Assembly: GCA_937132085.1 (NCBI GenBank)
Contig: CAKZNV010000213.1
Coordinates: forward strand, 1-37,858
Direction: 5' to 3'
Length of the DNA: 37,858 nucleotides
Source of the DNA: an uncultured Rubritalea sp.
GTDB taxonomy: Bacteria > Verrucomicrobiota > Verrucomicrobiia > Verrucomicrobiales > Akkermansiaceae
Shown here: piece by piece, positions 1-37,858 of the stretch
Layout: each line of letters begins with the position of its first letter
Position numbering within the stretch: position 1 is the first letter of the stretch
The notes under the pieces: generated by a model
What the model was told of the DNA's origin: nothing
The model's input: only the letters and a program-made list of their open reading frames with translations
The model's database searches: none
Made by a program: the position numbers and the translations under genes

Positions 1-64
1 TAGAGTGTCCTAATTATGAGGCAACGCTACAGAGTATTACAAAGAGCTTCGGTGTGCTCTATTT

Positions 65-202
65 ATGAGGCAACAGGGCAAAGCCCCCGGAGAAGTCAGC
101 GGCAGCAAACAAGATTGCCTACTACTCCACTGCCATCAATGCGGCCAAGTAAAAAGCAAAGGCAAACTCAGCTGGAAATTTGAAATAGTGAATGTGAAAT
201 AG
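65..202 (+). CDS. Possible 45-residue zinc-ribbon-like peptide or gene remnant
   Basis: A short reading frame from ATG 65 to TAG 200-202 encodes a basic peptide with the motif CLLLHCHQCGQVKSKGK, which resembles half of a zinc ribbon. No Shine-Dalgarno sequence is visible, and the frame has a stop at 17-19. The upstream stretch repeats TTATGAGGCAAC at about 14-27 and 61-74. It could be the end of a decayed gene that began outside the window, or a chance frame. I do not recognise a family. Confidence 0.2.
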   Translation: MRQQGKAPGEVSGSKQDCLLLHCHQCGQVKSKGKLSWKFEIVNVK

Positions 203-280
203 TGAATATTAAATTAGCTCCATCGTCCACCCTTGCGAATTCTGCGCATCTTTGCGGCTAAAAAATCCAACAACCAAGTT

Positions 281-488
281 CCGTTCCATCATCCAGGCTC
301 CGTGCTTTCCGTCCCTTCCGCTAGCAAAGCTAGTCCCGCAACTGCGGCGATGGTCAAAAGAAATCCAACACCCAAGCCCTCCATCACCCGTAGTAAAAAT
401 GCTCCATCGTCCACCAAAATTCTGTTACATTCTGTTACATTCTGTTAATTCTGTCTAAAAAAGTCTCCAGATAAAACTTCTCCATCAC
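281..488 (+). repeat. Direct repeat, copy A, upstream of the PLD gene
   Basis: About 205 bp closely match 1229-1438 in the same orientation. Shared landmarks are CCGTTCCATC at the left end, a small hairpin CTAGC-AAA-GCTAG at 321-333 (loop GAA in copy B), GTCCCGCAACTGC, GATGGTCAAAA, AATCCAACACCCAAGCCC, and a run of ATTCTGTTAC decamers (three here, two in copy B). The copy ends a few bases before the ATG of the PLD gene. It has no long coding frame. A duplicated leader or regulatory module, or the boundary of a gene cassette, are both possible. Confidence 0.8.
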
Positions 489-491
489 CAC

Positions 492-1163
492 ATGAACAAC
501 ATCCACCAACTCCTACAAGACTCCATCGAAGACTTCGCCATTTCCAGAAGCGAGCGCAAGGAACTCAAAGCAGCCCTCACCGCTATCTCTGGTCAGAAAA
601 CCGAACAAGCCAAAGTCCGCCAAATGGCATTCAAGATGGCGACCTCTATCATCTCAGAAATAGGTGAACCCGCTGCCATGGACTGGCTCCAAGCCGTCAT
701 CAAGCTCCTCTACGCCAACGAAAACGAAATCAAATCCAATGCCTACTTCAGCCCAGGCGACGATTGCCTCAACCGCATCCGCCGCCTCATAGCCGAAGCT
801 CAGCGCACTCTAGACATCTGCGTTTTCACCATCACTGACAACCGCATCGTAGAGCGAATCGAACAAGCTGCCAAACGTGGCGTCAAAGTCCGCATCATCT
901 CTGACGACTTAAAATCCGAAGACCTAGGCTCCGACCTCGAACGTCTTAAACAGGCAGGCATTCCCTGCCTCTACGACATCACTGACGCCCACATGCACCA
1001 CAAGTTCGCCATAGCTGACAACACCACCCTCCTCACCGGTAGCTACAACTGGACCCGCTCCGCCAACACCGTAAACAACGAAAACATCATCACCTCAAAC
1101 CACCCCAAACTAATCAAAAAGTTCGGCATTGAGTTCGATCGTTTATGGAAGCTACTAAGCTAG
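492..1163 (+). CDS. PLD-superfamily (single HKD) nuclease/phospholipase-like protein
   Basis: The 223-residue protein has a helical N-terminal part (about 1-80) of unknown function, then a phospholipase D fold. The catalytic HxK(x)4D motif is at H169-K171-D176 (HHKFAIAD), followed by GSYNWT at 183-188 and the usual NENII strand. Only one HKD motif is present, so an active enzyme would be a homodimer, as in Nuc-type nucleases and mitochondrial cardiolipin hydrolase. There is no signal peptide, which favours a cytoplasmic phosphodiesterase acting on nucleic acid or lipid; the substrate cannot be told. ATG 492 follows CATCACCAC with no Shine-Dalgarno sequence. The gene sits between two ~200-bp direct repeats. 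Confidence 0.88.
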   Translation: MNNIHQLLQDSIEDFAISRSERKELKAALTAISGQKTEQAKVRQMAFKMATSIISEIGEPAAMDWLQAVIKLLYANENEIKSNAYFSPGDDCLNRIRRLIAEAQRTLDICVFTITDNRIVERIEQAAKRGVKVRIISDDLKSEDLGSDLERLKQAGIPCLYDITDAHMHHKFAIADNTTLLTGSYNWTRSANTVNNENIITSNHPKLIKKFGIEFDRLWKLLS

Positions 1164-1228
1164 CACCTAAGGTGAAGTTACCAGTCAGCAGTTTCCAGTT
1201 ACCAGTTACCAGTTACATCCTGCTGGTG

Positions 1229-1438
1229 CCGTTCCATCAATCAGGTTCCGTGTAATTCCGACCCTTCCGCTAGCGAAGCTAGTCCCGCAACTGCAGCGAT
1301 GGTCAAAAAAAATCCAACACCCAAGCCCACCATCATCCGTCCTTCAAAAAGCCTCCATCGTGCACAAAAATTCTGTTACATTCTGTTAATTCTGTCCAAA
1401 AAAACTCCCCAGTAAAAAACTCCTCCATTTGTCACCAG
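1229..1438 (+). repeat. Direct repeat, copy B, upstream of the UDG gene
   Basis: This is the second copy of the ~205-bp element at 281-488, same orientation, again ending just before a gene. Just upstream, at about 1191-1214, lies a heptamer array (three CCAGTTA units). The decamer ATTCTGTTAC occurs twice here against three times in copy A, consistent with slippage. No coding content is evident in 1164-1448. Confidence 0.8.
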
Positions 1439-1490
1439 TTCCAGCAACTTGAAACTTGACTCACTCCCCGCCACCATCGAACCTTTCCAC

Positions 1491-2357
1491 ATGTCAGTAA
1501 CGGCGCAGCCATTTATAGAATATCTCCAGCAATTAGAGCGACAGGGAGAAACTCATGTTCACCTCGATGAACAGGCAACCCTCATTCTCAGAGAGTTCTA
1601 CAAGAAGGCAAAAGGCATCACCGACGCACCTGTCACCAAGCTCGCTCCAGACGACGAAGACACTAGCGAAGACTCCACACCAACAAGCCCTGAAAAAGCC
1701 GCCGCACCAGCTGAAACCAAACCAATTTCCGTAGCCAAAGGCAGCAAAGCCGAGCAGATAGCATCGCTCAAAAAACAAGCCGCCCTCTACGCCCCGGTCA
1801 AAGAGCTCGGCACCCTCCGTGACAAGCTAGTCTTCTCCTCAGGAGACCCAGACGCCGACATCATGCTCATCGGCGAATGCCCAGGCTATCACGATGAAAA
1901 AGCCCAGCAGCCATTCTCTGGACCAGCCGGCACCAAGCTCGATGGAATCCTCAAAGCCATGGGACTCACTCGTGACCAAGTCTACATCACCTACATCGTC
2001 AAATACCGACCATCGATGGAGAACCAGACCACTGGTAACCGTAAGCCGACCGAAGCTGAGATCTACGAGAACAAAGTCTTCGTGGCACAAGAAATCAAAG
2101 TCGTATCGCCTAAAGTCATCCTCGCACTTGGCGCCACCGCCTCACAGATCTTACTACGTAGTAAGGAATCACTAGATTCACTCCGAGGAGAATTCCATAA
2201 GCCATTCGGTATCCCAATCCGTGCGACCTATCCGCCAAGCTACCTGCTCAACGCAGAAGGCAAGAGCGACAAGCGACAAGTCTGGGAAGACATGCTTGCC
2301 ACTATGGAGCTGCTAGACATGCCCACCACTGAAAAGCAAAAAGGCTACTTCCTCTAA
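1491..2357 (+). CDS. Uracil-DNA glycosylase superfamily protein, family-4-like, lacking Fe-S cysteines
   Basis: The frame is open from TTG 1449 (302 residues); the first ATG is 1491 (288 residues) and I prefer it, though neither has a Shine-Dalgarno sequence. Numbered from TTG 1449: a variable Ala/Pro/acidic linker at 60-98, then the UDG fold with motif GECPG at 142-146, VKYRPS at 184-189, GNRKPT, LALGATA, and ATYPPSYLL at 259-267. Family-4 enzymes normally hold a [4Fe-4S] cluster with four cysteines; this protein has one Cys in total, in GECPG. The positions usually read CTRCPL and KCRP are replaced (LYAPVKEL, KYRP), and the motif-2 His of HPA/HPS is Pro. It may be a divergent base-excision enzyme or an inactive relative. 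A metallophosphoesterase follows 23 bp downstream. Confidence 0.8.
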   Translation: MSVTAQPFIEYLQQLERQGETHVHLDEQATLILREFYKKAKGITDAPVTKLAPDDEDTSEDSTPTSPEKAAAPAETKPISVAKGSKAEQIASLKKQAALYAPVKELGTLRDKLVFSSGDPDADIMLIGECPGYHDEKAQQPFSGPAGTKLDGILKAMGLTRDQVYITYIVKYRPSMENQTTGNRKPTEAEIYENKVFVAQEIKVVSPKVILALGATASQILLRSKESLDSLRGEFHKPFGIPIRATYPPSYLLNAEGKSDKRQVWEDMLATMELLDMPTTEKQKGYFL

Positions 2358-2380
2358 CAGCACTCAGCATCAAATCCCCC

Positions 2381-3244
2381 ATGGCTAAAGAACCAAAAGA
2401 TGAACCACCTACCGAGAAAAAGAAACGATTCTTCACTCGGAGGAAATTCCTCTACACAGCCATCGCCGGAGCATTCGCTGATGCCTTCTTCATAGAGCCT
2501 AACATCTCGTCATTCACTCACGAGGTCGTCCGCGTCCCCTTTCTCCCACCTAGCCTCAATCATCTCAAAATAGTCCAGCTCTCTGACTTCCATTACAAGC
2601 CAAACAAAGACCAAGGCCTGATGGAAAGCGTCATCAAAAAGGTCAACGACCTCGAGCCAGATCTTATTCTACTCACTGGCGACTACGTAGACGGCCACGA
2701 CCCAGACATAGATCCCCTCCTGATCCATCTGGCTCAGCTGAAAAGCAAACATGGCATCATTGCCTGTATGGGAAATCACGATGGTTGGGTCAACGACGGC
2801 TCCGTCTATCGCAAGAAATTTGAAGACATAGGCATCACCTTCCTGATCAACGAGAACATCAAACTCACCATCAAGGATGTAGACCTCTACATCGCCGCAA
2901 CTGACTTCATTTGGAAAGGCAAGCCAGACCCAGTTGCTACGCTAAAAGGAATACCAGCCAACGCCCCACTCATCACCCTCGTGCATGAGCCTGACTACTT
3001 CGACACCATGCTAGAGCATCGTGACCACCACCTCCAGCTCTCTGGCCACACCCACGGCGGACAATGCCGAGTCCCATTCATCAACTTCGCCCCGAAGAAA
3101 GTCCGCTATGGTAAAAACTACATCCACGGCGTCTATAAGAAACAAGACAGCAGCGTCTTCGTAAGTAAAGGCGTAGGCACCACAGGCATCAGAGTCAGAT
3201 TTTCCTGCTTCCCAGAGATAGCGGTGCTTAGTTTAGTCGGTTAA
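2381..3244 (+). CDS. Calcineurin-like metallophosphoesterase, Tat-type N-terminus
   Basis: The 287-residue protein starts with a basic stretch and a twin-arginine-like signal (FTRRKFLYTAIAGA at about 18-31), so export in folded form or membrane anchoring is likely. The metallophosphoesterase motifs appear in order: LSDFH, LTGDYVDG, GNHDG, VHEPDYF and SGHTHGGQ, supplying the Asp, His and Asn ligands of a two-metal site. The layout matches YkuE-type phosphodiesterases of the cell envelope; the substrate is unknown. ATG 2381 is used without a Shine-Dalgarno sequence. It may be co-transcribed with the glycosylase gene just upstream, although the two have no obvious functional link. Confidence 0.88.
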   Translation: MAKEPKDEPPTEKKKRFFTRRKFLYTAIAGAFADAFFIEPNISSFTHEVVRVPFLPPSLNHLKIVQLSDFHYKPNKDQGLMESVIKKVNDLEPDLILLTGDYVDGHDPDIDPLLIHLAQLKSKHGIIACMGNHDGWVNDGSVYRKKFEDIGITFLINENIKLTIKDVDLYIAATDFIWKGKPDPVATLKGIPANAPLITLVHEPDYFDTMLEHRDHHLQLSGHTHGGQCRVPFINFAPKKVRYGKNYIHGVYKKQDSSVFVSKGVGTTGIRVRFSCFPEIAVLSLVG

Positions 3245-3261
3245 TTATTTTTTTTCGTGTT

Positions 3262-4794
3262 CTACTTATCCTCAACATTCAGTCTATTAAATGTAGCCTT
3301 TGTTATCTGACTAGGCTTTAATCTGGTAAGAGTAGCTGAGCATCTATTTTTCCCAGCAGTGACTAGGCTCATTTTATTACCACTCTCCCATGTGATCACA
3401 AGCTCATCCTTAATGAACTCCCAAGTCCCTGAACTATCTGTGCTAGAAGTGGCTGTGCCATCAGTTAGTATTGTATAACCAAAATCACTTTCCTGATCCT
3501 TCCAAGTTCCTTCAAATGGCTGGATAGGACTACATTCGAATTCTGGATCCTCTGTATCGAACTGAGAAGCCAGATAGCGAGATTCCTTAGAATTGATCAT
3601 CCTTAAGTAGCCTGAGATTCTAAGCGAAATCTGCTCCAATACGATACTATTACTATACCTTTCGTTAAACGTTTTACGGATCGCTCTAGTTTGGCCATTG
3701 GTTTCTAGCTTTTCCCAGAACGGTCTCGCGTTAGTGGATAGAATGTTTCGTGAAAGAGCTAATTCACGCATGTAACGGATTCTTTTGATAATATTCAGAG
3801 CATCTTTATCTCTAGGATCTACAAAGACTTCTTGTTGGAGCGCTCTTGTAGGAGTTTTTCCCGAGGCTAATTGTTTGATCAAAAATTCCACACGTTCATT
3901 ACTCGGATTCATCAACTGCTTTACTCGCTCAATCAACTTATCCGGATGAGCAGCATAGACTTCTGCCCACGCCTTATGAGCCTGTTGACCATCACTTTGT
4001 AGGAAAGATAACCAAGCTTGTTCTTCCTGCTCATCACTTAGCTTTTTGAGCTTAGTAATAGGTCTCACTTTTAAGTTTTCGATCCAGTATGTAGAGACAC
4101 TATTATCTTCTACCCAATTCGTCAGAAATGACAGATCCAGTTGCTTACTATCATGCTTCACTGTGTAGCTAAACGTGTAGCTACTATCGACTGAAGTGGA
4201 GCTATTCCATGCAAACCCAAGACTAGAAATAGCGGTTGCGCCTTCACCTCCATGATAGAGGAAATTTTGTCGTCCCTTTCTACCAATCTGCCTATGTTGG
4301 TGAGGATCAGGAAAACTTTGCCAAACATTACTCAGAAACGTGATATGACAGTTGTTAAACGTAGAATCTAACAAGTGCATCTTTTTATCTACCTTCAGGA
4401 TGAAACGGTCCGGACCATATTGCTCAAATCCAGTGCCATCCCATGGCCCCACAAAGTGAACTTTAAAACTAATCTTAAGCCCCTCATGCTCTGGTAAATT
4501 ATTGTAAGAGAATGCCATCGCACTGCCTTGAATCGCTTTATGAAGATTCGGTTTAAGAAGCTTAGCCTCTGATGCATTCTGCCGATTTTCTTTCTGTTTC
4601 TGCTTGAGCAATAATTTCAGCTCTTTCACCTTGGCCTTTAGTCTTTGCTTCTCAGCATCTTCGGCTTGGTCTTGAGCTTCGCCAGTGGCTTGAAAGGCAC
4701 TCGCAAAACCAGAAGTAACAAGCACAGCTGCAGAAGACCACACTAGTTTCTTAAGCAAAAATCCATTCTTCATCATATTCATAGGGATACACAT
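3262..4794 (-). CDS. Large secreted protein of unknown function
   Basis: I do not recognise a named family. The 510-residue product has a signal peptide (hydrophobic LVWSSAAVLVTSGFASAFQA), then a Lys/Glu/Gln-rich coiled coil (about 40-75). A beta-rich region at about 85-245 looks like a concanavalin-type lectin fold. A mostly helical middle (250-405) follows. The C-terminal domain (about 425-495) contains FEGTW, DGTA, GTWEF and a late EW/TW pattern, as in small lipocalin-like beta barrels common in secreted proteins of this phylum. Starts at ATG 4794, 4782, 4776 or 4773 are possible; the later ones give a more typical signal. It ends 17 bp from the metallophosphoesterase stop, so the two are convergent. 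Confidence 0.75.
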   Translation of the reverse strand: MCIPMNMMKNGFLLKKLVWSSAAVLVTSGFASAFQATGEAQDQAEDAEKQRLKAKVKELKLLLKQKQKENRQNASEAKLLKPNLHKAIQGSAMAFSYNNLPEHEGLKISFKVHFVGPWDGTGFEQYGPDRFILKVDKKMHLLDSTFNNCHITFLSNVWQSFPDPHQHRQIGRKGRQNFLYHGGEGATAISSLGFAWNSSTSVDSSYTFSYTVKHDSKQLDLSFLTNWVEDNSVSTYWIENLKVRPITKLKKLSDEQEEQAWLSFLQSDGQQAHKAWAEVYAAHPDKLIERVKQLMNPSNERVEFLIKQLASGKTPTRALQQEVFVDPRDKDALNIIKRIRYMRELALSRNILSTNARPFWEKLETNGQTRAIRKTFNERYSNSIVLEQISLRISGYLRMINSKESRYLASQFDTEDPEFECSPIQPFEGTWKDQESDFGYTILTDGTATSSTDSSGTWEFIKDELVITWESGNKMSLVTAGKNRCSATLTRLKPSQITKATFNRLNVEDK

Positions 4795-4953
4795 AAGGTA
4801 AGTTTTAAGTTACCCATCAAAACAAACCAGCGAAAAACTATTAAATCGTGACTTATGTAAAATCACCTTATCCACTCAACAAACGAATACTCCCCCACCA
4901 ACAAATCCCCCACCATATTGACAAACCGTTCACTGTAAGCTATAAGAGTTACC

Positions 4954-5748
4954 ATGAAGCTCATTATGCTCATCCTCCTCCAGTTCTGCTGTATTCAAAT
5001 CAGCACCTCACAAGACTCTCAACCCGCTTCCACCACTTCTGAGTTGTGGAAGAATCCTGTGATCATTGGTGCCAGCGTATCCGATGGCTACGATCACACT
5101 GAGCCATTCGGTGGACCTAAATCAGAAGCACTTTCACTCGAAGTTCACCTCAGCAAGCTACTCAAAGTCCCACACGGCAAGATCTCTAACATCGGCAACA
5201 AATTCTTCTTCATCCGCCCTATCGGTGTGCATAGCAAACAGGTTGAAGTTGCCGCTAAAATCAAGCCCAGTATAGTCCTCTCACCCGACTACCTATTCTG
5301 GCTAGTCTATGGAAATTTCACTGAAGAAAAGTCTCGTATCGATACCCTCCAGTCTGGTTTAAAGAAACTCGAAACCTTCGACTGCCCAGTAGTCATCGGC
5401 AACATACCAGACGCCTCAGACGCGGTCCACAAGATGCTTTCACGTAGCCAAGTCCCCCAGCTAAAAACCATCCGACAAGCTAACACCCTCCTCCAAGAGT
5501 GGGCTAAGAACAGAAAAAACATCAGTATCGTAGACCTAGATAGCTTCATGAAAGCCTCTGTGAGCAACGAAACAATCAAGCTCAAGCATATTCAATTTCA
5601 TAAAGGCAGCACTAGAAAGCTACTCCAGAGTGATTCTCTCCATCCTACTAAAGAAGGAGTCAAAGCTGTCTGTTACGCCATGCTAGAAGCCCTACAAAAA
5701 ATCACCGACTTCTCAGACCAAGACGTAGACTGGAAACAAACGGATTAA
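4954..5748 (+). CDS. Secreted SGNH/GDSL-type hydrolase-like protein
   Basis: The 264 residues begin with a short signal peptide (MKLIMLILLQFCCIQIS). The block-I region reads IIGASVSDGY, where families have GDSxSxG. A possible block-V reads SDSLHPTKEG, giving the D-x-x-H pair of the catalytic triad. Between them are features of the alpha/beta/alpha fold such as VVIGNIPD. The fold assignment rests on these two blocks and on size. The replacement of the canonical GDS by GAS keeps the second Ser as the candidate nucleophile. Its substrate (acetyl or lipid ester) cannot be predicted. The gene ends at the start of a repeat-rich region and is convergent with nuoC. Confidence 0.65.
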   Translation: MKLIMLILLQFCCIQISTSQDSQPASTTSELWKNPVIIGASVSDGYDHTEPFGGPKSEALSLEVHLSKLLKVPHGKISNIGNKFFFIRPIGVHSKQVEVAAKIKPSIVLSPDYLFWLVYGNFTEEKSRIDTLQSGLKKLETFDCPVVIGNIPDASDAVHKMLSRSQVPQLKTIRQANTLLQEWAKNRKNISIVDLDSFMKASVSNETIKLKHIQFHKGSTRKLLQSDSLHPTKEGVKAVCYAMLEALQKITDFSDQDVDWKQTD

Positions 5749-5780
5749 ATTTAGCATTTAGCATTTAGCACCTGGCATCT

Positions 5781-6150
5781 AGCCATCTCCCCTTTCTCCA
5801 ACGGAGAAATTTATACCAGAATAGGGAAAGGAGTAAAACGACGCATCCCCGCTATATTTACTATTCATCATTTAGCATGTAGCCATCTCCCCTTTCTCCA
5901 ACGGTGAAATTTATACCAGGATAGGGAAAAGAGTAAAACGACGCATCCCCGCTATATTTACCATTCATCATCTAGCATGTAACCATCTCACCCTTCTCCA
6001 ACAGAGAAATTTATACCAGGATAGGGAAAAGAGTAAAACGACGCATCCCCGCTATATTTACCATTCATCATTTAGCATGTAACCATTTCCCCTTTCTCCA
6101 ACGGAGAAATTTATACCAGGATAGGGAAAGGAGTAAAACGACGCATCCCT
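5781..6150 (+). repeat. Four tandem copies of a 100-bp repeat
   Basis: Units begin at 5781, 5881, 5981 and 6081, an exact 100-bp period; the last is cut at about 6150. Each carries CTTTCTCC-AAC-GGAGAAA or a variant (a hairpin), then TTTATACCAG, ATAGGGAAA, GAGTAAAACGACGCATCCC and an AT-rich tail with TTTAGCATGT. A short heptamer array (ATTTAGC three times, about 5748-5770) precedes the first unit. The block fills the gap between convergent genes (SGNH hydrolase and nuoC). The rest of the gap, to 6339, holds no gene I can support. Confidence 0.9.
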
Positions 6151-6196
6151 ATTACAACGCCCAACTATATTCGTTCGCTGAAAGTGAACTTTATGC
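6087..6196 (+). repeat. Full-length dispersed structured repeat, copy 1
   Basis: The last tandem unit continues into a longer element that is also found at 37333-37446. The left hairpin is TTCTCC-AAC-GGAGAA; the right hairpin is GTTCGC-TGAAA-GTGAAC (6173-6189) followed by TTTATG. This extension is absent from the first three tandem units, so the ~110-bp form is likely the complete element and the 100-bp units a partial amplification of it. Confidence 0.75.
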
Positions 6197-6339
6197 GGTT
6201 AACACATAATACGCTAAAAAACAAATCGCACCAAACCACGCTAAGACTCTCCGTCAGAGAGCTCGTTTATTGAGCATCCCTATGTAGTCTCACCTGCCCA
6301 GATCCTAAAACCTAAAACATCCACCCTAAACCTAATCCC

Positions 6340-6903
6340 CTAACTCTCACCCTTCGCTCTAGGCTCAGCAGACACTGTATTCGTCGCTGTAGAACTAGTA
6401 ACAAATGGCCCACCTTCCATCGGAGCCACACCTGTAAATGCTACGTCTGGCATCTCAGTTGGCTTACCCGCTAGTGGAAATTCTTTTCTCAATGGATGAT
6501 AAGGATAACCTTCCCACATGAGGATACGCTTGAGGTTCGGGTGATCTGTGAAACGAATTCCCATCATGTCGTAAATCTCACGCTCATGCCAGTCAGCAGT
6601 CGCCCAGATATCAGAAACAGTAATCACTTCCTCATCTTCAGCAACAGGAACCTTGATACGAATACGCTCAGAGTTGTCCAGCTTAGTGATCTCATACACG
6701 ACCTCAAAACGAGGATCGACTGATTCATGATCCACACTACAGATATCGATAAGAAGATCTAATCCGAGGTGATCTCGGCAATAAAGCATCACTGCCTTCA
6801 CCGCGTCGAGCTTAATCACTACTGTGTGTTCACCACGGAATTCCTTGGTGCTAATTACATACTCACCGTAGTTCTCTTGTATCTTTGCTACTAAATTACT
6901 CAT
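6340..6903 (-). CDS. nuoC: NADH-quinone oxidoreductase subunit C
   Basis: NuoC is the ~30-kDa subunit of the peripheral arm of respiratory complex I, on the cytoplasmic face of the membrane. The 187-residue sequence has the family signature WHEREIYDMMGIRF, then DHPNLKRILMWEGYPYHPLR and KEFPLAG. It is not fused to NuoD, as it is in some bacteria. The C-terminal ~25 residues are a low-complexity tail. The start ATG at 6903 is 35 bp after the nuoB stop, in an apparent two-gene unit. Downstream there is only a repeat block and a convergent gene, so nuoD is not adjacent. Confidence 0.95.
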   Translation of the reverse strand: MSNLVAKIQENYGEYVISTKEFRGEHTVVIKLDAVKAVMLYCRDHLGLDLLIDICSVDHESVDPRFEVVYEITKLDNSERIRIKVPVAEDEEVITVSDIWATADWHEREIYDMMGIRFTDHPNLKRILMWEGYPYHPLRKEFPLAGKPTEMPDVAFTGVAPMEGGPFVTSSTATNTVSAEPRAKGES

Positions 6904-6938
6904 TACCTGTATTGGTTAAAAATTGTTTTATCCGGACT

Positions 6939-7496
6939 CTATTTCCCGATCTCTAGTCCCTTGACTACTTCCTCTTCTGGCTCAGCCTTGAGGCCTTTCA
7001 TAGATGACTCAGTGTCGATCTTCTCCTGCAGCCTCATCAGCCCTTCGATGAGAGCTTCTGGTCTTGGAGGACAACCTGCAATATACACATCCACTGGGAT
7101 GAGACGGTCGATTCCCTGAAGAGTCGCATAGCTTCTGAACATACCGCCAGAAGAAGCACAAGCACCCATAGCGATACACCACTTTGGTTCAGGCATCTGA
7201 TCCCAGATACGTCTCACAGCTAGTGCCATCTTATAAGTCACAGTCCCAGAAACGATCATTACGTCTGCCTGACGTGGAGAGAAACGCATCACCTCAGCAC
7301 CGAAGCGTGAGATATCGAATCGTGATGAAGCCGTAGCCATCAGCTCAATCGCACAGCACGCAAGTCCCATAGGCATAGGCCATAGAGAGTTTTTACGCAT
7401 CCAGTTGATAGCTGCATCGACTCTTGTGAAAATGATGTTACCCTCTACTTTAGAGTCGTATACGAAATTTGTTTTATCTAGATCTGTGGAAACCAT
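6939..7496 (-). CDS. nuoB: NADH-quinone oxidoreductase subunit B
   Basis: NuoB binds the terminal cluster N2 of complex I and passes electrons to quinone. Cluster ligands are seen in GLACCAIE (two adjacent Cys), GACASSGG and [27 protein letters not shown] and [10 protein letters not shown] are further hallmarks. The frame extends to GTG 7538 (199 residues); I chose ATG 7496 (185 residues), and ATG 7520 is another option, because the conserved part starts soon after. It lies 35 bp upstream of nuoC. nuoA is not upstream, so this pair is separated from the rest of the complex I genes. Confidence 0.95.
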
Positions 7497-7651
7497 AGGT
7501 TTGTAAAGTTGTTGCCGCATACTAATAGCCAAAATCACATTCTCAAGCCTAATATGTGACTAAATTCAGCCCCCATAAATACATAAATTTCACCTCAAAG
7601 CGAACTCTCCAGTAACCTTAGCTACCAGACCACTTACCTATAAACACCACT

Positions 7652-9259
7652 ATGATCCTCACCCACCTTTCCCGTCCGTTTTATCGCTTCCTCTGCCTAT
7701 GTTTCATTACTGTAATCTCGACTAACCTAGCCCACGCACAAGCTGCAGTAGACGAAGATCCATTCGCTGATGAAGCTGTGTATTCACTCATCCCAAGAAT
7801 GGTGCACCCAGCTCCGACTACTCAATACCTCAGCCCAAAAGTAAAAGACCAAAAAGCTCTAGAAATCACTTCGCTCTTTTCTACTCCTATAGAATACCTA
7901 CCAGATGCTCCAACCCAACTTACCAAACTCCCCCTAATCATCGATAAAACTAATCAAAACCACAAAATCTATGACATCACCAGTCGTTTTCCAAACATCA
8001 AAAAAGGTGATCAACAATGGGTCCACTATAATTCCACAAAGTTAAAAATCACAGCCAATGCCAATGCTTACCTCAGAACAAGCATTAGAGAATACGTCCA
8101 GAGAATCGAATTCACCCTACCTCTCACTATGAGAATCACGGGACAGTTGATTGAAGTAGATAGCAAAACGGAATCGAGCCTAAAAAACATTCAGTCTTTA
8201 ATCTCAAAAAACTCTAACCTGGTTAAGAAGTTACTAGAGATAGATTTAGCTGGGAGGCCTGAAAGCAAACTTATCCAAAAAAGAGAACAAGACCAATTTG
8301 CAATCGAAGCCATATTGGACTTTGGTCGGAGTCATGTTTGGGCATTAATTGATGTTAGTAAAGAAGGCTCTAGAGGAATTCAATTCACCTCAATTTTAAC
8401 ACCAAATGAGACAACTATTCTAGAATGTGGGCTCACTGTAGCCGGCAAGAAACAATTACTTATTATCCACCCAAAAGTATTAACTTTAAGCGGGAGACAA
8501 ATTGAAATCACTAGGTCACCTCCACATGTCTTTCCTCTTGATCCAGTTTTCATCTATGATGTCAAAGATGACCCCTTCGAACAAACAGATAACAAAATAT
8601 CCATTTACAAAGTTCCCAATGACTTTCTGAACCTATTCGAGAATGACGATTTCAAGCTCTTAATAAGCCCTGTATCTAGATATTTTAATAAAAATGATAT
8701 AGTCTACGATATAACCAAACTCTTTAACGAAGCTGGGATAAACTTAGATAATACTGTATATTTCAACAAAACGCACTCCGAGATTATTACACAATTAAAC
8801 TCCGAGAAACTACAGATGATCGAGATGCTATTATATGATATGCGCTGTGGAGGTGTCCCAAGAACCTTCTTTACCAGAGCTGTATTCTACGAGGTCGATA
8901 GTAGAAAACCTACAGATCAAGCCTGGACAACCACCTCCGTTTTACAATCTAAACCACAGCCTCTCTACAGATTTAGCATCAGCGATAGGTATGGCGAACT
9001 ATCAAAAATAACGTCACCTATTGGGCGTATCAAGTTAACAAATAGCGCCAGTGATGATGGAACCACAGCTGAACAGTCTTGGGAAATCGACATTCATCAT
9101 AATGGCCTCCAATTAAAGAAAAACCTAGAGTTCCTTGTTCCTTTGAACGGAACTACAATCATCGACCTAAAAGAGCTAGGTAACGGCCGCTCCATCATCA
9201 TGGTCATCGAAACTAAGGAAGAGCTTTACTACAAAGTCGAAAATCGTTTCCAGCAATAA
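7652..9259 (+). CDS. Secreted protein with two STN/secretin-N-like modules (paralogue 1 of 3)
   Basis: The 535-residue product has a signal peptide (hydrophobic LCLCFITVISTNLAHAQA). It contains two related modules. Module 1 (about 105-170) reads IYDITSRFPN, WVHYN, KITANANAYLRTSI and later TGQLIEVD. Module 2 (about 350-420) reads VYDITKLFNEAGI, VYFNKT, IITQLN and AVFYEVD. This pattern (DIT..F..GI, a YN strand, I/L-x-V/Q, a helix, then an EVD strand) resembles the STN/N0 fold at the front of secretins and TonB receptors. No secretin barrel follows. The C-terminus has LGNGRSIIMVIET. It is the first of three tandem paralogues and shares an ACCTATAAACACCAC leader with the third. Fold assignment is tentative; function is unknown. 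Confidence 0.7.
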   Translation: MILTHLSRPFYRFLCLCFITVISTNLAHAQAAVDEDPFADEAVYSLIPRMVHPAPTTQYLSPKVKDQKALEITSLFSTPIEYLPDAPTQLTKLPLIIDKTNQNHKIYDITSRFPNIKKGDQQWVHYNSTKLKITANANAYLRTSIREYVQRIEFTLPLTMRITGQLIEVDSKTESSLKNIQSLISKNSNLVKKLLEIDLAGRPESKLIQKREQDQFAIEAILDFGRSHVWALIDVSKEGSRGIQFTSILTPNETTILECGLTVAGKKQLLIIHPKVLTLSGRQIEITRSPPHVFPLDPVFIYDVKDDPFEQTDNKISIYKVPNDFLNLFENDDFKLLISPVSRYFNKNDIVYDITKLFNEAGINLDNTVYFNKTHSEIITQLNSEKLQMIEMLLYDMRCGGVPRTFFTRAVFYEVDSRKPTDQAWTTTSVLQSKPQPLYRFSISDRYGELSKITSPIGRIKLTNSASDDGTTAEQSWEIDIHHNGLQLKKNLEFLVPLNGTTIIDLKELGNGRSIIMVIETKEELYYKVENRFQQ

Positions 9260-9276
9260 TACTTATAAATATTACC

Positions 9277-10911
9277 ATGAGACTCACCCGCTCTTTCCAA
9301 CCACTCTTCTACGCCTTATGCTTTTGTCTCATTGCAGCTATTTTCAGCGCTTCCATCAATGCTCAAGTTAAACCCCCATCTGAACTGGATAGATGGAAAC
9401 TTATTCCCCGAATGGTTTACCCCGCTCCAGTAAATTCTTTTCTTAGTCCTAAACGTTTAGACCTTAAAGAACTGTATATCATCACCGCTTTCTCTGCTCC
9501 CATAGAACGTTTACCTAGTCAAAATGAAATGCTCAAGAACCAGCCACTGGTAGAAAATAAAGCCCGACCAAATAACAAGATCTACGATATCAGCTCCCAC
9601 TTCCCCAATATCAATAAAGGAGATAAACAATGGGTTCATTATAATCTGACTACTGGTCAGATCACAGCCAATGCTAACACTTATCTTAGAACTAGCATAA
9701 AAGAGTATCTCTTAAGAATTGAGGTCGTGTTGCCACTCGTATTAAAAACAACTGGATATATTGTAGAAGTAGATATCCACACTGACTCAAATTTGCAAAA
9801 GATTCTTAGTTTGATAAAAACAAAGTCTAAAAAAGTCCAAATCTTGGAAACACTAAAATCAGAAAGCTTCACAGATTCCTTCGTGAAACCTCAGAAAAAG
9901 GATGAAACCAAAAGCTCAATCATCACAAAGCTGAATAGAGAAAAAGGAGTTATCGTTGTCTCAGCACATCTACTACGAACGAACTCAGAGGTGATTGAAC
10001 TTTCTGGAATTATCGTCCCTAATCAGACGAGCCTTTATGAATGTGGTGTATCTAGAGGTGAGACAAAACAATTCCTCATTCTTACAGTGAATACAATGAC
10101 TGAAAAAGGTAGAGTGATCGACATACCTAAAACTCCTGACAGAGTATTAAAAGTTAAGTCATTAGGTATGAATGACCCTACGATAAAAGACAACTCCCAC
10201 GACCCTTTTGATATTGGTTCTGATGAAATGCTAAGAATCGAATACTACAAAGCTCCATCTGAATTAATAGGTATAGTAGGATATGTTAGACCAAAACTAA
10301 TCATCACTCCAAATTCACAATACTTCAAAAGCGCAGACATAGTTTATGATATTTCACATGAAATCCAGCAAAGTGGGATTCCTGTATCAGGTAATATTTT
10401 CTACAATCGGACACAAAATGAGATCATTAGCCAACTTGAGTTTGACCACTCTGAGATGTTTAACTCACTCTTGGAGGATGTAAGTAATAGAAGTATTCGA
10501 TTTTCTAATCTAAATACCAAAGCGACAATTTATGAAGTGAATACTCGAACTCCAAATAATGAAGCTTGGAATATACACATGATTGTTGATTCTGCTCCTA
10601 AGCTAATCTGTCGTTCAAGCTTCTGTTATAAATTGAGAGGTGGTTCTAGGCTGACATCATCTCTAGGCGAAATATCTCTCGATAATGTATTAACAGCCAC
10701 GGATGAGGATGTGATCATTAAAAATCTTCACTGGAATATTAATCTCGATAGCCCACAGCTAAAATTAAAGAAATCTATCGAAACTATCATCCCTAAAAAT
10801 GGAGTTGATATTGTTGATCTTAAATATTTAGGAAACGGTCGCTCGGTCATTATGCTAATCGAGACAATAGAGAACCCCTACTACACCTTCAAAAATCGTT
10901 TTCAGAAATAA
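9277..10911 (+). CDS. Secreted protein with two STN/secretin-N-like modules (paralogue 2 of 3)
   Basis: The 544-residue protein is a clear paralogue of its neighbours. The signal peptide ends near SASINAQ. The shared IPRMVYPAP segment is at about 43-51. Module 1 has IYDISSHFPNI, WVHYNLTTGQITANANTYL and TGYIVEVD. Module 2 has VYDISHEIQQSGI, IFYNRT, EIISQLE and ATIYEVNTRTP. The C-terminus is LGNGRSVIMLIET. It is closer to paralogue 3 than to paralogue 1. It starts 17 bp after the previous stop, with no Shine-Dalgarno sequence (ATTACC before ATG), so co-transcription is likely. It could act as a periplasmic or outer-surface scaffold; that is inference. Confidence 0.7.
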   Translation: MRLTRSFQPLFYALCFCLIAAIFSASINAQVKPPSELDRWKLIPRMVYPAPVNSFLSPKRLDLKELYIITAFSAPIERLPSQNEMLKNQPLVENKARPNNKIYDISSHFPNINKGDKQWVHYNLTTGQITANANTYLRTSIKEYLLRIEVVLPLVLKTTGYIVEVDIHTDSNLQKILSLIKTKSKKVQILETLKSESFTDSFVKPQKKDETKSSIITKLNREKGVIVVSAHLLRTNSEVIELSGIIVPNQTSLYECGVSRGETKQFLILTVNTMTEKGRVIDIPKTPDRVLKVKSLGMNDPTIKDNSHDPFDIGSDEMLRIEYYKAPSELIGIVGYVRPKLIITPNSQYFKSADIVYDISHEIQQSGIPVSGNIFYNRTQNEIISQLEFDHSEMFNSLLEDVSNRSIRFSNLNTKATIYEVNTRTPNNEAWNIHMIVDSAPKLICRSSFCYKLRGGSRLTSSLGEISLDNVLTATDEDVIIKNLHWNINLDSPQLKLKKSIETIIPKNGVDIVDLKYLGNGRSVIMLIETIENPYYTFKNRFQK

Positions 10912-10928
10912 CACCTATAAACACCACC

Positions 10929-12650
10929 ATGAGACTCACCCATACTTTTCAACAGCTCTATAGCTTTCTCTGCCTTTCTTTGATTACAGCTATTTTCAGC
11001 ACTTCTACTAATGCTCAAGTTTTGCCCTACACGGAGCCTGATGAAAGACATCTGATCCCTAGAAAAACGCATCTTGCTCCCGTAGATTCTTTTCTTAGCT
11101 CTAAACGTTTATACCCTGAGGAATTAGATGTTCTGAGCCTCTACTCTGCCCCTATAGAGCGTTTACCAAATCATCCTACTAAGCTCACCGAGCTCCCTCT
11201 GGTAGCAGATAAAGAAAAGCCAAATGACAAGATTTATGATCTTAGCTCCCGGTTTCCCAATATCCAAAAAGGAGATAAACAATGGGTTCACTATAATCTA
11301 ACTACTGGTCATATCACAGCCAATGCTAACACCTACCTCAGAACAAGCATTAGAGAATACCTCTTAAGAATAGAGGCCGAGTCACCACTTGTATTGAAAA
11401 CAACAGGATACCTCGTAAAGCTAGATATTCACGCTGATCCCAGTCTTAAAAAGATACTTAGTCTAATCGAAGCCAAGTCCGGTAAAGTCAAAATATTGGA
11501 AACAATAACATCAAAACACACCAAAAACACCTTCTTCGGCCTTAATATCATAGATAAAACCAAGAGTTCAATCGGCACACAGATTAATAGAGAAAAAGGA
11601 ACGATCGAGGTCGCAGCTAATCTGCTTCGTCCAAACTCAGGCTTAATTAAAATTTCTGCAGTGGTCGCCCCTAATGAAACGAATATTTTCGAATGTGGAT
11701 TAACAGATGGTGAAACAAAACAATTTCTTATTCTTACCGTGAACACCACAACTGAGAAGGGTCGAATTATCGAGATACCTAAAACATCTACTAAGATTTT
11801 AAAAATCGATTCATTAGGCATGAGTGACCCGACCAAAAACAACCAAAACGACGACCCTTTTGAAACAGAACATAACGACATACAAACAATTGAATACTAT
11901 AAGGTTCCATCTGACATTTTTGATACGATGAGTCTCTTTAGATCTAAATTAGTAACTGCTCCTGATTCTCAATACTTTAAGAGCTCAGATCTAGTTTATG
12001 ATATTTCACCAGTTACAGAAATGAGCGGGATTCCAACTTCAGGGAGCATCTTTTACAATTGGACTCATCATGAAATAACTAGTCAACTTGAGGTCGCTGA
12101 TTCTGAGATGCTGAGTTCGCTCCTAGAAAACTATAGCCAAAGAATGCATTCTCCTCCTAATTTAGATACGACAGCGACAATTTATGAAGTAAATATTCGC
12201 CCCCCTGAAGATGAGGCTTGGAATATGCACATGATCATCAATTCACAACCTAAGCTCATTTGCCGCTCAGCATTTTGTAATATTGAAGAGAATATTTCCA
12301 GACAGTCATCTCAGCTTGGAACAATCTCTCTACAACAGAAAACCTCTCCCACGATTGATAATCGTATTTTCACAAATCAATCCTGGGAGATTAATATCGA
12401 TAGTAAGCAACTAAAGTTAAAGGAATCTGTTGAAGCTAAAGTTCTAAAAAACGGAGTCTCAATCATCGATATCAAAGACCTTGGTAACGGTCGATCAGTC
12501 ATCATGGTCATCGATACAAAGGTAGAGCCTTACTATACCTTCATCGATCGTTTTCAAGAAGAGGAAGATGCTTATGAAAGAGCCTTAGATGCTGAGGATG
12601 CCGCGGCAGAGGCTGCAGAAGCTCTAGAAGCTGAAAAGTTAAATAAATGA
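10929..12650 (+). CDS. Secreted protein with two STN/secretin-N-like modules and acidic tail (paralogue 3 of 3)
   Basis: The 573-residue paralogue has the same plan: signal peptide to about TNAQV, IPRKTHLAP, module 1 (IYDLSSRFPNI, WVHYNLTTGHITANANTYL, TGYLVKLD), module 2 (VYDISPVTEMSGI, IFYNWT, EITSQLE, ATIYEVN) and LGNGRSVIMVIDT. Unlike the others, which stop at NRFQQ/NRFQK, it runs on about 30 residues as an acidic Ala/Glu-rich helix (EEEDAYERALDAEDAAAEAA). The 17-bp spacer before its ATG (CCTATAAACACCACC) matches the leader of paralogue 1, so the duplicated unit seems to include the leader. A 73-residue membrane protein follows 50 bp on. Confidence 0.7.
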   Translation: MRLTHTFQQLYSFLCLSLITAIFSTSTNAQVLPYTEPDERHLIPRKTHLAPVDSFLSSKRLYPEELDVLSLYSAPIERLPNHPTKLTELPLVADKEKPNDKIYDLSSRFPNIQKGDKQWVHYNLTTGHITANANTYLRTSIREYLLRIEAESPLVLKTTGYLVKLDIHADPSLKKILSLIEAKSGKVKILETITSKHTKNTFFGLNIIDKTKSSIGTQINREKGTIEVAANLLRPNSGLIKISAVVAPNETNIFECGLTDGETKQFLILTVNTTTEKGRIIEIPKTSTKILKIDSLGMSDPTKNNQNDDPFETEHNDIQTIEYYKVPSDIFDTMSLFRSKLVTAPDSQYFKSSDLVYDISPVTEMSGIPTSGSIFYNWTHHEITSQLEVADSEMLSSLLENYSQRMHSPPNLDTTATIYEVNIRPPEDEAWNMHMIINSQPKLICRSAFCNIEENISRQSSQLGTISLQQKTSPTIDNRIFTNQSWEINIDSKQLKLKESVEAKVLKNGVSIIDIKDLGNGRSVIMVIDTKVEPYYTFIDRFQEEEDAYERALDAEDAAAEAAEALEAEKLNK

Positions 12651-12700
12651 TCAATACTCAGTGAGATTGACAATTACTCCTACTCCCCCTACTGACTGGC

Positions 12701-12922
12701 ATGACTCTCTTTACTGTGATCAAGATTGGACTCTGGATTTTTATTATCCTTTGGACGCTGTTAGGCTATTTTCTCGTGAAGAATTACCAACGTTTGTTCG
12801 GACCACATGCGGATGATCCTGCTGAGTCACCTGGAGCTAGATCCTTTGGAACAGCCCACATTTTAGCAGTCTGGATAGGTGGAATGGCGTTAGCAATTTA
12901 TTTCCTATCGACTGTAGGCTAA
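12701..12922 (+). CDS. Small membrane protein of unknown function
   Basis: The 73-residue product has two hydrophobic segments (about 6-26 and 52-71) around a short polar loop with FGPHADDPAESPGA. The composition is that of a genuine small inner-membrane protein. It has the same strand as the three STN-like genes and starts 50 bp after the last. No family is recognised. ATG 12701 follows GACTGGC with no clear Shine-Dalgarno sequence. Confidence 0.6.
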   Translation: MTLFTVIKIGLWIFIILWTLLGYFLVKNYQRLFGPHADDPAESPGARSFGTAHILAVWIGGMALAIYFLSTVG

Positions 12923-12958
12923 TTGCATTCTAACACCAATCTAGGATGATGATTTCCG

Positions 12959-13236
12959 CTGTGCCTTCAGCACAGTCTAAACTAGATGATTTCAAGCCAT
13001 GACTGAAGTCATGGGCTTTGCACATTATGTCCTTTCAGGACAGCTCTGTGCTTTGGCCATCACCTTTAAGAACCGATGTCTGAATGCTTAGTCCTTTCAG
13101 GACGGCTCAGTGCTTTGGCTTCTCGCTGCTAGATCTATTTGATCATTTAATCTCCTGAAGGGAGAACGTGTGCATAGCCCTCGACTTCAGTCGTGGGTTA
13201 TCATCACCCCCAACATCCACCGTGCTGAAAGCACGG
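12959..13236. repeat. Cluster of seven short hairpins with a common TGAAR loop (REP-like)
   Basis: The gap between the 73-residue gene and the convergent folD holds no gene. It holds palindromes with different stems but the same loop, TGAA(A/G), or its complement. They are at 12959-12975 (CTGTGC stem), 12994-13018, 13028-13042 (TGTCC stem), 13091-13103 (GTCC stem), 13151-13165 (TCTCC stem), 13178-13197 and 13220-13236 (CCGTGC stem). Two of them lie in a ~29-bp direct repeat (13029-13057 and 13091-13119, ending GTGCTTTGGC). Short palindromes with a fixed loop resemble REP elements mobilised by RAYT (Y1) transposases. No such transposase is in this window. Confidence 0.75.
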
Positions 13237-13342
13237 CGCAATAAACCTCATCACCACGAAACACCTAATCTCATACCTTCAACAGAGTATAAGAGCTTCC
13301 CGCTCCATGCTCCCTGCTTCCAACACTCAGTGTTGCAAAAAC

Positions 13343-14209
13343 CTACCTTCTCCCAGCCGCTATCACCGTATTCTTCATCAACATAGCAATCGTCATCGGA
13401 CCTACGCCACCTGGCACTGGTGTTATCGCTGAGCACTTAGGGGCTACTTCATCGTAAGCAACATCACCCACGAGCTTGTAACCACTCTTCTTGCTAGCGT
13501 CTTTGACACGGTTGATACCTACATCGATCACTACAGCACCGTCTTTTACCATATCGGCAGTGACGAACTCAGGCTTACCAATCGCTGCAATCACGATATC
13601 TGCACGGCGGCAAACAGCGGCTAAATCTTTCGTTCTTGAGTGGGCAACGGTCACAGTAGCATTCCCAGCTTTCCCCATGAGGAGAAGCGCCATTGGCTTA
13701 CCTACGATCATTGATCTACCTATAACGACAGCTTCTGCACCACTAGTCTCGATCCCCGCATCTTCCAGTAGTCTCATGCAGCCATGCGGTGTGCATGGGA
13801 GAAATCCTGTTGGATCTTCCAGCGCTAGTTTTGCCACGTTGAGTGGGTGGAAACCGTCCACATCCTTCGCTGGATTGATCGCTCTCACAATCGCGTCTTC
13901 ATCGATATGCGGTGGTGGTGGTGATTGAACTAAAATTCCATCAATCGCCGGATCATTATTAAGATCTTCTACTACCTGCATGACTTCTTCCTGAGTCGCA
14001 TCGATAGGCATTTCTATCTTCTTACTATAGATACCAAGTTCTTCGCATTTTTTCGCCTTTGATCCTACGTAAACTTTAGAAGCTGGATCTTCACCGATAA
14101 GAACCACAGCCAGACCTGGTGTGACTCCACGTTCTTTTAGGGCTGCAATCTCTTCTTTACACTCTGCGATCACCTTTTCAGCGACTTGTTTTCCATCGAT
14201 TCTTTTCAT
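13343..14209 (-). CDS. folD: Bifunctional methylenetetrahydrofolate dehydrogenase/cyclohydrolase
   Basis: FolD interconverts 5,10-methylene- and 10-formyl-tetrahydrofolate using NADP, in cytoplasmic one-carbon metabolism. The 288 residues match the family length. Seen are YVGSK with the catalytic pair Y47/K51, [10 protein letters not shown] near 115-124, [18 protein letters not shown] (nucleotide-binding), VIDVGINR and [11 protein letters not shown]. One oddity: the loop usually read VQLPLPxH is [10 protein letters not shown] here (S96, P98), with the catalytic Gln kept. The gene follows the acyltransferase gene by 13 bp, so the two are probably co-transcribed. Confidence 0.96.
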
Positions 14210-14222
14210 ATGTATTTTCTAA

Positions 14223-14882
14223 TTAAGATTGGTTGTATTCTGTATTCATGAGGGACTCCACGTCCACTCTGTATTGCTCAAATTCTTCTTGGCTCAGCTC
14301 TTTCGGCACCTCCACGGCCTCCTCCAGCTTCACATAGACCTTACTAAACGGCTTAGGGATACAGAACTTATCCCAGGTCTTCAATCGCCAGCACTTGGAA
14401 AACTCCACATTGATCACAACGATCGGTGAGCCACTCGACTGCGCCAGCTTTATCACTCCTGCCTGTAGCACCTGCATCGGCCCACGTGGTCCATCGGGTG
14501 TGATGCAGACATGTAGACCGGCTGTGAGTTTCTTACGCAGTGCGATCAGAGCCGCAGCTCCCCTTCTAGAGCTAGATCCTCTCACAGCTCCCACTCCGAA
14601 CACTTTCACCGCATTCTCTAAAATAGCTCCATCCTTACTAGCACTAGTCAGCACCACCAGATCCCGCTCAGCTCCAAGCTGAGGAGAAGTATACGGCATG
14701 GCGAAAATTCTGTTATGCCAGAGAGAATAAATAACTGGTTTATCAGAGAGCTTACTAGTGATCTGCTCAAAGCCTGACATCTTATAACGCAGCGTCCAAC
14801 CCATAACACGGAGTATCCAGCCTATCGCCTTGCCGATAGCTCGTTGTTTCCAGGTTCCTCGTATTTCTTGTGACTTTGCCAT
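14223..14882 (-). CDS. DUF374-type lysophospholipid acyltransferase-like protein
   Basis: The 219-residue protein matches the DUF374 branch of the LPLAT superfamily: YSLWHNRIFAMP (the WHxR form of the acceptor motif), LTSASKDGAIL, AVRGSSSRRGAAAL, ITPDGPRGPMQ, and an ending VINVEFSKCWRLKTWDKF. These proteins probably transfer acyl chains to lipid or lipid A precursors at the inner membrane; the exact acceptor is unknown. The N-terminal ~30 residues are basic and may form an amphipathic membrane-binding segment. It is upstream of folD by 13 bp; no pathway link is evident. Confidence 0.88.
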   Translation of the reverse strand: MAKSQEIRGTWKQRAIGKAIGWILRVMGWTLRYKMSGFEQITSKLSDKPVIYSLWHNRIFAMPYTSPQLGAERDLVVLTSASKDGAILENAVKVFGVGAVRGSSSRRGAAALIALRKKLTAGLHVCITPDGPRGPMQVLQAGVIKLAQSSGSPIVVINVEFSKCWRLKTWDKFCIPKPFSKVYVKLEEAVEVPKELSQEEFEQYRVDVESLMNTEYNQS

Positions 14883-15053
14883 TATTTCTGACTCAGTTCA
14901 CCAGATTTAGCCAATATGGCAAGCCTATGACACAACTTTTATGAAACTCTTACTGGACATCAATTTCCCCCATCGCTATCAATAATCACGTCACAAACTA
15001 ACACCTAGTATTCTAATCCGATTAAATCTGGATCTACAAATACGAGGAAAGAC

Positions 15054-15071
15054 TTGGCACGCTAATTGCTA
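15054..15071 (+). promoter_or_regulatory. Sigma-54 (RpoN) promoter of glutamine synthetase
   Basis: TTGGCACGCTAATTGCTA matches the -24/-12 consensus TGGCACNNNNNTTGCW perfectly: GG at 15056-15057 and GC at 15068-15069, with correct spacing. It lies 62 bp before the ATG of glnII. Such promoters need an NtrC-type activator. No convincing NtrC palindrome is visible in the 170 bp upstream. Confidence 0.85.
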
Positions 15072-15133
15072 CACCAATGATGCAAGTGAGTTCGACCTCA
15101 CTCTAAAATTCACAACCAAACAATAACAACAAC

Positions 15134-16147
15134 ATGGCTAAATATAGACTAGATTACATCTGGCTGGATGGATACACACCAGTTCAGAACCTCCGCACTA
15201 AGTGCATGATCAAAGACTTTGAAGATTTTCCTACATTGGATCAGCTTCCTGACTGGGGCTTCGATGGCTCATCTACTAAGCAGGCAGAAGGCGGAGACTC
15301 AGATTGCGTTCTTAAGCCAGTAGCTCTTTACCAAGACCCTACTCGTGCTAACGGTATCCTCGTTATGTGTGAAGTAATGCTTCCAGACGGAACTCCACAC
15401 CCATCTAACGCACGTGCAACTGTCGCTGAAGACGAAGGCACATGGTTTGGTTTCGAGCAGGAATACTTCCTCTACCAAGACGGACGCCCACTCGGCTTCC
15501 CAGAAGACGGATACCCAGAGCCACAAGGTCTCTACTACTGTGGCGTAGGCTACAGCAGTGTTGGCAACCTCGGCCGTGAGATCTCAGATCTTCACCTCGA
15601 CTACTGCCTAGAAGCAGGAATCAATCACGAAGGCATCAATGCTGAAGTGGCTAAAGGTCAGTGGGAATTCCAGATCTTCGGCAAAGGTTCTAAGAGAGCA
15701 GCTGACGAAATGTGGGTAGCTCGCTTCCTTCTGCAGCGTCTCTGTGAAGAGTATGGTATCGACGTAGAATACCACTGTAAGCCAGTCAAAGGTGACTGGA
15801 ATGGCTCAGGAATGCACGCTAACTTCTCTACTGACATCCTCCGTGACACAGGTGGTAAGGAATACTTCCTCAAGCTCATGGATGCTTTCGAAGCAAACGT
15901 AGAAGAGCACATCGCAGTATACGGACCAGACAACGACATGCGCCTAACAGGACTTCACGAGACTCAGTCTATCGATAAGTTCTCATGGGGTGTTGCTGAC
16001 CGTGGAGCATCTATCCGTGTGCCACACAGCTTTGTTAAGGATGACAAGTATCAAGGTTACCTTGAAGACCGCCGTCCTAACTCCGAGGGTTGCCCATACA
16101 AGATCGCTTCTCGTATCATCAAGACGATCCAGTCAGTATCTGTATAA
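15134..16147 (+). CDS. glnII: Glutamine synthetase, type II (GSII, eukaryote-like)
   Basis: The enzyme makes glutamine from glutamate and ammonia with ATP. At 337 residues it matches the short GSII form rather than GSI (about 470). Seen are the N-terminal WLDGYTPVQNLRTK and WGFDGSSTKQAEG, then FGFEQEYFLYQDGRPLGFP, the metal and ATP region GINAEVAKGQWEFQIFG, NGSGMHANFST, TGLHETQSIDKFSWGVADRG, and the C-terminal RRPNSEGCPYKIASRI. No adenylylation Tyr motif of GSI is expected. Expression is probably nitrogen-controlled through the sigma-54 promoter at 15054-15071. An intrinsic terminator follows the gene. It has no Shine-Dalgarno sequence (AACAACAACATG). Confidence 0.95.
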   Translation: MAKYRLDYIWLDGYTPVQNLRTKCMIKDFEDFPTLDQLPDWGFDGSSTKQAEGGDSDCVLKPVALYQDPTRANGILVMCEVMLPDGTPHPSNARATVAEDEGTWFGFEQEYFLYQDGRPLGFPEDGYPEPQGLYYCGVGYSSVGNLGREISDLHLDYCLEAGINHEGINAEVAKGQWEFQIFGKGSKRAADEMWVARFLLQRLCEEYGIDVEYHCKPVKGDWNGSGMHANFSTDILRDTGGKEYFLKLMDAFEANVEEHIAVYGPDNDMRLTGLHETQSIDKFSWGVADRGASIRVPHSFVKDDKYQGYLEDRRPNSEGCPYKIASRIIKTIQSVSV

Positions 16148-16172
16148 TTCATTAAACAGCATACATTTTACA

Positions 16173-16202
16173 AAGGCTCTTGCTTCGGCAAGAGCCTTTT
16201 TT
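16173..16202 (+). terminator. Intrinsic terminator of glnII
   Basis: Perfect stem AAGGCTCTTGC / GCAAGAGCCTT with a TTCG tetraloop and a run of six T residues, 25 bp after the glutamine synthetase stop. It isolates the gene from the convergent membrane protein gene at 16219. Confidence 0.95.
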
Positions 16203-16218
16203 GTGGATTAATATAACT

Positions 16219-16740
16219 CTAAGAAGACAAATTTGGCCTCTTCACAGATGCACTCAGGCATGCGAAAACGACTGTCTGCCAAGGCACGAAGAGCACGCCT
16301 AGAGCGTAATCGTGGTCAAACAATGTAGCGAAGTTGAGGAATAAGCCAGACACACTACCAAGAATCACAGTAATAATCGCTCGGTTTAGTGATAGTTTGC
16401 GCAGCATACAGAGCCATAAAGCTAGAATTAAGCCTAAACTCCCAGCAAGGCCAGACAACATGGGTGCAAAAAGCTCAGAAGTTTCACACAGCTGAACATA
16501 TAGAAAAAAGGCGAGATAATAAGAAGCTCCAGACAGTGGAGTAAACAACAAGCCCAACATCCACTTTTGTATAGTAGTTAATAGGGAGTAGTAGCTAACG
16601 AGTAGAAAAACAGCAAACATCACCCCGAATACGATTCCAGGTATAAGCATAATAAAGCCTCCTCTCATATCCCCATGCAGTAATGTTGTGATAATTCCAC
16701 AGATCAATCCGCAGATAGCTGCGCATGCTATTTTGTTCAT
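16219..16740 (-). CDS. Polytopic membrane protein of unknown function, next to a kinase
   Basis: The 173-residue product is strongly hydrophobic with about five to six membrane segments (near 4-22, 28-50, 60-83, 93-112, 118-137, 145-162). No conserved catalytic motif or known family is visible. It starts 55 bp after the Ser/Thr kinase stop, same strand. The pair may be co-transcribed, so it could be a membrane partner or target of the kinase; that is inference from position only. Confidence 0.6.
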   Translation of the reverse strand: MNKIACAAICGLICGIITTLLHGDMRGGFIMLIPGIVFGVMFAVFLLVSYYSLLTTIQKWMLGLLFTPLSGASYYLAFFLYVQLCETSELFAPMLSGLAGSLGLILALWLCMLRKLSLNRAIITVILGSVSGLFLNFATLFDHDYALGVLFVPWQTVVFACLSASVKRPNLSS

Positions 16741-16795
16741 AATTTTTTAGAGTTTTGCATCCATTTTCAGTATCCCCACTAGGCTGTTAGGCCTC

Positions 16796-17662
16796 TTAAA
16801 TATGATAATTTTGATTTGTTACCATGCCATTAGATTCCATTTCATCTAGACTTAGAATCAGATCACGGAATGCTTCGCCCATCTCAGCGGCAGTTTCAAA
16901 TCTATGCATAATCTCTGGCGTCATGGATCGGCTTAGAATATAATTAAACCTAGGGTCTAATCGCTCAAACACCTGATAGTTAAGATTATTAGGGTCAGGC
17001 ACCATTCCTGTGATCATATTATACAAAACACAGCCTAAGGCATAAATATCTGCTCTATGGTCAACTAATTCAGGAGCGTGAATCACCTCCGGAGCGATGA
17101 AACCAGGACTACCCCAGATCACTTTTTCCTTATGTGGATCCATAACGTCTCTCGCTAGACCAAAGTCAGCAATTTTCGGTGAAGCAAAAGCATCAATTAA
17201 AATATTATCTGGCTTGAGGTCACGGTGTAAAATCTGAGCATCATGTGCATGCGCTAATCCTTCACAGACTCGCATCATGATTTCAGCCGTCTGCTTAGGC
17301 TCTACGCCTTCAGCACCGATCGCATCATGCAGGCAACAACCTTCGACAAACTCCATGATAATGAAAAGCATCCCATTCACTTCACCATAGTCGTAGATTT
17401 TTAGTAAATGCTCATGCTCCAACACAGCCATCGATTGCGCCTCAGCAAAAAATTGCCTAAAAAACTCTTCTTCACCAAAGGTCTTACTGAGCAACACCTT
17501 GATAGCTACATCACGCTTAAAGAAGCTGTGGTAACCTTTATAGACTGCGCCCATCCCACCGTATCCAAGAATACTCTGGATATCGTAACCATTAAACAAA
17601 GGTGTTAATTCCTCTGGTGTTGGAACATAAAATGCTGGTGGATTTTCTTCTGACATACTCAA
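16796..17662 (-). CDS. Hanks-type serine/threonine protein kinase
   Basis: The 288-residue protein is essentially one kinase domain. It has a glycine-rich loop GYGGMGAVYKG, VAIKVL with the ATP lysine, MEFVEG hinge, HRDLKPDN catalytic loop, DFGLA magnesium motif, and GSPGFIAPEV activation segment end. All catalytic residues are present, so it should be active. Unlike most bacterial Hanks kinases, it has no membrane segment or sensor domain; the C-terminal tail is short and polar. Signal input must come from a partner, possibly the adjacent membrane protein 55 bp downstream. Its targets are unknown. Confidence 0.92.
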   Translation of the reverse strand: MSMSEENPPAFYVPTPEELTPLFNGYDIQSILGYGGMGAVYKGYHSFFKRDVAIKVLLSKTFGEEEFFRQFFAEAQSMAVLEHEHLLKIYDYGEVNGMLFIIMEFVEGCCLHDAIGAEGVEPKQTAEIMMRVCEGLAHAHDAQILHRDLKPDNILIDAFASPKIADFGLARDVMDPHKEKVIWGSPGFIAPEVIHAPELVDHRADIYALGCVLYNMITGMVPDPNNLNYQVFERLDPRFNYILSRSMTPEIMHRFETAAEMGEAFRDLILSLDEMESNGMVTNQNYHI

Positions 17663-17758
17663 TTTTCTAACACGGTGAGGTTAGCAAAATTTTGTCTAAG
17701 ACGTCAACTAATAGACACTAAAATACTCATCTCACTAGCAATTGGTAAAAGAGAGATA

Positions 17759-18526
17759 CTACCACAATCCATATTTACCGAACTGGAGAGCATAGATCCC
17801 CATTAGTAAATTAGCCACCGCGTGCATCACTATACAAGCTGTTAGACTCTTCGTCTTCACTGCTACGAAATACATCAATGAGCCAAAAATCACTGCTCCA
17901 GCATAATCCACAGGCATGTGAATAAATACAAAACAAGCAGTCACTACCCCATAGGTAAGCCAACTTGGTTTACCGAATGGAACCTTCCAATATTTGCCAT
18001 CCATGTTGACAAGAAAGCGCATCAAGAAGCCTCGCCAGAAGAGTTCCTCAACGAGAGAAACCACCACTACAGCACGGAGAAAGCGGAAAATCGTCGTCAC
18101 CCACACAGCTAACGGATTATCTAAATCCCCTGGGTTAAATCCTTCAGTTCTAGGTGCTAAGCCAAAGTGCTTCCAGACACCCACCTCTACTTTGTTCTCT
18201 TCTGTAAACCCTAGCTCAGTAAATAAATGTGTAGGCAGTATCCAGAACGCAATCCCGATCACTCCCATGAGAGCTCCGAACCAGACTCGCTTATCCCATT
18301 TGATATCATAGTGCTTCCAGAAAAAGATCAGCAAGCCACCACAGATAATCGTCTGGATAGGATACATCCAGTGCTCAGGCCAATGTCTCCACCACGGAGC
18401 TGCATCGTGCTTCCACTCTAGTCCACTCTCAGCAATCGTCATGAACACAAAACTAAGCCCCATGAATACAGCTAGCGGAACTACATGGGCATAGGTTTTA
18501 TCGTTTCTTATTTCTGAGAGTTTCAT
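17759..18526 (-). CDS. CPBP (CAAX-like) intramembrane protease, PEP-CTERM-associated type
   Basis: The 255-residue polytopic protein has the CPBP motifs EELFWRGF (E160, E161, R165), FIHMP (H203), and MHAVANL with H235 and N239, so the metal site looks complete. The plan resembles the CAAX-protease-related family found with exosortase/PEP-CTERM systems (TIGR03008), which suits the PEP-CTERM gene at 22453; this subfamily call is from memory of the family and is tentative. It starts 4 bp after the aminotransferase stop, so the two are probably translated from one transcript. The target is unknown. Confidence 0.82.
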   Translation of the reverse strand: MKLSEIRNDKTYAHVVPLAVFMGLSFVFMTIAESGLEWKHDAAPWWRHWPEHWMYPIQTIICGGLLIFFWKHYDIKWDKRVWFGALMGVIGIAFWILPTHLFTELGFTEENKVEVGVWKHFGLAPRTEGFNPGDLDNPLAVWVTTIFRFLRAVVVVSLVEELFWRGFLMRFLVNMDGKYWKVPFGKPSWLTYGVVTACFVFIHMPVDYAGAVIFGSLMYFVAVKTKSLTACIVMHAVANLLMGIYALQFGKYGLW

Positions 18527-18530
18527 TGTC

Positions 18531-19706
18531 TTACTGGGAGTTTAAATTTCTAACAAATTGTTCCATTCTGGTCATCGCTTCACGGATCTGCTCCATACTC
18601 GTGGCATAGCAACAGCGTAAAAACCCTTCTCCGCTCTCACCAAAGGCATCACCTGGAACAGCTGCTACCGATGTCTCTTCTAGCAGCTTCATGGCAAATT
18701 CTTTACTGCTCATGCCAAACTTACGGATATCTGGGAACACGTAAAACGCACCACCTGGCATGTGGCATTCCATCCCCATTGCGTTGAGTCGCTTCACCAT
18801 GAAGTTTCTGCGTTGATGGTAAGCTTTCTTCATTTCAGCCACCGCTTTCGCACCATTCTGTAGAGCTTCTATCGCAGCGACCTGACTCATCATCGGAGCA
18901 CAGAGCATCGAGTATTGGTGGATCTTCATCATCGCATCGATCACTGGCGCAGGCGCACAGGCATAGCCGAGGCGGAATCCAGTCATGGCAAATGCCTTTG
19001 AAAATCCATGCAAGAGAACACAGCGTTCCTTCATCCCAGGAAGTGAAGCAATCGAAACATGCTCTTCTTCACCATAGATTAGCTCACTATAAATTTCATC
19101 TGTTAGAACCATCAGATCATGCTTGATACAGAGTTCAGCTATCTCTTCTAGATCTTTCTTAGGAGCAATAGCCCCCGTAGGGTTAGTAGGAAAGTTCAGC
19201 ATCAGCACCTTTGTCTTAGGTGTGATCGATTTCTCTAATGCTTCTGCTTTTAAAGCAAATCCATCAGATTTTTTAGTCGCCACAGGCACCGCAACTCCAT
19301 GCGCCATCATGATGCTAGGACTATAAGAAACATAACACGGCTCATGGTAGATCACTTCGTCACCAGGGTTTAGCAAGGCTCTCAGTGCCAGATCGATCGC
19401 TTCACTGACACCGACTGAAACTAAAATTTCGTCTGCTGGATTATAGTCCACATTGAAAAAATCCCCCACATATTCAGAAATCAGTTTACGCAGCTTCAGC
19501 AAACCTAGATTCGAAGTATAACTAGTCTGTCCCTTCTCCAGAGAATAGATCGCCGCTTCACGGATATGCCAGGGAGTCGCAAAATCTGGCTCGCCCACAC
19601 CGAGTGAGATCACATCGTCTCTGCCCTGCACGAGCTCGAAGAAATCACGGATACCTGAACGAGGCACCTTTGCCACTTGCTCAGAGATTTTAGAAAGATA
19701 GTTCAT
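18531..19706 (-). CDS. PLP-dependent class I aminotransferase
   Basis: The 391-residue enzyme transfers an amino group using pyridoxal phosphate. Fold type I motifs: GVGEPDFATP near 36-45, NFPTNPTG at 171-178, DEIY at 203-206, and GFSKAFAMTGFRLGY with the Schiff-base K237. The sequence fits the aspartate/alanine/methionine aminotransferase group of the I-gamma subclass; the amino acid preference cannot be told. It is 15 bp downstream of an Lrp/AsnC regulator, an arrangement like alaR-alaT of Bacillus subtilis, so alanine transamination is a reasonable guess. A CPBP protease follows 4 bp on. Confidence 0.93.
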   Translation of the reverse strand: MNYLSKISEQVAKVPRSGIRDFFELVQGRDDVISLGVGEPDFATPWHIREAAIYSLEKGQTSYTSNLGLLKLRKLISEYVGDFFNVDYNPADEILVSVGVSEAIDLALRALLNPGDEVIYHEPCYVSYSPSIMMAHGVAVPVATKKSDGFALKAEALEKSITPKTKVLMLNFPTNPTGAIAPKKDLEEIAELCIKHDLMVLTDEIYSELIYGEEEHVSIASLPGMKERCVLLHGFSKAFAMTGFRLGYACAPAPVIDAMMKIHQYSMLCAPMMSQVAAIEALQNGAKAVAEMKKAYHQRRNFMVKRLNAMGMECHMPGGAFYVFPDIRKFGMSSKEFAMKLLEETSVAAVPGDAFGESGEGFLRCCYATSMEQIREAMTRMEQFVRNLNSQ

Positions 19707-19721
19707 CGCTCTAATAAAAAA

Positions 19722-20207
19722 TTATGGTGAAACTGGCAGACGACCTTCAGGCTCCTCTACTTCGAATAAGAAACCGCTTTGCTTGTAGGTCTTAAGTCGG
19801 AAATGAGTGGAACATGAAATGATTCCATTGATCGTGCTAAGCTTCTCAGAGACAAAGCTCGCAATATCACGAAGGTCAGTTCCATTCACCACCACCATAA
19901 GGTCATAGCCACCACTAGTAAGGTAACAGGACTCCACTTGCTCAAACCTAGCAATACGCATCGCTAAGCGGTCAAAGCCACCATCACGCTCGGGAGTGAG
20001 TTTCACCTCAATGAATGCCCCCACATCAATATTCCCTGACAACTCAGGATCAATCACAGTCTGATAACCAAGAATCACTCCCTGCTTCTCAAATTCTGCG
20101 ATCTTAGCCACCACCTCAGCTTCAGTGAGCGCTAATAATTCAGCCAGCTCAGTGTGTGAATACCTCGCCTTCTGCTTGAGTAATAATAGTAGTGGATCAA
20201 TTGACAT
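19722..20207 (-). CDS. Lrp/AsnC-family transcriptional regulator
   Basis: The 161 residues have an N-terminal winged-helix DNA-binding domain (YSHTELAELLALTEAEVVAK at about 16-35) and a C-terminal RAM/ACT-like domain (from about 60) with VGAFIEVKL, VESCYLTSGGYDLMV and LSTINGII. These proteins bind amino acids and act as local activators or repressors. It is the first gene of a unit with the aminotransferase 15 bp downstream, so it probably controls that operon in response to an amino acid. The start is ATG 20207. Confidence 0.92.
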   Translation of the reverse strand: MSIDPLLLLLKQKARYSHTELAELLALTEAEVVAKIAEFEKQGVILGYQTVIDPELSGNIDVGAFIEVKLTPERDGGFDRLAMRIARFEQVESCYLTSGGYDLMVVVNGTDLRDIASFVSEKLSTINGIISCSTHFRLKTYKQSGFLFEVEEPEGRLPVSP

Positions 20208-20259
20208 ACCAAGGATCTACATGAACACCAACTAACTGAAAAGATTTTTTCTAGTCTTA

Positions 20260-21765
20260 TTACTTAAGCTCATCAGCAAAAGCTTTAGCAGGCATTACTC
20301 CTTGGTAGATTCTTAAATTATCAATGCTACCATGGAAGCCTTTTCCAATCGTCACAGGTTCGGATTTAGGGTGATCTAGTATCGTGCTAATTTCGTTCTC
20401 AACGTAGGCGCTAATTTTCTCCATCTTGCCATCTACATAGAGTTGAATCGAATCAGTATCACCAACGCCAGATCCATTATAGATAGAAATTATTTGATGC
20501 CAGCGACCATCACGTAGGTCTGTGCTACCAATGATGTAGCCGTTTCCATATTCAGTTCTCAGTGCTCCTTTGACTCCTCCTTCACCTAGGGATTCAGGGT
20601 TTAATGTCACTCTCCATTTTGACGAAGTAGCTAGTGGAACTCCCCACTCAATGATAGAACCTACAGGCTGATGTTTTGGGCATTTAATCCAGCACACAAT
20701 CGTTCTTGGTAAATCTGAATCTATCCCCTTCCAATTGGTTTTTATATAGCTACTCTTCGGCATGAAGCTAGCTGCTAACCCATCCTTGCTAGAAGTCTGA
20801 TGCAAGCCCACTCCTGAGCCCCAACTTTTTACTTTGTATGGAACGGCGTAATTTTCAGACTGAAACATACCCCTCTCAAGATGATCAAAATTCCATGATA
20901 CCGATGGCAGCGTATTCGGTAGCTCTTTTAGAAATTGAACTTCATTCGAATCAATTACTTTTAATCGACCGCTAACATTAGCAGAACGTGAATCTCCTGC
21001 GAAGAGAGTCTCACTTTGTTTAAATTTATGAAGCGTGGTCACCATCACTTTTCCTTTGAACACATGCACCTCTTCTTCCGCTGTAGTTGGATCTATAGAG
21101 ACACCAAACTCAGTTCCTAGATCAATGACCTCAAGCTGTGGAGTCAATACCGTAAATCCCTTCGCCTCAGAAGCTACATTAAACCACACTCTACCTCGCT
21201 GAATATCCACTTTAGATTCACTAATCACGGTGATTAGTGCAGGAGCCTGAATAATAGAAGTCACTCCAGCTGAAAACTCCATCTCCACTGTGCCCTGACT
21301 AATTTCGATTGAGGAACCAGGAGCGAGTGAATTTTCATCCACACCCTCACCAGCTTCACTAGAATGCTGAATGTTATAGACTGAATATTCAGAAGACTTT
21401 ATTTTCGCCAGTGTTGGATCCTGTTTAGTATCGATAAAATACATAATACTCAGAGAAAAGATCATAAGCGCAGCAGCAGCTAGAAACGATCGCTTTATAA
21501 TGCGCTTACGCTGTCTTGCCAGAACCAGCTCCATAGAAACAACACTCTGGTGTCCATCTTGAATAAGGTTCGTTGCATCCGAAACCCGCTCTTCCAAAAT
21601 CGAGTGTAGCTGAGACAACTCACTATAGCGGTTACGGATAGTTACATCTGCCTTTAGAAGTTGTTGCAGATTGGCATGAGCCACTGCAGTAATATCACCA
21701 TCTAATAGCGAATATATCATCGCATCAACATCTTCTAGGGAATAGGTTATTGGATGATTGTTCAT
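20260..21765 (-). CDS. FecR-domain membrane protein with C-terminal LamG domain
   Basis: This is the partner of the sigma factor just upstream. A cytoplasmic part (1-90, an anti-sigma-like helical segment) is followed by one membrane span (93-111, FLAAAALMIFSLSIMYFI), then a FecR domain (about 145-240, with GSSIEISQGTVEMEFSAGV and DLGTEFGVSI). After a linker comes a LamG/concanavalin-like domain (about 285-500, with IVCWIKCP, DGRWHQIISIYNG and GSIDNLRIYQG). The plan suits sensing of an extracytoplasmic ligand, perhaps a polysaccharide, to control the sigma factor. Its start overlaps the sigma stop by 4 bp (ATGA), so translation is coupled. Ligand and mechanism are inferred. Confidence 0.88.
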   Translation of the reverse strand: MNNHPITYSLEDVDAMIYSLLDGDITAVAHANLQQLLKADVTIRNRYSELSQLHSILEERVSDATNLIQDGHQSVVSMELVLARQRKRIIKRSFLAAAALMIFSLSIMYFIDTKQDPTLAKIKSSEYSVYNIQHSSEAGEGVDENSLAPGSSIEISQGTVEMEFSAGVTSIIQAPALITVISESKVDIQRGRVWFNVASEAKGFTVLTPQLEVIDLGTEFGVSIDPTTAEEEVHVFKGKVMVTTLHKFKQSETLFAGDSRSANVSGRLKVIDSNEVQFLKELPNTLPSVSWNFDHLERGMFQSENYAVPYKVKSWGSGVGLHQTSSKDGLAASFMPKSSYIKTNWKGIDSDLPRTIVCWIKCPKHQPVGSIIEWGVPLATSSKWRVTLNPESLGEGGVKGALRTEYGNGYIIGSTDLRDGRWHQIISIYNGSGVGDTDSIQLYVDGKMEKISAYVENEISTILDHPKSEPVTIGKGFHGSIDNLRIYQGVMPAKAFADELK

Positions 21766-22310
21766 GTGGAGAAAGGAGGCGGAGTTGAGCGGACTTGATT
21801 ATCGATACAGTCTTTCAAGCTTGAGCGGAGGCGATTAAGAATGACGCGTAGACTACCCTCAGTGCGTCCATCAGTATGCGCATACTCAGCTAGTGGCACA
21901 GACTCATGGTAACGAGCTGATACTAACGCCGCGTCACGAGGTTTAAGCTTACCTAGGCAGACTTCGAGAGCTATTTTCATCTCCTCAGTCTTTTCTAAAT
22001 CCACATTAGTCTCTTCAGCGAGGACTTCTACCAGATCATCATCGAAGACTAGCACATTATCACGTTTCATCTTCTGTCGGTGCTGCATTGCACGGAAGCG
22101 AGCTGTAGCTAGCGCCCAGGCCTGGAAATTTGTCCCCATCGTGAAATCTTCACGTCTCTCCCACAGAGCTACATTAGTAATCTGTAACACATCCCTCACA
22201 TCTGAGACATTGGGGATCAGCTTAGTAATATAACCACGCATCACGGACTGATGCTCTGTCAGAAGACTGACAAATTCAGAAAGGTTTGGTGAGTTTTTAG
22301 AAGCTGGCAT
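21762..22310 (-). CDS. ECF-like RNA polymerase sigma factor (Rhodopirellula/Verrucomicrobium family)
   Basis: The protein has sigma region 2 (VRDVLQITNVALWER and FQAWALATARFRAMQHR) and region 4 (LKPRDAALVSARYHES and GRTEGSLRVILNRLRSSL), with regions 1 and 3 absent, as in ECF factors of the family found in Planctomycetes and Verrucomicrobia (TIGR02989 type). The frame extends to 22385 (207 residues); I prefer ATG 22310 (182 residues) because conserved sequence begins there. It overlaps the FecR-LamG gene by 4 bp. The PEP-CTERM gene is just upstream, same strand, and is the closest candidate target. Confidence 0.9.
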   Translation of the reverse strand: MPASKNSPNLSEFVSLLTEHQSVMRGYITKLIPNVSDVRDVLQITNVALWERREDFTMGTNFQAWALATARFRAMQHRQKMKRDNVLVFDDDLVEVLAEETNVDLEKTEEMKIALEVCLGKLKPRDAALVSARYHESVPLAEYAHTDGRTEGSLRVILNRLRSSLKDCIDNQVRSTPPPFST

Positions 22311-22452
22311 TTGATTTAGAATACTAGAAATTAATGAACGGACAAGTGAGTAAAAAACTAAAAGGTGTGCAGCGTTAAACTGCATACCTTGATATAGATT
22401 AAACTAATCGACTGCCCCCCAAAAAAAATAAAAAGAGCAGCTCGATAATAAA

Positions 22453-23094
22453 TTATTTTCTACGGCGTAGAATCAGAGCGAGTCCACCAAGTCCGAGAAG
22501 AGCAGTAGAGCTAGGCTCAGGAACTGCTGTTGCTGTAGTTCCTGAGAACTCAAGGATAGATGTGTCAGTAGCAAAATCAACTCCATCTACAAAGATTTGA
22601 CCACCTTGTTCAGTAAATTCGGCCACAGAAGCCATAGTAAGTTGAGCACCTACAGCGAGGTTAACAACAGCCACAAAAGGAAGTGGATCACCTCCACCTT
22701 GTAGGGTTATGGAGCTTGTTGCATCCACATTGACTGTGCCATTCGCGAAGAACGCAGAAAATCCACCACCGTTAATCACATTAAAAACGCCACGACCGAT
22801 ACCATCATTACCTGCATTAGTCATGGTTACTGCATCAAAAGTGATTGTGTTGGCTGCAGTCACACCCCAAGTAGGCTGACCTGCTAGCTCACCCAAGATC
22901 GGAGCATTACCAGTGGTATTAAAGATCAGGCTGTCATTGAGTGTTGAGTCTGTAATACCAGCTACTGAAGCATCCCAGTTTCCGTCATTAGAAATGTCGC
23001 CATCAATAGCTCCTGTCCATGTGATCACTGCAGACGCTGGAAGAGCCAGACTACCAAGAAGTGTTGCGCTTAGCGCTAAATGTTTAATTTTCAT
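22453..23094 (-). CDS. PEP-CTERM sorting-domain protein with an N-terminal module shared with the sulfatase
   Basis: The 213-residue protein has a signal peptide (LALSATLLGSLALPASA) and a C-terminal PEP-CTERM tail: VPEPSSTALLGLGG, a hydrophobic stretch, then RRRK. This tail is the substrate of an exosortase, which would process it for surface or extracellular release; no exosortase is in the window. The body (about 23-185) is beta-rich with ITWTGAIDG, DSLIF, and SSITLQGGGDPL. It resembles residues 19-180 of the sulfatase encoded at 24906 (LEWTGNGDG, DDLIF, SNITLRGDGNPL). It is divergent from the FG-GAP gene. Confidence 0.92.
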   Translation of the reverse strand: MKIKHLALSATLLGSLALPASAVITWTGAIDGDISNDGNWDASVAGITDSTLNDSLIFNTTGNAPILGELAGQPTWGVTAANTITFDAVTMTNAGNDGIGRGVFNVINGGGFSAFFANGTVNVDATSSITLQGGGDPLPFVAVVNLAVGAQLTMASVAEFTEQGGQIFVDGVDFATDTSILEFSGTTATAVPEPSSTALLGLGGLALILRRRK

Positions 23095-23187
23095 ATATCG
23101 TTTTATTTAGGTTGTTTATTATTGTTGTGTTGTAGTGAGTCCGACAAAAGCAGACATCCTTCATTAACAAAGAGACCCGAACTTTCA

Positions 23188-23261
23188 TTTGTTAACAAAA
23201 AACTTAAAAAAATATGAAGAGGGAGGCATTTTGAATAATTACGCAGTTACTTGTTAACAAA
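23188..23261. promoter_or_regulatory. Two TTGTTAACAA palindromes in the divergent promoter region
   Basis: The perfect palindrome TTTGTTAACAAA is at 23188-23199, and the core TTGTTAACAA recurs at 23251-23260, 62 bp apart centre to centre (about six helical turns). A half-like copy (ATTAACAAA) is near 23163. They lie between the divergent PEP-CTERM and FG-GAP/sulfatase genes. A dimeric DNA-binding protein with looping is a plausible reader; its identity is unknown. Confidence 0.6.
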
Positions 23262-23361
23262 TACCTGTCCCAAGCCTCTATATATTTCAGAGGTGGAATA
23301 CTTTTTGCATTAGCGAATCAGAGTAAATGCCCAGCTAGGAACTTAAGCGATAATCAACAGT

Positions 23362-24879
23362 ATGATAAAATCACATTACTCACTGCTACTTTTAACTGCC
23401 ACACTGTCTAATGCAGGTCCTTTTGGCGCCACTAATACGCTCCCTGAGACGACCAACTCTATCTCATGGCTGGACAACGATCGCAAGATAACAACCCTCA
23501 CCACAGCGAACATCAACGGTGATTCTAACTCAGATCTCATCGCATTGTCCCATAGTGGTGACGAAGTGACTTGGCTAGATCTATCGGCCACTAATAGCCC
23601 AAGCATTCATCTTGTAAGTGATACGAGCTATGGTCCTGAATCAGTGCTTACGATGGAGGCCACTGGTGACGCTCACATAGATGTCATAATCTCCTCACGC
23701 TGGGATCGGACACTCACTCTTTTTACAAACAATGGCAGTGGAGGTTTTGGAACTGGTAACATCATAGCCAGTAACATTGATACTGCGGTATCCCTCACTA
23801 GTGCGGATATCGATGGAAACGGCCATCTCGACATCATCGGTGTATCTGACCATCAAAAAGAACTCTTCTGGATCAGCCAAACATCTGCTGGTAACTTTGC
23901 GTCTAAGCAGCCCCTAACCACCCTCACTAGCACACCTAATAAGGTCATCGTTGCTGATATCAATAATAATAACAAGCCTGACTTAATAGTTCTCCAAGGA
24001 GGACAAATCACGATCTTTGCAAATGACGGACTCGCTGGTTTTGAGACCGTTTCTCAGCTCGGCAGTGGAGCGATCACCAGCTTCCAAGTAGCAGATGTCA
24101 ATGGAGGGCTTCCAGATATCATCACCTCATCTAGTATCCTCGGAACCTCCACGCTCTACACCAACGACAACAATGGGAGCTTCACTACCACCTCTAATAT
24201 TTCTGACACGATCACTGGATACGAGATCAGCCATGTGCTTGATCTTGACGGTGATAATCACTTAGATTTATTTTACAGATCACATCAGAACAGCACTGTC
24301 ACATGGTTCAAGGGCAATAGTTCTGGTAGTTTCACTCCACAAGCTGAACTCACCGTAAACTCTGGACCTGTCGCCAGCGCCATCGCTGACTTTGACGGGG
24401 ATCAAGATCCTGACTTAGCTCAAGCAGGCATCTACGGACCTGATCTTTCTATGCACACTGGCCTTGCTAGCAATCCCTTTGAATTCTGGGCCTATGACCA
24501 AGGGCTAGACCCATCAGTAGACCTCACCACAACGGACTCCAACAATGATGGTATTAGTAACCTCTCTGACTACGCCTTCGGTGTCTCCCCTGAAGGAAAC
24601 CCCGTCACTAGACTACCTAAAGCATTAACTATGCCAAATGGCGACATTGCCTTTGAGTTCCTTCGCCGCACCAGCAACCGTCCTCACGGACTCAGTTACC
24701 TTGTGCAGCAGAACTCCACGCTATCTGCTCCAGCTACGTGGTCCCCTGTCACACTAGATAACACTAACAGCACAGTCACTCCCGTTGACACCGACTGGGA
24801 GATGATTCGTTACATGCTAGTCTCACCTCAAGGCAGCAAGATGTTCCATCGCGTTAAAATAGAATACAGCCAACCTTAA
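23362..24879 (+). CDS. Secreted FG-GAP/VCBS repeat protein
   Basis: The 505-residue protein starts with a signal peptide (hydrophobic YSLLLLTATLSNAGP). It carries about six beta-propeller blades marked by calcium-loop motifs such as ADIDGNGHLDIIG, ADINNNNKPDLIV, DLDGDNHLDLFY and ADFDGDQDPDLAQ. A C-terminal region with DSNNDGISNLSDYAFGVSP is the dockerin-like or spacer motif seen in secreted proteins of this phylum. Likely roles are ligand or matrix binding outside the cell; no enzyme motif is seen. It lies 26 bp upstream of the sulfatase, so one transcript probably carries both. The start ATG 23362 has no Shine-Dalgarno sequence. Confidence 0.85.
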   Translation: MIKSHYSLLLLTATLSNAGPFGATNTLPETTNSISWLDNDRKITTLTTANINGDSNSDLIALSHSGDEVTWLDLSATNSPSIHLVSDTSYGPESVLTMEATGDAHIDVIISSRWDRTLTLFTNNGSGGFGTGNIIASNIDTAVSLTSADIDGNGHLDIIGVSDHQKELFWISQTSAGNFASKQPLTTLTSTPNKVIVADINNNNKPDLIVLQGGQITIFANDGLAGFETVSQLGSGAITSFQVADVNGGLPDIITSSSILGTSTLYTNDNNGSFTTTSNISDTITGYEISHVLDLDGDNHLDLFYRSHQNSTVTWFKGNSSGSFTPQAELTVNSGPVASAIADFDGDQDPDLAQAGIYGPDLSMHTGLASNPFEFWAYDQGLDPSVDLTTTDSNNDGISNLSDYAFGVSPEGNPVTRLPKALTMPNGDIAFEFLRRTSNRPHGLSYLVQQNSTLSAPATWSPVTLDNTNSTVTPVDTDWEMIRYMLVSPQGSKMFHRVKIEYSQP

Positions 24880-24905
24880 AATCGAAAACACCCATTTTTA
24901 TTACT

Positions 24906-27290
24906 ATGAAAAGACAATTACTTATTTCGCTACTACTTCTCAATCACTGCAGTGCTGCTACCTTAGAATGGACAGGGAACGGAGACGGAGCTAGCTTTTT
25001 CCAAGAAGCAAACTGGCAGATCCAAGGCGGTGGTGCAATCGCAGGTAATCCCCTCGCCCCGAGTGTCACCATCAATGATGACCTCATTTTCACAGGCACG
25101 AACCCGAACATCTCTTCAGAGCTAAAACTAGCCGCCTCTACAACCCTCACCAACAACGCAGGGACTCTCGTCATGACCAATAGTGGTGGCATGGACGGTG
25201 GAACTATCACTGTTTCTAACAACGGCTCCATCCAGAGCGACTGGATCAATAACTCTACTATAAATCTCTCCCAGTCCAACATTACTCTAAGAGGAGACGG
25301 GAATCCATTGAATAACTCCACCATTTCTTGCACTGGTAATGCCTGGACGATCAGCTTCACCGCAGAAACTTCTGCCGATGTGCAGACTGAGCACCTCAGC
25401 AAAATTACGATCAATGGACAGCCTGCCGTAGTGGGTGGAAACTGTAGTCTCACAGCCCAAGGTAATGGCGCTACTTTAGCTCCTGCACACGATTCCGATA
25501 ACGACGGACTCACCGATACATGGGAACAACAATATTTTGGTGATCTAGATGAAACAGCTGCAGGAGATCCAGATGGTGACCAGCTCACCAACCTCGATGA
25601 AGTCGCACGAGGAACTAGCCCCATCCTCAGCGATACTGATGGTGACAACTACAGCGACAAGGTTGAAACAGGCACTGGAATATGGGTTAGTAATACCGAC
25701 ACAGGCACAGATGCCCTCTCCACAGATACAGACAAAGATGGCTTACCTGATGGAGTGGAAAGTAATACAGGAACTTTTACCAAGGGCTCCGACACTGGAA
25801 CAAATCCACACTTATTTAACAGCGATAACGACCGTCTAGGTGATGGAGCTGAAGTTGCTCGTGGAACTGACCCTACTAATGCTAGCAGCCAACCAGACCT
25901 ACCCAATGTCATTTTCATTATGGCAGATGATCTCGGCTACAATCATCTAAGTAGTTACGGTCAGACACGTCTCGCTACCCCCAACATTGACTTACTGGCG
26001 ACGCAAGGCATCAAGTTCACAGATGCATACGCTGGCTGCACCGTATGCGGTCCTTCCCGATCCTCCCTCATGACTGGCATCCATAGCGGACATATCCCCT
26101 ACAAGCCTAACGTAGGACACGTGGACATCACCAGTCGCACTAGGACTGTGGCAGAAGTATTTAAACAAGCAGGCTACATGACTGGAATGTTCGGCAAGTG
26201 GGGCATCGGAGGTCTGGGGAGTGGACAGACTCCCAATGATCGCGGCTTTGATACATTCTACGGTATGTTAGATCAGGGTCACGGCCACCGTCACTTCCCA
26301 AGCTACCTGTTAGGAAATAATATTAAGCAATCACTTGGCAATACTGTCATAGGATCACAGGGAAACACAAGTAGTAATCCAGCTCACCGTGTCAAACACA
26401 CCCATGATGCCTTCACTGAAAATGCACTTCAATTCATCGAAGATCAGAAAGACAAAGCCTTTTTCTGCTACCTGTCATTTACGTTACCTCACACCGAAAT
26501 CATCGCCAGTGATGCTGTGCTTAACACTCCGGAATTTGATCCCGCACTCTGGCCAGAAACCTACACAGCCAACACTTCCGCCCATATTGCGCAGAGTCAA
26601 CCTCACAGGAATTTCGGTGCAGAGATCCGCATGATAGATAACTCTGTAGGCGCCATCGTTGCCAAACTAGAAGACCCTAATGGAGACGGCAATACCTCAG
26701 ACTCGATCACTAACAACACCTTGCTAATCTTCACATCAGATAATGGTGGTCAACTTCAAGCAGTCTGGGGTAGCGCTCCGTCGATCTACTTTAACGCTAA
26801 CGGAATTCTACGTGGAGGAAAAGAAGATAGCTATGAAGGAGGACTACGCGTCCCTATGGTAGCAAAGTGGCCTGGAAAGATAGCTCCCAATACCAGCAGT
26901 AACCTACCAACCTACTTTGCAGACTTTCTCCCTACAGTATGTGAACTTGTATCGATCAAACCACCTAAATACACCGACGGCCTATCTATAGCCCCCACTC
27001 TAAAAGGTAACACGGCCGATCAGAAAATACACCCATACCTGTTCTGGTCACATCAAGCAGGAAGACTCGACCATGCAGTGCGAGCTGGTAAGTGGAAAGC
27101 GGTAAAACGCGGCAACAACTCTATCGAACTTTACAACTTAGAAACCGATCCATCAGAAGCAAATAACATCGCTGGAAGTAACCCAACTATCACAGCTGAG
27201 ATGCTGAAAATAATAACTCGTGAATACAAAACTGATCTTCCAGACCCAATGCCCTCCCTAGCATCCCCCAAATATCCAAATCACCCATAG
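24906..27290 (+). CDS. Multidomain secreted sulfatase
   Basis: The 794-residue enzyme would cleave sulfate esters outside the cell. Domains in order: signal peptide (ISLLLLNHCSA), a beta-rich module (about 19-180) shared with the PEP-CTERM protein, calcium-binding thrombospondin type 3-like repeats (about 195-325; DSDNDGL, DPDGDQL, DTDGDN, DTDKDGL), and a sulfatase catalytic domain (333-780). The catalytic domain shows IFIMADDLGYNHL with metal-binding D341/D342, then C381-G-P-S-R385, where C381 should become formylglycine. Downstream are SDNGGQ and EGGLRVPMVAKWPG, with the usual C-terminal subdomain to the end. A C-terminal PEP-CTERM tail is absent. The substrate, perhaps a sulfated polysaccharide, cannot be told from sequence. 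Confidence 0.92.
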   Translation: MKRQLLISLLLLNHCSAATLEWTGNGDGASFFQEANWQIQGGGAIAGNPLAPSVTINDDLIFTGTNPNISSELKLAASTTLTNNAGTLVMTNSGGMDGGTITVSNNGSIQSDWINNSTINLSQSNITLRGDGNPLNNSTISCTGNAWTISFTAETSADVQTEHLSKITINGQPAVVGGNCSLTAQGNGATLAPAHDSDNDGLTDTWEQQYFGDLDETAAGDPDGDQLTNLDEVARGTSPILSDTDGDNYSDKVETGTGIWVSNTDTGTDALSTDTDKDGLPDGVESNTGTFTKGSDTGTNPHLFNSDNDRLGDGAEVARGTDPTNASSQPDLPNVIFIMADDLGYNHLSSYGQTRLATPNIDLLATQGIKFTDAYAGCTVCGPSRSSLMTGIHSGHIPYKPNVGHVDITSRTRTVAEVFKQAGYMTGMFGKWGIGGLGSGQTPNDRGFDTFYGMLDQGHGHRHFPSYLLGNNIKQSLGNTVIGSQGNTSSNPAHRVKHTHDAFTENALQFIEDQKDKAFFCYLSFTLPHTEIIASDAVLNTPEFDPALWPETYTANTSAHIAQSQPHRNFGAEIRMIDNSVGAIVAKLEDPNGDGNTSDSITNNTLLIFTSDNGGQLQAVWGSAPSIYFNANGILRGGKEDSYEGGLRVPMVAKWPGKIAPNTSSNLPTYFADFLPTVCELVSIKPPKYTDGLSIAPTLKGNTADQKIHPYLFWSHQAGRLDHAVRAGKWKAVKRGNNSIELYNLETDPSEANNIAGSNPTITAEMLKIITREYKTDLPDPMPSLASPKYPNHP

Positions 27291-27314
27291 ATTTTCTCAG
27301 AACAGCAGTGGATT

Positions 27315-27332
27315 CAACTCTATTTAGAGTTG
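27315..27332. terminator. Palindromic stem between convergent genes, possible bidirectional terminator
   Basis: CAACTCTA-TT-TAGAGTTG forms an 8-bp stem, and a second small stem GATCT/AGATC lies at 27346-27359. They sit between the convergent sulfatase and map genes. No strong T-run follows in either direction, so it is a weak terminator candidate. Confidence 0.35.
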
Positions 27333-27388
27333 GATGAAGGATGAAGATCTAGAAAGATCCAAAATTAATTAAGGTAGCAGTTTCTTTC

Positions 27389-28207
27389 TTACATCTTGAT
27401 ACCTAGCAACTCTTCAGTCGCTTCTCTCGGTCTTGCCGTGAGGATATCTGGGCCGTCTTTTGTGACTAGCACAGTGTGCTCGAAGTGAGCAGAGTTTTTC
27501 TTATCGCCAGTGATCACTGTCCAGCCATCGCTAAGAGTTTTCACTCTCGGGGTGCCAATGTTAATCATCGGTTCCACTGCTAGCACCATGCCTTCTCTTA
27601 GCCTAATACTCCTACCGTGTGTGCGGTAGTTAGGCACAGCAGGATCTTCGTGTAGATTTCTACCAACACCGTGGCCGACGTATTCTTTCACTACTTTAAA
27701 TCCAAATTGATGCACATGGTCTTCCACTGCTCCACAGAGATCAGCGAGATACTCACCATCTTTAGCATAAGCTAGCGCTTCGTAGAGTGATTGCTCAGTC
27801 GCACAGAGTAGTCTCTTCGTCTCTAGATCAATATTTCCCACTGCTACAGTCGTAGCATTATCACCGATCCATCCACCTTTAGTAATGCCCACATCCACAC
27901 TAATGATGTCGCCATCCTTGATCACGTAGTCGTCACCGATTCCGTGAACTACTTCTTCGTTAGGAGAAATACAAGTGTAGCCAGGGAAACCTCTGTAACC
28001 GAGGAACGCACTGACACAGTCACGCTCTTTCATGAGTTCAGCAGCATAGAGATCGACTTCTTTAGTCGTCTTGCCAATACCGTCTGCAATGAATTTAGCA
28101 ACAGTCTGAAGAATATCACTAGCGGTCTCACATGCGACACGCATTTCCTTGATTTCAGCTGGAGACTTGATGATCACTCCACTCTTATTTTTTTTGCGCT
28201 TAGCCAT
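27389..28207 (-). CDS. map: Methionine aminopeptidase, type I
   Basis: The enzyme removes the N-terminal Met of new proteins and is metal-dependent. Seen are the metal ligands in ISVDVGITKGG (Asp), GDNATT (Asp), YVGHGVGRNLHEDP (His), VEPMINIG (Glu) and HFEHTVLV (Glu). The frame extends to 28273, overlapping adk; I chose ATG 28207 (MAKRKKNKSGVIIKSP), 4 bp after the adk stop, giving 272 residues with a short basic N-terminal extension. Order adk-map after secY is the common bacterial arrangement. Confidence 0.95.
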   Translation of the reverse strand: MAKRKKNKSGVIIKSPAEIKEMRVACETASDILQTVAKFIADGIGKTTKEVDLYAAELMKERDCVSAFLGYRGFPGYTCISPNEEVVHGIGDDYVIKDGDIISVDVGITKGGWIGDNATTVAVGNIDLETKRLLCATEQSLYEALAYAKDGEYLADLCGAVEDHVHQFGFKVVKEYVGHGVGRNLHEDPAVPNYRTHGRSIRLREGMVLAVEPMINIGTPRVKTLSDGWTVITGDKKNSAHFEHTVLVTKDGPDILTARPREATEELLGIKM

Positions 28208-28211
28208 GATA

Positions 28212-28850
28212 TTAAAATTGATTGATGATTTGATCGATCTCAGCTGAGACCTTATCTGGACTCTGAGTTCCATCTATATTTCTGAGAATACCTTTCGCCG
28301 TGTAGTAGTCGAACAACGGTGTGGTCAGTTCTTTATAGTTTGCGTAGCGAACCTTGAAGCTCTCGATAGCATCGTCAGACCGAGAAGTCAGAGTCTCTGC
28401 ATTACAGACTGGACATTCTACTTGCTCACTATTTTCTACTGCGACTGTAGAGTGACATGAAGAGCACTCTCTACGCATTAAGATTCTGCGCTCTAGGTTT
28501 TCCTTAGGAACATCTAGTGCGATGACTAGATCAGGCTGACTGATTTCCTGAAGAGCCTCAGCTTGTGGTAGAGTTCTAGGGAAGCCATCTAGTAGCCATC
28601 CATCACTCTTCTGAGGATCTTCGTTTAACCAAGATTTCACCATATCCATGATCAGTTGATCAGGAACATACTCACCATTACTGATAAACTGTTCCGCTTG
28701 TTTTCCGACCTCAGTCCCCTTCTCTATCTCGCTACGGAGAAGCTTGCCAGTGCCTAAACATGGCACATTGACCAATGCAGTGAGATGTCTAGCCTGAGTT
28801 CCCTTCCCGCTAGCAGGAGGGCCTAGTAGTAATACGCGTGAAACAGTCAT
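28212..28850 (-). CDS. adk: Adenylate kinase with zinc-binding LID
   Basis: Adk interconverts ATP + AMP and 2 ADP. The 212 residues have the P-loop GPPASGKGT (10-18), LDGFPRT, and a LID with two CxxC pairs at C129/C132 and C146/C149, a zinc site as in many Gram-positive and thermophile enzymes. The RSDD motif and the C-terminal helix are present. It lies between secY and map, 109 bp after secY, with a stable hairpin in the gap. Confidence 0.96.
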   Translation of the reverse strand: MTVSRVLLLGPPASGKGTQARHLTALVNVPCLGTGKLLRSEIEKGTEVGKQAEQFISNGEYVPDQLIMDMVKSWLNEDPQKSDGWLLDGFPRTLPQAEALQEISQPDLVIALDVPKENLERRILMRRECSSCHSTVAVENSEQVECPVCNAETLTSRSDDAIESFKVRYANYKELTTPLFDYYTAKGILRNIDGTQSPDKVSAEIDQIINQF

Positions 28851-28898
28851 GGGTTCTGTAAAAGTGATTGGGATTTATGGAGTGGGTTTAAAACATCA

Positions 28899-28924
28899 GT
28901 GGTCGCACGTATCCGAGCGACCAC
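28899..28924. other. Stem-loop between secY and adk
   Basis: GTGGTCGC and GCGACCAC form an 8-bp GC-rich stem with a 10-nt loop (28907-28916). No T-run follows in the minus direction, so it looks like an RNA-processing or stability element rather than a terminator; function is inferred from position. Confidence 0.5.
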
Positions 28925-28959
28925 CAATTTTGAATAAAGAATGAAAAAGTAGAGTTACT

Positions 28960-30465
28960 CTAGTTTTGGACGATCCTTGCTACTACACCTAAGATGAAGA
29001 GGAGTCCGATCGCAGCGAATAGATAAACCATCTTGTTGCTGCTCTTAGCGGCTGCTGCCATCTGCTTGCGCTCGACGCGGCCTTTGATCTTACCTTTACG
29101 TAGGAAACCATCGTAGTTCTGCTGGATGAGGTGAGTCTCTACCTGGCGCATGATGTCGAGAACAACACCAACCATGATGAGAAGACTTGTTCCACCGAAG
29201 AAACTAGTCACCTGATAAGGCATACTCTGTTTCACCACACCTTCACCGAGCTGTGACACGATGAATGGTAGCATGAAGATAATTGTAAGGAAGATCGCAC
29301 CTGCAAATGTGAGGCGAGTCATCGTGAAGTCGAGGAACTTAGCTGTTGGCTGACCTGGACGGATTCCAGGAATGTATCCACCGCTGCGCTTAAGGTTCTC
29401 TGAGATTTCTGATGGGTTGAACATTGTTGCTACCCAGAAGTATGAGAAGAAGAAGATCATCGCACCGGCAATCACATAATACCAGATACCTGCTGGGCTA
29501 AGAATATCACCAAGCTTAGTGATCCATGGTGCTCCACCACTGATCATTGAGAAGAGTGCTGTTGGGATTCCGAGGATCGCAGTAGCGAAAATGATCGGCA
29601 TCACGTTAGCGTAGTTGATCTTAAGTGGAAGATACGTTGTCTGACCACCACCATACTGCTTTCTGCCTTTAGCACGACTAGCGTGGTTAATAGCGATTCG
29701 ACGTTGTCCCTGAGTCAGAGCAATAGTCGCAGCGATGATGAAGATGAGGAATGCGAAGAGGAACACTGCGAAGAGTGCGCCACCTGTTCCACCTTTGATG
29801 ATGAGTGAACTCCAGAGCATAGCGATCGCTGCTGGTAGTGCGGAAATGATGTTAATCGTAATGATGATCGATGTTCCGTTACCGATACCGTTTTCAGTCA
29901 TCTGGTCACCGATCCACATGAGGAAGAGTGTTCCCGCCACAATGGTGATGATGAAGATGGATACGAAGAGGAAGTGATTATCAAACGCAGCGACTTTACC
30001 GTATTGCTCAATACCATTGAACATTGGCAGTGTGCCAGGCTTTGTGAAAATCTGATTACCGAGGAAACCACCTTGCACAATAGCAATGATGATCGTGATA
30101 AATCTTGTGTATTGGTTAATCTTTTGGCGTCCACCGTCTTCACGTGAGAGACGTGAGAGCTTAGGAACGACTGCGCTCATGAGCTGCATAAGGATCGATG
30201 CAGAGATGTAAGGCATGATACCTAGGGCGAAAATACCAAGCTGAGTAAGACCTCCTCCAGAGAAGAGCGTTACCATTGCATTGATGATATTACCATCTGA
30301 GGCTTTATCTTGTTGAGCAGCGACGTATTTATCAACTACTACAGAGTCGACACCAGGCATTGTAATATGAACACCTAGACGAACGATGACGATCATCACC
30401 AACGTGTATAAGATTCGTTCACGTAGCTCGGCTACTTTCCATGTATTCGCAAAAGCGGAGATCAT
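28960..30465 (-). CDS. secY: Preprotein translocase subunit SecY
   Basis: SecY is the channel of the Sec translocon in the inner membrane. The 501-residue protein has ten expected hydrophobic spans, starting with the MISAFANTWKVAELRERI region, the plug and TM2 region with GIFALGIMPYISASILMQL, and the cytoplasmic KLSRLSREDGGRQKI segment. At about 501 residues it is longer than the usual 430-440. It is the last Sec gene of the ribosomal-protein operon. A 168-bp leader with hairpins separates it from rplO. Confidence 0.95.
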   Translation of the reverse strand: MISAFANTWKVAELRERILYTLVMIVIVRLGVHITMPGVDSVVVDKYVAAQQDKASDGNIINAMVTLFSGGGLTQLGIFALGIMPYISASILMQLMSAVVPKLSRLSREDGGRQKINQYTRFITIIIAIVQGGFLGNQIFTKPGTLPMFNGIEQYGKVAAFDNHFLFVSIFIITIVAGTLFLMWIGDQMTENGIGNGTSIIITINIISALPAAIAMLWSSLIIKGGTGGALFAVFLFAFLIFIIAATIALTQGQRRIAINHASRAKGRKQYGGGQTTYLPLKINYANVMPIIFATAILGIPTALFSMISGGAPWITKLGDILSPAGIWYYVIAGAMIFFFSYFWVATMFNPSEISENLKRSGGYIPGIRPGQPTAKFLDFTMTRLTFAGAIFLTIIFMLPFIVSQLGEGVVKQSMPYQVTSFFGGTSLLIMVGVVLDIMRQVETHLIQQNYDGFLRKGKIKGRVERKQMAAAAKSSNKMVYLFAAIGLLFILGVVARIVQN

Positions 30466-30552
30466 TGTTTATTTTCTATGTAAAAATTTGAGGCGTCTTG
30501 TGTAATAGGGCGAAGAATTGCTTAAGCGCATCCTCACCTCTAAAGTGATAAA

Positions 30553-30646
30553 AAGTGTCCCAACCTAGCATAATTAGCTAGATTGGAGACACTTGAAATG
30601 TTTTGTTAGATCTGATCTAACAGAAGGAGCTGTTTATGAAACAGTT
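30553..30646. other. Hairpins between rplO and secY
   Basis: Three structures lie close together. At 30553-30594 AAGTGTC-x-CCAA and CTAGC pair with GCTAG, TTGG and GACACTT, a ~16-bp stem with one bulge and one mismatch. At 30604-30622 TGTTAGATC-T-GATCTAACA is a perfect palindrome. At 30628-30646 AGCTGTTT-ATG-AAACAGTT overlaps the rplO stop. These could form attenuator or processing structures controlling secY. No T-tract follows the large stem on the minus strand. Confidence 0.6.
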
Positions 30647-31074
30647 CCGCCTGCAGCTTCGATCTTAGTCTTAGCAGATGCTGAGATAGCATTTACTGAA
30701 ACTGTAAGTTTCTTAGTAAGAACACCGTTTCCGAGAACCTTGATCTGGTCGAAAGCACCCTTTACAAGGCCTCTCGCACGGAGTGATTCTTCGTTTACAG
30801 TAGCTCCTTCGTCGAAGAACTTCTCAAGGTGAGCAGTGTTAACTACTACTACCTTGTCAGCAAAGCGTGTGTTGTTGAAACCACGCTTAGGAAGACGACG
30901 GTGGATAGGCATCTGGCCACCTTCAAATCCGACGCGAACGCCGCTACCTGAACGAGCTTTTTGACCTTTATGTCCTTTACCAGCTGTCTTACCTTGACCT
31001 GAGCTCTCACCTTTACCAAGTCTCTTGGTTTTGTGTGTAGCGCCTTTGTTAGGCTTCATTGTATGGAGATTCAT
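30634..31074 (-). CDS. rplO: 50S ribosomal protein L15
   Basis: L15 binds 23S rRNA late in large-subunit assembly. The 146 residues have the family's basic glycine-rich front (KTAGKGHKGQKARSGSG) and GFEGGQMPIHRRLPKRGFNN. It follows rpsE directly by 25 bp; the L30 gene, which usually lies between, is absent. It precedes secY. Confidence 0.97.
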   Translation of the reverse strand: MNLHTMKPNKGATHKTKRLGKGESSGQGKTAGKGHKGQKARSGSGVRVGFEGGQMPIHRRLPKRGFNNTRFADKVVVVNTAHLEKFFDEGATVNEESLRARGLVKGAFDQIKVLGNGVLTKKLTVSVNAISASAKTKIEAAGGTVS

Positions 31075-31099
31075 AATATAATATTTCTATTGGTTAGAA

Positions 31100-31783
31100 T
31101 TAGAGTGCTTTCTCCTTGTAGAGTCCACGTGCCTTAAGAACCTGCTCACGAGAGCGGAGCATCTTAAGAGCTTCGATAGTAGCTTTCACTACGTTAGCGT
31201 GGTTGTTTGAGCCGAGTGACTTACCGAGGACATCTTTGATGCCTACAGCTTCACATACAGCACGCACACCACCACCGGCGATAACACCAGTTCCTTCAAC
31301 CGCTGGCTTCAGGAGAACCTTACCACCACCATGCTCAGCATAAGTGTCATGTGGGATAGTTCTGCCGTCTACGAGAGCGATCTTGTGAAGCTGACGACGT
31401 GAGTCGAGACTTGCTTTACGGATGCATTCTGCAACTTCGTTAGCCTTACCGAATCCTACGCCTACTCTACCTTCGAGTGTGCCGGATACGAGTAGTGCTG
31501 AGAAACTGAAACGACGTCCGCCTTTTACAACTTTAGCGCATCGGTTAATGAATACTACTTTTTCAATGAGCTCAACACCGTCTTCGGTAGTTGGCTTAGC
31601 TGGAGCTTGACGAGGTGGACGCTCTTTACGTCCTCCACGGCCGCCCTGGCCACCACGACCACCGCGTTGCTGTGGACGCTCTTCAGTTTTAGCTACTGGT
31701 GTAGCCGCTGCTGCTGGTGTAGCAGGAGCTGCTGCCGCTGCTGGCTTAGCTTCTGCTGGAGTGTTTTCTTTGTTTTCTGACAT
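31100..31783 (-). CDS. rpsE: 30S ribosomal protein S5 with RGG-rich N-terminal extension
   Basis: S5 helps decoding accuracy and mRNA unwinding. The conserved part starts near residue 68 ([20 protein letters not shown]), with [16 protein letters not shown] and [13 protein letters not shown]. Ahead of it is an extension of about 65 residues: Ala/Pro-rich, then [20 protein letters not shown], an RGG-type RNA-binding segment. Standard S5 is about 165 residues; this one is 227. It starts 14 bp after rplR. Confidence 0.96.
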
Positions 31784-31797
31784 GGTTTCGTGGTTGA

Positions 31798-32154
31798 TTA
31801 GAAGTTAAGTCCTGCTTCACGTGCTGCATCAGCAAGTGACTTGATTTTACCATGGAAAAGGTGACCACCACGGTCGAAAACGACTGCTTCGATGTTCTTT
31901 TCTTTAGCTCTATCCGCTACGAGGGCACCTACTTTAGCAGCTGTTGCTGCGTTAGAAGATCCTTTTTCGATGGACTTGTCTAGACTAGAAGCCGCACAGA
32001 GTGTGGTTCCAGCTACGTCGTCGATGACTTGTGCATAGACGTGTTGATTTGAATAAGTTACCGCTAGGCGTGGACGTTCAGCAGTTCCAGAAACTTTCTT
32101 TCTGATACGGCGGTGAATGCGCTGGCGGACTTGTTTACGATTGAGTGTGCTCAT
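31798..32154 (-). CDS. rplR: 50S ribosomal protein L18
   Basis: L18 binds 5S rRNA in the central protuberance. The 118-residue protein has the basic N-terminus [37 protein letters not shown] and the ending [25 protein letters not shown]. It sits between rplF and rpsE in the usual spc order. Confidence 0.97.
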
Positions 32155-32195
32155 GTTCTGATTTTCAGTTGAGATTGTATAATCGGCTGCTTTGG

Positions 32196-32735
32196 TTATT
32201 TACCAACGCTCTTACCAGCCTTACGACGAACGTATTCGCCAACATAACGGACACCTTTACCTTTGTAAGGCTCCGGCTTGTAGTAAGCTCTCACCTCTGC
32301 GGCGAACTGTCCTACTTCCTGCTTATCAATTCCCTCTACCTTCAACTTAGTGTTGTCAGTCACAGTGACTTTAACTCCAGCTGGGATAGGGTGAATAATT
32401 GGGTGTGACTTACCGAGGCTGAGGTCAAGGTTTGAACCTTTAACCGCTGCACGGAAACCGACACCGAGAATTTCAAGACTCTTAGAATAACCTTCAGTTA
32501 CTCCAATGATCATGTTGTTAATGAGGCTACGAGCTGTGCCGTGAAGCGCTCTGTGCTGGCGGCCTTCTGTAGCACGGTTTACTGAAACTTCTCCGTTCTC
32601 TTGTGATAGTGTGATGCCGAGTGGAAGTTGGAATTCCAACTTACCCTTAGGGCCTTCAACTACTACGAGTCCGTTCTTTTCAGAAACTGTTACTTTCTCA
32701 GCTACTGTGATTGATTTTAATCCTACGCGTGACAT
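32196..32735 (-). CDS. rplF: 50S ribosomal protein L6
   Basis: L6 contacts the sarcin-ricin region of 23S rRNA. The 179 residues include [13 protein letters not shown] and the C-terminal [29 protein letters not shown] lies at normal distance before the ATG, one of the few clear Shine-Dalgarno sites in the window. It lies 27 bp after rpsH. Confidence 0.97.
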
Positions 32736-32762
32736 ATATTTATCTCCTTTATAAAATTAAAA

Positions 32763-33164
32763 TTACCAAATGTTAGCGAGATGTTCTCCGCCAAGCTTTG
32801 CCTTACGTGCTTTAGAACCAGTCATCAATCCCTTTGAAGTAGAGAGAATCGCGATACCTAAACCACTGAGAACACGTGGGATTTCTCCCGAACCAACATA
32901 CTGACGAAGACCTGGCTTCGATACACGCTTAAGACCGTGAAGAACTGCTTCCCCTGTGTCTGAGTATCTTACCTTAACCTCCAACTGTGGGAATTGTCCC
33001 TCAGTCTTTGTCTCGTAGTTCCAAATGTAGCCTTCTTCTTTAAGTATGCGGGCGATTTCTGCCTTCTGCTTAGAGAATGGAGCTGTGAATGATTCGTTTC
33101 CTGCTGCTGAAGCGTTCTTCAGACGAGTCAAGAAATCGGATACTGGGTCACTTAATACTGCCAT
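32763..33164 (-). CDS. rpsH: 30S ribosomal protein S8
   Basis: S8 binds the central 16S domain and in some bacteria represses its own operon. The 133-residue sequence has DPVSDFLTRLKNAS and the C-terminal GLGIAILSTSKGLMTGSKARK and GGEHLANIW. GAAAGGAT precedes the ATG as a Shine-Dalgarno site. It directly follows rplE: the S14 gene, normally between, is missing here. Confidence 0.97.
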   Translation of the reverse strand: MAVLSDPVSDFLTRLKNASAAGNESFTAPFSKQKAEIARILKEEGYIWNYETKTEGQFPQLEVKVRYSDTGEAVLHGLKRVSKPGLRQYVGSGEIPRVLSGLGIAILSTSKGLMTGSKARKAKLGGEHLANIW

Positions 33165-33193
33165 AGTTTTATCCTTTCAAATTGTTTGTTAAA

Positions 33194-33760
33194 TTAAGCG
33201 GTAGCTTCTTCCTTCTTGTTTTCACGGAAAGGCATACCAAGTGCACGTAAAAGCGCACGTCCTGCATCATCTGTATCAGCTGATGTCACGAAAATGAGGT
33301 CAAATCCGATTTCTCTTTTGATTTGATCTAGCTCTACTTCTGGGAAGATTGACTGATCAGGGATACCTACTGCGTAGTTTCCTCTGCCGTCAAAGCTCTT
33401 ACCTGAAATTCCGCGGAAGTCGCGAATGTTAGGAGCTGCCACGTGGATGAAGCGGTCTAGGAATTCCCACATTGTAGCACCGCGAAGTGTTACACGTGCG
33501 CCTACTGCTTCGCCCTCACGGACTTTGAAGTTCGCAACAGATTTGCGAGCATAAGAAATGCTTGGCTTCTGTCCTGTGATTCTTGAGATCTCCTCTACGG
33601 AGTCTTCTACTGCTTGCTTTCGGTCAGATGCTTTACCACAGTGTGTGGTAACGACGATCTTCTCTAGTGCAGGCACCTCGTGAGGGTTAGTGCATCCGAG
33701 CTCTTCTTTGAGCTTAGCGAATACAGTATCCTCGTAGTATTTTTGCATTGTTGTTTTCAT
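33194..33760 (-). CDS. rplE: 50S ribosomal protein L5
   Basis: L5 binds 5S rRNA and contacts P-site tRNA. The 188 residues include ALEKIVVTTHCGKASDRK, ISRITGQKPSISYARKS, GRGNYAVGIPDQSIFPE and DLIFVTSADTDDAGRALL. It is the first gene of this operon segment: L14 and L24 are not upstream, and 480 bp without a credible gene separates it from the divergent sigma factor gene. Confidence 0.97.
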   Translation of the reverse strand: MKTTMQKYYEDTVFAKLKEELGCTNPHEVPALEKIVVTTHCGKASDRKQAVEDSVEEISRITGQKPSISYARKSVANFKVREGEAVGARVTLRGATMWEFLDRFIHVAAPNIRDFRGISGKSFDGRGNYAVGIPDQSIFPEVELDQIKREIGFDLIFVTSADTDDAGRALLRALGMPFRENKKEEATA

Positions 33761-34240
33761 ATAGTTGCGGGTCAGCTTAAATGTTAATATTTATGCTAGC
33801 TTAAGCGCTATCCGTTGGAGAATCGTCATGAAACTCCTCAGGCGGACGCGGGCTTTAACCCAACTAGCTGATTTTCACAAGCAGAATTCGACATTATCTC
33901 AAAAAAAATGTTATATATTAGTATTCAGTGAAACTTTCCACCCACTTTAGCCGTTATAAATAATGAAGGTAATTATAATAGCGGAAATCAGGCAACGGAT
34001 GTTTATATAGAAGCTGATTACTAACGAAATCAAAAACAAGACAACAGTAGCGAATAAGAAAAGATAAATAACTTTAAAATAATATGAACAAAATAGGGTG
34101 CCCATGCATCTTATACTATGAAGGCAAAAATAATTTACGATGTGATGACATTTTTTAGACAAAACTAGTCAATCCGTAACGCTACTATAAATGAAAGCTC
34201 ATCATAGAGACAATTTACAACAACAAACAACAATAAGACC
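33761..34240. other. AT-rich divergent region between rplE and a sigma factor gene
   Basis: This stretch is clearly more AT-rich than its flanks. It must hold the promoter of the rplE-led operon (minus strand) and that of the sigma factor (plus strand). A TATAAA-like hexamer precedes the sigma gene near 34185, but I see no good -35 partner. The only frame (33947-34162, minus) needs a TTG start and is a low-complexity hydrophobic string, so I do not call it a gene. Confidence 0.5.
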
Positions 34241-35089
34241 ATGACAGCAACAAACAATAACAACAGCCTTAGAATTTACCTCAGGGAAATAGCAAAGACT
34301 GATCTGCTCACACGTGAACAGGAAGTTGAACTTGCAGCAAAGATCCAAAATGGTGACAAAAAGGCACGATCACTAATGATTCGAGCTAACCTCCGACTTG
34401 TTGTGAAAATAGCCCAGGACTACTCTAATTACGGCCTCCCCCTCTCAGATCTCATCTCAGAAGGAAATATCGGCCTCATGAAAGCAGTCGAGAGATTTGA
34501 CCCAGAAAAAGGCGGCAAGCTTAGCACCTACGCAGCTTGGTGGATCAAGCAGTCCATCAAACGAGCACTAGCGAACCAGAGCAAGACGATCCGCCTCCCG
34601 GTCCACATGGTAGACAAGATCGCCAGAATGCGCAGAATTTCCAACATGCTCGCTGAAGCACTAGGCCGTGAACCGACCAACTCTGAACTAGCTGAAGAAC
34701 TAGGTATCCAGCGCAGTAAGCTAGCGATGCTCAAGCAAGCATCTCAGCGCCCTGCATCACTCGATGCTCCAATCGGTGATGACGACAGCTCAGACTACAG
34801 TGAAATCATAGGCGACGAATCAGCTCTAGACCCAGCTTTAGCACTCCAGAACAAAAACATGCACAATCAACTCGATGGGCTGCTTGAGCAACTCGATGAG
34901 CGTGAGACACGCATCATTGGCGCACGTTTCGGACTGGATGGACAGAAGCCACTCACTCTAGAGGAAATCGGAGTAGAGTTCGGCGTCACTAGAGAACGAA
35001 TCAGACAGTTGCAGAATGTTGCACTCACTAAGATGCGCAAGAGTCTTCGTAAGAAAGACCAGCCATTACCGGCACCATTCGCTAGCTAG
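34241..35089 (+). CDS. RNA polymerase sigma-70 factor, group 2 (RpoD/RpoS-like)
   Basis: The 282-residue protein lacks region 1.1, so it is a group-2 factor rather than the large primary one. It has region 1.2 (SLRIYLREIAKTDLLTREQEVELA), region 2 (ANLRLVVKIAQDYSNYGLPLSDLISEGNIGLMKAVERFDPEKG and YAAWWIKQSIKRAL, the -10 reader), region 3 (RLPVHMVDKI), and region 4.2 (LTLEEIGVEFGVTRERIRQLQ, the -35 reader). Such factors often direct stress or stationary-phase genes; the trigger is unknown. It is divergent from rplE and ends in a strong intrinsic terminator. There is no Shine-Dalgarno sequence (AATAAGACCATG). Confidence 0.93.
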   Translation: MTATNNNNSLRIYLREIAKTDLLTREQEVELAAKIQNGDKKARSLMIRANLRLVVKIAQDYSNYGLPLSDLISEGNIGLMKAVERFDPEKGGKLSTYAAWWIKQSIKRALANQSKTIRLPVHMVDKIARMRRISNMLAEALGREPTNSELAEELGIQRSKLAMLKQASQRPASLDAPIGDDDSSDYSEIIGDESALDPALALQNKNMHNQLDGLLEQLDERETRIIGARFGLDGQKPLTLEEIGVEFGVTRERIRQLQNVALTKMRKSLRKKDQPLPAPFAS

Positions 35090-35113
35090 AATCAAACTTT
35101 AATAAGTGTGTAG

Positions 35114-35145
35114 AGCGGTAGGTTTAAAAACCTGCCGCTTTTTTT
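35114..35145 (+). terminator. Intrinsic terminator of the sigma-70 factor gene
   Basis: AGCGGTAGGTT and AACCTGCCGCT pair as an 11-bp stem with one G-T pair and a short A-rich loop, followed by seven T residues. It is 24 bp after the stop codon. Confidence 0.9.
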
Positions 35146-35177
35146 GTGTTCCCCCTCGGAGAAACACACTAAACTAG

Positions 35178-35801
35178 CTAACTATTTGCTACCTTAAGAA
35201 TCTGACCTGAAAGCTCAGCTGCATCAGCGGGAGTGAGTTCATTTTTAAGGCGAGCCACCACTACGATCGGACCACGTGTAGTCAACATTGAAACATACTC
35301 TAGGACAGACTTCGCAGTCGCTTTAATCCTAGTATTACCAAATTCACCGTCATTTACAGCCATCAAGCTAGAACCAACCATGATGGATCTACTAAACTGC
35401 GTCAGCGAGGCATTATCTAAAGTATCATAAAGAACATCGCCATCACGATCGATAACACTGATTCCGTCAGCAGCATATTTCTCAACATACAGCGCTTCTA
35501 TTTTCTCAAAGGTGCCTAATTTCTTTTCAGCAACTACTGGTGTAACTACTTTCTCTGCTGGCTTGACCTCAGCTTCTTTCTTCGTAGTCATCCCCGAAGC
35601 AACAGCCATCGCACTAGCACTCGCAAGCGTAGCCTTAGCATTAGACTGAATCTGTTTCACCTCTGGACTATCTGGCTCAGCGAGTATTTCTCCTTTGTAG
35701 GCACTCTCAGCCCACTCTTTATTACTAGAGGGAGAGTTATTCAGCCCCTCTGCAAGACGCTTTACCTCGTCCTCATTGACCCATGAATGTATCGAATCCA
35801 T
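35178..35801 (-). CDS. Roadblock/LC7-like protein paired with a ParA-type ATPase
   Basis: The 207-residue protein begins with a polar, Ala/Lys-rich region (about 1-90, likely disordered). A C-terminal domain of about 110 residues (94-207) has the strand-helix pattern of Roadblock/LC7 (MglB-like) proteins: DGISVIDRDGDVLYDTL, then VNDGEFGNTRI and PIVVVARLKNELTPADAAELSGQIL. The fold match is by pattern only. It starts 5 bp after the ParA-like ATPase stop, so the two are co-transcribed. Roadblock proteins usually act on small GTPases; with a ParA/MinD ATPase it might serve as a regulator or polar cue. Function is inferred. Confidence 0.6.
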   Translation of the reverse strand: MDSIHSWVNEDEVKRLAEGLNNSPSSNKEWAESAYKGEILAEPDSPEVKQIQSNAKATLASASAMAVASGMTTKKEAEVKPAEKVVTPVVAEKKLGTFEKIEALYVEKYAADGISVIDRDGDVLYDTLDNASLTQFSRSIMVGSSLMAVNDGEFGNTRIKATAKSVLEYVSMLTTRGPIVVVARLKNELTPADAAELSGQILKVANS

Positions 35802-35806
35802 AATAA

Positions 35807-36601
35807 TTATTTGCTCTGAGTTTTAGATTGATAAGCACGAGCTAGCTTTACCTCTATCTCCTTACGCAGTGAGTCGAACTCTACGAGCACTTCACGCCCC
35901 TCCTGCATGACCCCGACAGGGATCCCTCTTGCACTAGCTTTGATGAAAACATCATCTCTAGGCACTTCTGTATTCAAAACTAAATTAGCTGGCAGAATAG
36001 CACGTAAACCCGCACCAGCCTCCACACTTTCTTCCAGATCTCGCTGCACCATTGTCAGCACTACCCCGAGAATAAAAAGATTAGGATTTTTCACACGCAC
36101 TGATCGTAGCGCTTCTAGCATCTTAGGCATACTGCGCACACCGAGTGGCTCAGACTGCTGAGGCACGATCACTGCATCCGCACAGACAAGAGCATCCTTA
36201 GTCACTCCGAATAGTCCAGCGGCCGTATCGATAATACATAAATCATAACCAGCGGCCTCAGCATCATCGAGAAACCTCTTCACCTTGTCCTCAGCTCCAC
36301 CCTGGAAACCCATGCTCATATCATAATCTCCACCCTGTCCGGCTGGGATCAAAGACAGAGTCTCCATACGAGTAGGAACTACGATCGACTTCAAAGTCAC
36401 CGCATCCTTATCTGACAAATAATCGAAGAAACCCTTGAGACTCTTAGTCTGACGAGTCAACGAAAGCCCCACTGAACCCTGAGGGTCAGCATCGACTAAT
36501 AAAACACGTCTCCCAGAACGGGCGAATGCATAGGCTAAATTGACTGAAACGGTGGTCTTCCCCACCCCTCCTTTTTGGCTAGATACAGCTATCGTAATCA
36601 C
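35807..36601 (-). CDS. ParA/MinD-type ATPase
   Basis: The 264-residue protein has the deviant Walker A motif KGGVGKTT at 10-17, LLVDADPQGS and IIDTAAG (Walker B region), and ends with a helical Lys-rich tail. The frame extends to TTG 36622; I chose GTG 36601 (MITIAVSSQKGG) as the natural ParA start. No ParB gene or parS-like site is adjacent; the next gene encodes a roadblock-like protein. It may position a protein cluster or organelle rather than DNA. Other ParA-like partners cannot be excluded outside the window. Confidence 0.9.
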   Translation of the reverse strand: MITIAVSSQKGGVGKTTVSVNLAYAFARSGRRVLLVDADPQGSVGLSLTRQTKSLKGFFDYLSDKDAVTLKSIVVPTRMETLSLIPAGQGGDYDMSMGFQGGAEDKVKRFLDDAEAAGYDLCIIDTAAGLFGVTKDALVCADAVIVPQQSEPLGVRSMPKMLEALRSVRVKNPNLFILGVVLTMVQRDLEESVEAGAGLRAILPANLVLNTEVPRDDVFIKASARGIPVGVMQEGREVLVEFDSLRKEIEVKLARAYQSKTQSK

Positions 36602-36776
36602 GAAAGCCACCGTATACAGCAAACCCTATCTGAAAAGCTAAATTTAAAGGTTTTAGCAATAAAATATAGTCTACACATCCCTACCGATAAGCAGCCTTAA
36701 AACTTTCACCCTTCATCAACCGACATTCTAATTCGCACACTAGGTTACAACAGCATAGCTTTCAAAATTAATGGGT

Positions 36777-37283
36777 TTATAGCTCTTTTACAATATCAGA
36801 AAAACGCTCTAAATAATAACGTAAAAGATCGTAATGATGAATACCTCCAGACCCCATACTTGTCTTGAAAACTGCTGCCAACCTATCTCGACCTCCATCA
36901 AACTCACTCACATGGTGAGATGAATACTCAATCATCAAAGCTTCAAGTTCACTCCAGCCCTTAACCTTTAAGTAAGGTTTCAACGAATAACTCACACCTC
37001 TAATAACCGAGAGACTATCTCTGTAGAAAATAGATTCATTGTATCTACTCTCATCTAGATTAGAAAATTGACTAGCAATAACCTTTTTATAATTATCAAT
37101 CGCTTTTGTTTTAAAACTAGCTCTCTCTTTCTTCACATTGCAGTAATCACTGAATATCCTGAGAATAATAGGTCTTATTAATGATACTAAGAAAAAAACT
37201 GCACCTGCAACTACAGGTATTTGTATCCAATCTAAATTTACGTAACTGTTCGAAACCTGTATCAATGTGAGCTTTATATCCAT
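36777..37283 (-). CDS. Membrane-anchored protein of unknown function
   Basis: The 168 residues have one hydrophobic span at about 22-45 (PVVAGAVFFLVSLIRPIIL) and a polar, mostly helical cytoplasmic or periplasmic part with many charged residues. No family is recognised. It lies upstream of the ParA gene on the same strand with a 175-bp gap, which argues against tight coupling. The sequence is rather AT-rich compared with its neighbours. A dispersed repeat copy lies just upstream of its start. Confidence 0.5.
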   Translation of the reverse strand: MDIKLTLIQVSNSYVNLDWIQIPVVAGAVFFLVSLIRPIILRIFSDYCNVKKERASFKTKAIDNYKKVIASQFSNLDESRYNESIFYRDSLSVIRGVSYSLKPYLKVKGWSELEALMIEYSSHHVSEFDGGRDRLAAVFKTSMGSGGIHHYDLLRYYLERFSDIVKEL

Positions 37284-37332
37284 ATTTAATCAAAACTTCT
37301 AATTACTTTTAATGTCAACAAATATTAAGCAA

Positions 37333-37446
37333 CTCCCCTTTCACCAACGGTGAAATTTATACCAGAATAGGGAAAGGAGCAAAGCAACGCATCCCTATTA
37401 CCTCAACCCAACTAGAATGCGTTCGCTGAAAGTGAACTTTATGCTG
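37333..37446 (+). repeat. Dispersed structured repeat, copy 2
   Basis: This ~113-bp element matches 6087-6196 in the same orientation. The left hairpin is TTCACC-AAC-GGTGAA, against TTCTCC-AAC-GGAGAA in copy 1: both arms changed and pairing is kept. It shares ATTTATACCAG, ATAGGGAAAGGAG, ACGCATCCCTATTAC and the right hairpin GTTCGC-TGAAA-GTGAAC (37421-37437) with TTTATG. It lies between two genes on the minus strand. Confidence 0.8.
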
Positions 37447-37487
37447 GAACAACATCAAACAGAATTAGCAACTCAAAACCTTACAGC

Positions 37488-37760
37488 CTACATATCTGAA
37501 GCAGATTCTGGTAGCCCAGTTATAAATCCTATCACTTCATTTCCATGTGAAAAATCTGGTTCAGCCTCCTCAGCTACAATTTCACAGAACTTCCACTCCA
37601 CAGACTCTCCCTCACCATTTAAATAGCTGACAACTGGCTCCTCTCTCACTAACGCTAACATGTCTGCCCCAGCCGGAACATCATAGTGCCTCACTTGATA
37701 ATCCACACCACCAGTCAGCTTACCCGACACGTAACAATCATAACGAACGATCAATAACAT
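37488..37760 (-). CDS. Small protein of unknown function
   Basis: The 90-residue product has no signal or membrane span. It reads like a compact alpha/beta domain with an acidic middle (LNGEGESVEWKFCEIVAEEA), which faintly recalls DUF4288-type proteins. The start ATG 37760 is 5 bp after the stop of the partial gene at the window edge, so the two are probably one operon. The N-terminus is MLLIVRYDCYVSGKLTGG. Confidence 0.5.
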   Translation of the reverse strand: MLLIVRYDCYVSGKLTGGVDYQVRHYDVPAGADMLALVREEPVVSYLNGEGESVEWKFCEIVAEEAEPDFSHGNEVIGFITGLPESASDM

Positions 37761-37765
37761 ATTAT

Positions 37766-37858
37766 TTAATAAGCGTAACGCTTAGACCCAGGCTTAGGCA
37801 TGATCTCAGATCGCAAGCGAGCATACTCAGCACCGTATCTCTTCTTCAACTGCCTATC
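37766..37858 (-). CDS. Partial gene, C-terminal 30 residues, cut by the window edge
   Basis: A minus-strand frame open to the window edge ends at TAA 37766-37768. Its last 30 residues are very basic (RQLKKRYGAEYARLRSEIMP, then PGSKRYAY). The stop is 5 bp before the start of the next gene, as expected within an operon. The identity cannot be told from this fragment. Confidence 0.5.
   Translation of the reverse strand, partial: DRQLKKRYGAEYARLRSEIMPKPGSKRYAY

Follow-up and report, generated by a model that had tools for sequence, protein, structure and literature searches.

What are the products of three consecutive genes in this Rubritalea genome, which resemble one another and no family in the domain libraries, and from what were they derived? 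The window, that is, the whole stretch of 37,858 nt analyzed here, carries at positions 7652-12650 three intact, consecutive open reading frames with ATG starts, all on the plus strand, as are all of the array features given below. They encode proteins of 535 aa (gene 1, 7652..9259), 544 aa (gene 2, 9277..10911) and 573 aa (gene 3, 10929..12650), and the gaps between adjacent genes are 17 nt. The proteins can be aligned end to end, with 59% identity between the products of genes 2 and 3 and 39% between those of genes 1 and 2, in agreement with a first-pass annotation of this DNA that had called them three tandem secreted paralogues. As that annotation also held, each is likely to carry a signal peptide, judging from a hydrophobic N-terminus that ends in ..AQ; in gene 2 this probably comprises residues 1-29 (9277..9363), with the cleavage site placed by the ..AQ ending and a helix at residues 3-29 of the structural model. 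No lipobox was seen by eye in the three N-termini. An acidic tail of 29 residues, 11 of them D or E (12561..12647), closes gene 3 and is found in neither gene 1 nor gene 2, as previously noted.

A related leader ends at the ATG of all three genes, located at 7636..7651 for gene 1 (ACCTATAAACACCACT) and in the 17-nt intergenic intervals at 9260..9276 (gene 2) and 10912..10928 (gene 3). Fourteen identical bases, CCTATAAACACCAC, precede genes 1 and 3 and occur only these two times in the window. The leader had been described as common to genes 1 and 3, which holds for these 14 bases; the string as originally written has 15 letters, of which the fifteenth differs, and gene 2 also has the leader, identical to that of gene 1 at 12 of 17 positions. 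No Shine-Dalgarno-like motif was apparent by eye in the gene 1 leader, and promoter and terminator scans returned scores below shuffle expectation. The three genes have a GC content of 37-40%, lower than the 44.5% of the window as a whole. On the opposite strand the array is flanked by genes that we take, from reading their sequence, to be nuoB- and nuoC-like, and a presumed folD-like gene, named in the same way, lies downstream, also on the opposite strand.

Searches of the window proteins with Pfam and NCBIfam gave nothing meaningful even at E 10, and PADLOC models gave no match at E 0.1. Neither the Pfam Secretin domain (PF00263) nor the Pfam STN domain (PF07660) was matched by any of the three proteins at E 10, and the NCBIfam model of the Amuc_1098 family (NF042912, with an equivalog cut-off of 750 bits) matched no window protein; its N3 part was matched by one distant array member, at 20 bits. 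The motifs I/VYDI-S/T, YN, TANANxYL, ITSQLE and EVD are found in the three proteins as the first-pass annotation described them, and the two related modules per protein that it proposed are clear at the profile level, where hhalign matches module 1 to module 2 with 98% probability (E 2e-13) and with up to 99.5% across comparisons. In single sequences the repeat is weak, with own-module scores of 64, 30 and 52 for genes 1, 2 and 3 against shuffle maxima of 54, 56 and 56. In gene 2, module 1 comprises residues 88-300 (9538..10176, with a predicted beta core at ~9733-10107) and module 2 residues 318-536 (10228..10884), the latter divided into an N3-like domain (318-405) and a predicted beta core (409-534). 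Alignment to gene 2 places the corresponding modules, each predicted to combine an N3-like domain with a compact secretin core, at 7925..8560 and 8585..9256 in gene 1 and at 11190..11828 and 11868..12560 in gene 3.

Relatives of the three proteins are patchily distributed, which answers the earlier suggestion that related genomes be searched for them. A single-sequence search of the window's own genome (4.46 Mb in 254 contigs) matches the trio only, and 3 of 58 genomes, this one included, gave matches, all within one genus. A scan of the genome_contigs collection with a single protein gave no relative. One triplet is present in genome G001; G003 also has a triplet, together with a pair and one fused gene. 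Whole-length relatives at a greater distance occur in G220, G228 and G019, in the last as an array of five adjoining genes, with a further single gene in G033. At E<=1e-18 the family was detected in 8 of 386 genomes of the order (a sample from whose matches G001 is absent), all belonging to the window's family and to 3 of 50 genera. Double-module genes stand in tandem in two genera (g1 and g9) and singly in a third (g12), and the number of genes per place is 1, 2, 3 or 5. In a tree midpoint-rooted for drawing only, in which G003_C236 forms a long branch, the three window genes cluster together (support 100/99), and each gene of the G001 triplet pairs with its counterpart in the G003 triplet, with support of 100/100, 94/94 and 100/100 for the first, second and third genes, respectively. 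Because the window genes form their own cluster and the other two triplets pair gene by gene, the window triplet appears to have been duplicated within its own lineage. Genes 2 and 3 are under purifying selection (dN 0.29, dS 1.12, dN/dS ~0.26); genes 1 and 3 reach a dS of 3.1, and genes 1 and 2 are saturated and give no value. Origin of the trio by duplication in the window's lineage, followed by maintenance by selection, is strongly supported.

The source of the modules is indicated by profile comparisons. A profile built from 12 close relatives, none of them a secretin (A1), matches at E 1.1e-10, over profile positions 312-427, an 863-residue protein of the same genome. This protein contains TPRs, a Pfam Secretin domain (PF00263) at residues 617-831 (E 2.7e-29, 102 bits) and a weak STN domain (PF07660) at 338-382 (E 6.6e-5, below the STN cut-off); the family matches it in the later N-domain, downstream of STN and directly before PF00263. 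Its gene lies within a putative type IV pilus operon, the gene roles being assumed from reading of the sequence. Across 260 genomes of the window's family A1 gave 24 matches, 15 of them to members of the family (11 already known and 4 new) and 9 in open reading frames of 815-945 aa, these last spanning profile positions 307-428; the segment VPxLGDxPxLGxLF is present in 6 of the 9, these being all that were checked. A wider profile, A2, has matches in 203 of the 260 genomes, most of those listed being long secretin-type open reading frames matched in the same segment, and against PDB sequences it finds the secretin BfpB (E 5e-4) over N3 and the first part of the barrel. The profile search proposed in the first-pass annotation was carried further with hhalign in local mode, against a set of 22 secretins (30 loci, from which L046, L047, L048, L080 and L090 failed a motif filter, leaving 25 before duplicates were removed). 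Module 2 matches these secretins at 97-98% probability, with E 1e-10 to 8e-14; the N3 domain that stands directly before the secretin domain is recovered at columns 427-551, and in BfpB by sequence at 259-330. The alignment stops just inside the secretin domain, and since the match of module 2 is limited to the N-domain and the first core strand, homology of the remaining core is structural. Module 1 gave no hhalign match to the 22 secretins.

The modules had been likened to the N-domains of secretins and TonB receptors, of the STN or N0 type. The secretin N-domain homology is statistically firm, and the type is that of N3, just before PF00263. That the proteins might instead be unrelated STN/TonB-type signalling domains, or duplicates in decay, is extremely improbable: the STN-like pattern and the rapid divergence speak for such a reading, but the matched region is an N3 domain downstream of STN, Pfam STN finds nothing in the trio at E 10, the frames are intact and dN/dS is ~0.26 for genes 2 and 3; the STN reading and pseudogene decay were accordingly both rejected. 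The pilus secretin of the same genome, as the closest homologue outside the family, raises another alternative, in which the trio would be accessory subunits of that secretin, acting as decoys or as scaffolds and assembling jointly with it by way of N3 and the core. This is considered unlikely, as the pilus operon and the array lie on separate contigs of the genome, and secretin-type matches to A2 are common (203 of 260 genomes) while whole-length members of the family are rare (8 of 386), so that most of these secretins do without family members.

Structure prediction points to the same origin. An AlphaFold2 model of gene 2, built with 10 relatives (11 sequences), has a pLDDT of 74 and a pTM of 0.72. 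In a Foldseek search with this model every one of the 21 rows at E<=0.001 is an entry that contains a secretin, and the whole-chain TM-scores of these best 21 rows are only 0.10-0.15. VIA-align places secretins at ranks 1-26 for residues 316-536, and the double-walled beta core of secretins is recovered in the predicted module 2, with InvG at Z 11.8 (174 residues, 9.9 A), GspD at 11.6, pIV at 11.3, PilQ at 10.5 and the RcpA core at 10.7 (113 residues, 4.9 A). The high rmsd over whole modules would fit a hinge between N3 and the core in these models. Module 1, modelled alone and likewise from 11 sequences (pLDDT 78, pTM 0.65), gave no Foldseek row at E<=0.001, with C2 domains ranking at the top, while VIA-align again places 26 secretin rows first (Z 5.4-8.4, several over 104-108 residues at 3.4-3.7 A), the best being InvG at Z 8.4 (105 residues, 3.7 A). 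Z values of about 8 border on the stated grey zone of VIA, and the assignment of module 1 therefore rests on this ranking combined with the profile match between the two modules.

The C2 beta-sandwiches at the head of the module 1 Foldseek list, together with fast divergence and lineage-specific duplication, would suit soluble, monomeric binding or adhesion proteins, in which the trimmed core folds up into a closed beta-sandwich and each paralogue has a ligand of its own. Such a role seems unlikely, if less so than that of a pilus accessory, since C2 rows fall well under the secretins in VIA (Z at most 4.8 against 8.4) and the N3-like domain is conserved along with the core, where a simple binding domain would have no need of N3. 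The secretin origin and fold of the trio is held to be very probable. Since solved secretins are the best structural matches of both module models, a barrel-type domain is predicted to follow each N-domain. The earlier statement that no barrel follows is wrong in part, as a compact predicted secretin core stands after each N-domain. The secretin link itself was correct and incomplete: each protein is, with strong support, two N3-plus-secretin-core modules in series, the N3 domain of module 2 being assigned by sequence homology and the two cores, and module 1 as a whole, by the predicted models.

Secretins as described are gated outer-membrane channels, assembled as multimers of 12-17-fold symmetry. 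The segment VPxLGDxPxLGxLF, which we take to be the membrane-inserting lip, is present in 17 of the 22 secretins and in 0 of 19 family members, and the compact core measures ~125 residues as compared with about 240 in secretin domains (239 in BfpB). The secretin domain of BfpB, residues 307-545, is described as consisting of an outer barrel, an inner barrel and two gates (PMC12114550). About 100 residues of the secretin domain are gone from the modules, together with the VPxLGDxPxLGxLF segment, and the reduction of the core to about half of a working secretin domain is strongly supported. From length and motif, as distinct from coordinates, we infer that the gates and the lip were lost. The trio is accordingly rated here as secretin-derived, yet short of what the tests for a secretin ask. 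A channel could still be envisaged if the chains, each contributing two pseudo-protomers (six modules from three genes), joined into a hetero-oligomeric ring like that of a secretin, the gate perhaps coming from another protein. N3 and the core strands appear to be kept in both modeled modules, the proteins carry a likely export signal by sequence, and the double-module genes recur in tandem in g1 and g9, with a single gene in g12. Such a ring is nonetheless unlikely, given a core of about half length in which the VPxLGDxPxLGxLF segment is missing from 19 of 19 members, and a gene number per place that varies among 1, 2, 3 and 5, which implies no fixed stoichiometry. A ring size calculated from six modules per operon was considered and dropped, as array sizes vary.

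A second type of array bears on the trimmed core. In genome G006 four tandem genes encode exported proteins of 230-249 aa and are followed by a gene for a VIT-SLBB protein; two of the four were run on NCBIfam and match Amuc_1098_fam (E 4e-29 and 3e-17). These single-core proteins align with the core of the own-genome secretin minus the stretch VPILGDLPLIGRLF, and because the same segment is removed here within readable homology, they support the trimmed core of the double-module proteins. A profile of the single-core proteins (A6) has strong matches in many genomes of the family, often in tandem. Of 48 VIT matches, 13 adjoin a single-core gene on the same strand within ~310 bases, in 12 of 28 genomes (G000 on contig C95, G006, G019, G022, G033, G133, G134, G137, G138, G180, G199, where it occurs twice, and G220), a proportion that is not an unbiased rate since the 28 genomes were chosen because most carry such arrays. 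Single-core arrays without a VIT neighbor also exist, e.g., in G139, G141, G165 and G174. In G001 and G003 the double-module triplet is preceded by a VIT-SLBB-TPR-type protein and a short lipoprotein-like gene; the protein before the G003 triplet has VIT, a weak SLBB and TPR, and the start of its G001 counterpart is lost at a contig end. No VIT neighbor is present at the window array, and the VIT-SLBB-like protein of the window's own genome, in which the SLBB part was aligned by eye, is the one on C95 that adjoins a single-core gene. Direct comparison of the double-module and single-core profiles gave no match, and the two are joined only via the pilus secretins.

Taken together, these data somewhat favor the view that the trio are secretin-derived structural proteins of the cell envelope that are no longer channels, and they suggest that a component of an export channel has been reused for another envelope task. 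The trio very probably descends from a type IV pilus secretin of the Amuc_1098 (PilQ-like) type, which in Akkermansia muciniphila is described in the outer membrane on the basis of immunogold labeling (PMC4960237). After Sec export the proteins would stay periplasmic or become attached to the outer membrane, and they may contact one another laterally by the same N3 and beta-core surfaces with which secretins build their rings. With the gates and the membrane-inserting segment apparently absent, they are proposed to serve as structural or scaffold subunits and not as an export channel. The case for this structural role is evenly balanced, and packing in a ring is the more tentative part. In relatives that carry the VIT-SLBB-TPR protein the proteins would probably act jointly with it. 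A bolder version, in which the tandem operons supply gateless double-module subunits for a hetero-oligomeric ring or sheath at the outer membrane, built with the VIT-SLBB-TPR protein, is regarded as unlikely; if true, it would represent a second use of the secretin fold, independent of a pilus or a secretion machine.

No description of such arrays was found in the open-licence PMC literature on secretins, Verrucomicrobia and VIT/SLBB proteins, consistent with the impression of the first reading that no system of this form has been described. A secretin domain that has been trimmed, doubled within the chain and multiplied in tandem would demonstrate that the fold can be uncoupled from export, and would offer natural constructs for telling the parts of a secretin responsible for the ring from those responsible for the membrane channel. 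The recurrent VIT-SLBB neighbor hints at an undescribed envelope system in the family to which Rubritalea and, judging from the secretin type, probably Akkermansia belong.

Among known systems the closest is the Amuc_1098/PilQ-type pilus secretin (NF042912; PF00263), with which the trio shares an export signal, an N3-like domain followed by a predicted secretin-core fold, and homology by sequence that extends from N3 into the first core strand. In contrast to this type, the family has neither TPR nor STN and carries two modules per chain, its core is about half as long and lacks VPxLGDxPxLGxLF, and the window genes match neither PF00263 nor NF042912. BfpB, RcpA, InvG, GspD and pIV are similar in the predicted fold of module 2 and less strongly of module 1, BfpB by sequence too; unlike the trio, these are gated outer-membrane multimers with secretin domains of ~240 residues. 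The single-core arrays are likewise exported, tandem, secretin-derived and devoid of VPxLGDxPxLGxLF, and share with the double-module arrays of G001 and G003 a linkage to VIT-SLBB proteins, but they differ from the trio in having one core per protein and no N3.

The three window genes share the leader TATAAA(C/T)A(C/T)(C/T)AC(C/T)ATG (window 7636-7651, 9260-9276 and 10912-10928), and inspection by eye of these same stretches found no Shine-Dalgarno-like motif before any of the three. Between the array and the folD-like gene, window 12987-13206 contains an imperfect 54-nt inverted repeat (76%) as well as two 29-nt direct repeats; the direct-repeat pattern had no second site in the same genome at up to two mismatches.

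The longest double-module array seen is that of genome G019 (L059:3327-11119), where five adjoining genes, all encoding double-module members (508-536 aa), overlap their neighbours by start and stop codons. Single-core arrays, each of four secretin-derived exported proteins in tandem, were found in G006 (L100:7460-13730) and G134 (L105:2167-8279). Both are directly followed by a VIT-domain protein of >1100 aa, which in G006 has a weak SLBB match. Such adjacencies of a VIT protein and a single-core array numbered 13, in 12 of 28 genomes, a selected set in which most carry these arrays and which thus gives no unbiased rate.

Upstream of the double-module triplet of genome G003 lies a short lipoprotein-like gene (L014:4690-5226). 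The single double-module member on contig C236 of that genome (L016:1262-3325) carries a similar stretch as an N-terminal fusion; by eye, this shared stretch resembles a lone secretin core. The SLBB part of the G003 VIT protein (L014:1515-4655) shares 52% identity with a polysaccharide-exporter-like protein that the window's own genome encodes (L027:877-1452) and whose gene follows a tyrosine-kinase-like gene, both names having been assigned by eye.

Follow-up and report, generated by a model that had tools for sequence, protein, structure and literature searches.

Loci in which a sensor, a sigma factor, a surface protein and a polysaccharide enzyme lie together are known from the PULs of Bacteroidota, which are under ECF sigma/anti-sigma control. 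A second described system is FecI/FecR/FecA signalling, in which the gene of an ECF sigma factor overlaps that of a single-pass anti-sigma factor with a FecR domain. PEP-CTERM proteins have been described together with the exosortase system, and their control in Proteobacteria is by PrsK–PrsR–sigma54, mostly in single-gene operons (Haft 2006, PMC1569441). In ECF sigma factors generally, an AAC in the -35 core of the promoter and autoregulation are common features (PMC8103513).

In this study, a region of five genes was analyzed in a stretch of 37,858 nucleotides of DNA from an uncultured Rubritalea sp. (the window). All five genes and their coordinates, as proposed in a first-pass annotation, were borne out by open reading frames and domain matches, including the 4 bp overlap of the sigma and FecR-LamG genes, the PEP-CTERM gene just upstream of the sigma gene on the same strand and the divergent unit of an FG-GAP protein and a sulfatase. 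The features are as follows.

20260..21765, minus strand: FecR-LamG anti-sigma factor, 501 amino acids (predicted transmembrane segment at about 93–111, FecR domain 183–240, LamG domain 340–493)
21762..22385, minus strand: ECF sigma factor of TIGR02989 (Rhodopirellula/Verrucomicrobium family), start probably at 22310
22453..23094, minus strand: PEP-CTERM surface protein (PF07589) with a body (22–181) formed by the shared module; 61% identical orthologue in G003
23095..23361, no strand: divergent intergenic region of 267 bp with two TTGTTAACAA palindromes and a third partial site
23362..24879, plus strand: secreted FG-GAP repeat protein, 505 amino acids (FG-GAP_3); a 53% orthologue adjoins FecR-LamG in G003
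24906..27290, plus strand: secreted S1-type sulfatase, 794 amino acids (PF00884, CGPSR), with a signal peptide, the module at about 18–182, a TSP3-like linker, the sulfatase domain at 333–682 and SGSH_C

As in the Bacteroidota PULs, sensor, sigma factor, surface protein and polysaccharide enzyme share one locus; however, no SusC/SusD-like pair is present among the five window proteins, and a PEP-CTERM protein is found instead. The overlap of the sigma and anti-sigma genes recalls FecI/FecR, whereas here LamG is fused to FecR, the genes predicted to be controlled encode PEP-CTERM proteins and sulfatases, and the system is likely to be autoregulated; a domain search of the five window proteins, with further neighbours inspected by eye, found no FecA/TonB-dependent receptor. 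PEP-CTERM signals and exosortase genes are present as in the described system, but the PEP genes sit in ECF sigma cassettes rather than under PrsK–PrsR–sigma54 (PMC1569441). We consider it probable that these genes make up a single ECF-sigma regulon serving a surface unit for glycan handling. The genome has about 15 paralogous pairs of a sigma factor and a FecR/LamG protein, of which the window pair is one, and most of them are accompanied by a PEP-CTERM gene. The domains, the recurrence of the cassette, the synteny, the shared element, and the homology and rarity of the module are read from the sequences themselves.

The sigma factor belongs to TIGR02989 (Sig-70_gvs1), scoring 153.4 bits against a curated cut-off of 124.55. 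The genome holds an expanded set of such sigma factors, with 33 matches, 15 of them over the cut-off; the family itself is the same as described, and what is added here is the PEP-CTERM cassette context and a candidate promoter. Since the N-termini of its orthologues (59% identity in G006 and 52% in G003; remaining paralogues at most 43%) are conserved and start at this point, the true start is probably M26 at base 22310. The longest open reading frame begins 25 codons early as judged by these orthologues, and the stretch 22310–22385 holds a TTTAACG-containing site. The adjoining protein has the features of a FecR-type anti-sigma factor, namely a FecR domain (PF04773, 32.1 bits, cut-off 24), one transmembrane segment predicted from hydropathy and a gene next to that of an ECF sigma factor; it also carries a LamG domain (Laminin_G_3, 36.0 bits, cut-off 27.6). 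Because only one membrane segment is predicted, its FecR and LamG parts are both probably periplasmic.

The PEP-CTERM protein scores 28.4 bits against PF07589 (cut-off 20.7), and two exosortases are encoded in the same genome, so that both signal and sorting enzyme of a PEP-CTERM system are present. The FG-GAP protein reaches a score of 124 for FG-GAP_3. The sulfatase scores 173.7 bits against PF00884 (cut-off 25) and contains CGPSR, the C-x-P-S-R motif of S1 formylglycine sulfatases; its closest solved relatives are 7ana (E = 3e-81) and 7an1, followed by others including carrageenan sulfatases.

The first-pass annotation had named conservation in relatives as a check on this grouping, and four of the five genes are found together again in G003. 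Contig C318 of G003, a relative in the same genus, carries on one strand and with short gaps the module-bearing PEP-CTERM protein (61%), sigma factor (52%), FecR-LamG protein (42%) and FG-GAP protein (53%), and ends inside the FG-GAP gene, while the sulfatase orthologue (71%) opens contig C203 with its N-terminus cut; we infer that the two contig ends join. The FG-GAP-sulfatase unit is inverted in the window relative to this arrangement, and the linkage of four genes under two different layouts suggests that the grouping is selected for. G006 has the orthologous sigma-FecR pair (59% and 41%) on C2, unlinked from the sulfatase orthologue (about 67–70%), which is on C6 and lies a few kilobases from a LamG-bearing PEP-CTERM protein and a module-bearing one. 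A module-bearing PEP-CTERM gene near a sulfatase recurs in C51 (in the order sigma, FecR, module-PEP, LamG-PEP, sulfatase), in G003 C24 and in G006 C6. The claim that these genes form one system is thus well supported, if short of established, by the synteny in G003, an element shared with G006 (described below) and the recurrent sigma-FecR/LamG-PEP and PEP-sulfatase neighbourhoods. For grouping and regulation the evidence goes further than the first-pass annotation, which had marked the grouping as inference.

The sigma-FecR pair is widely associated with PEP-CTERM genes. Across the own genome and its relatives, a PEP-CTERM gene comes next after FecR on the same strand in 28 of 45 sigma-FecR pairs (27 by script, plus L207, a LamG-bearing PEP-CTERM protein that the script mislabelled as FecR). 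The share is ten of 15 pairs in the own genome (p ~ 6e-12) and 12 of 16 in G006 (p ~ 2e-15), p values that assume about 3% per gene and estimated gene numbers. Most of the inspected sigma factors under the family cut-off are without a cassette. The window protein is one of 15 sigma-adjoining FecR-LamG proteins in its genome; its gene order is unusual, with PEP-CTERM upstream of sigma, whereas in most paralogous cassettes PEP-CTERM follows FecR. Sulfatases come next in the C51 cassette and in both C220 cassettes. The latter are tandem sigma-FecR-PEP cassettes in G000 (L043, 5217–20000), with a sulfatase gene behind each of them (957 and at least 870 amino acids) and a sialate-acetylesterase-like gene in between. 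Two loci (L045 6085–8156 and L051 128–2199) hold near-identical sigma-FecR pairs but clearly dissimilar PEP-CTERM proteins after them; the pair may have been duplicated recently and the PEP gene swapped. LamG domains extend beyond the sensor: that of the G006 LamG-PEP protein resembles the LamG of the window anti-sigma factor (E = 3e-8), and LamG is also present in the C51 and G003 sulfatases. This use of the same domain types by sensor, anchored protein and enzyme suits the sensing of, and action on, related glycans.

It had also been claimed that the body of the PEP-CTERM protein and the N-terminus of the sulfatase share a module, and alignment confirms this (BLASTP E = 2e-8, 36% over 130 columns); the Smith–Waterman score is 128 versus 46.6 ± 8.4 in shuffles, reached by none of 2000. 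Iterated searches of the fetched loci converged on 16 stretches from 15 proteins, one PEP-CTERM protein having two. Of these proteins, 11 are PEP-CTERM proteins, and the other four are larger and have a sulfatase domain, which is confirmed by Pfam for the window, G003 C287 and G006 C2 and indicated for L086 by tblastn to the window sulfatase. The annotation had named as a refuting outcome that the module might be generic to hundreds of unrelated secreted proteins, which was not borne out. A profile built from 13 stretches matched in just 15 of the 142 genomes searched within the order, mostly in PEP-CTERM proteins and sulfatases and in several cases only in part, and the module had no match in Pfam, NCBIfam or PDB sequences. 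A further near full-length match lies in a G143 sulfatase that also carries PA14, Big and LamG. A generic autotransporter-type domain was considered and rejected on the profile search and the lack of a Pfam or NCBIfam match. The N-terminus of a PATR-repeat protein of G143 (L256, 3634–7188) opens with the W-T-G...N-W motif of the module, for which reason a distant link to, or origin via, a PATR-type protein is possible.

The link between module and sulfatase is a tendency and not a rule, because some module-bearing PEP-CTERM proteins are without a sulfatase in the fetched neighbourhood, as in G019 (CotH and LamG proteins) and G119 (LamG proteins). Moreover, the G006 sulfatase orthologue is without the module, so a sulfatase of this type need not carry it. 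In G003 C24 (L214, 1021–4241), a module-PEP and a 1141-amino-acid sulfatase come immediately after two similar transposase-like genes, and module-PEP and sulfatase are possibly mobile as a pair. In G006 C6 (L215, 7749–10436), the module-PEP has as its neighbour an 895-amino-acid protein in which retropepsin-like aspartyl protease stretches occur four times.

It is most likely that the shared module would let the sulfatase and the PEP-CTERM protein attach at the surface to a common glycan or to one another; the first-pass annotation had suggested a common matrix, and with it a sulfatase that could work on a surface layer anchored by PEP-CTERM proteins. Another view of the module, compatible with the regulon, is that it is a homotypic docking domain, rather than a glycan-binding one, by which an anchored PEP-CTERM receptor retains the sulfatase at the surface. 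The occurrence of the same domain in both partners, fused to the anchor in one and to the enzyme in the other, speaks for docking, but the fold model is weak and, for some module-PEPs, the neighbourhood fetched holds no enzyme with the module, and we hold it to be rather unlikely. The AlphaFold model of the PEP-CTERM protein is beta-rich with a mean pLDDT of 55 and a Foldseek search against the PDB gave nothing with E < 1; no fold is therefore claimed.

The intergenic region between the two units contains perfect TTGTTAACAA palindromes at 23189–23198 and 23251–23260, 62 bp apart, with another, partial site close to 23164. Exact copies genome-wide number five in G000, one in G003 and three in G006, close to the control counts of three, two and two, so that their number is not unusual; their places are. 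Over the three genomes four copies are intergenic and the other five lie inside open reading frames. In G006 one copy precedes the orthologous sigma gene on C2 by 228 bp (a 60-amino-acid reading frame over the site was treated as spurious) and another is 98 bp upstream of the LamG-PEP gene on C6, where this gene and the module-PEP lie near the sulfatase orthologue. The chance that two of three random sites fall one in each of two 300 bp regions is about 3e-8; the element was first noticed in the window, and the independent test consists of the G006 places only. G003 has a related site, TTTTGTTAACTTTTG, upstream of its PEP gene. We propose that the palindromes may be -35 elements of the sigma factor, or operators.

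The upstream regions of 43 sigma genes are enriched in a similar motif: TGTTAA occurs in 15 (2.3 expected), TTGTTAA in ten (1.0 in shuffles) and TGTTAAC in six (0.33 in shuffles). Unsupervised EM without the window orthologues returned TTGTTAACg-N14-GgCATA, the best cases of which are mostly 35–50 bp before the start; the mixing weight ran to its bound, which makes the model over-inclusive. Its -35 part, TTGTTAACg, contains the AAC known from the -35 core of ECF promoters (PMC8103513). When 683 other upstream regions were scored, the model reached 10 bits or more before 12 of the 84 PEP-CTERM genes and before 13 of the 599 remaining genes (Fisher 8e-6), and under stricter intergenic controls, restricted to genes with at least 60 bp upstream, the enrichment weakened to p ~ 0.005. 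Sigma and PEP upstream regions are more alike within than across cassettes (0 of 20000 permutations, p < 5e-5), an effect driven by a handful (such as C220b, L199, L227 and L047), and one strong pair, L226, looks like a terminator. In the window, the -35 TTGTTAAC matches well and the -10 is weak, and the full model reaches 7.0 and 8.2 bits, under the 95th percentile of the controls (9.6). A scan for sigma70-type promoters gave matches no more frequent than in shuffles.

The palindromes could also be read as an operator bound by a dimeric regulator, such as a GntR-type transcription factor or a repressor, that acts on both divergent operons, with the sigma factor autoregulated and not a direct activator of the sulfatase operon. 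Their perfect symmetry, the presence of two spaced copies and GntR-like regulator reading frames seen by eye near the G006 sulfatase cluster (L215 and L216) agree with this; however, the TTGTTAAC half stands before paralogous sigma genes in a directional form without the palindrome, and the G003 site is not palindromic, and we judge an operator of this kind unlikely.

Under the preferred reading as one ECF-sigma regulon, the single-pass FecR-type anti-sigma factor would hold the sigma factor at the inner membrane until the periplasmic LamG domain senses a glycan, its presumed ligand, and the sigma factor is freed. The freed sigma factor would then contact and transcribe from promoters with the TTGTTAAC -35 element, its putative targets being the PEP-sigma-FecR operon in which it is itself encoded and, divergent from this, that of FG-GAP and sulfatase. 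The PEP-CTERM protein would be exported and sorted by an exosortase, presumably to the surface, and the secreted sulfatase would desulfate the glycan. A rival, in which the module is solely a structural beta-rich spacer and FG-GAP-sulfatase an independent desulfation unit that neighbours the sigma-FecR-PEP cassette by chance, is improbable. With 42 sulfatase matches and 127 PEP-CTERM matches in the genome, the latter over the cut-off, some chance adjacency is expected, and the module-free G006 sulfatase fits an independent unit; against this stand the FG-GAP and FecR-LamG genes of G003, which are syntenic though differently oriented, the shared element upstream of unlinked G006 loci and the near confinement of a rare module to PEP-CTERM proteins and sulfatases. 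More tentatively, and with slightly less than even confidence, the regulon may be extended to all of the approximately 15 sigma-FecR/LamG pairs, each with its own TTGTTAAC promoter variant driving its own PEP-CTERM protein and sometimes a sulfatase, which would give modular, insulated surface switching tuned to different glycans instead of sigma54/PrsR control.

No paper linking PEP-CTERM, FecR/LamG and ECF sigma was found in a literature search; the parts are of known kinds, and their combination and the candidate promoter appear to be undescribed in the literature searched. The genomes concerned encode about 100 PEP-CTERM proteins and dozens of sulfatases each. The cassette of LamG sensor, sigma factor and PEP-CTERM protein, together with the candidate motif, yields testable regulons and offers a means of predicting which surface proteins go with which glycan signal, and an uncatalogued module connects anchored proteins with sulfatases. 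The C-terminus of the FG-GAP protein (window 23362–24879) has an ...F(Y/H)R(V/I/L)... ending that recurs in many large secreted reading frames without PEP-CTERM and is possibly another domain or sorting signature.
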